64,000 nucleotides of DNA from contig NC_014623.1 of NCBI RefSeq assembly GCF_000165485.1, positions 2,623,501-2,687,500 of the forward strand. The letters run 5' to 3'. The translations under genes were made by a program, and so were the position numbers. This DNA is from Stigmatella aurantiaca DW4/3-1. GTDB lineage: Bacteria; Myxococcota; Myxococcia; Myxococcales; Myxococcaceae. The notes under the pieces are model-generated. The model searched no databases, was not told the DNA's origin, and worked only from the letters and a program-made list of their open reading frames with translations. Shown here one piece after another: positions 1 to 64,000 of this stretch; within the stretch, counting starts at the first letter, position 1, and the number at the start of each line of letters is the position of its first letter.

Positions 1-1
1 C

Positions 2-2623
2 GCGGGCTCTCGTCCTTATGAGGGGGACACCTCGGATCAGGTGTTGGCCAGGGTCATGAAGGGCCCGCCGCCGCCCTTGGTCAGCCTCCAGGAGTCTATT
101 CCAAGGGATCTGCTGGCCATCGTGACCAAGGCGATGGCGCGCAGGCCGGAGGAGCGCTACGCCACCGCGCGGGAGATGGCGGAGGATCTGCGGCGCTTTC
201 AGACGGGACAGATCGTCGGGGCCTACGAGTACTCGCGGGTGGAGTTGCTGCGCCGCTTCGCTCGGCGCTACCGGGCCGCGGTCACGGTCACGGGGGTGGC
301 CCTGTTGCTGCTCGCCGCCTTGGGCACGGAAAGCTTTCTGGCCATCATCTCCCAGCGCGATGCCGCCCGGGCGGCCCGGCAGCAGGCGCAGGAGCTCTCC
401 GACAACCTCCTGCTGACGAAGGCGCGGGACAGCGTCGAGGAAGCGCCCAACGATGCCCTCGAATCGCTGAGGGGAATCTCGCCGGGCTTCAAGCAGTGGA
501 CGGCGGTCCGGACGGTCGCCGCGGATGCCCAGGCCCATGGTTTCGCCACCGTGCTGCGCGGTCACACCCAGCACATCAATGACATCGCCTTCACGGCCGA
601 CGGCAGGTATCTCGTGTCCGCCAGCGACGACCACACGCTGCGTGTCTGGGATGCCCAACAGGGCAAGAGCCATCGAATCCTGCGCAATGACGCCACGGCC
701 GACACCGACGCGGACGACGTGTGGCGCATCCGGATGCTCCCGGGCAACCAGGCGTTCATCTCGAGTGGCAAGGATGGTGTCCTGCGCCAGTGGGATCTCA
801 CCACCGGCAAAGACAGGATCTTCGCGGTCCTTCCGGGGCCCGTGTCGGCGATCACCGTGGGCTGTCAGGGGAAGTGTCTGCTCGCCGCGACCCAGACGGA
901 GGATGTGCTCCATTGTTGGGAGCTGGCCACGGGCCAGGAGCGCACGTTCCACACGGGCGTCCAGGGCATCGAGGAACTGGTGGCCTCGCCGCTGGGTTCC
1001 TGGGTGTTCGCGCGAGGCTATCGCGATGCCCCCTCGGCCCTGGGAGACGTGGAGAGAGGTGCCTTCAACGTGTTGAAGCAGGCTCGGCCCACCGTGGGAG
1101 GGTTCTCCGCGGAGGGCCGGCTCTTCACGGTGGACATCCAGGGCGAACTCCACTCCTGGAAGCCTGGAACCTCCGAGCGGCACCTGATTGCCCGTGACCT
1201 GGGCATCGGCACCTCGCTCGCCTTCGTGCCGGGGACCCCTTGGGTGGTGATTGGCACCCAGGAAGGGGTTATCCGGCTTCGGAACCACGCCACGGGCCAG
1301 ATGCGGGAATTGCGCCAGCACGAAGGGCTCGTCAACAGCCTGGCGGTCACTTCGGATGGCCGTTACCTCGCCTCGGCCAGCGCCGATCGGACCTCGGTCC
1401 TCTGGGAACTCGAGACCGGCGAACCCCGGGTGCTGCGGCGGGCCCGGCAGCAGGCGCACCTCGTCCAGTTCTCCCCGGATGACCGGCAACTGGCCGTGGC
1501 CAGCTTCAATGGACAGGTGCGCCTGTTCTCCATGGAGACGAACCTTCACCGCAAGCTCTCGGTGGGGACTGCTCCACAGGTCTCGCTGGAGCTTTCCTCC
1601 GATGGCCAGAGGCTGGCTTCCCTGTCGGCGCGGGGAGATCTGCGGCTTCTCGATGCCTCTTCGGGCAAAGTCCTTCTGGAGGCGCCCGGCTTCGTCCCGG
1701 ATGCGATGGCCTTCTCCCCGGACGGCCAGTGGCTGGCCGCGGGGGGACTCGATGGACGGGTCCACGTGTTCGCGGCCGCCACGGGAAGCGCGCAGCCTGT
1801 CCTGCTGGGACATGGGGCCCGGGTGACGTCCGTTATCTTCTCGAGGGATGGCCACCGCCTCGCCACGGCGGATGAGCAGGGGGAGGTGTGGCTGTGGGCG
1901 CCTTCCTCGGGGAAGGGACACCGGCTCGGCGGACAGGGGGTGAAGGTGTGGCAGCTCGCGTTCTCACCGGGCGGCGGACACATTGCCTCCGCGGGCGATG
2001 ATGGCACGGTGCGGCTGTGGGACGTGGCAACGGGTTCGTTCCGCACCCTGGCCGGGCATAGGGGCGCCGTGCGTGCCGTGGCTTTCTCTCCGAAGCCCTT
2101 GAAGGGCGATCTCCTCGTCACGGGAGGAATGGACCACCGCGTGATCTTCTGGGAGCTGGAGAGTGGCCAGAACCATTCCCACACCACGAGCGGTGGGGGC
2201 GTCTTGGAATTGCGCTACTCGCCCCAGGGGGACGTGGTGGCGAGCCGCGACCAGAAGGATGGCCGCGTGAGGCTTTGGGATGGACGGACGGGGGAGCCGC
2301 ACCCCATTCCCGTGCTCACCCACCAGGCCGATGTCTTGGGCCTCGCTTTCTCTCCCGATGGGACACGCCTGGCTTCGGCGAGTCTCGACAAAACCGCGCG
2401 GCTCTGGGACCTGGCCACCGGGGAGAGCCGTGCGCTGCGAGGCCACACCGGCCCGGTGGAGGCGGTGGCCTTCTTTCCGGAGGGCAAGACCCTCGCCTCG
2501 ACTGGGCAGGATGGCAGCCTCCGGCTCTGGCCGGACAATCTGCCCTTGGAGCCGGAGCCCCTGCGTGCTTGGTTGAAGTCCTTTATGATCGATGAGCCGC
2601 CGCCCACGAACTCCTGGGATTGA
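2..2623 (+). CDS. Ser/Thr protein kinase with WD40 repeats (3' part)
   Basis: The gene enters from the left edge; the frame is open from base 2, so the true start is outside. The first residues (PYEGDTSDQVLARVMKGPPPP, then PRDLLAIVTKAMARRPEERY) are the end of the C-lobe of a PknB-type kinase. A single membrane segment follows at about residues 85-105 (VTGVALLLLAALG), then a short coiled linker, then about fifteen WD40-like blades ending in VWD, QWD, LWE or LWD, enough for two propellers. The usual model is a cytoplasmic kinase with a propeller domain that senses or docks a partner. The catalytic loop is not visible, so activity cannot be judged. The stop is 210 bp from the convergent polysaccharide-lyase gene. 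Confidence 0.93.
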   Translation, partial: AGSRPYEGDTSDQVLARVMKGPPPPLVSLQESIPRDLLAIVTKAMARRPEERYATAREMAEDLRRFQTGQIVGAYEYSRVELLRRFARRYRAAVTVTGVALLLLAALGTESFLAIISQRDAARAARQQAQELSDNLLLTKARDSVEEAPNDALESLRGISPGFKQWTAVRTVAADAQAHGFATVLRGHTQHINDIAFTADGRYLVSASDDHTLRVWDAQQGKSHRILRNDATADTDADDVWRIRMLPGNQAFISSGKDGVLRQWDLTTGKDRIFAVLPGPVSAITVGCQGKCLLAATQTEDVLHCWELATGQERTFHTGVQGIEELVASPLGSWVFARGYRDAPSALGDVERGAFNVLKQARPTVGGFSAEGRLFTVDIQGELHSWKPGTSERHLIARDLGIGTSLAFVPGTPWVVIGTQEGVIRLRNHATGQMRELRQHEGLVNSLAVTSDGRYLASASADRTSVLWELETGEPRVLRRARQQAHLVQFSPDDRQLAVASFNGQVRLFSMETNLHRKLSVGTAPQVSLELSSDGQRLASLSARGDLRLLDASSGKVLLEAPGFVPDAMAFSPDGQWLAAGGLDGRVHVFAAATGSAQPVLLGHGARVTSVIFSRDGHRLATADEQGEVWLWAPSSGKGHRLGGQGVKVWQLAFSPGGGHIASAGDDGTVRLWDVATGSFRTLAGHRGAVRAVAFSPKPLKGDLLVTGGMDHRVIFWELESGQNHSHTTSGGGVLELRYSPQGDVVASRDQKDGRVRLWDGRTGEPHPIPVLTHQADVLGLAFSPDGTRLASASLDKTARLWDLATGESRALRGHTGPVEAVAFFPEGKTLASTGQDGSLRLWPDNLPLEPEPLRAWLKSFMIDEPPPTNSWD

Positions 2624-2763
2624 GGGGGGAGGGACGTGGGGGCTCAGCGCTTGCCGGAGAGAGCCGGTGGGTCTGGGCCTCTCACTGCGCTTCTGGCTTC
2701 AGCCGCGCCCACGGGCTGGGATCCGCATAGGGGAATGGGCTCGATCGAAGGCCGCGTGGTGCT

Positions 2764-2789
2764 GGACCTGGCCTCCTGAGGCCAGGTCC
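2764..2789. terminator. Inverted repeat between convergent genes, possible terminator
   Basis: A nearly perfect dyad with 12-bp arms (ggacctggcctc / gaggccaggtcc, 2-base centre) sits between the WD40 kinase stop and the lyase stop. There is no T-run on either side, so intrinsic termination is uncertain. Placement between two converging genes is the main argument. Confidence 0.35.
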
Positions 2790-2833
2790 GTGGCCAGGGC
2801 GCGGCGCTGCCTCCGCCGCACCCCGGACCGGGA

Positions 2834-3604
2834 CTACCACTGATCGGGGTCGGCGTCGGCGAAGGTGGTGCCCGCGCCAATCTCGTCGAACCAGATGCTG
2901 CGGTTGCTCTGGCTGCCCTGCATGTACTTGTCGTCGTACCAGCCGTTCGCATAGAGGCCGACGCGGAACTGGAAGTACCGGTCGTCGGAAATGGTGGTGC
3001 TCAGGTTGTACTGCTCGAGGACCTTGTTGCCGTCGAACCACATCTTGTAGAAGCCCGTGCCGTCGCTCGCCCACTTCGCTTGGATCACGACCTTGTGCCA
3101 CTCACCGGCGGAGACGGTGGCCAGGTTGTTGAACGTGAGTGTCTTCTGCGCGCAGATCGAGCCGTACTTGACGCGCGTGGAGAGCTGGTTGCCCGACAGC
3201 CAGACCATGCTGGTCGGCATGTAGTCGTCACAGCCGGTGTTGGAGAAGTCGGCGATGAACTGGGCGATGTTGTACGACTGAGGCTGGAACTGCCAGTCGT
3301 TCTGCAGACGGAACGCGAAGCCGTAGAACCCCGTGTCGCCGCGGCGGTACACGTTGTTCTTCACGACCTCCGAGTGGTACCGGCCCTTGTACGCGGAATC
3401 GTAGATCTGCGTCATCTTGAGGGCCGTGGGGCTGCCCCCATAGGTAACGTTCGTCACCTCGGTGACCGAGCCGTTGTGCTCCCGGTTGATGGAGTTCCAG
3501 CCGGACAGGGTGCCCGTGTTGTGGAAGATGACGGCGGCCTCCGCCACCAGGGCAACCGCGAACAGAGAGGCGCCGACCGTGACGCCGATTTTTTTGAGCT
3601 TCAT
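2834..3604 (-). CDS. Secreted polysaccharide lyase (heparin lyase I-like fold)
   Basis: 256 residues. The chosen ATG gives a clean Sec signal peptide (MKLKKIGVTVGASLFAVALV, cleavage after the AEA motif near residue 23); an in-frame extension upstream has no signal and is rejected. The mature part looks like a beta-jelly-roll polysaccharide lyase (PF14099 / PL20-like): SGWNSINREHNGS, SEVVKNNVYRRGDTGFYGF, IAQFIADF, WHKVVIQAKW, KMWFDGNKV and FQFRVGLYANGW. Such proteins cleave uronic-acid-containing glycans; here the substrate is not known and glucuronan or heparin-like polymers are only suggestions. It lies downstream of another secreted carbohydrate-active gene on the same strand, but a terminator between them suggests separate transcription. 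It probably works outside the cell in nutrient or prey degradation. Confidence 0.8.
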   Translation of the reverse strand: MKLKKIGVTVGASLFAVALVAEAAVIFHNTGTLSGWNSINREHNGSVTEVTNVTYGGSPTALKMTQIYDSAYKGRYHSEVVKNNVYRRGDTGFYGFAFRLQNDWQFQPQSYNIAQFIADFSNTGCDDYMPTSMVWLSGNQLSTRVKYGSICAQKTLTFNNLATVSAGEWHKVVIQAKWASDGTGFYKMWFDGNKVLEQYNLSTTISDDRYFQFRVGLYANGWYDDKYMQGSQSNRSIWFDEIGAGTTFADADPDQW

Positions 3605-3802
3605 GGATCTCGTGAGGGGACAGGGGAGGAACGGATGCAGGACCGGGTTCCCGCCCTGGGGGGGACAGGACCCGCCTCTTAACCAGGAAATTCTGGCTAA
3701 AGGCAGGATACACGATTTACAACGTTGTCGGAATCCGATTTTTGAGGCGCCAGGCCGTGGGCGAAGTGCCGCGGCGCGGCAAGAGGAGGCCCCCGACAAA
3801 GC

Positions 3803-3845
3803 AAAACAGCCCCCTCTTCCCGCGACGCTGCCGGGCAGAGGGGGC
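3803..3845 (-). terminator. Rho-independent terminator of the beta-helix/CBM56 gene
   Basis: On the minus strand the 9-bp arms gccccctct (3845-3837) and agagggggc (3817-3809) enclose a GC-rich loop and are followed by tgttttgcttt. It begins about 26 bases past the stop of the gene ending at 3872. Confidence 0.8.
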
Positions 3846-3871
3846 CGTCCATGGGAGGCTTCTTCAAGCCA

Positions 3872-6229
3872 TCAAGGCTTGGTCCAGGTATAGGTCGGAG
3901 AGTCGTACTGCGTGCCGTTCTTGTTGTAGGTGAACGAGTACGTGACGACCTTTCCGGCACTCAGACCGGTCACACTGGTCTCAAAGCGGGCCGCGCCGCT
4001 GTTGTACGTCATGGTGACGTTCTGCTGCCCGATGCCCGGGTAGCTGTAGTGCACGATGACGTAGCTGGCCGTGAAGCCGGTGGGCTTGAACCACAGGAGC
4101 GCCTGGGTGGCGTTGACGTTGGTGGCACCATACGTGAAGTCGGTGCCGGAGCCGCCGCCCGCCTGCGTGGTGGCCGTCGCGGTGTTGCTGGCCGCCGAGG
4201 TGTTGCCCGCCGCATCCCGTGCCCTGACGGTGTAGCTGTAGGCCGTCGAGGCCGCCAGCCCCGTGTCGCTGTACGAGTTCGTGCCCGAGGAGCCCACGGC
4301 GGAGCCGTTGCGGTAGACGTCGTAGCCGCTCACGCCCACGTTGTCCGATGACGCGTTCCAGCTCAGGTTGATCTGGCTGCTCGAGGTGGCCGTCGCCAAC
4401 AGGTTCGCGGGCGTGGTCGGCGCCTGGGTGTCCGGCGTGCCGACGCCAGTCCCCGCGAACTCGGAGACGGTCTGCCGCATGGCCGTGGCGGGGGTGCTGC
4501 CGTAGACCCTGCCGCCGGTTCCGTTGATGACGTGGGTGATTTCGCTGCCGGCCACGCCGTTCAACCAGATGGTGGTCATGTGGTGGATCTTGACGCCCGT
4601 GACGTTGGGCACCTCGATCGCGTTCTCCAGCTTGACGGGCGCGTCCCGGAAGTAGGAGTACACACCCACGCCCCACGCCTCGTGGCTGGTCACCGAGTTG
4701 GCCACCTTGTACGACGCGTACCCGTTCGCCGAGCCATTCATCCAGGAGGCCTGGTTGGGAATGTCATAGGGGATCTCGGACTGGTAGAAGTACACCCGGC
4801 CGCCGTTGCCATTCCACAGCGTCTGGTACTCGTTGTGGTGCTCATTGAACAGGCCGTAGATGGTGACGTTGCGGCCATTGACGACCAGGCCGTTCTTCGT
4901 GGGGTTGGTGGTCCAAGCGGCGCCCTCGCCGTGGTCCGCGCGCCACAGCCAGAGCTGATCGCCCACGACGTGGTTGCTGTTGATCTTGATGCCCACGTCG
5001 TTGCGGCCCACCCAGGAGCCACCGGTGCGGACGGTCAGATCGTAGAGGAAGGTGGGGTTGGCCGAGTGGTCAGCCGAGCTGCCCGTGGGGCCCACTTCCA
5101 GGATGCTGGGGGAGTTGACCGGGCCTGCCTCGAGGATCAGACCCGCGATCTTCACGCCGGGCACGTCGGCGACCGCGACGACGGGCTTGCCCACCGTCGG
5201 GGTCAGCGAGGGGACGCCGAGTCCCAGGAGGATGGTGTTGGCGTTGTTGACGCGAAGCGTGTCATTGAGCCGGTAGATGCCCGGGGTGAACAGCAGGTGC
5301 TTGCCCTGGGTCAGCGCGGTGTTGAGGGTCGCCGCGGTGTCCGTCTCCGGGCGGGCGATGTAGAACTGGGAGATGGGCAGCGACTGGCCCGGCGTGGGGC
5401 CATTGGCCCAGCTGACACCCTGGGTGTTGGTCTGCAGCGCCGGGACGAAGACGAAGTACTGCCCGCCGCTGGTGTAGAGGTAGGGCTTCTCGCGGATGAT
5501 CGGCGTCCTGTCGACGACGGTGTAGGGCGGCTCCGGGAACGTTCCAGACGGCGTGTTGACGCTGCCCACGAACACCATGTTCCACACGGCGTTGGACCAG
5601 CTCGCCCACTTGCTGTTGCGCGAGAGCCACTGCTGCTGCGAGGCGGGAACGACCGCCCCATCCACGAGGGAGTCGGCGAGGAATCCGCCGCTGGCCCAGC
5701 CGGCGTTCCAGTTCTCGTCGAACTCGAACAAGTCCAGCTCGCCCTTGACGTGCAGGCGCCGCAGGGGCGCGGCCTGGGAGACGGCGATCCGCGTGATGCC
5801 GTTGGAGGGGGTGACGGCGAAGTTCTCGAACGTCCGCCAGAAGTTGCAGGTCGAGTTGGCGGCGGGCATCCACTTGGCGTTGACGTTCACCCCGCCAATG
5901 ATGTTCACGTCGTCCGGGTTCTGCCCGAGGCCGGCCACGTGGGTGTAGAAGCCGACGTTGAAGGTGACGTTGTACGCGCCCGGCTTGAAGAACAGGGCGT
6001 AGCGCTCCGGGCCGAACTGGTTGGCCTCCTGTTGGGTGAAGATGGTGTTGGCGACGTTGTTGATGTCGCCCGCCGCCATGGTCGGGTCGAAGACGTAGAC
6101 GCGGGGCCCGAAGATGGTGCTGTTCGCCTGGGAAATCGGCGTCGCCGCTTCGGCTACCCCTGGCGAGAGGGCGCAGAGGCTCGCCGCAGCGGCCATTGCG
6201 GAAAGGGTTGAGGCCAAACGTTGACTCAT
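3872..6229 (-). CDS. Secreted beta-helix protein with FN3 and CBM56 domains
   Basis: 785 residues with a signal peptide (residues 1-28, cut after GVAEA). Residues about 35-600 form a long beta-solenoid-like domain (FGPRVYVFDPTMAAGDI near the start, later LWLWRADHGEGAAW and NEHHNEYQTLWNGNGG). The same family in Streptomyces is often named adenylyl cyclase or coagulation factor 5/8 protein, names with no support in this sequence. A fibronectin type III domain follows (about 605-690, SQINLSWNASSDNVGVSGYD), then a C-terminal domain matching CBM56, a beta-1,3-glucan binding module (TYGATNVNATQALLWFKP ... YNKNGTQYDSPTYTW). I infer an extracellular glucan-binding, possibly glucan-degrading enzyme related to GH55-like helices; catalytic residues cannot be assigned. 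A strong terminator follows the gene. Confidence 0.85.
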   Translation of the reverse strand: MSQRLASTLSAMAAAASLCALSPGVAEAATPISQANSTIFGPRVYVFDPTMAAGDINNVANTIFTQQEANQFGPERYALFFKPGAYNVTFNVGFYTHVAGLGQNPDDVNIIGGVNVNAKWMPAANSTCNFWRTFENFAVTPSNGITRIAVSQAAPLRRLHVKGELDLFEFDENWNAGWASGGFLADSLVDGAVVPASQQQWLSRNSKWASWSNAVWNMVFVGSVNTPSGTFPEPPYTVVDRTPIIREKPYLYTSGGQYFVFVPALQTNTQGVSWANGPTPGQSLPISQFYIARPETDTAATLNTALTQGKHLLFTPGIYRLNDTLRVNNANTILLGLGVPSLTPTVGKPVVAVADVPGVKIAGLILEAGPVNSPSILEVGPTGSSADHSANPTFLYDLTVRTGGSWVGRNDVGIKINSNHVVGDQLWLWRADHGEGAAWTTNPTKNGLVVNGRNVTIYGLFNEHHNEYQTLWNGNGGRVYFYQSEIPYDIPNQASWMNGSANGYASYKVANSVTSHEAWGVGVYSYFRDAPVKLENAIEVPNVTGVKIHHMTTIWLNGVAGSEITHVINGTGGRVYGSTPATAMRQTVSEFAGTGVGTPDTQAPTTPANLLATATSSSQINLSWNASSDNVGVSGYDVYRNGSAVGSSGTNSYSDTGLAASTAYSYTVRARDAAGNTSAASNTATATTQAGGGSGTDFTYGATNVNATQALLWFKPTGFTASYVIVHYSYPGIGQQNVTMTYNSGAARFETSVTGLSAGKVVTYSFTYNKNGTQYDSPTYTWTKP

Positions 6230-6618
6230 TGCCTTATCTCCTGGGGGGATGGACTGCGTGTGTGGAGGCTGTTTCAGACGGCAGGGGGGGGCGGACGCAC
6301 GTGCAGAACCCAGCCGGGCTCGCGGCCGGTAGGGGCACTGTCACCGCTGTGCACAGGAAAGGCCGCAGCCAGAACATGGCTGCGGGACACTCTCAATAAC
6401 AGATTTAGATTGGGTAATCCAGAAAGTAAAGTTTTCTTTTGTTATCACCGTCAACGCGGCAGGGCCGCCTTGTACGCAAGACACGGGTAAAGAGACAGAC
6501 GCTGGGTGTGTTGCTCGGGGATGAAAGGGAATGACACCGTGTGTCAAATCGTAACGTTTTGATTTCCAGCTGAAGACAGAGCACGGCGTGCGTGTCTGTT
6601 TGGCGGTGACAAGCCATA
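6230..6618. other. Intergenic region with AT-rich promoter zone
   Basis: About 390 bp between the beta-helix gene start and the glnS terminator. It has an unusually AT-rich patch (6390-6450, including ttttcttttgttatc) for this genome, which probably holds the promoter of the minus-strand beta-helix gene. A weak sigma70-like pair can be drawn there (tttact, 17 bp, taaatc, minus strand) but is not strong enough to call. No coding frame with a plausible start is seen. Confidence 0.4.
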
Positions 6619-6651
6619 TGAAAAAGGCCCACGCCGGCTGGGCGTGGGCCT
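6619..6651 (-). terminator. Rho-independent terminator of glnS
   Basis: Read on the minus strand, a perfect 11-bp stem (aggcccacgcc / ggcgtgggcct) with a 5-base loop is followed directly by ttttt. It lies about 38 bases past the glnS stop. Confidence 0.85.
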
Positions 6652-6688
6652 CTGGAAGGTGGGCTGAAGCCCGGGGGCCGCCGGGGGC

Positions 6689-8377
6689 CTATTTGCCCTT
6701 GACCTGCTCCTTGGCCCACGAGTCCTTCAGCGTCACCGTGCGGTTGAAGACGGGCTTGCCGGGCTGGGAGTCCTTCGAGTCCACATTGAAGTATCCCAGC
6801 CGCTCGAACTGGAAGAAGGCCTCGGGCGCGGCCTGGGCGAGCATCGGCTCGACGCGGGCGTTGGGGAGCACCTCGAGCGAGTTCGGGTTCAAGAACGTCT
6901 TGAAGTCCTTGTCCTTGTCGCGGTCCGGGTGCTCCACGGAGAAGAGCCGGTCGTAGAGCCGCACCTCGGCCACGGGCGCGCTGGCCGGGACCCAGTGCAG
7001 GGTGCCCTTCACCTTGCGGCCGTCCGGGGCGTCTCCCCCGCGGGTGGCGGCGTCATAGGTGCAGCGCAGCTCCACCACCTGGCCCTTGTCGTCCTTGATG
7101 ACACGCTCGCACTTGATGAAGTACGCCGAGCGGAGGCGGACCTCCTTGCCGGGCGCCAGCCGGAAGAACCCTTTGGTGGGCTCCTCCATGAAGTCATCCG
7201 CCTCGATGTACAGCTCGCGCTCGAACCGGAGCATGCGCTTGCCCAGCTCTTCCCTGGCCGGGTGGTTGGAGGTCTCCAGCTCCTCGCTCTGGCCCTCGGG
7301 ATAGTTCTCGATGACGACCTTGAGCGGCCGCAGCACCGCCATGGCCCGGGGGGCGCGCTCGTTGAGGTCCTCCCGGATGCACAACTCCAGCAGGCTCATG
7401 TCGATCCAGCTGTCCGTCTTGCTCACGCCGATGCGCGTGGCGAAGTCCCGCAGGGACGCCGCCGTGCAGCCGCGCCGGCGCAGCCCGCTGATGGTCATCA
7501 TGCGCGGGTCGTCCCACCCGGACACCAGCCCCTCGTTCACCATCTGGAGCAGCTTGCGCTTGCTCATCACCGTGTAGGTGAGCTTCAGGCGCGCGAACTC
7601 GTACTGGTAGGGCCGGTCCCCCTGGATGAGGTTGCCGACGATCCAGTCGTAGAGCACCCTCCGGTTCTCGAACTCCAGGGTACAGATGGAGTGGGTGATG
7701 CCCTCGATGGCATCCGACAGGCAATGGGCGAAGTCGTAGAGCGGGTAGATGCACCACGTGTCGCCGGTGCGGTGGTGGTGCGCGTGGCGGATCCGGTAGA
7801 TGGGCGGATCCCTCAACACCGGGTTGGGCGAGGCCATGTCGATCTTCGCCCGCAGGGTGTGCTTGCCGTCCGGGAACTCGCCGGCCCGCATGCGGCGGAA
7901 CAGGTCCAGGTTCTCCTCGACGGAGCGGTTGCGGTACGGGCTGTCGCGGCCCGGGGTGTTGAAGTCGCCGCGATACGCGCTGATCTCCTCGGCGGTGAGG
8001 CTGCACACGTACGCCTTGCCCTGCTGGATGAGCGAGACGGCGAAGCCATACAGCTTCTCGAAATAGTCCGAGGCGAAGAACTTCCGGTCGTCCCACTCGC
8101 CCCCAAGCCACTTCACGTCCCGCTCGATGGACTGGACGTAGTCGGTGTCCTCGGTGAGGGGGTTGGTGTCATCCAGGCGCAGGTTGCACTTGCCGCCGTA
8201 TTGCTGGGCCAGTCCGAAGTTCAGGCAGATGGACTTGGCGTGTCCGATATGGAGGTAGCCGTTGGGCTCTGGGGGGAAGCGTGTGTGCACACGCCCGCCG
8301 TGCTTTCCCGAGCGCCGGTCCTCCTCGATGATCTCCTGCAGGAAATTCTGGCCCTGCGCCTCACTGATCGTCGTCAT
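6689..8377 (-). CDS. glnS: Glutaminyl-tRNA synthetase
   Basis: 562 residues, close to the E. coli enzyme (about 554). It charges tRNA-Gln with glutamine using ATP. The class I signatures are present: [15 protein letters not shown] near residue 35 (HIGH motif) and VMSKRKL near residue 265 (KMSKS-like). The C-terminal anticodon-binding beta-barrels follow ([21 protein letters not shown]). The ATG at 8377 ([14 protein letters not shown]) is the only reasonable start; the frame continues upstream but there runs antisense to the parA gene. Having GlnRS means Gln-tRNA can be made directly. The gene is 65 bp downstream of parA on the same strand and ends in a strong terminator. Confidence 0.97.
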
Positions 8378-8442
8378 GGCCGCCCATCCTCTTGGAGCTT
8401 TCCAGCATCGGCAAGGGGAACGGAGTTCACGCGGCGTAAATG

Positions 8443-9204
8443 TCAGCGCAGGCCTGCCCGGCGGCCCAGCTCCAAGGCCAGCGCGCGCAATTCCTCCACG
8501 CCCGGGGCGCCGGGGCTGGTATCGAAGACGACCTCGTAGCCGAGGCCCGCTTGGTTGATGGCCTCCGAGCGGGGAATCCGCATGGGCAGCACCGGCACGG
8601 AGGAGTCCCGCAGGGCCTCGTCCATCGCGTCGTTGGTGGCCTTGGTGCGGCGGTCCCAGAGGTTGACGATGGCCACCAGCTCGCCCCCTTCTTCTCGCAC
8701 TTCTTTCCAGGCTGTCTCGATCTCTCCCAGCCCCTGGAGCGCGAAGGCCCCGGTGGGCACGGGGGCGGCCACCACGTCGGCCAGGTGGAGCACGGCCTCG
8801 GTGTAGGCCCCCAGGCTGGGGGGCGTGTCGGTGACGATGATGTCCGGGGTCCAGCCCAGCGTCTTGAGCGCGCGGGGGAGGGCCTGGAGGCGGTGGCCCC
8901 ATTGGAAGAGCTCGCGCTCCTGGGCGGCCATGCGCGGGTGGGCCGGGGCGATGAAGAGGCCCGGCCGCCGGGCGGAGGCCACCACCACCTCGTCCAGGCG
9001 CCGGCGCGGCCGGGGGCCGAGGGCATCCCCCACGCAGGGGATGTCTCCGGGCTCCAGCCCCAGCACCAGCGAGGCATGGGCCTGGGGGTCGAGGTCCATC
9101 AGCAGCACCCGGTGTCCGGCATCGGCCAGGGCGGCCGCCACGTGGACGCAGAGGGTGGTCTTTCCGACTCCACCTTTGATGGTGGAGAACGCGATCATCG
9201 GCAT
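8443..9204 (-). CDS. ParA/MinD-family ATPase
   Basis: 253 residues. A deviant Walker A motif ([11 protein letters not shown], residues 7-17), a switch I-type aspartate ([10 protein letters not shown]) and Walker B (IIVTDTPPS) identify a ParA/Soj-type ATPase. Such proteins position DNA, chemoreceptors, motility complexes or other cargo by nucleotide-dependent binding to DNA or partners. There is no N-terminal DNA-binding domain and no parB or parS beside it, so it is an orphan ParA. It lies 28 bp downstream of a PilZ gene on the same strand, which suggests a c-di-GMP-linked positioning role (inference). The start at 9204 gives [11 protein letters not shown] at 9198 is an alternative. Confidence 0.9.
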
Positions 9205-9232
9205 GACGCCCTGACAGAAGACGGCGGGGGAC

Positions 9233-9721
9233 TCAGGCGGGGATGCGGGACAGGGCCGCGTCGAACAGGATCATCTCCAGCCGGTCCTGGTCGTACTCGG
9301 ACATGCCCTCGAAGGCGAACGAGAGCCGGTAGTTGCCGATCTGCTTCTTGGAGGCCATGACCCGGGCGCGGCCGATGACGGGATCCATGCCGTCGGGCAT
9401 CCGCAGGGTGTAGCCCACCAGCTCCTTCTCGCCGGGAGCCTTGGTGAGCACGACGGAGAAGCCGCCCTTGGAGATGTCCAGCGTCATCGCCCGGACGATG
9501 CCCGTGTTGAGGCTGAGTTCGATCTGCATGGCTTGCGCGACGCGGAACGTCTGGCGGGCCATCTCACCGGGCCGAAGGGTCATGCCTTGGGCAGCGGTCA
9601 GCGCGCGGGCGAATTGCTCCCGGGCCATGAGGTAGAGCTGCTTCTCTTCGTCGCTGAGTTGCTTTTGACGGGCCCTCTTGTGGAGCGCCCGGAATTCCTG
9701 GAGCCAAGCGTTGATGCTCAT
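9233..9721 (-). CDS. PilZ-domain protein (predicted c-di-GMP binding)
   Basis: 162 residues. An N-terminal helical segment (1-50) precedes a PilZ barrel. Both parts of the c-di-GMP site are visible: RxxxR at R56 and R60 (RQTFR) and the D/NxSxxG motif at D82-G87 (DISKGG). It should therefore bind the second messenger rather than be a degenerate PilZ. It is the first gene of a likely pilZ-parA unit and lies 139 bp from the divergent S1P-lyase-like gene. Myxobacteria have many PilZ paralogs; the specific target is not visible. Confidence 0.88.
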   Translation of the reverse strand: MSINAWLQEFRALHKRARQKQLSDEEKQLYLMAREQFARALTAAQGMTLRPGEMARQTFRVAQAMQIELSLNTGIVRAMTLDISKGGFSVVLTKAPGEKELVGYTLRMPDGMDPVIGRARVMASKKQIGNYRLSFAFEGMSEYDQDRLEMILFDAALSRIPA

Positions 9722-9860
9722 GGTGAGATGCTATGCGCCACGGACAAGGAAGTGCACGTCCTCGATGGTGCTCCACCCGGGAGCTGGCGCTCCTTTCGGC
9801 TCTTTCCATTCTGACGTGGGAGGTGCTGGGAGCGGTACTAAATGTGTGAGGGAGGCCGGG

Positions 9861-11183
9861 ATGACGTCGAAGTCGCTGCCAAAGAACAAGCGCTCGAAAG
9901 AGGAAGTGCTCGCGGAGCTGCGGACCCTGCGCGCGGAAGACGCGCGCTGGAAGGAGGGCCGTACCTTCAGCCTCGTTTATCACGTGGATGACGAGCACTC
10001 GGCGCTGCTCAAGGAAGCCTATGGCGAGTTCATCTCCGAGAATGGGCTGTCGCCCCTGGCCTTTCCGTCCCTGCGCCGCATGGAGTCCGACGTGATTTCC
10101 ATGGCCGCGGAGCTGTTTCACGGCAATGAGGACGTGGCGGGCACGATGACCACGGGGGGCACCGAGAGCATCATGATGGCGGTGAAGGCCGCCCGGCAGT
10201 GGGCCCGCGAGGAGAAGGGCATCGGCCGTCCGGAGATGATCGTCCCCCTGTCGGTCCACCCCGCCTTCGAGAAGGCGGCGCATTACTTCGATGTGGACAT
10301 CCAGCACGCGGCCCTGGGGGCGGATTTCCGGGTGGATGTGCGGGAGGTGGAGCGCCTCATCACCCCGCGCACGGCGCTCATCGTGGGCAGTGCCCCCCCG
10401 TACCCCCAGGGTGTCCTGGACCCCATCTCCGAGCTGGCCGCGCTGGCCCAGGCCCGGGGGTTGCTGTGCCATGTGGATGCGTGTCTGGGGGGGTTCTTCC
10501 TGCCGTTCGCAAGGAAGCTCGGCCGGGACATTCCCCCGTTCGACTTCGAGGTCCCGGGGGTCACCTCGCTGTCCGCGGACCTCCACAAGTATGGCTATGC
10601 GGCCAAGGGGGCCTCGGTGGTGCTGTACCGCAACCGGGCCTTGAGGCGGCATCAGTTCTTCACCTATGGCGGGTGGCCGGGGGGGTTGTACGCCTCCCCC
10701 TCCATGACGGGGACGCGGCCCGGGGGGGCCATCGCCGCGGCCTGGGCGGTGATGCAAGCCCTGGGCGAGGAGGGCTACCTGGAGAACGCGCGGCGCGTCC
10801 TGTCCGCGACCGACACCCTCGTCGCGGGCATCAACGCCATCCCCGGTCTGCGGGTGCTGGGGGCGCCCCAGGTGGGGGTGTTCGCCTTCAGCTCCGATTC
10901 CCTCAATGTGTACGAGCTGGGGGATGCGATGGAGGCCCGGGGTTGGAAGATGGACCGGCAGCAGAACCCGCCCGCGCTGCACTGCATGATCACCCCCTCG
11001 CATGAGCGCATCGTGGAGCCGTTGCTCGCGGATCTGAGGGACTGTGCGTCCAAGTTGGCCGCGGGGGAGCCCGCACCGGAGGGCAGCGCGGCCATGTATG
11101 GCATGGTCGGGGCCATCCCGGATTCAAAGCAGGTGGATGGCTTCCTCCTGGAGTTCCTGGATGGGGTCTTCGATCGCACCTGA
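9861..11183 (+). CDS. Sphingosine-1-phosphate lyase-like PLP enzyme
   Basis: 440 residues, a fold-type I PLP enzyme of the group II decarboxylase family. Several motifs are those of sphingosine-1-phosphate lyase: GTMTTGGTESIMMAVKAAR (phosphate cup), HVDACLGGFFLPF, SADLHKYGYAAKG with the PLP-binding lysine at K243, and YGGWPGGLYASPSMTGTRPG. S1P lyase cleaves phosphorylated long-chain bases to a fatty aldehyde and phosphoethanolamine. There is no N-terminal membrane anchor, as in other bacterial homologs. The ATG at 9861 follows ggaggccggg; longer upstream frames lack a ribosome site. A DUF819 membrane gene begins 22 bp downstream, so the two are probably co-transcribed. Glutamate or aspartate decarboxylation is a less likely alternative. 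Confidence 0.85.
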   Translation: MTSKSLPKNKRSKEEVLAELRTLRAEDARWKEGRTFSLVYHVDDEHSALLKEAYGEFISENGLSPLAFPSLRRMESDVISMAAELFHGNEDVAGTMTTGGTESIMMAVKAARQWAREEKGIGRPEMIVPLSVHPAFEKAAHYFDVDIQHAALGADFRVDVREVERLITPRTALIVGSAPPYPQGVLDPISELAALAQARGLLCHVDACLGGFFLPFARKLGRDIPPFDFEVPGVTSLSADLHKYGYAAKGASVVLYRNRALRRHQFFTYGGWPGGLYASPSMTGTRPGGAIAAAWAVMQALGEEGYLENARRVLSATDTLVAGINAIPGLRVLGAPQVGVFAFSSDSLNVYELGDAMEARGWKMDRQQNPPALHCMITPSHERIVEPLLADLRDCASKLAAGEPAPEGSAAMYGMVGAIPDSKQVDGFLLEFLDGVFDRT

Positions 11184-11205
11184 GGCAGTGAAAGGGGAGG
11201 CGTGG

Positions 11206-12342
11206 ATGACGGCCGTTCAGGTGCTGTTTTTCCTGCTTTTTCCGGCTCTGGCGATCCGGATGGGCGAGCGGTTTCGCGTGGCGAAGATTCTCGGTCCGGT
11301 GACGCTCTGTTACGCGGCGGGGTTTGTCTGCGCCAACCTGCCGGGCGTGACGCTGTCCTCGGCCGCCTCGATGCAGGTGAGCGAGATCGCGGTCCCGTTG
11401 GCGATTCCCCTGCTGCTGTTCTCCGCGAATGTGCGCGTGTGGCCGAAGCTGGCGCGCCCGCTGCTCATCTCCTTCAGCCTGGCGTGCGTCGCGGCGATCC
11501 TGGCCGCGGGTTCCGTCAGCTGGTGCTTCCGGGGGGAGACCGATGAGTGGTGGAAGATCGCCGGCATGCTGGTGGGGGTCTACGTGGGCGGCACCGCCAA
11601 CATGGCGGCCATCGGGCGGGTGCTGGAGGCGCACAGCGAGACGTTCATCCTGCTCAATACGGCGGATCTCGCCGCGGGCGGTGTGTACCTCCTCTTCCTG
11701 CTCACCTTCGCCCAGCGGCTGCTGCTGCGATTCATGCGGCCGTTCACCGCCTCGGCGCACCCTGCGCTGTTCGAGCATCCGGGCGAGACGATGGGGTCCT
11801 GGACGCGGCACCACCTCCGGGACATGGGGTGGGGGTTCGGGCTCGCGGTGGCCATCGTCGCGGTGGGGGTGGGGGGGACGCAGCTCGTGCTGGAGAAGCT
11901 GGAGGCGGGCCCCGCGCTGCTGATCATCACCACGCTGGGCATCGCGGTGTCCCTGTCGAAGCGCGTGCACGCGCTCGTGGGCACCTATGAGCTGGGGGAG
12001 TATGTGCTGCTCATCTTCTGTGTGGCCATGGGCTCGCTGGCCGACCTGCGGATGTTGAGCGGGGGCAGCGCGATGCTCGTGCTCTTCGTGGTGGCGGTGA
12101 TGGGGCTGGCCATCGTGCTGCACGTGGCGTTCTCGGCGCTCCTGCGCATCGATGTGGACAGCACGCTGGTCTGCTCGACGGCGACCATCTACGGCCCAGC
12201 CCTGATCGGGCCGGTGACGGCCGCCCTGCGCAACCGGGCGCTCGTGGGGCCTGGCCTGACGCTGGGACTCGCGGGGTTGGCGCTGGGCAACTACCTCGGG
12301 CTCGCGACGGCGTGGGGCTTGCGCTGGTTGGCGGGCGGGTAA
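11206..12342 (+). CDS. DUF819 family integral membrane protein
   Basis: 378 residues, almost entirely hydrophobic, with about ten membrane segments. Family features of DUF819 (related in fold to GltS-type and other inverted-repeat carriers) include an early LLFPALAIRMGERFRVAKILGP segment, a GxxVGVYVGGTANMAAIG loop at about 120-135 and a matching late STATIYGPALIGPVTAAL loop. Family members are thought to be transporters but substrates are mostly unknown. The ATG at 11206 follows aggggagg. It lies 22 bp behind the S1P-lyase-like gene, which suggests that it moves a substrate or product of that enzyme (inference). Its stop is 18 bp from the convergent ABC permease. Confidence 0.85.
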   Translation: MTAVQVLFFLLFPALAIRMGERFRVAKILGPVTLCYAAGFVCANLPGVTLSSAASMQVSEIAVPLAIPLLLFSANVRVWPKLARPLLISFSLACVAAILAAGSVSWCFRGETDEWWKIAGMLVGVYVGGTANMAAIGRVLEAHSETFILLNTADLAAGGVYLLFLLTFAQRLLLRFMRPFTASAHPALFEHPGETMGSWTRHHLRDMGWGFGLAVAIVAVGVGGTQLVLEKLEAGPALLIITTLGIAVSLSKRVHALVGTYELGEYVLLIFCVAMGSLADLRMLSGGSAMLVLFVVAVMGLAIVLHVAFSALLRIDVDSTLVCSTATIYGPALIGPVTAALRNRALVGPGLTLGLAGLALGNYLGLATAWGLRWLAGG

Positions 12343-12360
12343 GGCACAGGGGGGGACGGG

Positions 12361-14022
12361 CTACTCGCGCGTCACCGCCCGTAGGATGAGCTCCCGGCGC
12401 TGCTCCAGCACGCGCAACGCCAGGGGAAGGGTGAGCCGGTAGACCATGGCGTACAGCGCGGCGCTCAGGGCGATCATCGCCACCGTCTGGGGCGTGGGCC
12501 CGGACGTGCCCGCGAGCTTCAAGGCCCAGCCGAAGGGCATGCTGCCCAGCGCGGCGGCGACGATGCCAAGCAGGGAGGCGAGGAGGGGCAGCTTGTCGCG
12601 CCGCTGGAGGCTGGCGTGGAACTTCACCGGGAAGTACAGCGACAGGAAATTGCCCGCCGCCAGCGTGAGGGGCACCAGGGCGGCCACGGAGGCCATGGCG
12701 CACAGGAAGTCCACCCACGAGCCGTGGCCGAAGTACACGCGGTAGAAGAGGCCGATGAGCAGGGCCATGCCCAGGCCCGCCATCCCTTGCACCAGGTTCT
12801 TGGCGCGCAGCACCTCGGCCAGGTCCACGGGCGCGGCCAGGAACACGGCAAAGCCCTGTCCGTCGTAGGCGAAGGTGTTCTGCGAGAAGGTGGAGGAGAT
12901 GACGATGGCACCGTAGACGGCCAGGCCTCCCATCAGCCACGCGTCCGCGGAGGACCCCAGCAGGTACTCGAAGAGCGCCCGCCCGGACAGGAGCTTCAGG
13001 AGAATGGCCAGCACGAAGGGCACGGCCAGGAGCAGCCGCGCCCGGGGGTTGCGCCACAGGTCCAGCGCCTCGCGCATGACGAGCGTGCGGAACCGGCTCC
13101 CCGTCCGGACGAAAGGATCCCGGTCTCTGGATTCCTTCCGCGCAGGCCCCGCCCGCCCCGATTGGCGGTGAAAGCGCAGGAGCAGAACGTACGCCACCGC
13201 CAGTCCGATGAGCGCGAACACGCCCAGCCCGAAGGACTCGGCCAGGGCGATGCGCACGCGCCCGTGGGCGAGCTGGCCCAGGGAGTCTCCGAAGAAGCCC
13301 GAGGGCACGCGGCTGAGCGCGATGGCGGCGTTGATGATGAGGCTCATGTCCAGGGCGTCCATGCCCCCCGCCTCGCTCACGGCCGTCAGCCACGAGGTGT
13401 CGATGGGGGGAATGAGCGAGGCGGCGAAGAGGAACAGGGCAAAGCCGCCGCCGATGATTTCCGCGCTGCGCTTCTCCCGCAGCACGTTGAGGACGGCATG
13501 CAGCCCGGCGCGGCTCCAGGCGGCACACAGCAGCGCGAACAGCGCGTAGTTGAGGGCGGCGATCCACGGGGCCCGGAGTCCGTGCACCGAGGCATAGCCG
13601 AGGGCCGCGCCCGTCAGGGGGGCGTAGAAGACCAGCGCCCGGGGCTCGAAGAGGCTGGCCACGGTGGAGGCGATGAGCAGCCGGAAGGGGGAGATGGGGA
13701 AGGCGGCGTACCGGCTCAGCTCCGAGTGGTCATCCACCCCCGCGGACAGAATGGGCCACGTCACCCACACCGCGGCCGTGACGAAGCACAGCAGGTTGAG
13801 GAGGAAGTAGGGCCAGACGTTGCTGAAAGCCACCGGCCGCCACCGCATCAGGCCGAAGAAGACGAGCCCGAAGAAGAGGGCTGGGGCGCTGGAGAAGAAG
13901 AAGGTGGCCACCGCCAGCACGCGGCTGGGGCGGCCGGTCCCCCGGTTGAGTCCGATGTGCAGCCTCAGGCCCCACAGCAGCCCCAGGTGCCGGAAGAAGC
14001 CAGGGGCACGGGGCGGGCTCAC
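12361..14022 (-). CDS. ABC transporter permease (ABC-2-like)
   Basis: 553 residues with about twelve predicted membrane helices in two halves (FFFSSAPALFFGLVFFGL near residue 45; LLLAVPFVLAILLKLL near 335). A charged cytoplasmic linker (RKESRDRDPFVRTGSRF) separates the halves. It starts with GTG at 14022, overlapping the stop of the ATPase gene by four bases (GTGA), so the two are translationally coupled. Together they form an exporter or membrane-remodelling ABC system. The cargo is unknown; no biosynthetic genes are adjacent. Confidence 0.85.
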   Translation of the reverse strand: MSPPRAPGFFRHLGLLWGLRLHIGLNRGTGRPSRVLAVATFFFSSAPALFFGLVFFGLMRWRPVAFSNVWPYFLLNLLCFVTAAVWVTWPILSAGVDDHSELSRYAAFPISPFRLLIASTVASLFEPRALVFYAPLTGAALGYASVHGLRAPWIAALNYALFALLCAAWSRAGLHAVLNVLREKRSAEIIGGGFALFLFAASLIPPIDTSWLTAVSEAGGMDALDMSLIINAAIALSRVPSGFFGDSLGQLAHGRVRIALAESFGLGVFALIGLAVAYVLLLRFHRQSGRAGPARKESRDRDPFVRTGSRFRTLVMREALDLWRNPRARLLLAVPFVLAILLKLLSGRALFEYLLGSSADAWLMGGLAVYGAIVISSTFSQNTFAYDGQGFAVFLAAPVDLAEVLRAKNLVQGMAGLGMALLIGLFYRVYFGHGSWVDFLCAMASVAALVPLTLAAGNFLSLYFPVKFHASLQRRDKLPLLASLLGIVAAALGSMPFGWALKLAGTSGPTPQTVAMIALSAALYAMVYRLTLPLALRVLEQRRELILRAVTRE

Positions 14023-14837
14023 GCGGACTCCCGGCGCAAGGGCGTCACCGCGCCGGGGCTCTCTCCATAGAAGGACAGGCGGGCATTGCGCGCCGCGGGC
14101 ACGCTGATGAGCTTCTCGAAGAGGGCCTCCAGCGAGGCCGTGCCGTGCCGTGCCAGCAGCTCTCCCACCGGCCCCTGGTCCAGCATCTTCCCGCCGCGGA
14201 GGATGCCCGCGTGGGTGGCCAGCCGCTCGGCGATCTCCAGCACGTGTGTGGTGAGCAGCAGCGTCACCCCGCGCCGGCTCAGCTCCCGCAGCAGCTCCCG
14301 GATGACGCCCGCGGCCAGCACATCGATGCCCTCGAAGGGTTCGTCCAGGAACACCAGCTCCGGGGCGTGGATCAGCGCCGCGGCGATGGCGAGCCGCCGG
14401 CGCATGCCCTTGGAGTACTCGGCGACGAGCGCGCCCGCCTTGTACGTGAGCTCAGTCAGTTCCAGCAGCTCCGCCGCCCGCGCCGCCGCCTCTTCGCCCT
14501 CCAGGCCGTACATGCGCCCGCAGAAGGTGAGGTACTGGCGCCCGGTGAGCCGCTCGAAGAGGCTCAGCTCCTCGGGCACCATGCCGATGCGGCTCTTCAC
14601 CTTCAGGGGGTGACGGACCGCGTCCAACCCCAGCAACTGGATGGAGCCCCCATCCGGGCCGTACACACCGGTGAGCAGGGCCAGCGAGGTGGACTTCCCC
14701 GCGCCGTTGGGTCCGAGGTAGGCGTAGAAGGCGCCCCGGGGAATCTGGAGATCCAGCCCGTTGAGCGCCGTGAAGCTCCCGAAGCGTTTGATGAGCCCTC
14801 GGGCATCGACGGCCAGATCCGTGGGAGAGTGCGGCAT
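14019..14837 (-). CDS. ABC transporter ATP-binding protein
   Basis: 272 residues with a full nucleotide-binding domain: Walker A GPNGAGKS at about 44-51, Q-loop region (GMVPEELSLFERLTG), signature YSKGMRRR (a variant of LSGGQ typical of exporter ATPases such as the CcmA/NatA type), Walker B ELVFLDEP and H-loop LTTHV. It is partnered with the overlapping ABC-2 permease. ATG at 14837 gives MPHSPTDLAVD; the longer in-frame extension upstream has no supporting signal. Confidence 0.93.
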   Translation of the reverse strand: MPHSPTDLAVDARGLIKRFGSFTALNGLDLQIPRGAFYAYLGPNGAGKSTSLALLTGVYGPDGGSIQLLGLDAVRHPLKVKSRIGMVPEELSLFERLTGRQYLTFCGRMYGLEGEEAAARAAELLELTELTYKAGALVAEYSKGMRRRLAIAAALIHAPELVFLDEPFEGIDVLAAGVIRELLRELSRRGVTLLLTTHVLEIAERLATHAGILRGGKMLDQGPVGELLARHGTASLEALFEKLISVPAARNARLSFYGESPGAVTPLRRESA

Positions 14838-14887
14838 GGGTGGCCGGAGTCTCGGCCGGACGTGCCCTCGCCGACAATCCCCCCGGG

Positions 14888-15265
14888 CTAGTGCATCAGC
14901 GACATCTCGGGCGGGCCGACGATCTGCTGCACGGTCATCCGCACCTTGTCCAGGTCCACCGGCTTGGAGATGTAGCCGGCGGCGCCGACCAGCTCCGCTT
15001 CCCATTCGAAGCCGTAGCCGGAGATGATGATGATGGGCAGCCCGCGGGCCCGGGGCATCTTCTTGAGTGCGTCCAGAAGGCCCCAGCCGCTCATGACGGG
15101 CATGCGGAGATCCAACAACACCGCGGCGGGCATGTCGCCCTCGAGCAGATCCAGCGCCTCGCGGCCGTTGGCTGCCTGGACAGTGCGGTAGCCCAGTTCC
15201 TCGAGGGCATCGCAGATGAGCGTGCGGTGGCTCGCGTCGTCGTCGACGACCAGGATGTGAGACAT
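14888..15265 (-). CDS. Single-domain response regulator
   Basis: 125 residues, a stand-alone CheY-like receiver without output domain. The acidic pocket (D8, D9, D10), phosphoacceptor D52 (LLDLRMP), S82 (IISGYG) and K101 (ISKPVD) are all present, so it should be phosphorylatable. It is 50 bp upstream of the ABC ATPase gene on the same strand. Single-domain receivers are common in myxobacterial phosphorelays; the partner kinase is not adjacent. Confidence 0.92.
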   Translation of the reverse strand: MSHILVVDDDASHRTLICDALEELGYRTVQAANGREALDLLEGDMPAAVLLDLRMPVMSGWGLLDALKKMPRARGLPIIIISGYGFEWEAELVGAAGYISKPVDLDKVRMTVQQIVGPPEMSLMH

Positions 15266-15401
15266 GGTGGTGCCTCGGTCAGACAGCCAGTGGGGGTTGG
15301 CGTGATTCTATGGACCGCAACATGGGATCTCCCTTTGAAATACGGAAGGGGGGGATCCGTTTTTCAACAGGTTCGGGCTCGAGAACCATGCACTTTCCGG
15401 G

Positions 15402-16343
15402 CTAGAGCAGCCCATAGAGCCGCAGAGCGTTCTGTCCCAGGATTCCCGCCTCCACCTGCTCCCCCAGGCGCAAGCCTAGCAGGGTCTTCAGCTCGCGGTC
15501 CCAGGCGTAGGGCAGGTGCGGGAAGTCCGTTCCATAGAGGATGCGCTCGGGGCGCACTTCCAGTGTCCCTCGGGGCAACGGGATGGGGAAGTAATCCGCC
15601 GCCGCCATGGTGGTGTCCAACCAGAGGGTGTCGTACCGCTCCAGCAGGCGGGCATAGCCCTCGAACTCGTCTGCCCCCAGGTGCGGCACGCACAGCTTCA
15701 GGCGGGGGTGGTCCTGGAGCACGCGCTCCACGCGCTCCGCCGAGCAGAGCGCGTGGGGATCGCATGCATAGTGGGGGCTGGAGGGTTCACGGCCGGCGTG
15801 CATGACGAGCGGGCGCCCGGCCTTCGCGCAGGCCTCGTACACCTCATGAAGGGCGGGATCATCCGGCGCGAAGCACTGGACATGGCAGTGCAGCTTCACG
15901 CCCTGAAGCCCCGCGGCGAACGCCTCCGCGAGGATGTCCGCCGCGCCCGCTTCGCCGGGAAGCACGGTGGCCAGCCCCACCACGCGCGGCTCGGCGCGCA
16001 TCACCTCGGCCATGTAGGCATTGAGGAACCGGGCCATGCCCGGCTTGTGCGCGTAGTGCAGCGCCACCACCCGGCTCACCCCTCGGGACAGCAGGAAGTC
16101 CAAGACCTGGGGCGTGTGGAGCTTGTAGCGGATGGGCCAGCCGTACCGCTCGAACCAGCGCCAGATGGCCTCGAAGACGCCATCCGGGAAGAGGTGGACG
16201 TGGGCGTCCACCACGGGGGGCAACCCCTCGGGCAGCCTGGGCCCCTCGGCGTCATGGAGGGCGGGCAGGGGCGGGGAGCGGCCGGAGGTACCCAGCCAAG
16301 CGGTGGCGGGGCCGAGGCAAGCGGGGGCTTCGTGAGAGGACAT
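15402..16343 (-). CDS. Amidohydrolase family protein (Amidohydrolase_2)
   Basis: 313 residues of the metal-dependent TIM-barrel hydrolase superfamily. Metal-binding motifs are in order: DAHVHL at about 46-51, a histidine in LQGVKLHCH (about 150), VMHAG (about 180) and the late aspartate in YGTDFPH (about 275). The family includes decarboxylases of the ACMSD type and hydrolases; the sequence does not fix the reaction. A small unknown gene starts upstream on the same strand and ends 16 bp before this start, so they are probably co-transcribed. Confidence 0.88.
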   Translation of the reverse strand: MSSHEAPACLGPATAWLGTSGRSPPLPALHDAEGPRLPEGLPPVVDAHVHLFPDGVFEAIWRWFERYGWPIRYKLHTPQVLDFLLSRGVSRVVALHYAHKPGMARFLNAYMAEVMRAEPRVVGLATVLPGEAGAADILAEAFAAGLQGVKLHCHVQCFAPDDPALHEVYEACAKAGRPLVMHAGREPSSPHYACDPHALCSAERVERVLQDHPRLKLCVPHLGADEFEGYARLLERYDTLWLDTTMAAADYFPIPLPRGTLEVRPERILYGTDFPHLPYAWDRELKTLLGLRLGEQVEAGILGQNALRLYGLL

Positions 16344-16359
16344 GCGGGAGGACCTGCCG

Positions 16360-16590
16360 CTACTCCTTCTTGGAGGGGGGCGCCTGTTCCTGATCCAACC
16401 GCCGCAGGAAGTGGTTCTGCTGGGAGTAGCCCTGCCGCTCCAGCCGCTGGGCCTCGATGAGGTCCGCGACCTTGGCGCACACCTGTCCCAAGGTCCGGAG
16501 GGACTCGGCGAGCAACTTCTCCATCTGCGCCTGGGGCTCCTCGCCCTGGCGGATGGCTTTGTCGCGGCGGAACAGCAAGGGCAACTTCAT
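16360..16590 (-). CDS. Small hypothetical protein
   Basis: 76 residues, charged and helical (MEKLLAESLRTLGQVCAKVAD, then SQQNHFLRRLDQEQ), with no signal or membrane segment. The ATG at 16590 has gggcgag upstream. The frame is open further upstream but that part is low-complexity and unlike coding sequence. It lies 16 bp before the amidohydrolase. No family recognised; a small coiled-coil regulator or structural protein is possible. Confidence 0.65.
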   Translation of the reverse strand: MKLPLLFRRDKAIRQGEEPQAQMEKLLAESLRTLGQVCAKVADLIEAQRLERQGYSQQNHFLRRLDQEQAPPSKKE

Positions 16591-16882
16591 CTCGCCCAAT
16601 CTAGGGGATGTGTTGCCTCGGTGCCACTCGGCCTCTGGAGGCCCCTTGGGAGGCCCCTGGGACCGTTGTGGGTGCCGCGCCGGGTCGATCTCAACAGATT
16701 TACAAAGGGGCAAATTTACCAAATCGGGCGTTGGACCCGTTTTCTCCCTCGGAAAGGCCGTGGAGTGGGCTGCCAAGAGCCTGGATCCCCAGGGGTTTGA
16801 CGAATTTTCAAATGGGGGGATGACGAAGAGTTAATTCGTGCTTAGAGTTCCGCCATCCCACTTAACCCACGGGGGACTGCGC

Positions 16883-17155
16883 ATGGCCTACGACGGCGAA
16901 CTTGTGAAGATGGAGAATGGTCGCTGGGCGCGGTTCCAGCGATGCCGGATGTTCCGTCCTGATGTCGCGGACGCCGGCGAGACGATGTTGCTCATCGCGG
17001 TGGAACTCGATGAGCGCTACCAGGGGCTGCTGGACGAGGTCGAGGACTCGCTGGCCCAGTACCGGCGGCAGGGCATTCCGGTTCAGGTCCAGATGCACCC
17101 GGACGCCCAGGGCGTTGTCCTCCAGCCCGAGGTTGCGGCACAGAGTGTCCACTGA
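16883..17155 (+). CDS. Small hypothetical protein
   Basis: 90 residues, soluble (MAYDGELVKMENGRWARFQR, then MLLIAVELDERYQGLLDEVE). ATG at 16883 is preceded by ggggga at good spacing; an upstream GTG at 16838 is possible but poorer. It ends 45 bp before a strong intrinsic terminator on the same strand, which supports expression as a single-gene unit. I do not recognise the family. Confidence 0.7.
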   Translation: MAYDGELVKMENGRWARFQRCRMFRPDVADAGETMLLIAVELDERYQGLLDEVEDSLAQYRRQGIPVQVQMHPDAQGVVLQPEVAAQSVH

Positions 17156-17200
17156 GTCCATCACCCCCCGGGGTGAGGACCTTGTTGACCGATGAACAGA

Positions 17201-17241
17201 CCGAGGCCCCGCGGCTTTTCTGGCGCGGGGCCTCGGCTTTT
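17201..17241 (+). terminator. Rho-independent terminator
   Basis: A perfect 13-bp stem (ccgaggccccgcg / cgcggggcctcgg) with a 10-base loop is followed by ctttt on the plus strand. It closes the small gene ending at 17155 and faces the convergent TatD gene. Confidence 0.85.
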
Positions 17242-17271
17242 ACAACGCGGCGCGGCCAAGCCCCGGAATTT

Positions 17272-18054
17272 TCAGGCGGTGACCTGAAAAAAGCGCTCGG
17301 CGTTCTGGCAGGCCACGCGGCGCACCACCCGTTCGGAAAGATTGGCCTTGGCCAGCAGGCGCGCCAGCCGGGCCAGTCCCAGGATGTCTCCCGCGCCGTC
17401 CCCGGCGTCGGAGTTGAGCACCAGCCGCTCACTGCCCAGCTTGCGCACCAGCGCCACCGCCCGTTCCGCCTTCAGGGCCTCGGGGTGCAGGGTCAGCCCC
17501 GCCCAGTGGCCGCAGCCCAGGATGGCCCCCACCGTGCGCGCGGTGGCGTGGTCCACCAGCACGCGCGAGGGCAGGTTGCCCGCGGTGCGCAGCAGCGTGA
17601 GGATGCGCCGGGTGTGGCGCTCCTTGTCCTGGGTGGGGGTATGGACCACCACCCGGAGCTTGAGCCGCCGCGCCAGGGCGAGTTGCTCCAGGAAGGCTTC
17701 CTCCTCCTCCTCGCCCCCCGCGTGCAGCCCCGTCTCGCCCAGCGCCACCACGCGGCCTCCTTGAAAGTAGTCCGGCAGGCTGGAGAGCACCTCGGACAGC
17801 CCGCGCCGGGGGATACAGCGGGGGTGGACGCCCAGCGCGGCGTACGCGCGGATGCCCAGCCGGTCGAGCCGGGGGATCTGCCGGCCCACCAGGTCATCGA
17901 AGTGGAGCCGCAGGGCCTTGGGGGTGGGCTCCGCGAAGTGGTGGGCCACCACCAGCACCCGCTCCACTCCGAAAAAGCGCATGGACTCGAGATCCTGGTC
18001 GCTCAAGGACTCGGGGTGTAGGTGCGCATCGAAGAGGGGCAACAACTCAGGCAC
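17272..18054 (-). CDS. TatD family metal-dependent hydrolase
   Basis: 260 residues. TatD/amidohydrolase features: FDAHLHP at residues 8-14, the conserved glutamate in VVALGETGLH (about 107), VVVHTP (about 135), a histidine in VLVDHATA (about 170), and the terminal metal aspartate in LNSDAGDG (about 215). TatD proteins are usually 3'-5' nucleases active in DNA or RNA quality control. Here the GLDFH sequence near the active glutamate is GLHAG, so it is a divergent member and may act on another substrate. Confidence 0.85.
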   Translation of the reverse strand: MPELLPLFDAHLHPESLSDQDLESMRFFGVERVLVVAHHFAEPTPKALRLHFDDLVGRQIPRLDRLGIRAYAALGVHPRCIPRRGLSEVLSSLPDYFQGGRVVALGETGLHAGGEEEEEAFLEQLALARRLKLRVVVHTPTQDKERHTRRILTLLRTAGNLPSRVLVDHATARTVGAILGCGHWAGLTLHPEALKAERAVALVRKLGSERLVLNSDAGDGAGDILGLARLARLLAKANLSERVVRRVACQNAERFFQVTA

Positions 18055-18197
18055 GGCAACCTCGATCGGGGTCTGGTCTGAGTCTGGGCGGTGTCCCCCC
18101 CTCCAGACAATTTCAGCATGACGAAATTTTTGAACTTGCTCTGCTGTAAGAATCCAGACAGAGTGGAAACATCATGCGTCGCCCATCGGGGTAGGTT

Positions 18198-18368
18198 ATG
18201 AGCACCACCGCCGTCAAGCCCGCGCAGTTCCCTCCCTCCCGAGAGCAGGAGGTAAAGGTTTTTTTCCGGCCGCGGTTTGGCATCCGGGTCGTCGCGGGCG
18301 GCCTGTCGGTGGATGTCCGCACCGGGCCGGATGAAGACAAGGAGAAGTCCGAGCCCTCGCACGGTTGA
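18198..18368 (+). CDS. Small hypothetical protein upstream of glmU
   Basis: A 56-residue reading frame: MSTTAVKPAQFPPSREQEVK, then FFRPRFGIRVVAGGLSVDV and a charged tail. The ATG is preceded by ggggtagg. The stop is 33 bp before glmU on the same strand. Codon use is GC-rich at third positions like its neighbours. No family is recognised; it could also be a non-coding leader. Confidence 0.45.
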   Translation: MSTTAVKPAQFPPSREQEVKVFFRPRFGIRVVAGGLSVDVRTGPDEDKEKSEPSHG

Positions 18369-18401
18369 CGATCCCGGCGGTGCTCCTTATCTCTGCGCCG
18401 C

Positions 18402-19790
18402 ATGTCAGCTCCCCTCGCGGCGGTGGTGTTGTGTGCCGGCAAGGGCACCCGGATGAAGTCGGAGAAGGCCAAGGTCCTTCACGCCATCCTGGGCAAGCCC
18501 CTGTGTGCATATCCTTTGAAGCGTGCCCTGGACGTGGGCGCCTCTCCGTTGGTGCCGGTGGTGGGTCACCAGGCGCCGGAGGTGGAGAAGGCCATCCGGG
18601 CGCAGTTTCCGGAGGCGGCCCTGCGCTTTGCCCTCCAGAAGGAGCAGCGGGGCACCGCGGACGCGGTCCGCTCGGCGGAAGGGGCGCTGAAGGACTTCTC
18701 GGGCCGCGTCCTCATCCTCTACGGGGACGTGCCGTTGCTGCGCCGCGAGACGTTGGAGGCGCTCGTGGCCGCGCACGAGGCGGGCAAGGGGCCGCTGTCG
18801 TTGGTGGCCACGACGCTGGAGGATCCCACCGGCTATGGCCGTGTCCTGCGGGAGGGGGGCAAGGTCACCCGCATCGTCGAGCACAAGGACTGCACCCCGG
18901 CGCAGCGCGCGGTGCGCGAGTGCAACGCCGGCATCTACCTGGTGGAGTCGTCCTTCCTGTGGCGGGCCTTGGCGGAGATCCGCCCACAGAATGCCCAGGG
19001 GGAGTACTACCTGACGGATCTCGTGGAGATGGCGGCGCGGCAGGGGCCGGTGGCCTCGATCGACGCGGATGCCACGGAGACCGCCGGGGTGAATGATCGC
19101 GTGGAGCTGGCGGCGCGCGCCCGGGTGATGCAGCAGCGCATCAACGAGCGCCACATGCGCGCGGGCGTCACCCTGCAGGACCCCGCCACCACCTTCATCG
19201 ACGAGGACGTCACCGTGGGGGCGGACACGGAGCTGGGCCCGCTGGTGACGCTGGCGGCCGGCACCGTCGTGGGGCGCAACGTCACCATCGGCCAGGGCAG
19301 CGTGCTGACGGCGTCCTTCGTGGCGGATGGCACCGCCATCAAGCCCTACTCGGTGTTCGAGGAGGCCAAGGTGGGCGAGCGGTGCATCATCGGCCCCTTC
19401 TCCCGCCTGCGTCCGGGCACCGAGCTGGCCGAAGAGGTGCATCTGGGCAACTTCGTGGAGACGAAGAAAGCCGTCATCGGCAAGGGATCCAAGGCCAATC
19501 ACCTGGCGTATCTGGGGGACGCGAAGATCGGCTCCAAGGTGAACGTGGGTGCGGGCACCATCACCTGCAACTACGACGGGGTGAACAAGCACCTCACGGA
19601 ACTGGGGGACGGGGTGTTCATCGGCTCGGACACACAGTTGGTCGCCCCAGTGTCCGTGGGAGACGGTGCGTATGTCGGTGCGGGCACGACCGTGACGAAA
19701 AATGTACCGCCTGGAAGCCTCGCCGTGTCCCGTTCTCCACAGGTGAACAAGGAGGGATGGGTGGCCCGGAAGAAGGAGAGACAGGGCTAA
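18402..19790 (+). CDS. glmU: Bifunctional GlcNAc-1-P uridyltransferase / GlcN-1-P acetyltransferase
   Basis: 462 residues, normal length for GlmU. The N-terminal Rossmann-like domain (1-230) carries the nucleotide-binding signature LCAGKGTRM (residues 10-18), a lysine-rich loop (KAKVLH) and YGDVPLL. The C-terminal left-handed beta-helix (from about 250) carries the acetyltransferase site ([37 protein letters not shown]). It makes UDP-N-acetylglucosamine for peptidoglycan and LPS. glmS lies 158 bp downstream, so both ends of the pathway are together; glmM is not in the window. Confidence 0.97.
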
Positions 19791-19948
19791 GTCTTGAAAA
19801 TCCGGGCAGTTAGCTCGACTGCCCGGGCTGCGCTAGAATGTGGCGCGGCTTTTGCTCAGTCGGTGGTTGGCAGCGCAGCGTGGCAGTGGTTCGGGAAGCC
19901 CACGGATCATTCCGATGGGCGAGGGCGTGAGACAGAGAGGTTGAATCT

Positions 19949-21784
<1,836 letters not shown>

Positions 21785-21813
21785 CCGCGCCCCCGCTTTG
21801 TCGCGGTGAACAC

Positions 21814-21850
21814 AAGGCCCAGGTGTCTTCCGAGGGAAGCCCTGGGCTTT
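21814..21850 (+). terminator. Hairpin downstream of glmS, probable terminator
   Basis: Arms aaggcccagg (21814-21823) and cctgggcttt (21841-21850) pair with one G-U, and an inner cttcc/ggaag stem extends the structure. It is followed by only a short T run. It separates convergent glmS and a kinase gene. Confidence 0.5.
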
Positions 21851-21857
21851 GCCGCGT

Positions 21858-22847
21858 CTACAGCAGGCCCTGGCCCGAGCTCTTCCTCAGCCACTCCTGG
21901 ATCTGGGGCCGGGAGGGGCTCTGGCCCGAGTCCAGCAGCCAGGTGAAGAGCGCGCCGGCGAACTCTCCCGCCGTGTGGTAGCGGCTGGCCGTGTCGGGCG
22001 CGAGCGCGCGGCGGAGGATCTGCGCCAGCGGCCGGTCCACGGAGTCGGGCAGGTTCAGCTTGCCCGCCCGGATGGCCGCCATCACCCGTGCCTCGTCCGT
22101 CTCCTCCCGGAGGAAGGGATGGGTGCCCACCACCATCTCGTGCAGGACGATGCCCAGGGCGAACAAGTCCGTGGCGGGGGTGGGCGGCTCCCCGCGGGTC
22201 TGCTCTGGCGAGAGGTAGTGCAGCTTGCCCGCGAGGATGCCGTCCTGTGGGCCGATGTCCGCCCCGCGCGACTTGGCCACCCCGAAGTCGCCCAGCTTCA
22301 CCTCGCCCTCGCCCGAGAAGAAGATGTTGGAAGGGGTGATGTCGCCGTGCACCAGCTCCAGGGGCCGTCCGCTGCGCGTGCGCGCCTGGTGGAAGTAGGC
22401 GAGCGCGCGCAGCACCTCGATGCAGACATGGACGGCCACGCCCAGGGGCACCCGGCGGTGAAGCCGCTCGTGGGTGCGCAGCAGCCGCTCCAGGTCTCCC
22501 CCGGACAGGAACTCGATGGCGATGAAGGGCCGGCCGAAGGCCTCTCCATCCTCCAGCTTGCGCACCAGGTTGGGGTGATCCAACACGCCCATCAGATCGG
22601 CTTCGTCCGCGAAGGCCTCGACCGGGACGTCCTTGCGCATCAGCTTGAGCGCTACCGAGAAGGACTGGCCCCGCGCGTCCACCGCGTCCGCCAGGAAGAC
22701 CTCCGCCATGCCTCCCTCGCCGAGGCGAGAGCGGAGCCGGTACCGGCCGTACCTCCGGGAGGGTACCTCCACGGTCTTGGCGGAGCCCGTCTGCACGTCC
22801 TCTAGTAAGCCACAGGCGGGACGGGTCCGGTACTGCCTCTGTCTCAT
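21858..22847 (-). CDS. Cytoplasmic Ser/Thr protein kinase
   Basis: 329 residues. Kinase domain from about 33: Gly-loop RLGEGGMAEVFLA, the lysine of VALKLM, catalytic loop LVHGDITPSN, GDFGVAK and LSPEQTRGE. The catalytic loop is non-canonical: HGD replaces HRD and the usual lysine two residues after Asp is threonine, a pattern seen in some myxobacterial kinases with HxDxSP or HxDxTP loops, so activity is likely but not certain. There is no membrane segment or extra sensor domain. Confidence 0.92.
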   Translation of the reverse strand: MRQRQYRTRPACGLLEDVQTGSAKTVEVPSRRYGRYRLRSRLGEGGMAEVFLADAVDARGQSFSVALKLMRKDVPVEAFADEADLMGVLDHPNLVRKLEDGEAFGRPFIAIEFLSGGDLERLLRTHERLHRRVPLGVAVHVCIEVLRALAYFHQARTRSGRPLELVHGDITPSNIFFSGEGEVKLGDFGVAKSRGADIGPQDGILAGKLHYLSPEQTRGEPPTPATDLFALGIVLHEMVVGTHPFLREETDEARVMAAIRAGKLNLPDSVDRPLAQILRRALAPDTASRYHTAGEFAGALFTWLLDSGQSPSRPQIQEWLRKSSGQGLL

Positions 22848-22912
22848 CTCCTCAAGAAAGGAGAAGCTTCACGGAGCCCGAAAAAATCTGGTCAGGATGT
22901 GCCCCGCACCGC

Positions 22913-23149
22913 TCAGTCCTCCCGGGCCAGTTCCAGCAGCAGGTCGAGGTCCCCCGCCTCGTCCATGCCCTCGAGCAGCTCGAGGTTCTCCACCACCTCC
23001 CGGTCCTCCGGGGAGAGCGCCTGGGGGGCCGGGCGCTCCGGGGGGGCCTTCGGCGCCTCAACGGGAGGAGGGGAAGGGGGCGGCTTCGGAGGAGGGGGGG
23101 GGATGGCCCAGAGGGTGGTGGCCAGGACCGCAGTGAGGAAACCGCTCAC
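22913..23149 (-). CDS. Small proline-rich membrane protein of the ECF sigma operon
   Basis: 78 residues: an N-terminal hydrophobic segment (SGFLTAVLATTLWAI), a proline-rich linker (about 17-42), then an acidic end (SPEDREVVENLELLEGMDEA, GDLDLLLEL). It starts with GTG at 23149, overlapping the DUF3106 stop by four bases (GTGA), so it is the last gene of a coupled four-gene operon. Its C-terminus resembles the end of the anti-sigma protein in the same operon (NLELV, HLHEL), suggesting that both use a common docking motif. Family not recognised. Confidence 0.75.
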   Translation of the reverse strand: MSGFLTAVLATTLWAIPPPPPKPPPSPPPVEAPKAPPERPAPQALSPEDREVVENLELLEGMDEAGDLDLLLELARED

Positions 23150-23640
23150 CGGCGGCGCCTCTCGCGCATGCGGTCCCGCAGCTCCTGGCGCTGCTCGGGA
23201 GACAGCTGGCGCCAGCGGCGCAGGTTCTCCCGCATCTGCTCGCGCCGCTCCGGATGCGCGCGCAGGTATTCCCGCATCCGCTTGCGCAGCTCCGCCTTGC
23301 GCTCCTGACTCAGGTTCTGGAACTCGCCGAAGCGCTCGCGCAGCAACTGGCGCTCCCCGGGCGAGAGCCGGTTGAAGTCGCTCAGGTTGGCGCGCAGCCG
23401 CTCCCGTTCCTCGGGGGACATGCGCTGGAGGCGCTCCAGGTTGGCCCGGATGCGCTTCTGCTCCTCCTGGGGCAGGGCCTTGAACTCGCGCAGCTTCGCG
23501 CGCAGGGCTTCCTTCTGCTCGGGCGAGAGCTGCTCGAAGCGCTCCGCCGCCGTGGGCGCCCGCTCGGGCTCCTGGGCCCGGGAGGAGGCCCCCACGAGCA
23601 GCACCACCATCCACCCGACGATCGCCAGGGTCCGTCTCAT
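23146..23640 (-). CDS. DUF3106-like secreted helical protein
   Basis: 164 residues. A signal peptide ([20 protein letters not shown]) is followed by highly charged helices with a repeated pattern LSPEQKEAL, MSPEERERL, LSPGERQLL, LSPEQRQEL. DUF3106 proteins are periplasmic and of unknown function, often next to ECF sigma operons. ATG 23640 overlaps the anti-sigma stop by one base (TGATG); GTG at 23643 is the alternative. Confidence 0.8.
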   Translation of the reverse strand: MRRTLAIVGWMVVLLVGASSRAQEPERAPTAAERFEQLSPEQKEALRAKLREFKALPQEEQKRIRANLERLQRMSPEERERLRANLSDFNRLSPGERQLLRERFGEFQNLSQERKAELRKRMREYLRAHPERREQMRENLRRWRQLSPEQRQELRDRMRERRRR

Positions 23641-24104
23641 CACTGCACCTCCAGCTCATGAAGGTGGGTGACCACCTCCATGTCTTCGAAGCTGTCCAAG
23701 CCCACCACGTCGTAGTCCTCCACCAACTCCAGGTTCGCCGCCAGTTCCAGCGCGCCTGGGTCCGCCTCGTGCATCGCCTGCTGGGAACGGGGATAGACCG
23801 CGAGCACCGCCACCGCCGCCAGGCCCAGGGCGGGCACCCACACCCGGGGGCGCAGCAGGGCCAGCAGCCGCTCCTTCAGCGGAGGGGGCAGCGCGTCCAC
23901 CCGGGCCAGCACCTGATGCCGGGTGTTGGGCAAGGGGACGAACTCGGGCAGCAGCGCCATGTTCGCCAGCGTGCCGCGCAGCAGGGCCTCGGTGCTCTGG
24001 CACTGCGCACACGCGCCCAGGTGCACGGCGACCTCCGCGTGACGCGAGGGGGGCAGCTCCCCATCGATGAATGCCGTCAGCTCCTCCTCGAACGTGCAGC
24101 TCAT
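23640..24104 (-). CDS. Anti-sigma factor with zinc-finger (ZAS) domain
   Basis: 154 residues. The N-terminus has the ZAS motif H28-x3-C32-x2-C35 (HLGACAQC), which binds and holds an ECF sigma factor; a single membrane helix follows (about 88-104, [17 protein letters not shown]) and then a periplasmic acidic tail ([12 protein letters not shown] ... HLHELEVQ). ATG 24104 overlaps the sigma factor stop (ATGA). It is the expected membrane anti-sigma partner of the gene upstream. Confidence 0.9.
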
Positions 24105-24700
24105 GCCCTGCTCCTCTCGGGCCCGATGCCCGCCTGCAACGCTTCCACCTTCCGGGCCACGGCCAGCGTCGCCCGGTGGATGAGGCTCTTCACGGCGGCC
24201 TCGCTCGCCTCCAGCGCGGTGGCGATGTCCCGGTAGGCCATGCCCTCGAAGCGGCACATGGTAAAGGCCGCCCGCTCCCGCTCGCTCATCCCTTGCAAGG
24301 CCTCGCCCACGGCCCGCTCCAGCTCCCGCCCCGCCACCGCCTCGTCCGGGCGCTCCGCCTGGGCATCCATGACGTCGACCCCGCCGTCGTTCTCGTCCGC
24401 CGGGGACGTGGGGGTGTGGGCCACCCGGTACTCCCCCCGGCGCACCTCATTGAGGCAGTGGTTGGTCGCCACCCGGAACAGGAACGTCTTGAACTGCGCC
24501 GTGGGCTTGTAGGCCTTCGCGTTCCGGTACAGCTTCACGAAGATGTCCTGGGTCAGCTCCTCGGCCCGGGCCCGGTCTCCCACGAAGCGGAAGGCAAAGC
24601 GCGCCACGCTGGCGTGGTAACGGTCGAACAGCAGGGCGAACGCCTTCCGGTCGCCCGCCGCCACCCTCAGCATCACCTGTGCGTCCGAATCCTCATCCAC
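24101..24700 (-). CDS. ECF RNA polymerase sigma factor
   Basis: About 199 residues from GTG 24700, preceded by ggag at 6-base spacing. Region 2: [17 protein letters not shown] ... [13 protein letters not shown]; region 4: [40 protein letters not shown]. It directs RNA polymerase to the regulon controlled by the adjacent anti-sigma factor. The open frame continues upstream but would overlap the divergent gene at 24786, so the shorter start is preferred. A 10-bp palindrome (cttccggaag, 24722-24731) lies just upstream; its role is unknown. Confidence 0.93.
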
Positions 24701-24785
24701 GCCCAGCTCCAACCCCGTTGTCTTCCGGAAGTTGCGGGAGGGGGTGCTTTGAAGCCGGCGGTGGGCGGCGGGTACAGTTTTTGGC

Positions 24786-25589
24786 GTGGCCACCCGTTCG
24801 CGCATCCCGCCGTTTCCCGCTGGGGTCTCCTCTGGAGACGCGGAGGGAGAGGAGGCCTTCGGTTCCCTGGAATTCCCAGCCGGAGAAGCCTCGCCTCCGG
24901 AGCCAGAGGAGGAGGTGTTTGCCCCTCGAAGGGCCCTGGCCCCCAGCGCTCCCACTCCCCCCTTGGGGGTGCCGCTGCCCGTGCTGGTCTGGGTCGAGCA
25001 AGCCCATCGCGAGCAGGGCGAGGCGCGTCAGCGGCTGGCGCTGCGCATCAACCAGTGGCTGGCGAAGATGGCGAGCGGTGGCGGGGGACGCCCCGCCGCG
25101 GAGGTGTTCCACCGTCTCCTCGAGGGCGGGAAGCTGGAGGGCTTGGTGGACGAGAAGGGCGAGGCGTGTGTGGAGGCCGCGGTCCGGGGGTTGCTCGCCC
25201 TGGGGTTTCCCTATGCCCTGGAGGTCCGGCCCGAGGATCTGGAGCGGCTCCACACCCGCCTGCCCGCCCCCTCCTCGCCGCGTCCCGAGCCCAAGGGCCT
25301 TGCCGCCGCGATCGGGGCGGGGGGGGCCCTGGGGCAAATCGGCCTGGAGGTGGGGCTGTCGGGGGAGCTGTCGCCGCAGGTCACGCTGGAGGTAGGGGCG
25401 CTGCTGGTGGCGCTGGGGACCGTGCTGATGAGCACCCCTCGGACGGGGGCGCGGCACCTGGGGTTGGCGGGGTTGGCGCTGGCGTCCGTGACCGAAATAT
25501 TCCTAGGCATGTCGCCGGGTTATGCTGGACTGGTGTCCGGGCTGGCGGGGCTGGTGGCCTTTCTGCTGTTCGCTGGCCGCAAGGGCTGA
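24786..25589 (+). CDS. Hypothetical protein with C-terminal membrane segments
   Basis: 267 residues from GTG 24786. The first 60 residues are acidic and disordered; a helical charged region follows ([40 protein letters not shown]). The last 100 residues have three hydrophobic segments ([54 protein letters not shown]). The start codon lies 85 bp from the divergent ECF sigma gene. I do not recognise the family. The ribosome site is weak, so the start is uncertain. Confidence 0.7.
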
Positions 25590-25663
25590 GGTGTTCTCTG
25601 GCCACCCGCATGTCAGAGGGGTGGACTAGGGTCTACCCACCGCGTATTAAAGCGTATCGCGTT

Positions 25664-25680
25664 CTGAACGCGGGTTCAGG
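25664..25680 (+). promoter_or_regulatory. LexA-like box upstream of recA
   Basis: CTGAAC (25664-25669) and GTTCAG (25674-25679) form a perfect inverted repeat with a 4-bp spacer, about 45 bp before the recA start. GTTCAG-type half-sites are, from memory, the LexA motif reported for Myxococcus xanthus. The position fits repression of recA; no LexA gene is in the window. Confidence 0.65.
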
Positions 25681-25723
25681 TGGGCCGGGGTGGCCCACCG
25701 CATACAACTGGAGGAGTCGGAAG

Positions 25724-26806
25724 ATGGCCGTGAATTCAGAGAAGGAGAAGGCGATCGAGTTGGCGATGTCCGCTGTCGAGCGTCAGTTTGGGAAGGGTTC
25801 CATCATGCGGCTCGGCAAGGACGAGCCGCTGACACGTGACATTCAGGCCATCTCGACCGGATCCATCTCGCTCGACATCGCCCTGGGTGTGGGCGGCGTT
25901 CCGAAGGGGCGCATCGTCGAGATCTTCGGACCGGAGTCTTCCGGAAAGACGACCTTGTGCCTTCACATCGTCGCCGAGGCGCAGAAGCGGGGCGGTATCT
26001 GCGGCTACATCGACGCGGAGCACGCGCTGGACGTGGGCTACGCCCGCAAGCTGGGCGTGCGGACCGACGACCTGCTGCTGAGCCAGCCGGACACGGGAGA
26101 GCAGGCGCTGGAGATCGCCGAGATGCTGGTGCGCTCGGGGGCCATCGATGTGCTGGTGGTGGACTCGGTGGCGGCCCTGGTGCCCAAGGCCGAACTCGAG
26201 GGCGAGATGGGCGATGCGCACATGGGTGTGCAGGCGCGCCTGATGAGCCAGGCGTTGCGCAAGCTCACGGGCACCATCTCCAAGAGCCAGACCTGCGTCA
26301 TCTTCATCAACCAGATCCGCATGAAGATCGGCGTGATGTTCGGCAACCCGGAGACGACCACGGGCGGCAACGCGCTGAAGTTCTACGCGTCGCAGCGCCT
26401 GGACATCCGCCGCATCGGCGCCATCAAGAACGGCGAGAACGTGGTGGGCAGCCGCACCCGCGTGAAGGTGGTGAAGAACAAGGTCGCGCCTCCCTTCAAG
26501 GAGGTGGAGTTCGACATCATGTACGGCACCGGCATCTCCCGGGAGGGAGACCTCATCGACTTGGCCTCCAACGAGAACATCGTCGAGAAGAGCGGCAGCT
26601 GGTTCGCCTTCAAGGGCGAGCGCATCGGCCAGGGCCGGGAGAACGCGAAGGACTACTTGCGGGAGCATCCGGACACCTACAAGGAGATCGAAGCCCGCGT
26701 CCTCGAGAAGTACGGCGTCACCAAGCCCGCGGTGGCGGCGGTGCCGGACGAGCCCGAGCCTTCGAGTGAAGGGGAGAAGCGTCCGCGCGTGAAGGCTGTG
26801 AAGTAG
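25724..26806 (+). CDS. recA: Recombinase RecA
   Basis: 360 residues. It forms filaments on single-stranded DNA, drives strand exchange and activates LexA self-cleavage. Walker [10 protein letters not shown] at about 68-76, Walker [13 protein letters not shown], and L2 loop [18 protein letters not shown] are all present. The ATG at 25724 has gaggag upstream. Longer frames reaching back through the LexA-like box are rejected. Myxobacteria often carry two recA genes; which one this is cannot be told from the window. A hairpin with weak T content follows. Confidence 0.98.
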
Positions 26807-26831
26807 GCTCAGCCCACGTGTGAAGTTCCCG

Positions 26832-26868
26832 GGGCGGTCCATCGGAAGATGGGCCGCCCTGTGTCATT
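26832..26868 (+). terminator. Probable recA terminator
   Basis: Arms gggcggtcca (26832-26841) and tgggccgccc (26850-26859) pair over 10 bp with one G-U; tgtgtcattt follows. It lies 25 bases past the recA stop and ahead of the phosphatase gene. Confidence 0.6.
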
Positions 26869-26971
26869 TCGAGGCGCGGCGCGTCACACGGATGTTTTGG
26901 TCGCCGGGGTGGGAAGCGCCATAGACTTCGCGCCCGCGGAACGCCTCGAGGCCCGCGCATTGGAGGATTCC

Positions 26972-29083
26972 TTGTCCCAGAAACTGCATCGCCGCACCCT
27001 CCTTCAGTCCATCGTCGCGGTCGCCGCGACGACGGCATTTGGCTGTGGCGAGGATGAGCCTGCCCTCAGCCCGTCGGATCGGTCGCGCGCGTATTTCCCC
27101 CAGTCGGTGGCCTCGGGGGAGCCACGGCCCGACAGCGTGGTGCTGTGGACGCGTGCGGTGGATCCAGAGCATGGGGGCGACACGGCGCTCACGCTGGATG
27201 TGTCCGAGGAGGAGTCCTTCGGCACGTTCGTGCTCCAACTGGCGGTCTCGGCGAGCGCCACGCACGACCATGCCGTCAAGGTGAAGGTGACGAACCTCAA
27301 GCCGCGCACCACCTATTATTACCGCTTCGTCTACGCGCACGACGGCGAGCGGTTCTCCTCCCCGGTGGGCCGGACCCGCACCGCGCCCGCCGCTGGGGAC
27401 GATGTGCCGGTGAGGTTCGTTTTCGCCAGCTGCCAGGACTACGTGGGCCGTTACTACAACACGTGGAACCGGCTGTTGCAGTTGGACGAGGATCTGGACT
27501 TCGTGATGTTCCTCGGGGACTACGTGTACGAGACGACGGGGGACCCGGCCTTCCAGTCCGTCAACTCCCTGCGCGGCATCCGCTTCAGCGAGCCCGAGGG
27601 GGCGTTGGTCCAGAAGACGGGCATCTTCGAGTACTACGCCGCCGCGTCGCTCTCCAACTACCGGGACCTCTACAAGATCTTCCGCGCGGATCCCATCCTG
27701 CAGCGGGTTCACGAGCGCTACCCCTTCATCGTCGTGTGGGATGACCACGAGTTCTCCGACGACTGCTGGGGCGCGCATGCGACCTACGAGGATGAGCGCA
27801 GCTCCGAGCTCCAGGTCGACCGGCGGCGCAACGCGGAGCAGGCGTTCTTCGAGTTCATCCCCATCGACGCCACCTCCACGGGGGCGGCCCAGGGGGCCAT
27901 CGACGTGGGCAGCGAGCCCCGGTTCCCGGACACCCGCATCTACCGGGACTTCGAGTTCGGCAAGAACCTGAGGCTCATCGTGACCGATTACCGCACCTAT
28001 CGGCCGGACCACCTCATCGCCGAGGACGCCTATCCGGGCACGGTGGTGATGGATGCGCCGACCCTGGCGGCCCTGGGTGCGGCCCCGGCGTTCGCTTCGG
28101 ATCAGTTCGCCTACATCAATGTGGATGCGCCCGAGTACGCCCAGGTGAAGGGCGCGCTGCGCCAGGTCTATGTCCAGCTCGCCACGCAGGCGGGGGCGGA
28201 CAATCCCCAGGGCAAGGCGGAGACCTGGGTGAAGGGCAACCTGGCGCTGGCGTACGTCAACCCCGTCCTGGCGCAGATTGGCGTGGCGCCGATACCCACC
28301 GCCAACCAGCCCCGCGGCATGGCCTATGTGCACATGGGCAAGGTGGGCCTCTTCGACATCCGGGGCTCGCGCTACGTCGTGGTGAAGGACACGTTCGATC
28401 TGTACGCGCAGTACCGCTATGCCACCTCGGGAGGGGCCAGCGAGAACGTGCTGGGGGCCACCCAGGAGGCCTGGTTCAAGGAGCGGCTGACCGCGCAGAA
28501 CGCCTGGAAGGTGATCGTCAGCTCCGTTTCGTTGACGCCGCTGGTGTGGGATCTGCGCGCCAAGACGGACATTCCGGACGCCACGCTGCGCCAGCGCTTC
28601 ACCTTCAACGCGGACGGGTGGGACGGGTTCCCCACCAAGCGCAAGGAGCTGCTGCAGTACGTGAACGCCAACACCCAGAACGCGCTCTTCATCTCCGGGG
28701 ACATCCACGCCTCGTACGCGTCGGTGGAGGAGGGCGTTCCCGCGCTGACGGCCCCCGCCATCTCGTCCGGTGCGGTGAAGGAGCTGGCGAGCTCGGCGGT
28801 GGTGGCCGCGGGCTACGCGGAGGGCAGCGCGCTCTACCGCTACGCCATCGCCGAGCTGGATCCGACGCTCCAGGCGGGCAACCCGAACATCGTCTTCTCC
28901 AACTCCGAGGACCATGGCTTCGTGGTGCTCGAGGTGCGGCCGGGCGAGGCGCTGGCCTCCTTCCACCTCATCCCCAGCAGCGAGGTGAACAAGGACTACT
29001 CGCTGCGCGGAGAGAGCGAGCTGCGCAACCGGTTCATCCGCCAGGATCTGCGGGTTCAGAACAAGAAGATCTCCACCCTCTGA
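26972..29083 (+). CDS. PhoD-like alkaline phosphatase / metallophosphatase, Tat lipoprotein
   Basis: 703 residues from TTG 26972, preceded by ggagg; an in-frame ATG at 26849 lies inside the recA terminator and is rejected. The N-terminus has a twin-arginine signal (HRRTLLQS) and a lipobox (AFGC), as in other PhoD proteins. An FN3-like N-terminal domain precedes the phosphatase domain: FASCQDYVG (about 193), FLGDYVYE (about 215), VVWDDHEFSDD (about 285) and late ISGDIHASY. It should hydrolyse phosphomono- or diesters outside the inner membrane using metal ions. It is the first gene of a compact unit with a GNAT gene, tex and a TonB-like gene. Confidence 0.9.
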   Translation: MSQKLHRRTLLQSIVAVAATTAFGCGEDEPALSPSDRSRAYFPQSVASGEPRPDSVVLWTRAVDPEHGGDTALTLDVSEEESFGTFVLQLAVSASATHDHAVKVKVTNLKPRTTYYYRFVYAHDGERFSSPVGRTRTAPAAGDDVPVRFVFASCQDYVGRYYNTWNRLLQLDEDLDFVMFLGDYVYETTGDPAFQSVNSLRGIRFSEPEGALVQKTGIFEYYAAASLSNYRDLYKIFRADPILQRVHERYPFIVVWDDHEFSDDCWGAHATYEDERSSELQVDRRRNAEQAFFEFIPIDATSTGAAQGAIDVGSEPRFPDTRIYRDFEFGKNLRLIVTDYRTYRPDHLIAEDAYPGTVVMDAPTLAALGAAPAFASDQFAYINVDAPEYAQVKGALRQVYVQLATQAGADNPQGKAETWVKGNLALAYVNPVLAQIGVAPIPTANQPRGMAYVHMGKVGLFDIRGSRYVVVKDTFDLYAQYRYATSGGASENVLGATQEAWFKERLTAQNAWKVIVSSVSLTPLVWDLRAKTDIPDATLRQRFTFNADGWDGFPTKRKELLQYVNANTQNALFISGDIHASYASVEEGVPALTAPAISSGAVKELASSAVVAAGYAEGSALYRYAIAELDPTLQAGNPNIVFSNSEDHGFVVLEVRPGEALASFHLIPSSEVNKDYSLRGESELRNRFIRQDLRVQNKKISTL

Positions 29084-29092
29084 GTCTCGGCG

Positions 29093-29662
29093 GTGCCCTC
29101 CATGCACACCCCGGATGTCCGGCTTGTCCCCGCCCGTGTCGAGCACCTCGATGTGTGGCTCGAGATGCGGGCGGGGGAGACCTCGCGCCGCCTGCTCCCC
29201 CTGGAGGATCTCCCCCGGGAGTCCCTGCTGAGGCGCCTGAAGGAGGCGAGCAGTGACGTCATGGATCTCCGGGCCACGAACTTCCGGTGGATGGTGGAGT
29301 CCGAGGGCCGCATCATCGGGACCGTGTCCGCGCGGGAGCTGTCGCGCTTTCACGGCCGGGTGGAGGTGGGGTACATGCTCGCCGAGGGGAACCTGGGCCG
29401 CGGGCTGGGGACGCGGGCCGTGGCGCTCCTGTTGGAGCAGCTCTTCACGATCCCCTCGCTCTACCACGTCTGGCTCACCACCACGGTGGCCAACCTGGCC
29501 TCTCAAGGCGTGGCGCGCAAGCTGGGCTTCCGCATGGAAGGCGTGCTGCGCGGCCACTGCATCGTCCAGGGCGAGCGGATGGATCAGCAGGTGTGGGGCC
29601 TGCTCCGGCCCGAGTGGGAGGCCCGGCGCGGCGCGCTGTCCTTGGAGCCCCCCGGGCGGTGA
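29093..29662 (+). CDS. GNAT family N-acetyltransferase (RimJ/RimL type)
   Basis: 189 residues from GTG 29093; ATG 29102 is an equal alternative. RimJ/L-like pattern: VRLVPARVEHLDVWLEMR, then VEVGYMLAEGNLGRGLGTRA (acetyl-CoA loop GxGxG/A around 103-108) and a late KLGFRMEGVLRG segment. Acetyl-CoA-dependent transfer to an amine is expected; the target is unknown. It lies 9 bp behind the phosphatase and 15 bp before tex. Confidence 0.87.
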   Translation: MPSMHTPDVRLVPARVEHLDVWLEMRAGETSRRLLPLEDLPRESLLRRLKEASSDVMDLRATNFRWMVESEGRIIGTVSARELSRFHGRVEVGYMLAEGNLGRGLGTRAVALLLEQLFTIPSLYHVWLTTTVANLASQGVARKLGFRMEGVLRGHCIVQGERMDQQVWGLLRPEWEARRGALSLEPPGR

Positions 29663-29677
29663 TAGGGTGGGGGCGCC

Positions 29678-32014
<2,337 letters not shown>

Positions 32015-32028
32015 AGGGGGGCGCCGGT

Positions 32029-33036
32029 ATGTCCCGTCAGCCCTGGGCGTTCCTTGCGGTCTCCCTGGTGCTGCACGGCCTGATTCTGAGCGGGCTCCTG
32101 TGGTGGTCTCCCGAAGAGCCGGTCTCCCGCCGAGCTCCCGCCGAGCCCCTCTGGATGGACATCCGGGAGGTGGCTCCGGAGCCTCCTCCACCGCCCGTTC
32201 CGGCCCCGGCCGCGAAGGCGGACGCGCCCCGGCCCCCGCGGCGCGTGGCGGCGCCTCGTGAAGCGCCCCCTGCCGTGGCATCCGCGCCGCCGGAGGGCCC
32301 CGAGGCCGTGGCGGCCTCGCCTCCCGGGAGGGATGTGCCCCTGGCCGCGGATGAGCCCCGGAGGCCCTTCCTCGTGCCCCCCGTGGCCGTGAGCCCGGTC
32401 CCGGTGGAGAAGAACGAGCAGGAGCGGGTGGCCGAGCGGGTCGACACGCTGCTGCGCGGGGACCAGGCCGCCGCCCAGGTGAGCCATGGGCACGTGGATG
32501 CCTATTTCGCCGAGCTCCGGCAGGCGATGGAGCAAGGGGTGGGGGGGCTCATCCAAGAGGGGGAGCTGGAGTCCCTGCCGCCCCCTGCCGAGGAGGGAGG
32601 TTTCGTCGAGGATCGCCCTGTTCCACCGCCTTCCGCGGATCGGATCGACGTGGTGGAGCGCTCTTCGGCCAATACCCAGGCGGTGAAGCGGGACCCTTTC
32701 GGCCTGACGCCAGGAGGGCAGATTGGCCGTGCTTTGATGATGCCCATTTTCAGCACGGACCTCGAGGCCCCCGATGCTCGGCTGCCCTTGAGGGCTGTCA
32801 TTGAACTCCGGCAGGTCCGCTCTTCCAAGGAGTCCTCCGCCCGGTTGCTCAAGTCCTCCAAGAACGCAGCCTTCGACAAGCACGTGCTGGCACGGGTGCC
32901 CGACGCCGTGTCCCAGTTGCCGCTGCCGGCCCGGAGGGTGGGCAGTTCGATGGAGGAAGTGCACAGCATCTGGTCCTTCGAGGGGACCGCCCCTCCCCCC
33001 ACCGTCGTGAGGCTCCGGCTGCTGCGGATCTTCTGA
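32029..33036 (+). CDS. TonB-like energy transducer
   Basis: 335 residues. A single N-terminal membrane helix (about 8-26, AFLAVSLVLHGLILSGLLWW) leads into a long proline-rich periplasmic stretch (about 45-125, EPPPPPVPAPA) and a folded C-terminal part. This architecture is that of TonB or related anchors that span the periplasm. The C-terminal domain has TonB_C-like features (FDKHVLARVPD, HSIWSFEG) but is divergent. It is 14 bp behind tex. No ExbB/ExbD or receptor gene is adjacent. Confidence 0.65.
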   Translation: MSRQPWAFLAVSLVLHGLILSGLLWWSPEEPVSRRAPAEPLWMDIREVAPEPPPPPVPAPAAKADAPRPPRRVAAPREAPPAVASAPPEGPEAVAASPPGRDVPLAADEPRRPFLVPPVAVSPVPVEKNEQERVAERVDTLLRGDQAAAQVSHGHVDAYFAELRQAMEQGVGGLIQEGELESLPPPAEEGGFVEDRPVPPPSADRIDVVERSSANTQAVKRDPFGLTPGGQIGRALMMPIFSTDLEAPDARLPLRAVIELRQVRSSKESSARLLKSSKNAAFDKHVLARVPDAVSQLPLPARRVGSSMEEVHSIWSFEGTAPPPTVVRLRLLRIF

Positions 33037-33387
33037 GCCGGGCACCGGGGCGCTCGCCTTGGACGCAGGGGCCAAGCAAAGCGATCCGCTCGACACTCCA
33101 CAAGCTGGATGCCTGGTGGGCCCTGCCCTTTGGTTCTAAGCTGCATCCCGGGCGGCACACGCTGCGCTTTCATGCCTGTTCGCTCAACGGGCTTGGCCGT
33201 GGTCTGTTCATCCCAGACAAAAGTGCCGGTGGGGGGGGCGAGGAGTGAACCGGTTGCGGGTGATGACCATGTTGATGCCCTGCGGCACGAGGTCTGGAGG
33301 TCGGGTGGTTCGCACCATCAACAAAATAACCATCCAGTCAGGCGCTCGCGTCCGGTCAGGCTCTTCGCTGCCGGGAGGGCCGGATCC
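33037..33387. other. Intergenic region before the histidine kinase
   Basis: About 350 bp with no convincing gene. The frame of the kinase is open through it but lacks a ribosome site and looks non-coding. It should contain the kinase promoter, which I cannot place; no terminator for the preceding gene is evident. Confidence 0.5.
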
Positions 33388-35352
33388 ATGAGTCGAGATG
33401 GGGCGTCTCGCTCGGCCCTCTCCGCCTTCGTGGAGGGCCGGAGGGCGGACATCCTTCAGCGCTGGACGAGCCGGGTCCGGGGTGGGCTGGATCAGGTGCT
33501 CGTTCCCAGGAAGTTCCTGGACACGCTTCCAGAGGTCTTCGATGCGTGGCTGTCCACACTCGTGGGGTGGCGAGGCCACCTGACCCTGGATGCCTCGCTC
33601 GATGCGATCTCCGCCATTCAGAGGCATGGCCGGCAATGCTTCCAGCTGGGCCTGGGCATCGAGGAGCTGGTTCGAGACCACCAACTGCTGCGCGAGGCGG
33701 TCTTCGAGCTGATGGAGGAGACCCATCAGCGGCCGGGCTTCGCCGAGCTTCGCGTCCTGACGGGCACCCTGGATGCGACGCTGGCCGAGGCGCTGCGCCA
33801 GTACACGCAGACGCACGAACAGGCGATGCGGGTCAGCTCCGACCAGCGCGTCCAGTTGGAGCGGGAGGAGGCGCGCCGGAACCTGCGGGAGCTGGTGGAC
33901 CTGCTGCCCATCGTCTTCTGGAGCTTCGACGCCCAGGGCATCTTCACCCTGTCGAAGGGAAGTGGCCTCGCGGCGGTCGGGCTCATCTCGGATGAGGCCG
34001 TGGGGCAGTCCCTCTACACCCTCTATGGGGACCGGCCCGAGGTGCTCAGCGCCGTCGCGCGGGCGCTGAACGGGGAGCGGTTGTCGGTGGAGGTGAAGCT
34101 GGGCGAGGCGTGGTTCGACATGCGCTTCCAGCCTCAGTTCGGGCCCGATGGGCAGGTCACCGAGGTGCTGGGGCTGTCCCTGGACATCACCGAGCGGCGG
34201 CTCACCCAGGAGGCGCTCCAGAAAACCGAGATGCGCTATCAGCTGGCGACGTTGGCCACCCGGGACACCATCTGGGATTGGGACTTACAGGCCCAGAGCA
34301 TCCACTGGAGTGACAACGTCCACCGCTTGACGGGCTACCCGCCCGCGGAGATGGAGCACACCTTCGCGTGGTGGGGCCAGCGCATGCACCCCGAGGACAA
34401 GGTGGTCGTCGAGCGCACCCTCAAAGAGGCGCTCGAGGGGGAAGGGGAGCACTGGGCGTGCGAGTACCGCTTCATGCACAAGGATGGCTCCTACATCATC
34501 CTGGAGGACCGGGGTTACGTGGTGAGGGACGAGAAAGGCAAGGCCTTGCGCATGGTCGGCGCGCTGGAAGACATCACCGAGCGCCGGTTGGCGGAGGAGC
34601 GGGCCCGGCGCCGGGCCGAGTTCGAGCAGTACCTCATCGGCATCGTCAGCCATGATCTCCGCAACCCGCTCAACGCCATCACCCTGGCCGCCACCCTGCT
34701 CATCAAGCGCGATAGCACGGATGCGAACCAGCAGCAGGTGCTCAACCGCATCCTCTTCAGCGCCCGGCGTGCCAACCGCATGCTCCGGGACCTGCTGGAC
34801 TTCACCCAGGCGCGCCTGAGCGGGGGCATTCCGCTCAAGCCCCAGCCGTTGGACCTGCACGGCTTCGCGCGGCAGATCCTGGAGGAAGTGCAGTTGGCCT
34901 ACCCCGGCCGGCGGCTGCTCGTGGAGCACCGGGGGGACGGGAAGGGGGAGTGGGACGCGGACCGCCTGGCGCAGGTCATCACCAACCTGATGAACAACGC
35001 CCTCACCTACAGCCCCAACCATTGCCCGGTCCAGGTCCGCACACGCGGGGAGCGGGACAGCGTGGTGATCTCCATCCACAACGATGGGGAGCCCATCCCC
35101 GCGGAGGTGCTGCCGAAGCTCTTCCAGCCGCTCAAGCGCGGCCCTCACAAGGGGGGCAAGTCGCAAGGCTCCATTGGCCTGGGGCTCTTCATCGTGAAAC
35201 ACATCGTGGAGGCGCACGGGGGAAGCATCTCCGTGCACTCCACCGCGGCGAACGGGACGACGTTCCTGGCACGCCTGCCCCGGTATACGAGCTTCTCCTC
35301 CGAGCGGTCCTCCGGGTCCGAGGAGGCCACGCCCAACACCTCCAGGCACTGA
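33388..35352 (+). CDS. Cytoplasmic PAS sensor histidine kinase with RsbRD N-terminal domain
   Basis: 654 residues from ATG 33388 (gggagggc upstream). Residues about 1-160 resemble the RsbRD/RsbR non-haem globin-like N-terminal domain (SAFVEGRRADILQRWTS, GLGIEELVRDHQLLREAV). Two PAS domains follow (about 170-275 and 285-405). HisKA has the phosphoacceptor H422 (IVSHDLRNPLNA), and the HATPase domain shows an N-box (NLMNNALTYS) and GLGLFIVKHI. There is no membrane segment, so it senses a cytosolic signal. No response regulator is adjacent. Confidence 0.93.
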   Translation: MSRDGASRSALSAFVEGRRADILQRWTSRVRGGLDQVLVPRKFLDTLPEVFDAWLSTLVGWRGHLTLDASLDAISAIQRHGRQCFQLGLGIEELVRDHQLLREAVFELMEETHQRPGFAELRVLTGTLDATLAEALRQYTQTHEQAMRVSSDQRVQLEREEARRNLRELVDLLPIVFWSFDAQGIFTLSKGSGLAAVGLISDEAVGQSLYTLYGDRPEVLSAVARALNGERLSVEVKLGEAWFDMRFQPQFGPDGQVTEVLGLSLDITERRLTQEALQKTEMRYQLATLATRDTIWDWDLQAQSIHWSDNVHRLTGYPPAEMEHTFAWWGQRMHPEDKVVVERTLKEALEGEGEHWACEYRFMHKDGSYIILEDRGYVVRDEKGKALRMVGALEDITERRLAEERARRRAEFEQYLIGIVSHDLRNPLNAITLAATLLIKRDSTDANQQQVLNRILFSARRANRMLRDLLDFTQARLSGGIPLKPQPLDLHGFARQILEEVQLAYPGRRLLVEHRGDGKGEWDADRLAQVITNLMNNALTYSPNHCPVQVRTRGERDSVVISIHNDGEPIPAEVLPKLFQPLKRGPHKGGKSQGSIGLGLFIVKHIVEAHGGSISVHSTAANGTTFLARLPRYTSFSSERSSGSEEATPNTSRH

Positions 35353-35362
35353 GGCCCGAAGG

Positions 35363-36490
35363 TCAGCGCCCGTGGGTGGGCAGGGGAAACGGCGACACTT
35401 CCCGCGAGAGCCGTTCGGTGCGCTCCAGCAGCTTCTGGAAGCGAGGTGTTCCATTGCGTGCGTCGAACCGCGCCGCGATGTCCCGGGCCTGGGCCTCCAC
35501 CCAGCCGTGCAGGGCGTGCGTCTCATAGGAGCCCTGGGCCTGGTGGAGCGCGAACGCCTTCGGCAAGCGCAGGCTGACCGTCTCCCGGTCCTCGTCGCGC
35601 AGGCGGGAGAGCAGGAAGCCCGCCGCGGCGAGGAAGGTGAAGCGGTCGCGGTGGCTGGCGTGATCCAACGCCCACCCCAGGTGCCGCTCGAACAGCGCCA
35701 GCCCTTGGGCGAGGTTGTGGGTGAGCACCAGGAACTCGATGTGCTCACCCACCGTGGCCAGGAAGTCCCGGTTGCGGTGGATGAGGGAATAGCCGATCTG
35801 GTGGTAGCGCAGTGCCTCCTCCACCTCGCCGAGCTTGAACAGCGGATAGAGGAGGCTGCCGTAGGTGAGGTGGGGAATCTCCGCGCACCCGCTGCGGCCC
35901 AGGAGGATGGGCGCGGCCTTCTGGTGGGCCAGCCGGTACTCGCCCCGGTCGATGTGGTAGTCGATCTCGTCATCGAGATCACACGCGGGGCAGTCGGTCA
36001 GATGATCTCTGGGCGCCACCACCCACTGGGCCCAGTAGGCCTCGGCCTCGGCCTCGTCGCCCATGTCCCGCGCGGTCTGGTAGCGCAGCTTGAGCACCGC
36101 CCGCTTGCCCGCGTCCACCCGGGCGAAGGTCTCCTCGATGTCGGCCAGCGCCTCCTGGATCTTCTTGCGGCTGATGTGAGGGAACTCGTCCAGGCGGCCC
36201 ACCACCCACTTCTGTTTCCACAGCAGTGGGTGGGCATCGAAGCGGTCCGGGTTCTTTTTCTGCTGCGCCCGGCACCAGGCGAAGGCCACCAGGGCCTTGT
36301 CGGGGTAGCCGCCGAAGGTGGCGGCATCGATGAGCTCGTCCCGCACCTGGAAGGCGAGGGCCAGGTCTCCATGGACCTCGGCCATCCGCGCCGCTTCTTC
36401 CAGGGTCATCACCTTGGCCTCGCCGGGCCGCTGGCGGGCGGCGCGCGCCTGGAGTTGCTCGACCTGGGTGCGCCAGTCCTGGGCGGTCAA
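35363..36490 (-). CDS. Helical repeat (TPR-like) protein coupled to an HSP90-like gene
   Basis: 375 residues, all-alpha, with TPR-like spacing (EEAARMAEVHGDLALAFQVR, ALVAFAWCRAQQKKN, GEVEEALRYHQIGYSLI, LAQGLALFERHLGWAL). A CxxC pair (CPACDLDDE) near residue 165 is a possible metal or redox site. The TTG start at 36490 overlaps the HSP90-like stop (TTGA), so the two are translationally coupled. TPR proteins are classic HSP90 partners, which makes a co-chaperone role attractive, but this protein may simply be a cargo-binding scaffold. Confidence 0.8.
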   Translation of the reverse strand: MTAQDWRTQVEQLQARAARQRPGEAKVMTLEEAARMAEVHGDLALAFQVRDELIDAATFGGYPDKALVAFAWCRAQQKKNPDRFDAHPLLWKQKWVVGRLDEFPHISRKKIQEALADIEETFARVDAGKRAVLKLRYQTARDMGDEAEAEAYWAQWVVAPRDHLTDCPACDLDDEIDYHIDRGEYRLAHQKAAPILLGRSGCAEIPHLTYGSLLYPLFKLGEVEEALRYHQIGYSLIHRNRDFLATVGEHIEFLVLTHNLAQGLALFERHLGWALDHASHRDRFTFLAAAGFLLSRLRDEDRETVSLRLPKAFALHQAQGSYETHALHGWVEAQARDIAARFDARNGTPRFQKLLERTERLSREVSPFPLPTHGR

Positions 36491-38325
36491 TGCATGCCTC
36501 CCCGGTCCGGGGGTTCTTCCCCGCCCTCCAGCCTCGAGGCGATGAGCCCCAGCAGGCCCTGGTTGAGCAGCAGCATCTCCCGGGCATTCAGCGGCCGGTG
36601 GCCGAGCAGCAGGGCCTGCACGTACAACATCTCCACCGACAGCTTTATCAGGTGGGGGTCCGTCACCGCCGCGAGCCTGCGCACCACGGGGTTGTGGAAG
36701 TTGAAGGTCAGCAGGGGTTGCTCGTTCCCGGAGGCGCCGGAGACCACGCCCTCCAGCATGGAGGCGTACAGGTCATCGCTCTCCTCGCGGGCCCGCTCCG
36801 CGTCCCGGCGGAAGGCGTTGCCCGTGTCCGAGCTGTAGAGGGTGGGGACTTCCTTGGGGCGGAACTTCTTCACCACCACGCCGCAGCCGAACGGCTGGAG
36901 CACCTCCTCGGCCCGCTTGCGCAGCGGGAAGACGGCCTCCCGCTCATCCAGCGTCAGCTCGTCGAAGCTCTGCGGCAGGTCCGAGGCGGAGAAGCGCTCC
37001 ACCTGCGCGTCCTGGAAGACGCGAGGCAGCTTCTCCAGCAAGTCCGTGTCGTAGACATACGCGGCGTTCAGCACGCACAGACCCTGGGCGGCCGCCACCC
37101 GGGACACCTGCCGGAACTCATCCAGGGAGGAGACGTAGCGCACCTGGGAGGAGGTCTGCCGGTAGTCCGCCAGCGTCATCGCCCCCAGGGAGGTCTCGAA
37201 GGGCAGCCAGCCGATGATGAGCCGGTAGAAGTCATCGTCATCCAGGGCGAGGGCCTTCATGGACAGGGCGTGCAATTGGATGAGCCCCTGGAGGGCGCGG
37301 GGATCGTCCTTGGCCAGCTCCACCAGGTAGCGCCGCAGGGCCTGGCCCAGGGCCGTGCGGGCGCGCGTCAGGGTGTCGTTCTCGTAGAAGGACTCGCGGC
37401 TGGCGGTGGGGCGCAGATCATTGGCGTTCACCACGCACTTCACGAAGAAGGCCCACTCGGGCAGCAGGTTCTCCGCGCTCTCGGACAAGAGCATGTTCTT
37501 CAGGTACACGCGGTGCTTCTGCTTGGCGTTGTAGTGGGGGCTGAAGGGCAGCACGAAGGCCACGCCCTCCACGTCTCCGGCCTCGGACTTCAGCGGGATG
37601 CAGTCGATGAAGGTCATCCCGAAGACGTCGCGCCCATAGGCGAGCAGCGCCGCCCGCCGCTCCGAGGCGCTGCCGTAGGTGCGGCGCCAGGGAGCCCCCT
37701 CGGTGTTGATGCGCCCGCTGTAGCCCCCCGCCGTCAGGTGGATGGGAAAGGGCAGCAGCCCGCCATAGTGGAGGGCGAGCTCCCGGACGCGCTGGGGGGT
37801 GAAGAGGCTGGCCGCATCCGGCCTCGCCACCAGGAACACCTGGGTGCCCGGCCGCTCGAGCGGGTGTCCAGAGGGCCGCACGGTGTAGATCCCGTCGTGC
37901 CGCCCCCGCCATTCCATGGTGGGCGAGCCGCCCTGGGCGGAGCGCGTCACCACGAGCACCTCGTCACACACCATGAAACAGGACAGCAGCCCGATGCCGA
38001 ACTGGCCAATGAAGTCGCCCCGCCGCTCGGCCAGGACTTCCCGCTTGGAACTCTCGCCGATGGTGGCCAGGAAGCGGTGGATCTCCTCCTCCGTCAGCCC
38101 GATGCCGTCATCGCTGAAGAGCAGGGTGGGGGGACCTCCATCTTGTTTCTCGATGAGTTCAATCCGGATGCTGCCTTCATGGCCGGGCTCGAGGTGTTGA
38201 CGGGCCCGGATGGCGTCGGTGGCGTTCTGGAGTAACTCCCGGATGTAGACGTCCGGCGAGCTGTAGAGGTGGTGGGACAGGAGGTCGATGACCCCGCGGA
38301 GGTTGATTTGGAATCGGTGGTCCAC
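36487..38325 (-). CDS. HSP90-like (HtpG-related) chaperone
   Basis: 612 residues from GTG 38325. The N-terminal GHKL ATPase domain carries YIRELLQNATDAI (E and N for ATP and Mg), LLFSDDGIGLTEEEI and FIGQFGIGLLSCFMV. The middle domain has the catalytic arginine segment RPTASRESFYENDTL. A dimerisation-type C-terminus with variable sequence follows. It is related to the HSP90-family proteins of actinobacteria rather than a canonical HtpG (about 620-650 residues). It is the first gene of a pair with a TPR-like protein. The longer N-terminal extension in frame is unlike HSP90 and is rejected. Confidence 0.9.
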   Translation of the reverse strand: MDHRFQINLRGVIDLLSHHLYSSPDVYIRELLQNATDAIRARQHLEPGHEGSIRIELIEKQDGGPPTLLFSDDGIGLTEEEIHRFLATIGESSKREVLAERRGDFIGQFGIGLLSCFMVCDEVLVVTRSAQGGSPTMEWRGRHDGIYTVRPSGHPLERPGTQVFLVARPDAASLFTPQRVRELALHYGGLLPFPIHLTAGGYSGRINTEGAPWRRTYGSASERRAALLAYGRDVFGMTFIDCIPLKSEAGDVEGVAFVLPFSPHYNAKQKHRVYLKNMLLSESAENLLPEWAFFVKCVVNANDLRPTASRESFYENDTLTRARTALGQALRRYLVELAKDDPRALQGLIQLHALSMKALALDDDDFYRLIIGWLPFETSLGAMTLADYRQTSSQVRYVSSLDEFRQVSRVAAAQGLCVLNAAYVYDTDLLEKLPRVFQDAQVERFSASDLPQSFDELTLDEREAVFPLRKRAEEVLQPFGCGVVVKKFRPKEVPTLYSSDTGNAFRRDAERAREESDDLYASMLEGVVSGASGNEQPLLTFNFHNPVVRRLAAVTDPHLIKLSVEMLYVQALLLGHRPLNAREMLLLNQGLLGLIASRLEGGEEPPDRGGMH

Positions 38326-38525
38326 GCTCGCCCAAAGCGTAGCGCACCCCTTGCCCTGCCAGGGGCGGGAAGGTGGCGGGTAAGACAGGGACCTACGACG
38401 CGGCTCCGCCCGCGCTCGGTTGTCTAACCCGCATTCCCCGATAGACGAGGTTGTCATTCAGAATGAAGGTGGGGTATTCCCCATGCTGACGCGGAGCGTT
38501 GCGCGTCCTCGGGTGGACTACGGTC

Positions 38526-39977
38526 ATGGATTTCGGCAAGGCGGGATGGCTCTCCTCGATCATTGAGGAGGCGGTAGCGGCACATCCGCATGGGTCGCCC
38601 TCCGCGCCGTCCCCGGGAACTCCGGACACCCGCTCTGGGCGGGCGCGGGCGCGGGCCTACCTGCGGCAATCCCTCCGGGTCAACGGCCTGCTCCAGGGGC
38701 CTTCGCTCGAGGACAAGGCGCCCAGCGCAGAGGCGGAGCGTCCCGCGGAGATGCGGTTGTTCCTGGCGCTGGTGCGCTCGTTGGCGCAGATGGGGCTGGA
38801 CATCGCGCAGCTGGCCGTCGCCCCCGAGGGCCCGCGCGCGGAGCAGCTCTTCGTGCTGTTCGCGGTGTTCTCCGGCGAGTTGGACGTGGCCGCGGCCCTG
38901 GACGCGAAGATCCAGCACCACCACGAGGTGCCCAAGCGCCTGCACGGGAAGGTGGAGAGCGCGCTGGCGCGGCGCGCCCTGTCCCTGGCGGGAGATCCTG
39001 TCTATGGGCTGGTGCTCCACAATGGGGCGCTGTACGCGGATGCGCAGCTCTTTGGACGGCAGGCCATCGCCTACTTCTCGCGAGGCCAGCTTCAGCGCCC
39101 GGCGACGCAGCGGCGCATCGACTTCGTGGCGCGGCAGAAGGCGATCCTGGTGGAGGTGCTGGCGGGCCTTGCCGTCGCGGACCACAAGCCGAGCTATGCC
39201 TCGCGCCGCGCCATCCTCCGGCAGGTGGAAGGCTTGAGGTTGCCGGAGGCCATCGAGGCGGAGCTGCGCGGCGTGGTGAAGAAGGCGTTCGAGCACCCGG
39301 TGGACGTGCGGACGCTGGTGGCCGGTGTCCGCAGCCAGGACACGCGTCACTTCTTGCTGGAGCAGGCGCTGCTGGCCTCGCTGGTGGATGGGCAGCGCTC
39401 CCAGGGCGAGCGCGGCTTCATCCGGGAGCTGGCGGCCGCCTTGGGCGTGCCGGAGGCCGAGCTCCACCGGTTGGAGCTGGAGACGGTCGGTTTCTATGCC
39501 CGCAACCGCTCGATGGTGGACGTGTTCATCGAGCCGACCGCCGCGAGCATCCTGGGCGAGGACTTCATCCTCCGGATGCAGGCGGTGCTGGAGAAGAACT
39601 TCCAGGCCCTCATGCAGGAGGCACGGGAGACGGGCGACCTGGCCCTGCTGCTGGCCAAGGCGGTCCGGGGGCAGAAGCTGACGCCGGACGAGCGCCGGCG
39701 GATGCGGGAGCAGCTCATCGACGTGGCCAAGGTGATCCCCGCGCTGGCCATCTTCGCCGCGCCGGGAGGTGTGCTGCTGCTGCTGGCCGTGGCCAAGGTG
39801 CTGCACATCAACCTGTTGCCCAGCGCCTTCCAGGCGGTGGCCGTGCCGGCCAGTCAGCCCGCCGCGGCGGTTGGGGGCACGGCCAGCGAGCCTTCCCCGG
39901 CGAAGGTCTCGGCCCTGGCGCTGCCTCGGGAGGAGGAAGCACTCGAGGCTCCCTCCCAGAGCAGGCGTTGTGGGTGA
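38526..39977 (+). CDS. TerB-like / LETM1-like domain protein
   Basis: 483 residues from ATG 38526. Near residue 270-330 there is a helical TerB-like segment (FLLEQALLASLVDGQRSQGE, then ELAAALGVPEAELHRLELE). Near 380-425 there is a LETM1-type stretch (GQKLTPDERRRMREQLIDVA, PALAIFAAPGGVLLLLAVAK) with one membrane helix. LETM1 proteins are ion-exchange factors in mitochondria; bacterial LETM1-related proteins have been linked to envelope or biofilm functions. The pairing of TerB and LETM1 suggests metal or ion homeostasis (inference). The N-terminal 200 residues are unassigned. Confidence 0.8.
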   Translation: MDFGKAGWLSSIIEEAVAAHPHGSPSAPSPGTPDTRSGRARARAYLRQSLRVNGLLQGPSLEDKAPSAEAERPAEMRLFLALVRSLAQMGLDIAQLAVAPEGPRAEQLFVLFAVFSGELDVAAALDAKIQHHHEVPKRLHGKVESALARRALSLAGDPVYGLVLHNGALYADAQLFGRQAIAYFSRGQLQRPATQRRIDFVARQKAILVEVLAGLAVADHKPSYASRRAILRQVEGLRLPEAIEAELRGVVKKAFEHPVDVRTLVAGVRSQDTRHFLLEQALLASLVDGQRSQGERGFIRELAAALGVPEAELHRLELETVGFYARNRSMVDVFIEPTAASILGEDFILRMQAVLEKNFQALMQEARETGDLALLLAKAVRGQKLTPDERRRMREQLIDVAKVIPALAIFAAPGGVLLLLAVAKVLHINLLPSAFQAVAVPASQPAAAVGGTASEPSPAKVSALALPREEEALEAPSQSRRCG

Positions 39978-40235
39978 CGAGCGCCCGCCGGGCGGGAGTC
40001 GCTCGGGGTGAGTCGTCCCTGCGCGGATCGTGACGCGCGACGACAACGCGCTGCGTCTGATCGGTTTCCAACGCTCACCCTGGCCCCTCGTTCGACGGCC
40101 GGGCGCCCGCGTTTCTAGCATCGGCGCGCGCACGGCTTGCCCGGTCCATCCCGTTTGTTCATATCGTGCGTCTGCGCTTGTTGATCCCCTGGGCGCATTT
40201 GATCTCCCCAACACACACGAAAGCCAGGTCCCGCG

Positions 40236-41762
40236 ATGACGAAGATCTATGAAGCCCCCGGTCAGCCGGGCAGCAAGATCCAGTTCTCCAGCCGCTATGG
40301 CAACTACATCGGAGGAGAGTTCACCCCCCCCGTGAAGGGCCAGTACTTCGAGAACATCTCGCCGGTGACGGGCCGTCCGTTCTGCGAGGTGGCCCGCTCC
40401 AACCACGAGGACATCGAGAAGGCGCTGGACGCGGCCCACAAGGCGAAGACCGCCTGGGGCAAGACGTCCGTCACCCAGCGCTCGGAGATCCTCCTCAAGA
40501 TCGCCGACCGGATGCAGGCCAACCTGGAGATGCTCGCCGTGGGCGAGACGTGGGACAACGGCAAGCCCATCCGCGAGACGCTCGCGGCGGACCTCCCGCT
40601 CGCGATTGATCACTTCCGGTACTACGCCGGCTGCATCCGCGCCCAGGAAGGCACCATGGGCGAGCTGGACGAGAACACCGTCTCGTACCAGTTCCACGAG
40701 CCGCTGGGCGTCGTGGGGCAGATCATCCCCTGGAACTTCCCGCTGCTGATGGCCGCGTGGAAGCTGGCCCCCGCGCTGGCCGCTGGCAACTGTGTCGTCA
40801 TCAAGCCCGCAGAGCAGACGCCGGTCACCCTGCTCAAGCTCATGGAGCTGGTAGGGGACTTGCTGCCCGCAGGTGTGGTCAACGTGGTGAACGGCTTTGG
40901 CATCGAGGCCGGCAAGCCGCTGGCCAGCAACAAGCGCATCGCGAAGATCGCCTTCACGGGTGAGACGACCACGGGCCGGCTCATCATGCAGTACGCCTCC
41001 GAGAACCTCATCCCGGTGACGCTGGAGCTGGGGGGCAAGTCGCCCAACATCTTCTTCTCGGACGTGTTCGACAAGGACGACGACTTCGCGCAGAAGGCGC
41101 TCGAGGGCTTCGCGATGTTCGCCCTCAACCAAGGCGAGGTGTGTACCTGCCCGTCGCGCGCGCTCGTCCAGGATCGCTTCTACGACGCCTTCATGCAGAA
41201 GGCCGTGGAGCGGACGAAGAAGATCATCCAGGGCAACCCGCTGGATCCCCGGACGATGATTGGCGCCCAGGCGTCCAATGATCAGTTGGAGAAGATCCTC
41301 TCGTACATCGACATCGGCAAGAAGGAGGGCGCCAAGGTGCTCACCGGTGGCGGCCGTGCGTCTCTCCAGGGCTCGCTCGCCGAGGGCTACTACGTGGAGC
41401 CCACCATCTTCGAGGGCAACAACCGGATGCGCATCTTCCAGGAGGAGATCTTCGGCCCGGTGGTCTCGGTGGCGAAGTTCAAGGACATGGAAGATGCCCT
41501 CTCCACCGCCAACGACTCGCTCTACGGCCTGGGCGCCGGCGTGTGGACGCGGGACACGAACACGGCGTACCGCATGGGCCGCGCCATCCAGGCGGGCCGC
41601 GTGTGGGTGAACTGCTACCACCTGTACCCGGCGCACGCGGCGTTCGGTGGCTACAAGCAGTCGGGCATCGGGCGCGAGACGCACAAGATGATGCTCAGCC
41701 ACTACCAGCAGACGAAGAACCTGCTGGTGAGCTACGACCCGAAGCCGATGGGCTTCTTCTAG
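40236..41762 (+). CDS. Aldehyde dehydrogenase (AldB/ExaC-like)
   Basis: 508 residues. NAD(P)-dependent oxidation of aldehydes to acids. Motifs: [20 protein letters not shown] (about 163-182), [10 protein letters not shown], the catalytic glutamate in LELGGKSPN (about 265) and the catalytic cysteine in GEVCTCPSR (about 305). The sequence resembles acetaldehyde dehydrogenases that oxidise ethanol-derived aldehydes. A DUF779 gene follows at 23 bp, the usual companion of this ALDH subgroup. Confidence 0.93.
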
Positions 41763-41785
41763 ACGTTCGCCCCAAGGGAGGCACC

Positions 41786-42175
41786 ATGAGCGTGGAGCGA
41801 GTGACGGTGACGCCAGCGGCCGAGAAGTTGCTGCGCAAGTTGCAGGAACAGCATGGCCCGTTGATGTTCCACCAGTCGGGTGGCTGCTGTGATGGCAGCG
41901 CGCCCATGTGCTTCCCCCGGGGGGATTTCAAGATCGGCCAGGAGGACGTCTTCCTGGGGACGATCGTGGACACCCCCTTCTACATCTCGGGTCCGCAGTT
42001 CGAGTACTGGAAGCACACCCACCTCACGGTGGACGTGGTGCCGGGAAGGGGAAGCGGCTTCTCGGTGGAGGCTCCCGAGGGCGTGCGCTTCCTCATCCGC
42101 TCGCGGGTCTTCGAGGATGCGGAGTACCACGCGCTTCAGCAAGCCGGCCCTCCGCTCCGGGGGCTGCAACACTGA
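41786..42175 (+). CDS. DUF779 family protein, ALDH companion
   Basis: 129 residues, cytosolic, with HQSGGCCDGSAPMCF near residue 30 (three cysteines) and QFEYWKHTHLTVDVVPGRGS near 73-92. DUF779 genes commonly follow aldehyde dehydrogenase genes of the AldB/ExaC type; the function is not established. The cysteine cluster could bind metal. The ATG at 41786 is preceded by gggaggcacc. Confidence 0.9.
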   Translation: MSVERVTVTPAAEKLLRKLQEQHGPLMFHQSGGCCDGSAPMCFPRGDFKIGQEDVFLGTIVDTPFYISGPQFEYWKHTHLTVDVVPGRGSGFSVEAPEGVRFLIRSRVFEDAEYHALQQAGPPLRGLQH

Positions 42176-42179
42176 GCAG

Positions 42180-42211
42180 GACGGGGGCGGGGTTCGCCCT
42201 GCCCCCCGTCT
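42180..42211 (+). terminator. Hairpin after the ALDH-DUF779 pair
   Basis: Imperfect GC-rich stem gacggggg / ccccccgtc with extended pairing around a ttcg loop, between two convergent genes. No T-run follows, so it is only a candidate. Confidence 0.4.
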
Positions 42212-42219
42212 CCTGGCGG

Positions 42220-42567
42220 TCAGCGGTTCTTGGTTCCGTCCAGGGGGCCTTCGCCATCGTTGAGGATCGTCTTGTCCTCACCGGGCCGGGCCGGTTGTTC
42301 GAACGGGCCTTCGCCATCGTCGATGCCCCCTTTCCGGTCGCCGATGTGGCCATCGTTCTGGGGATCCACGCCCGAGCCGCCCACCCCTTCCTGGAAGCCC
42401 TCGGCGGCTTCACGGGTGGCCTCCTTCACGTTGCGGGCGGCGTTGCCGACCTCTTGGCCCACTTGCCGGGCATTCTCTCGCGTCTCTTGCTCGGAGCATC
42501 CGGTCACGAGCCCCGCCGTCCCGAGCAGTCCCACCACCGTCCATGCCTTCCAGCCGTGTCTTGCCAT
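42220..42567 (-). CDS. Small lipoprotein with helical repeat
   Basis: 115 residues. Signal peptide with lipobox LVTGC (Cys about 24). After it comes an amphipathic helix rich in Ala, Glu, Lys and Arg (TRENARQVGQEVGNAARNVK, EATREAAEGFQEGVG) like YtxH or LEA-type stress proteins, then an acidic Gly/Asp tail. The ATG at 42567 follows gggagaaacacc. Confidence 0.8.
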   Translation of the reverse strand: MARHGWKAWTVVGLLGTAGLVTGCSEQETRENARQVGQEVGNAARNVKEATREAAEGFQEGVGGSGVDPQNDGHIGDRKGGIDDGEGPFEQPARPGEDKTILNDGEGPLDGTKNR

Positions 42568-42698
42568 GGTGTTTCTCCCTGGTCGTGAAGCTGTTCCGGG
42601 GGGAAACGTAGGCATTCCCTCCTCGACAGCAGCAGCCCAGGCAGCGTCTGGTGGGCAAGCGGGGAGCCGGGCGCCTGCCGGCTTCACCGCTCGGGGGC

Positions 42699-44291
42699 TC
42701 AGGTCCGTTCCAGCCGGAAGATGAGCCGGCGCAGGTCCTCGTTCACCTTGAGGAAGCGGGAGTTGCCCTTCTCCTCGGCGAGCTGGGCCTGGAGCTTGGG
42801 CAGTGCCTCGCGGGCCTGGGTCGCCGCCTCCTTCGAGTCTCCCACCAGCCAGTCCAGGGACTGGAGCAGGGCGGAGCGGGCCTCCAGGTCCTTTCCGGAG
42901 ACGCGCCCCGCGAGGGCCGCCGTGTGGGGGGCGCCTTCCCCGCGTCCCAGTTCCAGCGCGGCCCGCTCCACCAACAGCGCGTCCGGGCTCGACACCTTCT
43001 GGGCCCAGCAGCCGCCGTCCGTTCCGCACGCCTTGGCCTCCTCCAGGACCTTGCCGTAGCCGGTGAGCGTCTCCGCCCGCTTCCGGGCGAGGGCCGCGGG
43101 GTCCTCGCATCCGTCGCCGCCGTACTCCTGACACTCGCTGGCGGTGCGCGCCGGCTCTGCCTCCGCCCACTTCACGAACAGGGGTTGCTCGCGCGCGTCT
43201 CCCAGCAGCGCCATGCCGCGCATCGCCGATTCCCGGGCGTACCAGTCGCCCTGGCCCGCGGCCTTCTCCAGGGCGGGCAGGGCCTCGCGTCCGCCGAGCA
43301 GGGTCAGCGCCCGGACGTAGGCGGCCCGGATCGTCGGGTCCTCTTCGGAGACGAGCGTGGCGAGGGGACGGGCCGCGGGGCTGGCGCGCATGCGGCCCAG
43401 CGCCTCCGCCGCCTGCATCCGGACCAGGGCCTGGATGCGAGGGTCCGCGTTCGTGAAGGTGAGCTGCTTGAGCAGGGGCGCCTCCGCCCGGCGGTCCCGG
43501 AAATCGCCCAGCAATTGCGCGGCCTTCATGGCGTAACTGGCGGGGTGCACCCCGCGTTGCCCCGCCCACTTCGTCAGCTCCGCGTCCCGGCCCTCCAGGG
43601 CGGCCAGCAGGGCATCGGCCGCGGGGGCGCCCAGTTGGTAGAGCGCGAAGGAGCTCTCCACGTAAAAGGACACGCCTTGGCGCTCCTGGGTCAGCATGCG
43701 CATCAGCACGGGCACCGCGCGGGCGTCGCCGATGCGGCCCAGCGCCTCGATGGCCTTCTTGTTGAGGAAGGGCTCGGTGCTTTCGTCCGAGGCCAACTGG
43801 AGCAGCGGCTCCACCGCCTCGGGCGCGCGCAGGGCGCCCAGGGCTTGAATGGCCTCGACGCGGGTGTAGTTGTCCCGGGAGCTCAGCAGCTTCGTCAGCG
43901 CGGGGGCGGACTTCGGGCTGCCCAGCTTGCCGAGGGCCGCCGCCAGCTCCTTGTTGGCCAGGTGCGTGTCGGTGTCCGAGGCGCCCGGGTCCAGCGCCTC
44001 CTGGAGCGGCTCCACCGAGGAGGGGTGCTTCAGGTCGCCCAGGATGCGCGCCAAGGCGGCCTTGACCTCGGGCCGCTTCTCGGAGGCCAGCCGCGCGTGC
44101 AGCATGGGCAGGAAGCCCTCCTGGAGGTTGCCCGAGGTGCGCAGCGCGTCCACCACCTGGACCTTGGCACTCGTCTTGCGGGCGCCTTCCAGCTTTTTCT
44201 CCCAGTACTCGGGGGTTTTGGGGTCTCCCTTGCAACCGGACAGGGTGGCGAGGGCGGCGGCGAGGCTCAGCGCAGCGACGAGACGGGGCAT
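42699..44291 (-). CDS. HEAT-repeat lipoprotein
   Basis: 530 residues. Lipobox LSGC (Cys20) after a signal peptide. The body is a solenoid of HEAT-like repeats from about 70 to 480 (VEAIQALGALRAPEAVEPLL, KKAIEALGRIGDARAVPVLM, MQAAEALGRMRASPAARPLA). Two cysteine pairs occur between repeats (CQEYGGDGCEDP, CGTDGGC), possibly disulphides. HEAT lipoproteins are common in myxobacteria and usually serve as protein-protein scaffolds; the partner is unknown. Confidence 0.87.
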   Translation of the reverse strand: MPRLVAALSLAAALATLSGCKGDPKTPEYWEKKLEGARKTSAKVQVVDALRTSGNLQEGFLPMLHARLASEKRPEVKAALARILGDLKHPSSVEPLQEALDPGASDTDTHLANKELAAALGKLGSPKSAPALTKLLSSRDNYTRVEAIQALGALRAPEAVEPLLQLASDESTEPFLNKKAIEALGRIGDARAVPVLMRMLTQERQGVSFYVESSFALYQLGAPAADALLAALEGRDAELTKWAGQRGVHPASYAMKAAQLLGDFRDRRAEAPLLKQLTFTNADPRIQALVRMQAAEALGRMRASPAARPLATLVSEEDPTIRAAYVRALTLLGGREALPALEKAAGQGDWYARESAMRGMALLGDAREQPLFVKWAEAEPARTASECQEYGGDGCEDPAALARKRAETLTGYGKVLEEAKACGTDGGCWAQKVSSPDALLVERAALELGRGEGAPHTAALAGRVSGKDLEARSALLQSLDWLVGDSKEAATQAREALPKLQAQLAEEKGNSRFLKVNEDLRRLIFRLERT

Positions 44292-44389
44292 GAAACCCTC
44301 CTGGGCGGCGTGCGGCAGGTTCCGTCGTATCGCTCTATTAAAGAACGGATCAAATCCCCCCCGGAGGATGGGGTACGCTGGTTAACGGC

Positions 44390-44992
44390 ATGTCCTCCGA
44401 AACCGTCATTGCTTCACAGAAGCCCGGCTGGCGCCGCCGGACCTACCTCATCGATCGCGAGTTCCAGCTCAAGTACATCGCGATGTTGACCACCATCGGC
44501 TCGGGCAGCATCGGCCTGTTTGGCTTGCTTGCCTGGTGGGCTCACTCGTCGGCCGTCGAGACAGGCTCTTCGTCCGAGGGGCTGGCGGGGATGACGATTC
44601 TTTGGCTCACCGTGTTAGGCGTGGTGGGGACGGGGGCGGCCCTGGGCCTCTTCGGCCTGCTGTTCACCCACCGGGTGGCGGGGCCCGTGCACGTGATGAA
44701 CCTCTATGTGGAGGCGCTGGCGGCGGGGCACTACCCCCGGCTGCGCCCGCTGCGCCGGTACGACGAGCTGAAGCGCTTTTTCGACCGGTTCAGCCATGCG
44801 GTAGAGCGCATCCGGTCCCGGGAGGCCGAGGAAGCCCATGCGCTGGCCGAGGCCTTGCGCGCCTTCCAACCGCTGGCCAGCACCGAGGAGGCCCGCGCGG
44901 CGCTCAAGGTGCTGGAGGAGCTCCACTCGCGCAAGCGCCAGGCCGTGGACAACCCCATCAGCACCCGGACCCCCATCCTTCCCACCCGCTGA
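44390..44992 (+). CDS. Membrane protein with HAMP-like segment
   Basis: 200 residues: a basic N-terminus (KPGWRRRTYLID), two membrane helices (about 30-52 and 68-92), then a HAMP-like juxtamembrane region (THRVAGPVHVMNLYVEALAA) and a cytosolic coiled coil. It has no kinase or MCP output domain, so it may be a signal adaptor or truncated transducer. It starts 98 bp from the divergent HEAT lipoprotein and heads a unit with fmt, an AroQ-like gene and rsmB. Confidence 0.8.
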   Translation: MSSETVIASQKPGWRRRTYLIDREFQLKYIAMLTTIGSGSIGLFGLLAWWAHSSAVETGSSSEGLAGMTILWLTVLGVVGTGAALGLFGLLFTHRVAGPVHVMNLYVEALAAGHYPRLRPLRRYDELKRFFDRFSHAVERIRSREAEEAHALAEALRAFQPLASTEEARAALKVLEELHSRKRQAVDNPISTRTPILPTR

Positions 44993-45002
44993 GGTCCGCG
45001 CC

Positions 45003-45956
45003 ATGAGCCGTCCCCGCATCGTGTTCATGGGTACGCCCGAGTTCGCCGTGGCGTCGCTCGCCGCCTGCCTCGACATCGGCGAGGTGGTGGCCGTCGTTAC
45101 CCAGCCGGACAAGCCCAAGGGGCGCGGCAACGCGCTCACCGCGCCGCCGGTGAAGGTGTTGGCGCTCGAGCGCGGCGTGCCGGTGCTCCAGCCTCCGAAG
45201 TTGCGCACCCCGCCGTTCTCCGAGGAGCTGCGCAAGTTGGCGCCCGATGTGTGTGTGGTGACGGCCTACGGGAAGATCCTCCCCAAGGACGTGCTGGAGG
45301 TGCCCCGCCGAGGTTGCGTCAACGTGCATGCCTCCCTCCTGCCGCGCTTCCGGGGCGCGGCCCCCATTCAGTGGGCCATCGCCCATGGGGACGCGGAGAC
45401 GGGCGTCTCGCTCATGTGCATGGACGAGGGGCTGGATACGGGGCCCGTGCTCGAGATGAAGCGCCTGCCCATCGCACCGGAGGACACGAGCGCCACCCTC
45501 CACGACAAGCTCTCGCAGCTGGGGGGCGGCATTCTGCGCGAGTCCCTGCCGGCGTACCTGCGGGGGGAGCTGAAGCCCGTGCCCCAGCCCACCGAGGGCG
45601 TCGTGCTGGCGCCCATCATCCAGAAAGAGGATGGGCAGTTGGACTTCACCCGACCGGCGGTGGAGCTGGAGCGCCGGTTGCGCGCCTTCACCCCGTGGCC
45701 CGGGGTCTTCACCGGCCTGAATGGCGCCCGGCTCAAGGTGCACCGGACGAAGGTGGGGGCAGGGCAGGGGGCTCCGGGCACGGTGCTCGCCGCGTCCTCG
45801 GCGGGCATCGAGGTGGCCTGCGCGGAGGGCTCGCTCGTTCTGCTGGATGTCCAGCCCGAGGGCCGGCGCGTCATGAGTGCCCATGAGTTCCTGGCGGGCC
45901 ACAAGTTGGCGCCAGGCAGTCAACCGTTCTCGACGCCGGTGGATGCCAAGGGCTGA
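45003..45956 (+). CDS. fmt: Methionyl-tRNA formyltransferase
   Basis: 317 residues. It transfers a formyl group from 10-formyl-THF to initiator Met-tRNA. Motifs: VFMGTPEFAVASL (8-20), VTQPDKPKGRG, NVHASLLPRFRGAAPIQWAI (about 108-127) and DEGLDTGPVL. The C-terminal OB-like domain is present. It lies 10 bp after the HAMP gene. The usual partner def is not adjacent; rsmB, often in the same operon in other bacteria, is two genes downstream. Confidence 0.96.
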   Translation: MSRPRIVFMGTPEFAVASLAACLDIGEVVAVVTQPDKPKGRGNALTAPPVKVLALERGVPVLQPPKLRTPPFSEELRKLAPDVCVVTAYGKILPKDVLEVPRRGCVNVHASLLPRFRGAAPIQWAIAHGDAETGVSLMCMDEGLDTGPVLEMKRLPIAPEDTSATLHDKLSQLGGGILRESLPAYLRGELKPVPQPTEGVVLAPIIQKEDGQLDFTRPAVELERRLRAFTPWPGVFTGLNGARLKVHRTKVGAGQGAPGTVLAASSAGIEVACAEGSLVLLDVQPEGRRVMSAHEFLAGHKLAPGSQPFSTPVDAKG

Positions 45957-45988
45957 GCCGTGGGGAACGAACGAAGGGAGACACACGG

Positions 45989-46765
45989 ATGGGCATGACA
46001 CTCCTGGTGCTGCACGGGCCGAGCCTGAGCCTTCGCAAGGAGTTCGAGGGACTCGATGGTGTGTTGCGCCTCCGGGCCGCCAACCATGGTCTCACGCTGA
46101 AGATCCTCCAGTCCAACCACGAAGGTGTGCTCATCGACACCTTGCTGGCCGAGCGCCGGGGCATCGATGGGGTGGTGGTGAACCCCGCGGGCCTCTTCTC
46201 CTCGTATCCACTCCGGGATGCACTGGAGGCGATGGTCGTGCCCATCTTCGAGGTGCACCTGGATCCGACGCGCGCGAAGTTGTCCGTGCTGAGGGCGGTG
46301 TGTACGGAGCAGTTCTCGGGGAAGGGGGCCGATCCCTACCTCCAGGCGATCGACCACTTCATCCAGACGAAGGCCTCGGCGGACAGTGGGAAGGGCAAGG
46401 CCGTGGTGGCCTCGAAGATGAAGACCTTGGGCCGCAAGGCTCCCCGGGAGCCCAAGGCCGCGGCGGCGGCGCCTTCGGGAAAGACGCTGGGCCGGAGCGC
46501 GAAGGCCGCGCTCGCGGAAGGCATGCTCTCCCGGAAGCTGATACGCCAGAAGATCGCCGAGCGGCTCGCGGGTAAGTTGTCCGCCGCGGAGCTGGCCACC
46601 TGGGCGCGCATGCAGTGGATGGAAGTGCAGCGGGGCGCCCCCGCCGAGAGCGGTTATCGAGACATGCTGGAGGACAGCCTGCAGACCTTGACCCTTTCCA
46701 CGATGCCCGCGAGCCGCCTGACGGACGAGCAACTCGTGGACCTGATGGCGCAGCTCGAAGGATGA
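45989..46765 (+). CDS. Type II dehydroquinase-like (AroQ) protein with C-terminal extension
   Basis: 258 residues. Residues 1-130 follow the type II 3-dehydroquinase fold: LLVLHGPSLSL (cf. INGPNLN), LQSNHEGVLIDTL, VVVNPAGLF and FEVHLDP. But the flexible catalytic loop with its Arg and Tyr (normally between the first strand and first helix) is missing, so classical dehydratase activity is unlikely. The C-terminal half (140-258) is unrelated to AroQ, Lys/Ala rich then helical (LSRKLIRQKIAERLAGKLSA). Located between fmt and rsmB, with an ATGA overlap into rsmB. It may be a binding or regulatory protein derived from AroQ. Confidence 0.7.
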   Translation: MGMTLLVLHGPSLSLRKEFEGLDGVLRLRAANHGLTLKILQSNHEGVLIDTLLAERRGIDGVVVNPAGLFSSYPLRDALEAMVVPIFEVHLDPTRAKLSVLRAVCTEQFSGKGADPYLQAIDHFIQTKASADSGKGKAVVASKMKTLGRKAPREPKAAAAAPSGKTLGRSAKAALAEGMLSRKLIRQKIAERLAGKLSAAELATWARMQWMEVQRGAPAESGYRDMLEDSLQTLTLSTMPASRLTDEQLVDLMAQLEG

Positions 46766-48078
46766 GCGCCCGGACCCTTGCCATCCAGGTGTTGGCGCGG
46801 GTGCGCGCCACCGACGCCTACCTCAACGTCGTCCTCGACACGGCCCTGTCCGAAGCGCCCCCGAGGGATGCGCGTGACACCGCGCTCGCCACGGAGCTGG
46901 CGTACGGCACCACCCGCCGGCAGCTCGCGCTCGATTACGCCATCACCCGCTTCGCGGACCGGAAGCTGGATGCCATGGAGGACCGGGTGCTCGCCGCCCT
47001 GCGCATCGGGGCCTACCAGCTCTTCTATACCCGCGTGCCCGCGCGGGCGGCGGTCGCCGAGACGGTGCAGGCCCTCAAGGACCTGGGGGTCGGGCGCGCC
47101 GCCGGCTTCGTCAACGCCATCCTGCGCAAGCTGGCCGCGCTGCCCGGGGCGCCGCTGCCTCCGGAGGACGACGTCGCCGAGCACCTCTCCGTCCGGGAGA
47201 GCCACCCGAAGTGGTTGGTGGAGCGGTGGCTGCGCCAGTTCGGCCGCGAGCGTGCCGAGGCGATGCTGGTGGCGGACAACCAGACGCCGCCGGTGGTGGT
47301 GCGCACGAACACCGCGAAGGTGACGCGCGAGGCGCTGCTGGCCCAGTTCCGCGAAGTGGGGCTGGAGGTGCAGCCCACCCCGGTGTCCCCGGTCGGCATT
47401 GTCCTGCCCTCCCTGGGGCGGCTGGAGGACGTGTACGGCTACTCCGAGGGGCTTTGGCAGGTGCAGGACGAGGCCGCCCAGCTCGTGGGCGTGTACGCCG
47501 CCATTCCGGAGAACGCGCGCACGCTGGATGTCTGCGCGGCGCCCGGAGGCAAGGCGTGCCACCAGGCCGAGACGCATGAGGTGGTGGCCATGGACCTCCA
47601 TGCCAACAAGCTGCCGAAGATCGTCTCGGAGGCGAAGCGGCTGGGGTTGCTGAGCCGGCTTCGCGCGGTGGCGCACGACGCCACCAAGCCCTACGACGAG
47701 GCGCTGGGGGAGTTTCAGGCGGTGCTGGTGGATGCGCCGTGCTCCGGTCTGGGCACCCTGCGCCGCCACCCGGAGTTGCGCTACCGGCGGGGGGAGGCGG
47801 ACCTGGGACGGCTGGCCACGCTCCAGCGCCGCATTCTGGAGAACTGCCAGGAGGTGGTGCCCCCTGGAGGGCTGTTGATCTATGCGGTGTGTACCCTGGA
47901 GCCGCAAGAAGGGCAGGACCAGGTGGACATGTTCCTGCGCAGCCACCCCGAGTGGACGGCGGAGCCGCCGGTGCTTTCGGGGGTGAAGCTCCCCATGAAC
48001 CAGGCCTGGCTGCGCACGCTGCCGGGCCCGGAGGGATGGGACGGCTTCTTCGCCGCCCGCCTGCGCAAGTTGTACTGA
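46762..48078 (+). CDS. rsmB: 16S rRNA m5C967 methyltransferase
   Basis: 438 residues. N-terminal NusB-like domain (1-140) and C-terminal Rossmann methyltransferase: SAM motif DVCAAPGGKACH (about 254-265), motif IV VDAPCSGLGTLRRHP with catalytic Cys, and motif VI YAVCTLEPQEG with the second Cys. It methylates C967 of 16S rRNA. The start codon overlaps the stop of the AroQ-like gene (ATGA). Confidence 0.94.
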   Translation: MSARTLAIQVLARVRATDAYLNVVLDTALSEAPPRDARDTALATELAYGTTRRQLALDYAITRFADRKLDAMEDRVLAALRIGAYQLFYTRVPARAAVAETVQALKDLGVGRAAGFVNAILRKLAALPGAPLPPEDDVAEHLSVRESHPKWLVERWLRQFGRERAEAMLVADNQTPPVVVRTNTAKVTREALLAQFREVGLEVQPTPVSPVGIVLPSLGRLEDVYGYSEGLWQVQDEAAQLVGVYAAIPENARTLDVCAAPGGKACHQAETHEVVAMDLHANKLPKIVSEAKRLGLLSRLRAVAHDATKPYDEALGEFQAVLVDAPCSGLGTLRRHPELRYRRGEADLGRLATLQRRILENCQEVVPPGGLLIYAVCTLEPQEGQDQVDMFLRSHPEWTAEPPVLSGVKLPMNQAWLRTLPGPEGWDGFFAARLRKLY

Positions 48079-48079
48079 G

Positions 48080-48586
48080 TTACAGGGGACGGTGAATCCA
48101 CAGGGAGCTGCCCACGCGCGCGGCGCGGAACACCGCGAGGGGACGGGTGGCGGGGCCTCGAAGCACCTGTCCGTCCTCGCCGAAGCGGGAGCCGTGGCAC
48201 GGGCACTCCAGCAAGGCTTCCTGGGGCACGTAGGCCATGCTGCAAGCGCCGTGGGTGCAGATGCTCCACACCGCCGTGTAGCAGTCCTGGGCAGTGTGGA
48301 GGACCACCACATCCAGCAGGGCCTCGGGGATGCGCACCGCGGAGAAGCCCCCGGGTTCGAGCAGGGCGGGGTGCGCGGACAGCGGGACTTCCACCCAGCC
48401 CTCCTCGGGGCGGCCGGGGACGGTCCCGCAGCGCGTCCCCCCGTCTTCTTCTGGAGGCGAGGGCTCCGCTTCTCCGCACCCGGCACAGACCGCGGCGAGG
48501 GCGCAGGTGCCTCGCAGCAGGGTGCCGAGCGCCGTCCGGCGGTCGATCCGCTGGACCGGGGAAGGAGGAGCCCCCGCCGTGCTCAT
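48080..48586 (-). CDS. Rieske [2Fe-2S] Tat lipoprotein in a B12-controlled operon
   Basis: 168 residues. N-terminal twin-arginine signal (DRRTALGTLL) with a lipobox (VCAGC), so it should be exported folded with its cluster and anchored to a membrane. The Rieske cluster ligands are present: CTHGACSM and CPCHGSRF (C-x-H ... C-x2-H), and the domain ends with a typical beta segment (ATRPLAVFRAA). It starts with ATGA overlap behind the gene ending at 48583 and is the third gene below the B12 riboswitch. Its role may be electron transfer to a periplasmic or surface cobalamin step (inference). Confidence 0.88.
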   Translation of the reverse strand: MSTAGAPPSPVQRIDRRTALGTLLRGTCALAAVCAGCGEAEPSPPEEDGGTRCGTVPGRPEEGWVEVPLSAHPALLEPGGFSAVRIPEALLDVVVLHTAQDCYTAVWSICTHGACSMAYVPQEALLECPCHGSRFGEDGQVLRGPATRPLAVFRAARVGSSLWIHRPL

Positions 48587-49299
48587 GGAGAGGTTCCCAG
48601 CAGGTTCACGCCGTTGACGACGGCCACCGCGTCCAGATCGAACCCGCCGGAGGTGCCGCTGTAGCCGTTGGCGCCGCTGTCGCGGATGCGCACGAAGCGC
48701 GCCCGGGAGACCCCGAGCGTCGCCAGGTCGAACCCATCGCCGCCGGCCACGGCGGGATCCGTGGGGCTGATGCCGTTGTCGGGGTGGGAGAACACGGGCT
48801 TGACGCCCGCGCACCCGGGGAAGCCGCCCGCCCGGTTCGCGGCGTCGCAGGGAAACTCCCTCCACGTCACGCCGTCGTCGCTCACCGCCACCACGCCCGT
48901 CTCGGGGAAGCGTGTGAAGGCGTTCTCGAAGACGATCAGGTCCACGCCGGGGCCATCCACCACCGCGATGTCGGTGAACTCCAGGACGATGACGCCCTGG
49001 TTTCCCAAGCTGAGGACATCCAGGGAGCCGGCGCTGCTGCCTTCACCCCGGGGAGGTCCGAGCACGACGCCCGGGAACACGTCCTGGCCGAAGCCCGCGG
49101 CGGCGCCAGGTTGAAACGACACCACGCGGTCCGCGAAGGGATTGGCGGGGGGAGAAATCCCGGGATCGGGATCCGGGTTCTCCTGCTCGCCGTTGCCGTC
49201 TCCGGGCCCCGGGTCCTCGGAGCCACCGCAGGCCGTCACGCCCAGGAGCGTGGTCAGCCCCAGGAGCCCCATCCATGCTGGAAACCGAAGTGTGCTCAT
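48583..49299 (-). CDS. Surface-type lipoprotein, B12-locus cell surface protein family
   Basis: 238 residues. Lipobox VTAC (Cys24) and an acidic Pro/Gly linker. The mature domain matches a family found in B12-uptake loci and usually called cell surface protein: FADRVVSFQPGAAAGFGQD, LGPPRGEGSSAGSLDVLSLG, VDLIVFENAF, VAVSDDGVTWREFPC, ISPTDPAVAGGDGFDLATLG and RFVRIRD. A beta-sandwich binding domain is likely. It overlaps its neighbours by ATGA on both sides (49296-49299 and 48583-48586), so all three genes are coupled. Confidence 0.85.
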   Translation of the reverse strand: MSTLRFPAWMGLLGLTTLLGVTACGGSEDPGPGDGNGEQENPDPDPGISPPANPFADRVVSFQPGAAAGFGQDVFPGVVLGPPRGEGSSAGSLDVLSLGNQGVIVLEFTDIAVVDGPGVDLIVFENAFTRFPETGVVAVSDDGVTWREFPCDAANRAGGFPGCAGVKPVFSHPDNGISPTDPAVAGGDGFDLATLGVSRARFVRIRDSGANGYSGTSGGFDLDAVAVVNGVNLLGTSP

Positions 49300-50648
49300 G
49301 GCTGGTGAATGCGGACGAGCCGCTCTCCGTTCTTGTCGGACACGCCCACCAACAGATCACCCCCAAGCTCCGTGAGCGACTGGAGCTGGGTGCAACTGTC
49401 GACGAACTTCAGCACGGGGGTGGTGGCCCCGGGGGTCACGGTCTGCGGGGTGCCGCTGCTGAGGGCCAGCTCGATGCGCGAGACGTCCGTGTAGACCGGA
49501 GGCCAGCCCGAGTCATCGCCGAGCAGCAGCGCCACGCCGTCGCCGAAGGCCGCCACGTTGAGGATGCTGCTGCCGGGGGTGAGCTCGGTGGCGTCCGCGA
49601 GGCTGAAGGGCACGTGGCTGGTGAGCGCGGGCTGATAGAGGGACGGAGCCGCGGCGCGCAGGCGGTTGGTGAAGACCGTCCCGTCGAAGTAGCCCAGCAC
49701 GGCCACGCCATTCTCCGTCACCGCCGTGTACCCACTGGAGGCCTCCCAGGCCGGGTCAAACGTGGCGAGCAACGAGGTGGTGGGCGGATCCGTCTGGGGT
49801 TGCAAGGCGTAGATGCCCACCTCCGGCGGGGAACTGCCCAGCCCCAGGCCATTGATGAGGAAGGCATTGGGGAGCGCGGCGACGGTGTAATTGCCGGGCG
49901 CGGAGAGGTACTGAAGGTGGGTGGGCGCGGTGGTCTGGAAGAGGGAGACGTAGCCGGGGAAGTTGGCGCCGGACTTTGTGTAGCCGCTGAGCAGCCGCGA
50001 GCCATCGTTCACCAGGTACCCGCCCAGGAAGAACGAGCCGCCACGGTCCGAGGGCTCGATGACCGAGAACAGGGCCTGGGTGCTGGGCTGGAGCGAGGGC
50101 CACGTTCCCAGGGGATACACGTTCTGGTCCGCGCCGCTCAGGCCATAGACGGTGTACAGCGGCCCGGGGCCCACGGCCGTCACCGCGATGATGCCCGCGG
50201 GAAGCCCGGAGGATTCCGTGGCGGTGAAGCCGGCTTGCAACTGGAGGGTGCCGAGCTTTGGGTCGTGCGGCGCCACCGCGCACGGGTCTGTTCCTCCGTC
50301 CGTGCCGCCATCGGTGTCCGGCCCCGCATCCGTGCCGCCATCGGTGTCCGGCCCTGCGTCGGTGCCGCCATCGGTGTCTGGCCCCGCATCCGTGCCGCCG
50401 TCGGTGTTGGGGCCCGCGTCGGTGCCCGGGCCCGCATCCGGGGGGGCTCCGCCGGGGTACAGGGGGACACACTTCTCTTCCCGGCAGACATAGGGATTGC
50501 TCGGGTCACTGCGCTCGGGCGTGTCCTGGCAATCAGAGGAATGGGTGCACTCCTCACCGCAGCCGGTGCTCAGGCTGGCGAGGGCGAGGGTGCCAAGGAC
50601 AGGCACCCACCGCGTCCACTTCGTCCCGCGTCTCATCGTGTTCTTCAT
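49296..50648 (-). CDS. B12-riboswitch-controlled lipoprotein with repeat linker and propeller-like body
   Basis: 450 residues from ATG 50648; TTG 50657 and ATG 50636 are alternatives. Lipobox STGC, a Cys-rich segment (CTHSSDCQDTP, CREEKC), then a linker of (TDAGPDTDGG) repeats and a 330-residue body rich in beta strands (PLYTVYGLSGADQNVYPLG, GSFFLGGYLVNDGSRLLSGY, NGVAVLGYFDGTVFTN). The body could be a beta-propeller, as in the Bacteroides surface B12-binding lipoprotein BtuG, but no motif proves this. It is the first gene behind the cobalamin riboswitch. Confidence 0.8.
   Translation of the reverse strand: MKNTMRRGTKWTRWVPVLGTLALASLSTGCGEECTHSSDCQDTPERSDPSNPYVCREEKCVPLYPGGAPPDAGPGTDAGPNTDGGTDAGPDTDGGTDAGPDTDGGTDAGPDTDGGTDGGTDPCAVAPHDPKLGTLQLQAGFTATESSGLPAGIIAVTAVGPGPLYTVYGLSGADQNVYPLGTWPSLQPSTQALFSVIEPSDRGGSFFLGGYLVNDGSRLLSGYTKSGANFPGYVSLFQTTAPTHLQYLSAPGNYTVAALPNAFLINGLGLGSSPPEVGIYALQPQTDPPTTSLLATFDPAWEASSGYTAVTENGVAVLGYFDGTVFTNRLRAAAPSLYQPALTSHVPFSLADATELTPGSSILNVAAFGDGVALLLGDDSGWPPVYTDVSRIELALSSGTPQTVTPGATTPVLKFVDSCTQLQSLTELGGDLLVGVSDKNGERLVRIHQP
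50301..50420 (-). repeat. 30-bp tandem coding repeat (4 copies)
   Basis: Four 30-bp units (50301, 50331, 50361, 50391), nearly identical in the first three and drifting in the last. Each encodes ten residues, TDAGPDTDGG, in the linker of the B12-regulated lipoprotein. This in-frame minisatellite should vary in copy number between strains. Confidence 0.9.
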
Positions 50649-50789
50649 GGGCCTCAACGCTCCTTCGCCCCCTCCGGGCGAATGACCTTCGAGGGGCGTG
50701 GGCGGAGACGCTCCGGGACGGTCCGGAAGACGCCTCCGTCACCTCCCCTCGGAGGTTTCGGTGGTGGCCGTGCCATTGCGGGGCACGGG

Positions 50790-50955
50790 ACCTCGGCAGG
50801 TCTTCGGACTCACAGGCGCGGAGGGTTCGGGGGAATCCTCCTTCTACTGGCTGTCGCTTCCCAGCCCCGGGAGGGGCCAGTGCTTGCGTGGACGGCGGTC
50901 GTTCCTGTTCACCGCTGCGGGGCAGTCCCGGAATCACACCGGGTTCCCTTGAGCG
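50790..50955 (-). promoter_or_regulatory. Cobalamin (B12) riboswitch
   Basis: Read on the minus strand, the conserved parts occur in order: aagggaacccggtgtgattc (50950-50931), then ccgggactgccccgcagcgg (50930-50911), gcactggcccctcccggggc, tgggaagcgacagccagtag and the B12 box gtgagtccgaagacctgccg (50814-50795). This is the aptamer of adenosyl- or methylcobalamin riboswitches. It lies about 140 bases before the start of the lipoprotein gene at 50648. Its downstream expression platform includes a ccgtgcc/ggcacgg stem (50788-50768) and a ttcgccc/gggcgaa stem (50682-50664) next to the aaggag ribosome site, so control at translation start is plausible. Confidence 0.93.
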
Positions 50956-51063
50956 TCCATGACTTCATGGACGCGCCGAGGACAGGCCGGGGATATGGCG
51001 GCACGCGGGCGTTTGTCAAACGGCAACCCGGATTGCCCGGGGCCGCGGAGGGGCCTGGGCGGG

Positions 51064-51957
51064 CTATTCTTCGCTGGCCGTGGCCAGCTTGAAGGCATCC
51101 AGCACCGCGGCGGAGGCCCGGTCCAGGTACTTGCCCTTGCGGATCAGCAGGCCGATGGGGCGCGAGACGGGGCCCTCCGCGAAGGGCTTGACCATGAGCG
51201 AGTTGGCCTGAACCTCGGCCTGGCAGGTGGACAGCGGGAGGATGGCCACCCCGAGCCCCATCTCCACCGCGCGCTTGATGGTCTCGACGTTGTCCATCTC
51301 CATCACGGGGTTGAGATCCAGGTTCTTCTCGCGGAACAGCCGGTCCAGCGCCTTGCGCGTGGGGGCTTCCCGGTCGAAGGCGATGAAGGGCACGCCCGAC
51401 AGCGCGGTGAGGCTCACCTTGGCCTTGCTGGAGAACGGGTGGCTGGGCGCGCACACCACCGCCAGCTTGTCGTCCCGGAAGGGCAGGATGTCCACGCCCG
51501 CGCGCGGCTGGGGATAGGCGACGATGCCGATCTCCGCCGCCCCGAGGATGACGTCGTCGTAGACCTGATCATTGCGCCGGTAGTTCAGGCGCATGTTCAC
51601 CTTGGGGTGCGTCTTGAGCAGCTGCTTCTGCACGCTCTGCAGCTCATGCAAACCCACCGAGTAGATGGTGGAGACGGTGGTCGTCCCCTGCACCTCGGCG
51701 GCCTGCTCGCGGATCTCCTGCTCGACCTCCGCGAAGCGGGCGAGGATCTCCTTGCAGCCGCGGAACAGCCGCTCGCCCGCGGGGGTAGGGGTCACCTGGC
51801 GCGCGCTGCGCGACAGCAACTTCTGCTCGTAACGGTTCTCCAGCGCGCGAATCTGCTGGCTGACCGCCGATTGCGTCACGTGGTTCAGTTGCGCCGCGCG
51901 GGAGAAGGAACCCGTTTCCACGACGTCACAGAACATCTTCAAGCTTTCGAGCTGCAT
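51064..51957 (-). CDS. LysR-type transcriptional regulator
   Basis: 297 residues. N-terminal winged helix-turn-helix (residues 1-60, GSFSRAAQLNHVTQSAVSQQ) and a substrate-binding effector domain (about 90-295, AEIGIVAYPQPRAGVDILPF). It resembles CysB/CbbR-type members. Divergent or adjacent targets are not obvious; it ends about 100 bp downstream of the B12 riboswitch start region and shares its strand with a small membrane gene upstream. Confidence 0.95.
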   Translation of the reverse strand: MQLESLKMFCDVVETGSFSRAAQLNHVTQSAVSQQIRALENRYEQKLLSRSARQVTPTPAGERLFRGCKEILARFAEVEQEIREQAAEVQGTTTVSTIYSVGLHELQSVQKQLLKTHPKVNMRLNYRRNDQVYDDVILGAAEIGIVAYPQPRAGVDILPFRDDKLAVVCAPSHPFSSKAKVSLTALSGVPFIAFDREAPTRKALDRLFREKNLDLNPVMEMDNVETIKRAVEMGLGVAILPLSTCQAEVQANSLMVKPFAEGPVSRPIGLLIRKGKYLDRASAAVLDAFKLATASEE

Positions 51958-52012
51958 CGGTGGCGCGTCCTACACCCCAGCCAGGGATAAGGCTAGAGGT
52001 AATTAGCTGGAC

Positions 52013-52366
52013 TTACATGTCTCCCGAGCCTGAAGGGGGCGCGGGAGGGGGCATGGAAGGAGGCGCTGAAGGGGGTGGAGGAGGGGAGAGGTAGGGACGC
52101 GCGAGAACGATGAGGCACAGGCCCAGCGCGATCAACGCGCCGCCGCAGATCGTCTGAACCCTGCCCACGTGCGTGGCCGCGTCGACGAGGAGCTCGCACT
52201 CGAGCTCGCTGAGCCTCGTGCAGTCCTGTTTTCCGAAGAGGCCACTCAGGCCGTAGAAGAGCAGCAAGACCCCGCCGCTGAACATACCGCCACACAGCCC
52301 CAGGAGGGCGGCGCGCACGAGGCTGGGCAGGGGCGGGCGGCCCGGGCTGTTCGAGGCAGCGGTCAT
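52013..52366 (-). CDS. Small membrane protein
   Basis: 117 residues with two membrane helices (about 18-42 and 73-92) separated by a Cys-containing loop (CTRLSELECELLVDAATH) and a proline-rich C-terminus (PPPPPSAPPSMPPPAPPSGS). The ribosome site is weak. It is divergent from the glycosyltransferase gene and lies 55 bp upstream of the LysR gene. No family recognised. Confidence 0.7.
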   Translation of the reverse strand: MTAASNSPGRPPLPSLVRAALLGLCGGMFSGGVLLLFYGLSGLFGKQDCTRLSELECELLVDAATHVGRVQTICGGALIALGLCLIVLARPYLSPPPPPSAPPSMPPPAPPSGSGDM

Positions 52367-52424
52367 GCGCGGAGGCTACAACGGCGCGGGCACGGGCGCC
52401 TCTTCCTGCGTATGCTGGGGCGCC

Positions 52425-53525
52425 ATGAGGATCCTCTATGGAGTGGTGGGCGAGGGCATGGGCCACGCGACGCGCTCCCGGGTCTTGCTCGAGGAGCTCA
52501 CCCGGGAGCACGAGGTGCACATCGTCGTCTCGGGCAGGGCCCAGGAGTACCTGTCCCGGAGCTTTCAGAATGTGCACGGCATCTGGGGGCTTACCCTGGC
52601 GTACGAGGGCAACTCGGTGAAGAAGTGGCAGACGGTGCTCCAGAACCTCCAGGGGGCGGTGACCGGCTGGCCGAAGAACGTCCGCCAGTATTTCGAGCTG
52701 GTGGAGACGTTCCGCCCGGAGGTGGTCATCAGCGACTTCGAGACGTTCAGCTACTTGTTCGCCAAGGCCCACCGGCTGCCGGTGATCAGCGTGGACAACA
52801 TGCAGATCATCAACCGGTGCCGCCACGAGTCGGAGTTGCTGGCGGGGTACGAGGACGCCTTCGAGGGCACGCGGGCCATCGTCAAAGGCAAGTTGCCGGG
52901 GGCCTTTCACTACCTCATCACCACGTTCTTCTACCCACCGGTGCGCAAGGAGCGCACCACGCTGGCCCCCTCCATCTTGCGTCCGGAGATCCTGGCGGCC
53001 AAGTCCGAGCCCGGTGAGCACCTGCTCGTGTACCAGACCGCCACCACCAACACGCGGCTGCCGGAGATCCTCCAGCAGAGCGGGCTGCCCTGCCGCATCT
53101 ACGGCGTGCGCCGGCAGATCACCGAGGACCAGGTGGAAGGCAACCTCACCTACCGGCCCTTCAGCGAGAAGGGCTTCATCGAGGATCTGCGCACGGCGCG
53201 CGCGGTGGTGGCTGGAGGCGGGTACACGCTGATGAGCGAGGCGGTGTATTTGCACAAGCCAGTGCTCTCGATCCCCGTGGAGGGGCAGTTCGAGCAGATC
53301 ATCAACGGGCTCTACCTGGAGCGGTTGGGATACGGGATGCATGCCCGGCACCTCACGGGCGAGGCGCTGGGGGAGTTCCTCTCGCGGGTCCCCCGGTGCC
53401 AGGAGGCGCTGAAGGGCTACGTGCAGGAGGGGAACTCGAAGATGCTGGCCGCCTTGCGCGAGCAGCTCGGGCGGGCCTACGAGTACCGGGGCCACTGGCG
53501 GGCCGAGATGGCGGAGCAGGACTGA
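52425..53525 (+). CDS. Glycosyltransferase (GT28-like, MJ1255 type)
   Basis: 366 residues from ATG 52425. GT-B fold features: MRILYGVVGEGMGHATRSRV (N-terminal acceptor loop) and VAGGGYTLMSEAVYLHKPVL (C-terminal nucleotide-sugar site), as in MurG-related transferases. The exact donor and acceptor are unknown. It is followed at 3 bp by a FolB-cupin gene, suggesting an operon. Confidence 0.85.
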   Translation: MRILYGVVGEGMGHATRSRVLLEELTREHEVHIVVSGRAQEYLSRSFQNVHGIWGLTLAYEGNSVKKWQTVLQNLQGAVTGWPKNVRQYFELVETFRPEVVISDFETFSYLFAKAHRLPVISVDNMQIINRCRHESELLAGYEDAFEGTRAIVKGKLPGAFHYLITTFFYPPVRKERTTLAPSILRPEILAAKSEPGEHLLVYQTATTNTRLPEILQQSGLPCRIYGVRRQITEDQVEGNLTYRPFSEKGFIEDLRTARAVVAGGGYTLMSEAVYLHKPVLSIPVEGQFEQIINGLYLERLGYGMHARHLTGEALGEFLSRVPRCQEALKGYVQEGNSKMLAALREQLGRAYEYRGHWRAEMAEQD

Positions 53526-53528
53526 GCC

Positions 53529-54323
53529 ATGAGCGAATTTCTGAGACTGCCCGGGGTCTCGGATGCGCACGGGAGCCCGCTGGATGTCATCGAGCTGCGG
53601 AACCTGGCGATGGACTGCATCGTGGGCGTCTACCCCCGCGAGCGCATCGTGGCTCAGCCGCTGCGGCTGGATGTGGCCCTCTTCCTGGACACGCGCGAGG
53701 CCCCGGGGGCAGGCCACCTGACGCACTCGATGCACCTGGGGCGGTTGGAGGGAGAGCTGCGGTTCCTCCTGGATGCGTGCCGCTTCAAGGTGCTGGAGTC
53801 GGCGGCGGAGGCGGTGGCCCGCTATGTGCTGCTGCCGCCCTCCGCGGATGCGCCGCACGTTCCGGTCCGCGCCGTCACGGTGCGGGTCACCAAGCCCAAC
53901 GCGCTCGCGGGACATGCCATGCCGTCCCTCCAGGTGCACCGCACGGAGGCAGAGGTGAGGCCTGGGGCGGAAGCCCCTCCGCCCGGGGCGGTGGAGCCCG
54001 TCCACGAGGGGCCCGGCTACAGCGTCTATCGCCTGCGCATCCAGCCGGGGAGCACGGTCACCCATGCTGTTCCACCGCGCGTGGAGCAGAGCGAGTTGGT
54101 GCTGGGCGAGGGGCTGCTCCAGCAGGGAATGCCGGTGGCGCGCGGCATGGCCTTCCACTGGCCGAAGGGTGTTGCCCGCCGCTACGACAACCCCACCTCC
54201 ACCGAGCAGACGCTCCTGTGTGTCAGCCAGCCCCGGTTCATCCCCTCGGGGGAAGAGGCGGCGGCGCCCGCTCTGGGAGGGGCGCTCCCCACGCAGACAC
54301 ACTCCTATTATTCCCCCTCCTGA
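53529..54323 (+). CDS. FolB-like domain fused to a cupin
   Basis: 264 residues. Residues 15-140 resemble dihydroneopterin aldolase FolB: DVIELRNLAMDCIVGVYPRE, QPLRLDVALFLDT, VLESAAEAVARY and TVRVTKPNAL with the conserved lysine. Residues 150-245 form a cupin-like beta-barrel (GSTVTHAVPPRVEQSELVLG, PKGVARRYDNPT). FolB-cupin fusion is unusual; classical FolB proteins have about 120 residues and form octamers. It may make or bind a pterin-like compound and control a partner through the cupin (inference). Only three bases separate it from the glycosyltransferase. Confidence 0.75.
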   Translation: MSEFLRLPGVSDAHGSPLDVIELRNLAMDCIVGVYPRERIVAQPLRLDVALFLDTREAPGAGHLTHSMHLGRLEGELRFLLDACRFKVLESAAEAVARYVLLPPSADAPHVPVRAVTVRVTKPNALAGHAMPSLQVHRTEAEVRPGAEAPPPGAVEPVHEGPGYSVYRLRIQPGSTVTHAVPPRVEQSELVLGEGLLQQGMPVARGMAFHWPKGVARRYDNPTSTEQTLLCVSQPRFIPSGEEAAAPALGGALPTQTHSYYSPS

Positions 54324-54336
54324 AGCGGCGGGTCCG

Positions 54337-56658
54337 TCAGCTCGCCGGCAACGAAGGCTCTTCCGGCGCGGAGGCTTTCGTGTCCGGCCCGGCAGAGGCG
54401 GGCTCTTCATTGCCCAGCGGGAGGTAGCGGCCCGCGGAAGGGGACCACTCCAGCAGCTCCGAGTGGGCCACGTCGTAGAACCATGCGTGGATGCGGATCT
54501 CCCCTGTCTCCGCTTTCTCCCGCATCCCCTCGTAGCTGAGGATGTTTTCGACCTGGGCCAACGCGCTCTGCTGGGCGGCTTCCTCGGCGGTGCAGTCCTC
54601 GGACAGGTGCTCCAGGACCGGCTCGGCCTCCTTGAGCCAGGCCGCCACGCTGGGCAGCCCTTGCGGTGGCTTCCGGGCGATCAAGGCATTCATGGCCCCG
54701 CAGGCGGAGTGGCCGCAGACGATGATGTCCGTCACCTTCAGCACGTTCACCGCATACTCGACGGCGCTGGCCACCGCGACCGAGGCGGGCGAGCTCGCGG
54801 GGGGCACCAGGTTCCCCACGTTGCGCACGATGAAGAGTTCCCCGGGATCCGTGGAGGTGATGAGGTTGGGGTTGATGCGGCTGTCGGCGCAGGTGATGAG
54901 CAGGGTGTGGGGTGCCTGCCCATTGGCGAGCCGGTCGAAGAGCGGCCCGTACCGCCGCAACCCATCCTGGCGGAACCGCTCGACGCCGTGGACCAGGCGC
55001 TCCCGTGCCGAGTGGTAGGCCGTCCCCCGGAGGATGGTGACCACGTCCGACTCGGTGAGGGCAAAGAGCGGCTCCAGCGCCTCGCCGTGTGCCTGGCTGG
55101 TGAGCGCCCGCTGAAACTCGGGCTGGAGCCCCTGGAGCACGACCTTGAGGTCCGCATTCAGCAGATCGTTCACGAGGCCGATGAGCATGTCCGCGCCCGA
55201 GGAATCCACGGCCGTCACCGCCGACATGTCGATGACCACGCCGCGCGACCGGTCCAGCTTGGCGGACTGGGTCCGCAGCGTGTCCAGCTTCGAGGAGGAC
55301 ATGAACGTCAGGGGGCCGCTGAGCACGACGCGGTAGGCGCCGGGCGTCTCCCGCTGGAGCAGACCGCCCTGCGTCTGGCCGAGCCGCACCGCGGCGATGG
55401 CCAGTGCCGCGAGGATGCCTGCCTGCACGCCCACGGTGAAGTCCACCAGCACGATGACCATGAAGGTGATGGCGTAGACGGCCGCATCCATCCGGGAGAC
55501 CTTCCACAAGGCCATCAGGTCGTGCGGGTGCAGCATGCGCAGCGCCAGGAAGAGCAGCACGCCCGCCAGCGAGGCGATGGGGATGTAGCCCATCACCGGG
55601 GCGAAGAGCACGAGCACGGTCAGCAGCACGAGCGAGTGGATGATGGCCGCGCGCCGGGTGCGTGCCCCCGCCAGCGCATTCGTCGCGGAGCGCACGGTGA
55701 CGCCCGTAATGGGGATGCCACCAAACAGCGCCACCACCGCATTGCCGAGCCCTTGGCCCACCATCTCCTGGTCGGGATCATGGCGCAGGTCCTTGACGAG
55801 CCGGTTCACGGCCGCTCCCGTCAGCAGGGCCTCCAGCGAGGCGAGCGCATAGACGATGAGGGCGGTGCCCAGCAGGGGCATCAGGTTTCCCTCGGGCAAC
55901 TGGGGCAGCTGGGGGACGGGGAGGAAACGGGACATCTCCCCCACTGTTGCGGCCCCCAGCCCGAGCGCGGCGTTGAGCACCGTGGCGGCGATGACCGCGA
56001 TGAGCGGCGCGGGCACCTGGGGCCACACGCGAGGCAGCAACAGGCTGATGGCCAGCGTCAGCGAGGCCAGGAGGAGCGCGGCGGGTTGGAAATCGTGGAT
56101 GAGCTGGCCCAGATGCGTGAGCACCTCCATCACATGCCCCTGATCGGGCGACGCCAACCCGAAGGCCCGGGGAAGCTGCCAGAGGAAGATGATGGCCCCG
56201 ATGCCGGCCGTGAAGCCGGACACCACCGGCAGGGGAATGAAGCGGATGATCTTCCCCAGCCCCAGCACGCCGGTGAGGATCTGGAGGAGGCCCACCACCA
56301 GGCCAATGAGGAGAACCCCCCTCAGCCCATACTGCTGCAAGGCGTTGGCGATGAGGACCGACATGGCCACGGCCGGGCCGCTGACCGTCAGGGGCGTGCC
56401 ACCGAACAGTGAGCACATCACCCCCGCGAGGATGGCCGTCACCAGGCCCATCTGGGGCGAGATGCCCGAGGCCAGCGCGATGGACAGGGAGAAGGGGATG
56501 GCGAGGGCGGCCACGGTGAACCCCGCCCGCGTGTCCTCCTTCAGGTACTTCGACGAAAAGAGCGCCTTCCACTCCGGCAGCAGGGACCGGATGCCGAGAT
56601 CGAAGCGCATCTTGGAGGCGGGCAGGATCCGTCGCTCAGCGTGCTCTTGCTGCCGCAT
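54337..56658 (-). CDS. SulP-family anion transporter fused to STAS and beta-carbonic anhydrase
   Basis: 773 residues. A SulP transporter core (about 40-420; SGISPQMGLVTAILAGVMCS, GGTPLTVSGPAVAMSVL), a STAS domain (about 445-545, VVIDMSAVTAVDSSGADML), and a C-terminal beta-carbonic anhydrase (about 560-740) with the zinc ligands in CADSR and CGHSACGAM and the sequence FIVRNVGNL. Such fusions are thought to couple bicarbonate uptake to CO2 hydration. The ATG at 56658 is preferred over 56703, since the upstream palindrome then lies outside the coding region. The gene converges with the FolB-cupin gene. Confidence 0.9.
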   Translation of the reverse strand: MRQQEHAERRILPASKMRFDLGIRSLLPEWKALFSSKYLKEDTRAGFTVAALAIPFSLSIALASGISPQMGLVTAILAGVMCSLFGGTPLTVSGPAVAMSVLIANALQQYGLRGVLLIGLVVGLLQILTGVLGLGKIIRFIPLPVVSGFTAGIGAIIFLWQLPRAFGLASPDQGHVMEVLTHLGQLIHDFQPAALLLASLTLAISLLLPRVWPQVPAPLIAVIAATVLNAALGLGAATVGEMSRFLPVPQLPQLPEGNLMPLLGTALIVYALASLEALLTGAAVNRLVKDLRHDPDQEMVGQGLGNAVVALFGGIPITGVTVRSATNALAGARTRRAAIIHSLVLLTVLVLFAPVMGYIPIASLAGVLLFLALRMLHPHDLMALWKVSRMDAAVYAITFMVIVLVDFTVGVQAGILAALAIAAVRLGQTQGGLLQRETPGAYRVVLSGPLTFMSSSKLDTLRTQSAKLDRSRGVVIDMSAVTAVDSSGADMLIGLVNDLLNADLKVVLQGLQPEFQRALTSQAHGEALEPLFALTESDVVTILRGTAYHSARERLVHGVERFRQDGLRRYGPLFDRLANGQAPHTLLITCADSRINPNLITSTDPGELFIVRNVGNLVPPASSPASVAVASAVEYAVNVLKVTDIIVCGHSACGAMNALIARKPPQGLPSVAAWLKEAEPVLEHLSEDCTAEEAAQQSALAQVENILSYEGMREKAETGEIRIHAWFYDVAHSELLEWSPSAGRYLPLGNEEPASAGPDTKASAPEEPSLPAS

Positions 56659-56966
56659 GAAAATAAAACCCCTCTGCTGGATATGAGTGGGGAGACTTGG
56701 CATGCCAAGTCACGGCGGCCACTGAGAGACAGGGCCTCGCATGGCCGGACGTTGCTACCGGTATAACCACGGTGGAGTCCCCTGGAACCGCCTCCGCTCC
56801 GGGGTTTGAATTTTCCGGGTCCAATCCCGGACAGTCCCGGCGCAGCCTTCCTGGATTTATTTGAATCCATTCAAAGTGATGCCGTGCGGCAACTTGGCGC
56901 CGCTCGCCCAGACAATCCGTGAGGTTCAGCGAAGTAGGTCAGACCTACCCCACTGGGAGCCAGTTC
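56659..56966. other. Divergent promoter region between SulP-CA and the cysteine peptidase
   Basis: About 300 bp serving two divergent genes. It contains the 18-bp palindrome at 56694-56711 and an AT-rich patch at 56805-56880 (ttgaattttccgggtccaat, tttatttgaatccattcaaa). I see no additional gene. Confidence 0.5.
56694..56711. promoter_or_regulatory. 18-bp perfect palindrome upstream of the SulP-CA gene
   Basis: gacttggcatgccaagtc is a perfect inverted repeat, 36 bp before the preferred start codon of the minus-strand gene. Such a dyad is typical of a dimeric repressor or activator site; the regulator is unknown. Confidence 0.55.
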
Positions 56967-58214
56967 ATGAGCATCCGTCGCTCTGTCACGAGTGAGTCGC
57001 TGCCGGTCCAAGCCCCCCGGGCAGAAGGGGCTGCCTCCCTGCCGCACATCAACCAGCTCCGGCCGAAGGGGGCCAACTCGAATTACGTGAATGGTCCCTA
57101 CAACTGCGCCCCGGCCGTGGTGGCCATGGTGGCGCGCAACTGGGGCAAGCAGGGCCACCTCAACGATGCGCAGCTCATCAACAGCCTCGGCAAGGGCATC
57201 GTCACCCCCCAGGGGACGACCCCCGAGGGGGTGGCACAGATGCTCGGGCGCATCGGGGTGCCCCTGGCGGGCGAGGCCCTCGCGGGGCAGTACAGCGACG
57301 CGGCCCTGAAGCAGCACCTGCAGCAGGGCAACAGCCTCATTGCCCAGGTGGGGGTGAATGATCCCGCCACGGGGCAGGACAGCGCGCACTACGTGCTCAT
57401 CCAGAAGGGGACCGCCGACGGCAACTACGTGGTCTCGGACCCGATGGCCAACAAGCCCTACGTCATCACCCCGAAGCAACTTCGGGAAGCGGTGGGCCGC
57501 GCGCCGCCGGACGGCGGCCTGCTGATCCCCGTGGGCGGCCCTGGGAACGCATCGGCGGTGGCCACGGCCACGGCCTTGGCGCCCACGCAGCCGTTGGCGG
57601 CGGGGCCCCGGGCGGCGCTCGCCCCGAGCCGTGGGGCAACCGATGCCTTCGAGTCCTCGCGCCCCTCGCTTCTTCCGTCGAGCGCGCCATCGGAGGCGGC
57701 GGGGGCCACCCTCATCCCTTCCCGCGCCGGGGCGGAGCCCCTGCTTCAGGGGTTGAACACGGCGACCCTCGCGTCCACCACGGGCGCGTTCGCGGGCAGC
57801 CCGCTGACGTCGTTCGCTCCTGTCTCTTCCCTGGCGGCGCCGGTGCCCGAGCCCTTCGCGGTGCCCGACAATGCCCTGGAGGGGATCGACACGCGCTTCC
57901 ACGAAGAGCCCGCGGCCGTGCAGAACGCTCCGCTGAGCACCGGCGAGCAGCAGAACCTTGCCGCCCTGGACATCAGCTATGGCCCGCAGAACGCGCCCGT
58001 GAGCGAGCAGGTCACCTCGCGGGAACAGAACGTCGAGGAGATCTCGCGTGACCTGCTGTCCCGCAAGGAGCAGAAGGATCCCGAGGTGAACAAGCTCCTG
58101 GCCCAGCTCGAGTCCAGCTCGTTCGCCAAGGACAAGCAGGTGCTGAACCGGATCAAGCGCGAGGATCTCAAGGACCCGGGCATCGGCAAGAAGACCTGGA
58201 TCGACTCTTTCTGA
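56967..58214 (+). CDS. C39-like cysteine peptidase domain protein
   Basis: 415 residues. An N-terminal papain/C39-like domain has the likely triad C47 (GPYNCAPAVVAMV), H141 (SAHYVLIQK) and D158 (VSDPM). The middle (190-330) is low-complexity Ala/Pro/Ser, and the C-terminal 80 residues are charged and helical (TSREQNVEEISRDLLSRKEQ). There is no signal peptide, so it may be cytoplasmic or exported by a specialised route. It lies 70 bp upstream of a TPR kinase on the same strand. Possibly an effector or bacteriocin-related peptidase; not proven. Confidence 0.75.
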   Translation: MSIRRSVTSESLPVQAPRAEGAASLPHINQLRPKGANSNYVNGPYNCAPAVVAMVARNWGKQGHLNDAQLINSLGKGIVTPQGTTPEGVAQMLGRIGVPLAGEALAGQYSDAALKQHLQQGNSLIAQVGVNDPATGQDSAHYVLIQKGTADGNYVVSDPMANKPYVITPKQLREAVGRAPPDGGLLIPVGGPGNASAVATATALAPTQPLAAGPRAALAPSRGATDAFESSRPSLLPSSAPSEAAGATLIPSRAGAEPLLQGLNTATLASTTGAFAGSPLTSFAPVSSLAAPVPEPFAVPDNALEGIDTRFHEEPAAVQNAPLSTGEQQNLAALDISYGPQNAPVSEQVTSREQNVEEISRDLLSRKEQKDPEVNKLLAQLESSSFAKDKQVLNRIKREDLKDPGIGKKTWIDSF

Positions 58215-58284
58215 GCAGACGCAGGGCACGCGATGCCCGCCAGTCTCGTGACAGCTGGGCGGGTTCGACTAGTATTTCGAGGCG

Positions 58285-61017
58285 ATGGCTGGCCCCCCAA
58301 CGGATGGAAGAACTGGAAAGTCCTCCGTCAAGCACCGGCGGTCCGCCTCGGACGATGGGTCCAAGGGCTCGAAGGTGCTGGAGCAGGGGGCCCGCATTGA
58401 CCGCTATGTCCTGCTCAAGGTCGTGGGGCAGGGGGGCATGGGCACGGTCTATGCCGCCTATGATCCGGAGCTGGACCGCAAGGTAGCCCTCAAGCTGCTG
58501 CGCCCTGGCAAGGGAGACGCGGAGGACTCGGAAGGCCGCGCCCGGCTGCTGCGGGAGGCGCAGGCCATGGCCCGCATCTCCCACCCCAACGTCATCACCG
58601 TGCACGACGTGGGGACCTTTGGCTCCCAGGTCTTCATCACCCTGGAGTTCATCCAGGGGCAGACCTTGCGCGAGTGGCTGCGCAAGGCCAGGCACCCCTG
58701 GCAGCAGATCCTCCAGCGCTTCCTGGAGGCGGGCCAGGGGCTGGTGGCCGCCCACCAGGTGGGGCTGGTGCACCGGGACTTCAAGCCGGCCAACGTGCTC
58801 ATCGCCGACAGCGGCCGGGTCTACGTCACGGACTTCGGTCTGGCCCGGCTGGCGGAGGCCGCGGGGCAGGAGGAGGCCTCCTTCGAGGCGGGCAGCGTGT
58901 CCGAGGAGCAGATGAGCGCGGTGCTCTCCTCGCCCCTGACGTCCGCGGGGGTCATCGTGGGCACGCCCCAGTACATGCCGCCCGAGCAGTACCTGGGGAA
59001 CGCCGGGGACGCGCGCCTGGACCAGTTCAGCTTCTGCGCCTCGTTGTACTGGGCGCTCTATGGCAAGCGCCCCTTCGAGCCCCAGCAGATGGCCGCGATG
59101 GCGGCCGAGGTCAGCCAAAGCCTCCAGGCCCAGAGCCCGCAGGAGATCCGGCGCCGGTTGGGGCACGGCACCATTGTCCAGGAGCCGCCCCGCGACACGC
59201 GGGTGCCTTCCTGGGTCCGGCGCGCGGTGCTTCGCGGGCTGTCGCTGGCCCCGGAGGACCGCTTCCCGTCCATGCAGGCCCTGTTGACGGCGCTGTCCCA
59301 GCAGCAGCGGCGGGTGCGCCGCCGCAAGGTGATCGCGGCCGTGGGCGCGGTCGCGGTGGCCGGGGCGGGGGTGGGCTTGTACTTCCAGCACCGGAGCCAA
59401 TTGTGCACGGGGGCCGAGCCGCTCATGGCCTCCGTGTGGGGAGCGGCCCCGCGGCAGAAGCTCGAGGCGGCCTTCTCCGCCACGGGCAAGCCCTTCGCCC
59501 CGGAGAGTGCCCGCCAGGTGGTTCAGGTCCTGGATGGGTATGCGAAGGGCTGGACGCGCATGCACACCGAGGCCTGTGTGGCGACCCGTATCCAGGGCAT
59601 GCAGACGGAGGCCCTGTTGTCCTTGCGCATGGTGTGCCTGGAGCGGCGCCGCAGGGACCTCCGGGCGCTGGTGGGCCTGCTGACCGAGGCGGACGGCAAG
59701 GTGGTGGAGCGCTCGGTGGATGCCGTCGCCGCGCTCCCGTCGCTGAAGGCGTGCCAGGACATCGAGTCGCTGGCCGAGCAGTCCCCACTGCCCGAGGACC
59801 CCGCCCGCCGCGCCACCATCGAGCGGCTCGGCGAGCAGCTCTCCCAGATCAAGGCCCTCCATGACGCGGGCCGCTACCAGGCCGCGCTGAAGCTGGCCCG
59901 GACCATCGAGCCCGAGGTGGCCGCCACCACCTACCTGCCGCTTCAGGCGGAGCTGCGCTACCACCTGGGCTGGCTGCTGCAACAGAGTGGGGAGGCGGAA
60001 GAGGGGCTGCGCGAGCTGGAGCGGGCCTTCGACGATGCGGAGTCGAGCCGGTCCGACCGGACGCGGTTGGAGGTCCTCATCAAGCTCATCTTCACGCTGG
60101 CCAACAACGGCCACCCGGAGCAGGCCCAGCGCTGGGGCGAGGTGGCGGTCGCGGTCCTCAACCGGCTCGGCGGTGAACCCTCGCTGGCGGGCGATCTGAT
60201 GGGCAACCTGGGCAGCGTGGCCTTGATGCAGGGGCGCTACCAGGAGGCCACGGGCTATTTCGAGAAAGCGCGCGCGCTGCGGCAGGACCCCTTGGGCACG
60301 GAGGACCCGAAGCAGGCCAAGGTGAGCTATGGGCTGGGGCTGGCGGCCCTGCGCCAGGGGGAGCATGCCCGCGCCATCCAGATGCTCGGCGAGGCGCTTC
60401 AGCAAACCCAGTCGTCCAAGGGGGCTCAGCACCCGGAGATGGGCAGCCGCCACGTCATGCTCGCCACCGCCTACCGGGAGGGCGGCGAGCCCGTGCAGGC
60501 GCTGGCGCACGCCGAGGCCGCCCTGAAGCTGCGCAAGGCGGCCTTGGGGGCGGACCACCCCGCCGTGGCCGATGCGCTCGACGAGCTGGGCGAGTGCCTG
60601 CTTCTGCTGAAGCGCTATGAGGAGGCCATGGAGGCCTTCCGCCAGGCCGTGGACATCAAGGGCGAGAAGCTGGGGATGGACCACCCGGACCTGTCCTATT
60701 CCTATGATGGGATGGGCAAGGCGCTGCTGGCGCAGGGGAAGGCCGAGGAGGCCATCGTGTACCTGAAGCAGGCGCTGGCCTACGGGAACACCGAGCCCGA
60801 AGCGCTCGCGGGGACGGGCTTCCGCCTGGCTCAGGCGCTCTGGGAGGCGGGAAAGGCTCCCCAGAGTGCCCGGGAGGAAGCGCTCCGGGCCCGCGAGGGC
60901 TATGCGAAGCTGGAGAAGCCCCAGCAGGTGGCGGAGATCAACGCCTGGCTCAAGGCGCGGGAGGCCCCGCCAGTTCCTGCCCTGCCCGGGCGTCCCCCCC
61001 GGCGCCTTCGGCGCTGA
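58285..61017 (+). CDS. Ser/Thr protein kinase with TPR domain
   Basis: 910 residues. A full kinase domain (about 35-325): VVGQGGMGTVYAAYD, VALKLLRPG, HRDFKPANVLI, TDFGLARL and PQYMPPEQYLG, all catalytic residues present. A membrane helix (about 348-366, AAVGAVAVAGAGVGLYF) follows, then a periplasmic or cytoplasmic array of TPR motifs (about 520-890, ELRYHLGWLLQQSGEAEEGL, ARAIQMLGEALQQTQSSKG, SYDGMGKALLAQGKAEEAIV). This is a common myxobacterial architecture for signal scaffolds. Confidence 0.95.
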   Translation: MAGPPTDGRTGKSSVKHRRSASDDGSKGSKVLEQGARIDRYVLLKVVGQGGMGTVYAAYDPELDRKVALKLLRPGKGDAEDSEGRARLLREAQAMARISHPNVITVHDVGTFGSQVFITLEFIQGQTLREWLRKARHPWQQILQRFLEAGQGLVAAHQVGLVHRDFKPANVLIADSGRVYVTDFGLARLAEAAGQEEASFEAGSVSEEQMSAVLSSPLTSAGVIVGTPQYMPPEQYLGNAGDARLDQFSFCASLYWALYGKRPFEPQQMAAMAAEVSQSLQAQSPQEIRRRLGHGTIVQEPPRDTRVPSWVRRAVLRGLSLAPEDRFPSMQALLTALSQQQRRVRRRKVIAAVGAVAVAGAGVGLYFQHRSQLCTGAEPLMASVWGAAPRQKLEAAFSATGKPFAPESARQVVQVLDGYAKGWTRMHTEACVATRIQGMQTEALLSLRMVCLERRRRDLRALVGLLTEADGKVVERSVDAVAALPSLKACQDIESLAEQSPLPEDPARRATIERLGEQLSQIKALHDAGRYQAALKLARTIEPEVAATTYLPLQAELRYHLGWLLQQSGEAEEGLRELERAFDDAESSRSDRTRLEVLIKLIFTLANNGHPEQAQRWGEVAVAVLNRLGGEPSLAGDLMGNLGSVALMQGRYQEATGYFEKARALRQDPLGTEDPKQAKVSYGLGLAALRQGEHARAIQMLGEALQQTQSSKGAQHPEMGSRHVMLATAYREGGEPVQALAHAEAALKLRKAALGADHPAVADALDELGECLLLLKRYEEAMEAFRQAVDIKGEKLGMDHPDLSYSYDGMGKALLAQGKAEEAIVYLKQALAYGNTEPEALAGTGFRLAQALWEAGKAPQSAREEALRAREGYAKLEKPQQVAEINAWLKAREAPPVPALPGRPPRRLRR

Positions 61018-61046
61018 GCCGCGAGGGGCCGTCCGGGGGGCTGAAA

Positions 61047-61082
61047 ATGCATGAGGCCGGAACCTTGGGGGTTCCAGCCTCA
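61047..61082 (-). terminator. Terminator of the Gly-rich protein gene
   Basis: On the minus strand a 12-bp stem (tgaggctggaac / gttccggcctca, one mismatch) is followed by tgcattttc. It lies between convergent genes, 34 bases past the stop at 61116. Confidence 0.6.
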
Positions 61083-61115
61083 CGTCCTACAAACGATGGC
61101 CGGGATGGCCTGGAA

Positions 61116-61766
61116 TCAGCCGAGGCTCACGGGGGCCGGGGCCGCGGCGCCCTGGAACTGGCTGACGCCCGCGATCTCCGGGGGAGCGCCCGCGGCCATC
61201 GCCTTCAGCGCCTCGGGGTTCTGCGCCACCTGCTGGAGCAGCTCGGGGTTCTCGGCCAGCTTCTGGAGCAGCTCGGGATTCTTGAGCAGCTCCTGGGCCA
61301 TCTCCGGGTTCTCCTTCAGCATCTTGAGCAGCGTCTCGATCAGGCCGCCCGCGCCACCCGCGCCCGCGCCACCGGCACCCGCGGCCTCGCCGCCGCCCGC
61401 GCCACCGGCGCCACCGGCACCCGCGGCCTCGCCGCCGCCCGCGCCACCGGCGCCACCCGCACCCTCACCGCCACCCGCGCCGCCCTTGCCACCGGCACCC
61501 GCGGCCTCGCCACCCTTGCCACCCTTGCCGCCCTCGCCCAGGCCGAGCGCCTCGAGCAGCTTCTTGGAGTCCACGCCCAGGGAGTCGAACAGCTTCTTGA
61601 GACCCTCCACCGCGCCCTTGAGGTCGCCCGACTGCAGCTTCTGGCTGATGTCCGAGACCAGCCCGTCCGTTTTCGCCTGCGGCGTCTGCGAGACGCCCGC
61701 GGCCGGCTGACGGGAGACGTTGGAGATGGAAGGAGTCGCGCTGCCCTTGATGGAGGAGATGCCCAT
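61116..61766 (-). CDS. Gly-rich low-complexity protein with NPEL repeats
   Basis: 216 residues from ATG 61766. N-terminal 75 residues are helical (LVSDISQKLQSGDLKGAVEG). A Gly/Ala/Glu repeat (about 76-142) is built from units such as GAGGAGGGEAAG. The end (about 143-200) has a ten-residue repeat ENPEMAQELLK, NPELLQKLAE, NPELLQQVAQ, NPEALKAMAA, reminiscent of STI1-type helices. No signal peptide or membrane segment. It ends in a terminator; the promoter should be in the AT-rich stretch at 61790-61890. Function unknown; a matrix, scaffold or chaperone-binding role is possible. Confidence 0.8.
   Translation of the reverse strand: MGISSIKGSATPSISNVSRQPAAGVSQTPQAKTDGLVSDISQKLQSGDLKGAVEGLKKLFDSLGVDSKKLLEALGLGEGGKGGKGGEAAGAGGKGGAGGGEGAGGAGGAGGGEAAGAGGAGGAGGGEAAGAGGAGAGGAGGLIETLLKMLKENPEMAQELLKNPELLQKLAENPELLQQVAQNPEALKAMAAGAPPEIAGVSQFQGAAAPAPVSLG
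61345..61540 (-). repeat. GC-rich coding repeat of the Gly-rich protein
   Basis: Degenerate tandem units around gccaccggcacccgcggcct and cgccgccgcccgcgccaccg, coding for Gly/Ala/Glu repeats on the minus strand. The repeats are in frame and could expand or contract by slippage or recombination. Confidence 0.85.
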
Positions 61767-62230
61767 GGTCGTAGACCTCTTGGTTTGGTGAGGGGGTGAG
61801 GTAATGAGACTGCTTACTTGGAAGTCAGTGGGTGCGCTTTGATTACATTGTCGGAGGGAGCCGCAGGTTGTTTCTTGGGTTCGATTAAAAAGTGATTTGA
61901 GGGAGTTCGGGGAATGCGCCCACAGGCGAAAGGGCCACCGCCGCTGTATAAAAACCGCAGAAAAAACGCAGGGTTTGCTCCTCTCGAGGGGACGAACGCT
62001 CGCTGGGAGGGGGGTCAAGACCAGACGCCTGGGTAGCAAATGACCTACACCTGGACGCAGGGGGCTTTCATCCCAACAGGCAGAATCCCACCACATAAAA
62101 TTTACGGCCTGGCCCGCTCCGGTTCGTGAACAAGCAATCTGTAGCCGTGCAGTGGGGGTTGACGGAGCCCCGCGCATCCGGACTCGGCTTCATCCATGCA
62201 ATGGCACTCCCCACGAAGGGGAGAGCGTCC
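61767..62230. other. Divergent intergenic region
   Basis: About 460 bp between the Gly-rich gene and a small secreted-protein gene. It is AT-richer than average at 61790-61970 and has a taaaat hexamer at 62096-62101, a possible -10 element for the plus-strand gene. No additional coding sequence is convincing. Confidence 0.4.
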
Positions 62231-62581
62231 ATGACCAAGTTGCTGCTCATCGGGTTGGCTTCGCTGAACATCACCACGGCAGAACTTCAGGAGACGGCTT
62301 CGTGCACGGCCACCGTGACGGGCCCCACCTTCGGTTTCAGCGGGCGCATGTACTTCCACTTCACCACCACGTGCGACGCCGTCGTGGACAGCATCACGAT
62401 CGACGCCACGGTTGCGGGGCCGAGCCAGGCGTCCGGCACGACGACGTGCACCCGGGCGGATACGTGCTCGTTCATGCTGCCGGTGACCTACAAGCGGGGC
62501 ACGTGGACCTGGACGAACGACAGCACCTATACGGCCGATGGCGCGTCGGTGGGCACCAAGACCATGACGTTCGTCCAGTAG
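62231..62581 (+). CDS. Small secreted protein
   Basis: 116 residues from ATG 62231, with ggggagagcgtcc upstream; an ATG at 62201 is possible. A hydrophobic N-terminus (MTKLLLIGLASLNITTA) suggests a signal peptide. The mature part is Thr-rich and beta-like with two cysteine pairs (SCTATVTG, TTCDAVVD, TTTCTRADTC), likely disulphides. No family recognised. Confidence 0.7.
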   Translation: MTKLLLIGLASLNITTAELQETASCTATVTGPTFGFSGRMYFHFTTTCDAVVDSITIDATVAGPSQASGTTTCTRADTCSFMLPVTYKRGTWTWTNDSTYTADGASVGTKTMTFVQ

Positions 62582-62749
62582 TCCCGAGCGGTAGGTTGTC
62601 CTGATTCCGGTGGGTTGGCCGCTCCGGTGTGCCCCCGCCCGTGGATCCCGGTGCAACGCCCGCCTGGGGGGGGCTTGAGCGGCGGCACCTTCGCGACGCA
62701 TCCTCTGTCTCCGGTATCTGGTGGATCCGTTTCTGGAGCGCACGGCCAA

Positions 62750-63184
62750 GTGAACTCCGCGTCCTTCACCCTGAGCAATGAGCCCCTGGAGCGCGTCCTC
62801 CACGTGCGCATGGAGGGGTTCTTCGAAGAGGGTGAGATGCAGGAGTTCATCCGGCGCTACCGCAAGGCGACGGCCTGCTACGGCGGTCAGCCTTACCTGG
62901 TGCTGGCGGACATGCGCAGCATGCGGATCGCCAGCCTGGCCGTGTCCCAGCTCTTCGGCGGACTCATTCAAGAGGCACGGCGGCAGGGGGTGGTGTGCTG
63001 TGCCCACCTGTCCTCGTCCACCGTCCAGCGGTTGCAGGTCGCGCGGCTGGCCCGCGAGTACTCCGGGGACAGTGATGTGACGGTTCACGTCACCTCGCTC
63101 GAAGAGGCGCGAGAGGTGCTCGAGGCGCAGCGCCGCCGGCTGATACCGGGAGTCCCGGCGCTCCGGGGGCCCGGCCGTCCTTGA
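62750..63184 (+). CDS. STAS-like domain protein
   Basis: 144 residues from GTG 62750. The pattern ERVLHVRMEGFFEEGEMQEF, LVLADMRSMRIAS, GLIQEARRQGVVCCAHLSSS suggests a STAS/SpoIIAA-like alpha/beta domain. No conserved phosphorylatable serine can be assigned. It is monocistronic. The upstream part of the frame is poor coding sequence and is rejected. Confidence 0.65.
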   Translation: MNSASFTLSNEPLERVLHVRMEGFFEEGEMQEFIRRYRKATACYGGQPYLVLADMRSMRIASLAVSQLFGGLIQEARRQGVVCCAHLSSSTVQRLQVARLAREYSGDSDVTVHVTSLEEAREVLEAQRRRLIPGVPALRGPGRP

Positions 63185-63749
63185 GCCGTGCCTGCCGGGC
63201 AGAGGGGGGGCCCGCCAGCGCTTCGGTCCCCCCCATCGCGTGGCACAGGTGTCACATGTATATGCCATCGGCACGGGCGCCCAACGAAGGAGGCCGTGCA
63301 CCGTTGCGCTTCACCCGGGCGATGACTTCATTGGCGCCCAACGCCCAACCCGGCTCGTGATTGATGACAAGCATTGCCATTCTCCCACGTGGGAGTGTTT
63401 TCCCCCTACTGCCAGGATGTTTCTGAGAACGGGGCTCGTTTCCCTCGGGAAATGGGCCGACGGGCCGGGTATGATGAGCGCATGTTGTAACAAGCTCACG
63501 GACCACCCTACGGGGCTTGAATGAATTTCCTGAAATGCTCGGTTTTAGCTTGAAGGTCCTGGTGTGCTGAATAAGATGAGGGGTCTGTGATGAGGGGTCT
63601 GCGCTGGTGGGACATGGCCAGGGACCCTCTGATAGGTCTGTCTCGAAGGTGCTGCGGCGCGTAGTGATTCAGGGCAACGGTCCGCCACGCCCTGTGAGCG
63701 GCTTGCCACCCTCCCCCACACGGGCTCCCCTGGAGCCAAGGAGTGCAGC
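63185..63749. other. Intergenic region with short tandem repeat
   Basis: About 560 bp with no convincing gene. It contains a 14-bp tandem duplication (gatgaggggtctgt / gatgaggggtctgc, 63575-63602). Frames on either strand here are short and lack ribosome sites. It should include the promoter of the lipoprotein gene at 63750. Confidence 0.5.
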
Positions 63750-64000
63750 GTGAACAGCGTGAACAAAGAGGTGCGCAGGCCGGGAAATCTCCGGCGGGCC
63801 GTGGTGCTGATGGCAACCGTGCTGGGGGCTTGTGGGCCCGTGGAGGAGGGCGCGAGTGGGGCCGGGGGAGCCCCGGCTGGCGTGGCCGAGCAGGAGGCGC
63901 TGGCGGGTCTCACCTTGGGGATCGTCGCGGGCAACATCCGCACGGAGGCGGTGGACCAGTCGCTCAGCACAAACGCGGACGAGATCTACTGTGAATTCAA
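63750..64000 (+). CDS. Lipoprotein (5' part, runs off the window)
   Basis: GTG 63750 follows aaggag at good spacing. The first 83 residues are visible: a basic N-terminus (MNSVNKEVRRPGNLRRAVVL), a hydrophobic stretch and a lipobox (VLGAC), then a Gly/Ala linker (EEGASGAGGAPAGVAEQEAL) and the beginning of a folded domain (LGIVAGNIRTEAVDQSLS). The rest lies outside, so the function cannot be assigned. Confidence 0.75.
   Translation, partial: MNSVNKEVRRPGNLRRAVVLMATVLGACGPVEEGASGAGGAPAGVAEQEALAGLTLGIVAGNIRTEAVDQSLSTNADEIYCEF

Follow-up and report, generated by a model that had tools for sequence, protein, structure and literature searches.

A non-HtpG HSP90-family gene of Stigmatella aurantiaca and its conserved neighbour with a predicted TPR-solenoid fold, a candidate chaperone–partner module

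The TPR co-chaperones of eukaryotic Hsp90 include Hop/Sti1, FKBP51/52, and PP5. For bacteria, the relevant portion of a 2013 paper states that no obligate Hsp90 co-chaperones had been identified; the same portion describes the paralogue groups Hsp90A, B, and C and confines its analysis to A (PMC3708813). Among the papers listed by searches of PMC, no title or abstract treats the gene pair described below as a chaperone–partner system, a search that leaves subscription papers outside and is not proof of absence. Among its closest counterparts, Listeria lmo0942 adjoins fri (PMC3534079) and is among the heat-shock genes listed (PMC10393277), lmo0941 is a hypothetical protein of unknown function (PMC6901971), and Pseudomonas PA1069 is apparently operonic with an Hsp90 gene (PMC4053335). 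In the Listeria locus, lmo0942-lmo0941-lmo0940, the HSP90-family gene is followed by two genes of the partner family, the partner gene names being inferred from gene order; it differs from the locus studied here in having two partner paralogues. The "HSP90 family protein" model (NF010683/PRK14083) covers the HSP90 alone and not the repeat protein.

We analyzed a 64-kb stretch of the S. aurantiaca genome, referred to as the window. An earlier note on this DNA had placed an HSP90-like gene upstream of a helical-repeat gene, and both genes were found on the minus strand at the coordinates collected in Table 1. The HSP90 stop codon (TGA, 36489–36487) and the partner start codon (TTG, 36490–36488) have the letters TTGA in common, as the note had described, and this 4-base overlap supports its proposal that the two genes are translationally coupled. 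An alternative, longer in-frame reading of the HSP90 open reading frame would start at an ATG at 38457. Neither a CIRCE heat-shock element (within the 64-kb window) nor a sigma-70-like promoter site (in 34900–38700) was found; neither negative result bears on how the pair is regulated.

Table 1 Features of the HSP90–partner locus in window coordinates.
Feature	Position	Strand	Remark
HSP90-family ATPase (NF010683/PRK14083 type by profile score, not HtpG)	36487..38325	minus	612 aa, GTG start
Helical-repeat (predicted TPR-solenoid) partner	35363..36490	minus	375 aa, TTG start
4-base stop/start overlap TTGA	36487..36490	minus	translational coupling
Glu30 codon of HSP90	38236..38238	minus	aligned with E. 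coli HtpG Glu34
Arg310 codon of HSP90	37396..37398	minus	aligned with E. coli HtpG Arg336
Cys167 codon of partner, first Cys of DCxAC motif	35990..35992	minus	65/66 non-redundant members
Cys170 codon of partner	35981..35983	minus	65/66 non-redundant members
Cys202 codon of partner	35885..35887	minus	65/66 non-redundant members
FDARN motif of partner (residues 342–346)	35453..35467	minus	consensus FDxRN

The window HSP90 matches NCBIfam NF010683 as a full-length member (797.6 bits against a cut-off of 455, residues 1–600) and the HtpG model NF003555 with 193.5 bits, under the curated cut-off of 371; by these profile scores it is an NF010683-type paralogue distinct from HtpG. It has the domain order and catalytic residues of HtpG, the canonical bacterial Hsp90, but is only 25% identical to the E. 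coli protein and scores far below the HtpG cut-off. A separate HtpG, 50% identical to that of E. coli, is encoded in the Stigmatella genome, and no partner-family match was found at its locus (4.2 kb). In the alignment, E. coli HtpG residues E34, N38, D80, G82, and G84 correspond to E30, N34, D72, G74, and G76, the G121-x-F-G124-x-G126 lid reads GQFGIG, and R336 corresponds to R310. We take Glu30, like HtpG Glu34, to be the catalytic base and Arg310, like HtpG Arg336, to be the middle-domain arginine, and an Hsp90-type ATPase requires a catalytic Glu, an Mg-binding Asn, an adenine-binding Asp, a glycine-rich lid, and a middle-domain Arg. Judged from this alignment, the full residue set for ATP hydrolysis is conserved, in agreement with the intact ATPase motifs noted earlier; the catalytic residues all match those of E. 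coli HtpG.

When genome contigs were scanned with the HSP90 profile as the only seed, which makes the test of pairing independent of the partner, 80 loci were kept from eight phyla (by record title). The partner lies downstream on the same strand in 74 of these and on the opposite strand in one; two loci are cut by contig ends, and three have no adjacent partner, although their genomes encode one elsewhere. Because 74 of 80 loci in an HSP90-only-seeded scan repeat it, the arrangement is more than chance, and a possible start yielding a 4-base overlap exists at 42 of the 75 loci with a partner. In Myxococcota the partner is directly 3′ of 64 of 65 HSP90-family genes, the other one standing at a contig end (Fisher tests on counts of this type ignore the phylogeny of the genomes), and in an Actinomycetota sample of 246 genomes, centre genome included, it adjoins all 10 HSP90 copies, one of which is in the centre genome. 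By record title, the pair occurs in actinomycetes, myxobacteria, Bacillota, Planctomycetota, Acidobacteriota, Deinococcales, Desulfobacterales, and one Undibacterium. It is thus strongly conserved with a patchy distribution, reaching beyond the actinobacteria and myxobacteria in which the earlier note had proposed to look for it. Lack of such conservation, one of the two outcomes that the note had named as refuting, was not observed. At one locus (L079, genome G704) the genome contains no partner match anywhere, which a contig break would explain without proving. The HSP90 cut-off was also exceeded in two control genomes (Deinobacterium chartae and Corynebacterium glutamicum), which stand outside the partner counts. 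Among the 30 largest groups of open reading frames listed, no third gene holds a constant place across phyla. HSP90 and partner distance matrices correlate closely (r 0.877 over 56 pairs; maximum of 0.151 in 1000 permutations), but this mirror-tree agreement is confounded by common ancestry and carries little weight, because common ancestry alone would produce it.

The earlier label "TPR-like" for the partner holds at the level of predicted fold and not at that of sequence. No Pfam or NCBIfam model matched the window partner above cut-off, nor did any NCBIfam model match the five relatives scanned with it. TPR_12 is weakly matched by 21 of 96 family members (best E 2e-6), the C-terminal extension of one Streptomyces partner carries a TPR match over cut-off (42.1 vs 30.1 bits), and sequence searches of solved structures returned mostly repeat and designed proteins. 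The predicted model of the partner (pLDDT 96.3, pTM 0.93) is an all-helical TPR-type solenoid, with full-length fold matches to MalT domain III (Z 22.1, 323 residues aligned, rmsd 5.3) and NprR (Z 18.7, 304 aligned, rmsd 4.5), whose resemblance extends over the solenoid, and a further match to APC/C chain O (Z 23.4). The partner is thus predicted to be a TPR solenoid; such solenoids widely match each other, so the fold does not reveal its function. Among the 50 structure matches listed (Foldseek, VIA), none bears a title that identifies an Hsp90 co-chaperone, an absence that is no evidence. P58IPK, titled a co-chaperone, stands in the Foldseek list for the partner with E 0.0075–0.014.

Among 66 non-redundant partners, the three cysteines of a CxxC...C set are retained together in all except one, which lacks all three; no other cysteine is close to invariant, and no fourth ligand position is shared by all of these 66 members. 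The FDxRN motif is likewise conserved among the 66 (D343 0.95, R345 0.97, N346 0.98).

The explanation that we favor, at even odds, is a self-contained two-gene chaperone module. The first gene would supply an HSP90 paralogue distinct from HtpG and equipped for ATP hydrolysis, the second a TPR solenoid serving it as dedicated co-chaperone or client adaptor, and coupled translation would hold the two in proportion. No EEVD tail was found at any of 75 HSP90 C-termini, that of the window protein being GGMH; with no such tail available, binding of the partner would have to involve a different part of the HSP90 surface. The CxxC...C cysteines, located where a predicted helix begins, are most simply read as a site that binds a metal or responds to redox state, and this site could stabilise the adaptor or act as its switch. 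The likeness to the eukaryotic system would lie in an Hsp90 acting with a TPR protein, should binding be confirmed; the bacterial pair differs in an HSP90 devoid of EEVD and a solenoid with a conserved cysteine set. Kept in eight phyla, with the HSP90 seldom seen apart from the solenoid in the surveyed genomes, the pair is a concrete candidate for a bacterial obligate co-chaperone and could reveal whether bacteria evolved an Hsp90–solenoid partnership of their own, independently of the eukaryotic one. It also links a non-HtpG HSP90 group to a family of partners, paralogue groups B and C having been set aside in PMC3708813.

The earlier note had further argued from coupled expression to a physical complex. 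A linked single-chain model of a Paenibacillus pair (pTM 0.66, mean pLDDT 89.4) does not fix the relative placement of the two proteins and shows no interface. Coupling does argue for a shared function, but coupling alone cannot separate a co-chaperone from a dedicated client. A possible though less favored reading is that the solenoid is a dedicated client, with the HSP90 folding or holding the downstream TPR protein, the real worker (for example a sensor or scaffold). In the genomes examined, the HSP90 is hardly ever without the TPR gene, whereas the partner occurs without an NF010683-type HSP90 in three (G060, G626, G659), the pattern that would result if the chaperone had no use apart from its client and a few clients had become independent. 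Two further points agree with it: the CxxC pair is retained in all four orphan partners checked, and elaboration of the TPR protein differs between lineages, its median length being 896 aa among the 31 complete members from actinomycetes and 364 aa among 38 others. Against it stands the very well-ordered fold predicted for the partner alone (pLDDT 96), although this is uninformative on folding in the cell; nor was an effector or enzyme domain found in the partners scanned. Overall, the pair would be an HSP90 with either a dedicated co-chaperone or adaptor or a dedicated client.

The fold matches to MalT domain III and NprR, which stand beside that to APC/C chain O, would also suit a TPR receptor of the MalT/Rap/NprR type that senses a ligand and depends on HSP90 for its active state, as steroid receptors do in animals. 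RRNPP/Rap/NprR regulators, however, join the TPR receptor to an N-terminal output module, an HTH in NprR and a helical bundle in Rap, and no DNA-binding (HTH) or response-regulator domain was detected in the window partner by Pfam or NCBIfam; as TPR solenoids cross-match so widely, the fold is no guide here, and we regard this role as unlikely. Mere co-transcription of two stress genes that do not interact directly would agree with the linked Paenibacillus model, which shows no interface, but is very improbable given that order and overlap are kept in eight phyla with no other common neighbour found and that both genes are also present in the three genomes that do not keep them side by side. 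We give still less credence to a part in an anti-phage or stress-suicide system. A cyanobacterial plasmid encodes a distant HSP90-like protein that may carry a TIR domain (E 0.001, below the Pfam cut-off), with one TIR gene and one TPR gene close by, and the ATPase domain of the window HSP90 (residues 10–128) aligns with the N-terminal end of PADLOC TmtA models (best E 3.6e-13); yet this match is local, covering about 100 of 1302 model positions as a common ATPase fold would, the best PADLOC match of the partner is JetA (E 0.0099), and the pair has neither an effector domain nor a constant third gene. Five unannotated records in the phage collection match, four labelled Listeria phage and one "Bacteriophage sp."; those with the Listeria label could be pieces of bacterial DNA.

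The co-chaperone or adaptor reading may extend beyond this family, since two further HSP90-like groups, told apart by score and not by tree, also stand 5′ of their own cysteine-motif TPR proteins. In the Pseudomonas PA1069-type pair, represented by a locus (L176) that we take from its neighbours to be PA1068-PA1069, an HSP90-like gene precedes the gene of a TPR-type protein that has cysteine motifs, as in the window. Its HSP90-like members reach only 263–284 bits to NF010683 (cut-off 455) and form a separate group, and its partner, 764–774 aa where complete, carries CPQSxC...CxxC. Tentatively, at least three non-HtpG HSP90-like groups may each be hard-wired to a cysteine-pair TPR solenoid acting as an obligate metal- or redox-sensitive adaptor, which would make them bacterial Hsp90–co-chaperone systems independent of the eukaryotic EEVD–TPR one. 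Common ancestry of the partners of all three groups is not claimed, the third group's partner aligning to the window partner family with an hhalign probability of 0.9%. For the second group's partner, a probability of 48.5% (E 1.8e-4; 16.8% with two sequences) is suggestive of a relationship to the window partner family.

Both genes described in an earlier note, together with the TTGA overlap between them, were found as minus-strand open reading frames (ORFs): an HSP90-family gene, which has an alternative, longer in-frame reading from ATG 38457, and a partner gene. Over its full length the HSP90-family protein belongs to NF010683, scoring 797.6 bits against a cut-off of 455. At 193.5 bits, far under the HtpG cut-off of 371, it was ruled out as an HtpG; a separate HtpG, with 50% identity to E. 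coli HtpG, is encoded in the same 10.26-Mb genome. The ATPase motifs are intact, as had been claimed, and the residues that we take to be catalytic are conserved relative to both E. coli HtpG and the organism's own. Upstream of and divergent from HSP90 is a gene for a TerB-like protein, which resembles a LETM1-related biofilm protein at 80.6 bits, under the cut-off of 250; an ORF group upstream in Corallococcus and Archangium loci is a candidate relative of this gene.

Features of the window and of compared loci (L), genomes (G) and contigs (C)
Feature	Location	Strand	Start	Length and score
HSP90-family gene	window 36487-38325	minus	GTG 38325	612 residues
Partner gene, downstream of HSP90	window 35363-36490	minus	TTG, sharing TTGA with HSP90 stop	375 residues
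TerB-like gene	window 38499-39977
Second-group pair	L076:6704-11257
Second-group pair	L077:1-3101
Second-group pair	L175:5102-9325
Second-group pair	L176:5054-9295
Second-group pair	L188:1344-5729
Third arrangement, seen once (G756)	L187:2629-5812			HSP90-like 672 aa, 289 bits
Lone partner (L072)	G060:C7:70546-71652
NAD-binding ORF after HSP90	L116:8539-9870
NAD-binding ORF after HSP90	L119:8457-9914
Duplicated partner	L112:8865-11050
Duplicated partner	L128:8779-12554
Duplicated partner	L064:9803-11771
Duplicated partner	G703:C127:504-2671
HSP90 with broken partner	L105:5870-9886
HSP90-like gene, cyanobacterial plasmid	L067:5932-10795

Conservation of the pair proved stronger and wider than the earlier note had guessed. 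An HSP90-family gene scoring above the cut-off is present in 65 of 195 Myxococcota genomes, and in 64 of them the partner is directly downstream; the remaining gene sits at a contig end. Four of 68 partner places in this phylum are without an adjoining HSP90, namely a copy at a contig start (G086), that of G060, and one short, weak match each in G017 and G092. When the HSP90 profile was scanned against one genome per species, the partner was found within 75 of the best 80 loci (of at least 586 candidates encoding a relative), downstream on the same strand in 74 and on the opposite strand in L102; in L093 it is ~800 bases away from HSP90. By a grouping that draws on record titles, the 74 same-strand pairs comprise 33 from actinomycetes, 15 from Bacillota, 11 from Planctomycetota, nine from Myxococcota, two from Acidobacteriota, and one each from a deltaproteobacterium, Desulfobacterales, Deinococcales and Undibacterium. 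Two of the five partner-less loci (L079, L120) are cut by a contig end; the L120 genome encodes a partner too, and a partner search of the L079 genome gave no match. The genomes of the other three (L103, L116, L119) each encode a partner elsewhere; in G701, one of the genomes with a distant partner, it is in two pieces on two contigs. The HSP90-family gene of L103 is the sole one in its genome.

In 246 Actinomycetota genomes, sampled around one known for the pair, ten HSP90-family copies (E ≤ 1e-100) occur in eight genomes, and all ten adjoin a partner by coordinates compared by eye; 12 partner copies occur in ten genomes, and two are therefore orphans, lacking an adjoining HSP90-family gene. 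Four of 239 Bacillota genomes encode the partner, including the genome around which the sample was drawn, and HSP90 adjoins it in the three others; the HSP90 search covered the partner-bearing genomes. The central genome alone exceeded the HSP90 cut-off in the Pseudomonadota sample (299 genomes), and by HSP90 score only, two of 14 control genomes did so (Deinobacterium chartae and Corynebacterium glutamicum). Plasmid-labelled records hold additional pairs in Streptomyces, Listeria and Paenibacillus, and one from Actinomyces oris holds the partner without HSP90. From these genome counts, including 1/299 in Pseudomonadota, the module is constant as a pair yet patchy in distribution. The window-type HSP90 is the only NF010683 match at E 0.001 in seven of 23 whole genomes reached via loci, and its occurrence is therefore independent of HtpG presence.

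The four-base overlap is possible in 42 of the 75 partner loci (20 ATGA, 20 GTGA, 2 TTGA), counting possible rather than mapped start codons. Otherwise the partner starts with a one-base (8 loci) or other short overlap (5), 0-30 (15) or 31-150 (2) bases downstream, further away or unclearly (2), or on the opposite strand (1). Setting aside antisense frames of the pair, no third gene holds a constant place across phyla among the 30 largest ORF groups of the 80 loci; the next groups belong to related actinomycetes (one including a Deinococcales member) or to myxobacteria, and one group of seven loci spans mixed phyla at varying places. The partner is duplicated at close range in several genomes, downstream of HSP90 in L064, L112 and L128. 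Among planctomycetes, a saccharopine-dehydrogenase-like NAD-binding ORF replaces the partner after HSP90 in L116 and L119, and L105 has a broken partner downstream of HSP90 and fragments of another copy upstream.

The description of the partner as TPR-like holds for its predicted fold but not for family membership, as Pfam and NCBIfam searches with the window protein alone gave no match above cut-off. The best PADLOC match has an E of only 0.0099, and TPR_12 matches 21 of 96 aligned relatives (best E 2e-6). The extension of one Streptomyces partner matches TPR_12 above cut-off. A model built from 88 sequences is a solenoid of helices (mean pLDDT 96.3, pTM 0.93). Compared over its whole length, with Foldseek also used, it matches APC/C chain O (Z 23.4, 328 residues, rmsd 5.1), MalT domain III (Z 22.1, 323 residues, rmsd 5.3) and NprR (Z 18.7, 304 residues, rmsd 4.5). 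The partner is thus predicted to resemble TPR solenoids along its full length, a likeness of fold, not function. Sixty-five of 66 members (<80% identity), among them the orphans of G060 and Actinomyces oris, have Cys167, Cys170 and Cys202; the exception, from Nocardia, is missing all three and retains FDxRN. This motif, W91, K94 and P206 are also strongly conserved. Two further orphans (G626, G659) retain CxxC with cysteines downstream, that of G626 without an exact FDxRN. Measured from match start to next stop, broken copies included, median length is 896 aa in 31 complete actinomycete members versus 364 aa in 38 others.

Contact between eukaryotic TPR proteins and Hsp90 depends on a C-terminal EEVD. 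In contrast, none of 75 bacterial HSP90 C-termini compared here has EEVD, and the tails are variable. The co-chaperone role proposed in the earlier note is plausible, but not in its eukaryotic form, with EEVD docking. In a model of one HSP90 protomer and its partner from Paenibacillus, joined in a single chain by reading through the stop codon, both halves are predicted to fold (mean pLDDT 89.4, pTM 0.66); the joint is disordered, and their relative placement, and with it any interface, stays unfixed in the model. Co-occurrence is one-sided: HSP90 was hardly ever found without the partner, and the partner is sometimes alone. In G060, a 99% complete genome from the same family as the window organism, the lone partner keeps all three cysteines and an NF010683 search at E 0.001 gave no match; G659 has one match, in the HtpG score range, and G626 a weak, partial one. 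This asymmetry fits an obligate co-chaperone or adaptor of HSP90, a reading to which we give about an even chance. It also fits an HSP90 dedicated to a single client, the partner, a reading that we consider less likely. A passage of PMC3708813 states that no obligate Hsp90 co-chaperones had been identified in bacteria; the Hsp90B and Hsp90C paralogue groups are excluded from its analysis. Our PMC search found no paper on the pair, and the Listeria partner, lmo0941, is termed hypothetical in a passage of PMC6901971.

In several loci other HSP90-like genes, grouped here by score rather than by a tree, are also followed by TPR-type genes. Three from Myxococcota (L075, L076, L077) score 261-265 bits to the window-family profile versus 193-199 for two HtpGs; in L076 and L077 a gene for a weak-TPR-match protein with CPQSxC...WPCxxC follows. 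Such pairs are also found in records of Xanthomonas vasicola and Pseudomonas aeruginosa, as well as in one genome (G798) of the 299 sampled from Pseudomonadota. This second group, from myxobacteria, Xanthomonas, Pseudomonas and a proteobacterium, falls below the NF010683 cut-off where scored, and the partner directly after it has 764-774 aa where complete and the motif CPQSxC...WxCxxC. PA1069 is remarked in passing to appear operonic with an Hsp90 gene (PMC4053335). A Nonomuraea relative is missing most motif cysteines, and a search of the surrounding 13 kb turned up no HSP90-like gene. Profile comparison aligns the cysteine pairs of the window and second-group partner families (probability 48.5%, E 1.8e-4), which is only suggestive of a relation. 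In the third arrangement, a 387-aa TPR protein with GCPLSC starts one base after the HSP90-like gene; its relation to the window partner family found no support (probability 0.9%). The HSP90-like protein of L067 may carry a TIR domain at its C-terminus (CAP12-PCTIR_TIR, E 0.001, under the curated cut-off); its gene lies between a TIR gene, upstream, and a TPR gene, downstream.

Follow-up and report, generated by a model that had tools for sequence, protein, structure and literature searches.

The analysed window is a 64,000-nucleotide stretch of the Stigmatella aurantiaca DW4/3-1 genome (10.26 Mb, a single contig with four cobalamin riboswitches), in which it lies at 2.62-2.69 Mb. On the minus strand of this window, a cobalamin riboswitch precedes three genes that we call A (50648-49296), B (49299-48583) and C (48586-48080). 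The initial annotation described the genes as joined by ATGA, and both overlaps are real. The trio is flanked upstream by a LysR-type gene and downstream by a converging RsmB-like methyltransferase gene, and no transporter gene adjoins it in the window.

The aptamer, originally placed at 50955-50790, was recovered with cmscan as a match to the full Rfam model RF00174 (positions 1-189 of 189; 89.2 bits, E = 1e-20, gathering cut-off 31.5 bits) and is slightly longer than first drawn, occupying 50778-50995. Three hairpins lie in the leader, also on the minus strand. The first (50768-50788, CCGTGCC...GGCACGG) overlaps the aptamer end and is paired in 99% of the cells of an alignment of 19 relatives, with two pairs changed on both sides. 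The second (50741-50756, ACCTCC-GAGG-GGAGGT) has a core, CTCCGAGGGGAG, that is invariant in the 19 aligned relatives, while its outer pairs covary and 98% of cells are paired; this hairpin may correspond to P13/L13, the stem with which the riboswitch makes its kissing loop. The third (50665-50681), with a conserved CCCGnGGGGG core, lies just ahead of the ribosome-binding region for gene A and forms in the minimum free energy structure, but no more than 65% of its alignment cells are paired, making it a weak candidate for the expression platform. Neither a sigma-70 promoter nor an intrinsic terminator scored above chance on the relevant strand of the leader. Given the lack of a terminator on this stretch, control at translation seems more likely than control by termination. 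Repression by B12 is the usual action of cobalamin riboswitches.

Predicted structures of the two lipoproteins

Gene B (48583-49299, minus strand; core 48586-49152) encodes a lipoprotein of 238 amino acids with the lipobox V-T-A-C24 and a predicted BtuH-fold domain. Its AlphaFold2 model, built with relatives, has a pLDDT of 95.3. When this model was searched against 350,542 PDB chains, the first-ranked match was BtuH2 (7biz; Z 14.0, 3.0 Å over 154 residues, within residues 315-592 of 7biz) and the second the BtuH domain of BtuG1 (8blw; Z 12.5), followed by PAPP-A and CBM32-type sugar modules at Z 10.1 and below. The top two Foldseek matches were likewise BtuH2 and BtuG1. The domain of BtuH2 matched by B is the one through which BtuH2 binds B12, and in 2022 its fold was without known structural relatives (PMC8941943). 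The B12 contacts of BtuH2 are Gln333, Asn399, Phe401, His476, Tyr510, Trp511 and Trp577, with Asn399, Gln333 and Phe401 touching the nucleotide loop (PMC8941943). Two invariant motifs of B, V-F-E-N77-x-F79 and G-F-G-Q23, suggestively fit the spacing of Asn399-x-Phe401 and Gln333, by rough position rather than residue alignment.

We found no sequence match of B to BtuH2 or BtuG1 in PDB profile searches up to E values of 5 and 10, whose filters may drop remote matches, so the homology rests on predicted structure. Judged from this model, B is likely a remote BtuH-fold relative, and its fold and context together make it a likely cobamide binder. Like BtuH2 (BT_1956 of Bacteroides thetaiotaomicron) and the BtuH domain of BtuG1, B is a lipoprotein from a cobalamin-riboswitch locus with BtuB; unlike BtuH2, it has about 190 residues without PKD or Ig domains and belongs to the phylum Myxococcota. 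In sequence searches of Pfam, NCBIfam and the PDB, the one named family that B reached is the LIC_13355 family lipoprotein (NF033170) of NCBIfam, which it matches at E = 5.6e-7 and 29 bits, below the 120-bit cut-off; a distant B relative at locus L122 reaches 38.5 bits against the same family. A tblastn search of plasmids with a distant B gave no match. The secreted BtuJ/DUF4465 proteins are jelly-roll B12 binders from riboswitch loci (PMC13398666, PMC12751083), and B resembles them as an exported jelly-roll and putative B12 binder encoded in such a locus. Assignment of B to this group was rejected because neither B nor its distant relatives match Pfam DUF4465; the nearest solved folds are those of BtuH domains.

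Gene A (49296-50648, minus strand; core 49299-50288) encodes the lipoprotein with a repeat linker and beta-rich body that was first noted there, and each part could be given a form. The protein has 450 amino acids and a lipobox L-S-T-G-C30; its Asp/Gly/Thr linker is coded by tandem repeats (50293-50438; TRF periods of 18, 30 and 60 nt); and the body is modelled by AlphaFold2, with relatives, as a beta-propeller (mean pLDDT 95.9, pTM 0.93) of six four-stranded blades, counted by hand from DSSP. Fold matches are to many propellers at Z 16-19, the best ones mostly six-bladed, and being generic they tell the fold of A and not its function. Sequence searches of Pfam, NCBIfam and the PDB yielded no family for A, and a viral structure library returned only generic propellers. 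A and BtuG2 are both beta-propeller lipoproteins whose genes accompany those for BtuB-type uptake and are controlled by a cobalamin riboswitch, but BtuG2, the lid of BtuB in Bacteroides, is seven-bladed (PMC10404256). We rejected A as a BtuG on the predicted blade number; BtuG is also not among the listed PDB fold matches, an absence that carries no evidential weight. In the suggested comparison of the two lipoproteins with BtuG and related B12 binders, B resembled BtuH domains and A differed from BtuG in blade number; both predicted folds are compatible with ligand binding. A could be a second binding, lid or docking protein.

The Rieske protein

Gene C (48080-48586, minus strand) encodes a Rieske [2Fe-2S] protein of 168 amino acids (PF00355, E = 4e-11, 43 bits against a cut-off of 20.3) with ligand motifs C110-x-H112 and C128-x2-H131. 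The twin arginines and lipobox already noticed in it are supported by comparison, since R16-R17 and C37-G38 are invariant in 17 relatives, in which the CxH and CPCHGS ligand motifs are also conserved. By its twin arginines, hydrophobic stretch and lipobox cysteine, C is a predicted Tat-exported lipoprotein. In the ligand motifs of its [2Fe-2S] cluster and in its disulphide cysteines (CTHGxC, CPCHGS), C agrees with the cytochrome b6f/bc1 Rieske proteins PetC and QcrA, but it differs from them in its lipobox anchor and its place in a B12 operon. A role as a bc1/b6f subunit was rejected on a score of 55.4 versus 250 bits and the lack of a cytochrome b gene in the locus.

When the 58 genomes of the family were searched with a profile of C, all 24 matches of at least 140 bits lay directly beside B, and the next matches had 95 bits or fewer; the profile was built from B-adjacent Rieske proteins, and the gap from 140 to 95 bits is still clear. 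In these genomes the Rieske subfamily of C is found only beside B. The C gene is missing from about a third of the B-bearing relatives, so C is not essential to the module. For Rieske proteins together with a cobalamin riboswitch or BtuB, a search of the open-access literature gave genome-survey papers only.

Conservation and linkage to B12 transport genes

B is present in 37 of the 58 genomes of the family, and a scan of genome contigs with a B profile found 74 loci, almost all of which carry a Myxococcota or deltaproteobacteria label. The initial annotation had raised the conservation of the trio with a riboswitch in other myxobacteria, and this is what we found: every one of the 42 A-B pairs with at least 1.1 kb of upstream sequence is preceded by a cobalamin riboswitch, 35 of them recognized by a regular expression (which finds 29 of 32 known sites and misses second-copy variants) and 7 by Rfam. 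In Myxococcus, Citreicoccus and Pyxidicoccus, the order is riboswitch, BtuB, propeller lipoprotein, BtuF, BtuC, second riboswitch, A, B and C. Corallococcus has two riboswitch-A-B units after BtuB, and in the metagenome-assembled genome SSF41 an A-B pair is followed directly by BtuB, a lipoprotein and BtuF. In Corallococcus and Myxococcus, three additional A copies stand without B, and none of these is preceded by its own riboswitch. Since the arrangement recurs throughout the Myxococcaceae, it is more than chance.

The remark that the operon lacks a transporter thus stands for the immediate surroundings of the trio in S. aurantiaca but not for its relatives, which carry the trio after or joined to the btuB operon. 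In S. aurantiaca itself, a second riboswitch operon at 9.06 Mb encodes, in order, a TonB-dependent receptor (BtuB), a STIG1-plus-propeller-like lipoprotein, a BtuF-like periplasmic binding protein and a BtuC-like FecCD permease (Pfam identities). The BtuB receptor is unlinked to the trio yet encoded in the same genome. With the transport operon at another locus, the missing local transporter is a local rearrangement in Stigmatella and not a feature of the system. The lipoprotein adjacent to btuB (positions 4718-6310 of locus L037) may be a closer BtuG counterpart than A; a mixed profile that included btuB-linked propeller lipoproteins matched the BtuBG chain 8okv_B at a non-significant E value of 0.45.

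Elsewhere in the Myxococcota, B stands under cobalamin riboswitches with different lipoproteins. Outside the family, B is linked to propellers at three loci (L121, L122 and L131), and BtuB is adjacent to or near B at the last two. A lipoprotein family with repeats ending in GCGGFSWT lies beside B at five loci (L096, L098, L107, L120 and L123), and Rieske proteins accompany B outside the family at three (L097, L098 and L104). Our search for literature on B12 uptake in Myxococcus found none.

The gene content of S. aurantiaca bears on its need for the vitamin. The genome encodes a cobalamin-dependent MetH (1186 bits) and methylmalonyl-CoA mutase, while searches for CbiD and CobS, positive in control genomes, gave no match; CobS is required for the last assembly steps of B12. 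The gene for the B12-independent methionine enzyme, metE, is reduced to a relic behind its own riboswitch at 1.916 Mb, where fragments in different frames correspond to positions 40-99 and 243-331 of 754. Taken together, these findings suggest that the organism is probably a B12 auxotroph that depends on import. The presence of B does not follow inability to make B12, as the CobS-bearing relatives among those tested (8 of 58 genomes) retain B too.

Functional interpretation

The help that lipoproteins give in B12 uptake is understood from gut Bacteroides and its BtuB-BtuG-BtuH system (PMC10404256, PMC8941943), and the authors of that work took the BtuBG arrangement to be probably confined to Bacteroidetes. 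In our judgement the trio is most probably an accessory surface-capture module of a BtuBFC importer of vitamin B12 (cobamide), and thus a BtuG/BtuH-like strategy outside that phylum. The riboswitch, the gene order, the predicted folds, the linkage to BtuB, BtuF and BtuC and the probable auxotrophy judged from gene content support this reading. Against it weigh the missing sequence match of B to BtuH2, the six blades of A, the retention of B by CobS-bearing relatives and the absence of C from about a third of the relatives with B. The proposal of surface B12 capture with an unlinked receptor, made from the window alone, is strengthened by the operon at 9.06 Mb and by the likeness of B to a proven B12 binder, and it withstood the three checks set for it: an Rfam match, a trio conserved together with its riboswitch, and predicted folds that suit ligand binding. 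Low intracellular cobalamin would permit expression of the operon through the riboswitch, and A and B would be exported as lipoproteins, probably to the outer membrane as judged from their signal motifs. There B, as a jelly-roll of the BtuH kind, would capture the cobamide, and A, whose six-bladed propeller is tethered by a flexible linker, would serve as lid, dock or second binder. The cobamide would then be handed to BtuB and on to BtuF and BtuC, the products of the second riboswitch operon.

By analogy with the BtuB-BtuG-BtuH uptake of Bacteroides, most of the module would work in a familiar way, and C would be the new part, with a speculative chemistry. It would be exported by Tat with its Rieske cluster, a route that suits a folded iron-sulphur protein, and would probably carry out redox chemistry on the captured cobamide or a partner, for example Co(III)/Co(II), which, speculatively, might loosen the upper ligand. 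That C is specifically an extracytoplasmic redox partner of the cobamide, changing the oxidation state of cobalt so that the upper ligand comes off ahead of, or in the course of, passage through BtuB, is a tentative idea that we consider rather doubtful. Meanwhile the cobamide would be bound to either lipoprotein, B or A, on the cell surface or within the periplasm. To our knowledge, a redox step is part of no described B12 importer. High-potential Rieske proteins of the bc type have potentials close to that of the aquocob(III)/cob(II)alamin couple, at which they cannot reduce cyanocobalamin. As the motifs of C are of the bc type, redox exchange with hydroxocobalamin is possible, if unproven.

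Among the alternatives to capture for import, the one that survives best is extracellular storage or sequestration of B12, for instance in fruiting bodies or on vesicles, as by BtuJ in Bacteroides; such a role would outweigh the feeding of one receptor. B12-binding lipoproteins of B. thetaiotaomicron do act on extracellular vesicles (PMC12751083), and the tandem extra riboswitch-A-B copies in Corallococcus suggest abundant surface binders. The strong co-location with the btuB operon argues against storage, which we regard as unlikely; storage would itself involve B12 capture, so the two readings overlap.

The initial annotation had also offered a B12-repressed electron-transfer system, in which the Rieske protein would have the leading role: under B12 shortage it would stand in for a B12-dependent function, with the lipoproteins as its docking partners. 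Such a chain would suit the usual mode of these riboswitches and the intact high-potential CTHxxC/CPCHGS motif, invariant Tat arginines and lipobox of C. It has become much less likely, and we now give it little credence, because riboswitch-controlled A-B pairs occur without C in many genomes, while no high-scoring C occurs without B (0 of 24); the neighbours are B12 transport genes and not cytochromes or oxidases, and the fold of B resembles B12 binders. Least likely of all is a ligand other than B12 (heme, a corrinoid precursor or a metal chelate, for example), with the riboswitch doing no more than tying the operon to methionine or B12 status: the fold of B does fall in a broad jelly-roll/CBM32-like group and matches sugar binders at Z 8-10, but its top two structural matches are B12 binders clear of the sugar-binding modules, and the trio is linked to BtuB, BtuF and BtuC.

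The occurrence of a BtuH-like fold in riboswitch-controlled loci across the Myxococcota points to surface capture of B12 as a more widespread strategy. Soil predators with a probable dependence on B12 thereby gain a concrete uptake module, and the Rieske subfamily tied to this module raises the question of whether B12 uptake may include a redox step outside the cytoplasm.

Further copies of the lipoprotein genes and riboswitches

The S. aurantiaca genome also carries a solitary paralogue of the propeller lipoprotein A at 0.477 Mb (positions 5932-7326 of locus L141; E 5e-87), which neither a riboswitch nor B or C adjoins. Among the relatives, Corallococcus-type loci (L042, L047, L063 and L066-L070) contain three cobalamin riboswitches in ~8 kb, one ahead of the TonB-dependent receptor BtuB and one ahead of each A-B copy.

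Neighboring genes and doubtful taxon labels

We observed that a lipoprotein family without a name adjoins lipoprotein B (predicted BtuH fold) under cobalamin riboswitches in loci L096, L097, L098, L107, L120 and L123. Its repeats are ~100 residues long, each with GCGGFSWT at the end, and a Pfam scan of three members found no convincing family. The myxobacterial locus described here, or a gene of it, lies inside records titled Comamonas sp. KCTC 72670 (L078) and a Bifidobacterium breve MAG (L116), which look like mislabelled records or contaminated assemblies. Within the window, the minus strand at 54337-56703 encodes a SulP-like anion transporter and, after it and in frame with it, a carbonic-anhydrase-like domain.

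Other cobalamin riboswitches of S. aurantiaca

The top-scoring cobalamin riboswitch in this genome (101 bits) precedes an operon at 1.946 Mb (L035, 3571-8309 with the riboswitch), in which an aldehyde-dehydrogenase-like gene is flanked by two class-III-aminotransferase-like genes; we know of no B12 regulation of such an operon. Another, at 1.915-1.916 Mb, is followed by metE pieces in different frames (L036, 7000-8131 with the riboswitch). This broken gene is the remnant of a lost B12-independent methionine synthase; the genome retains an intact B12-dependent MetH.
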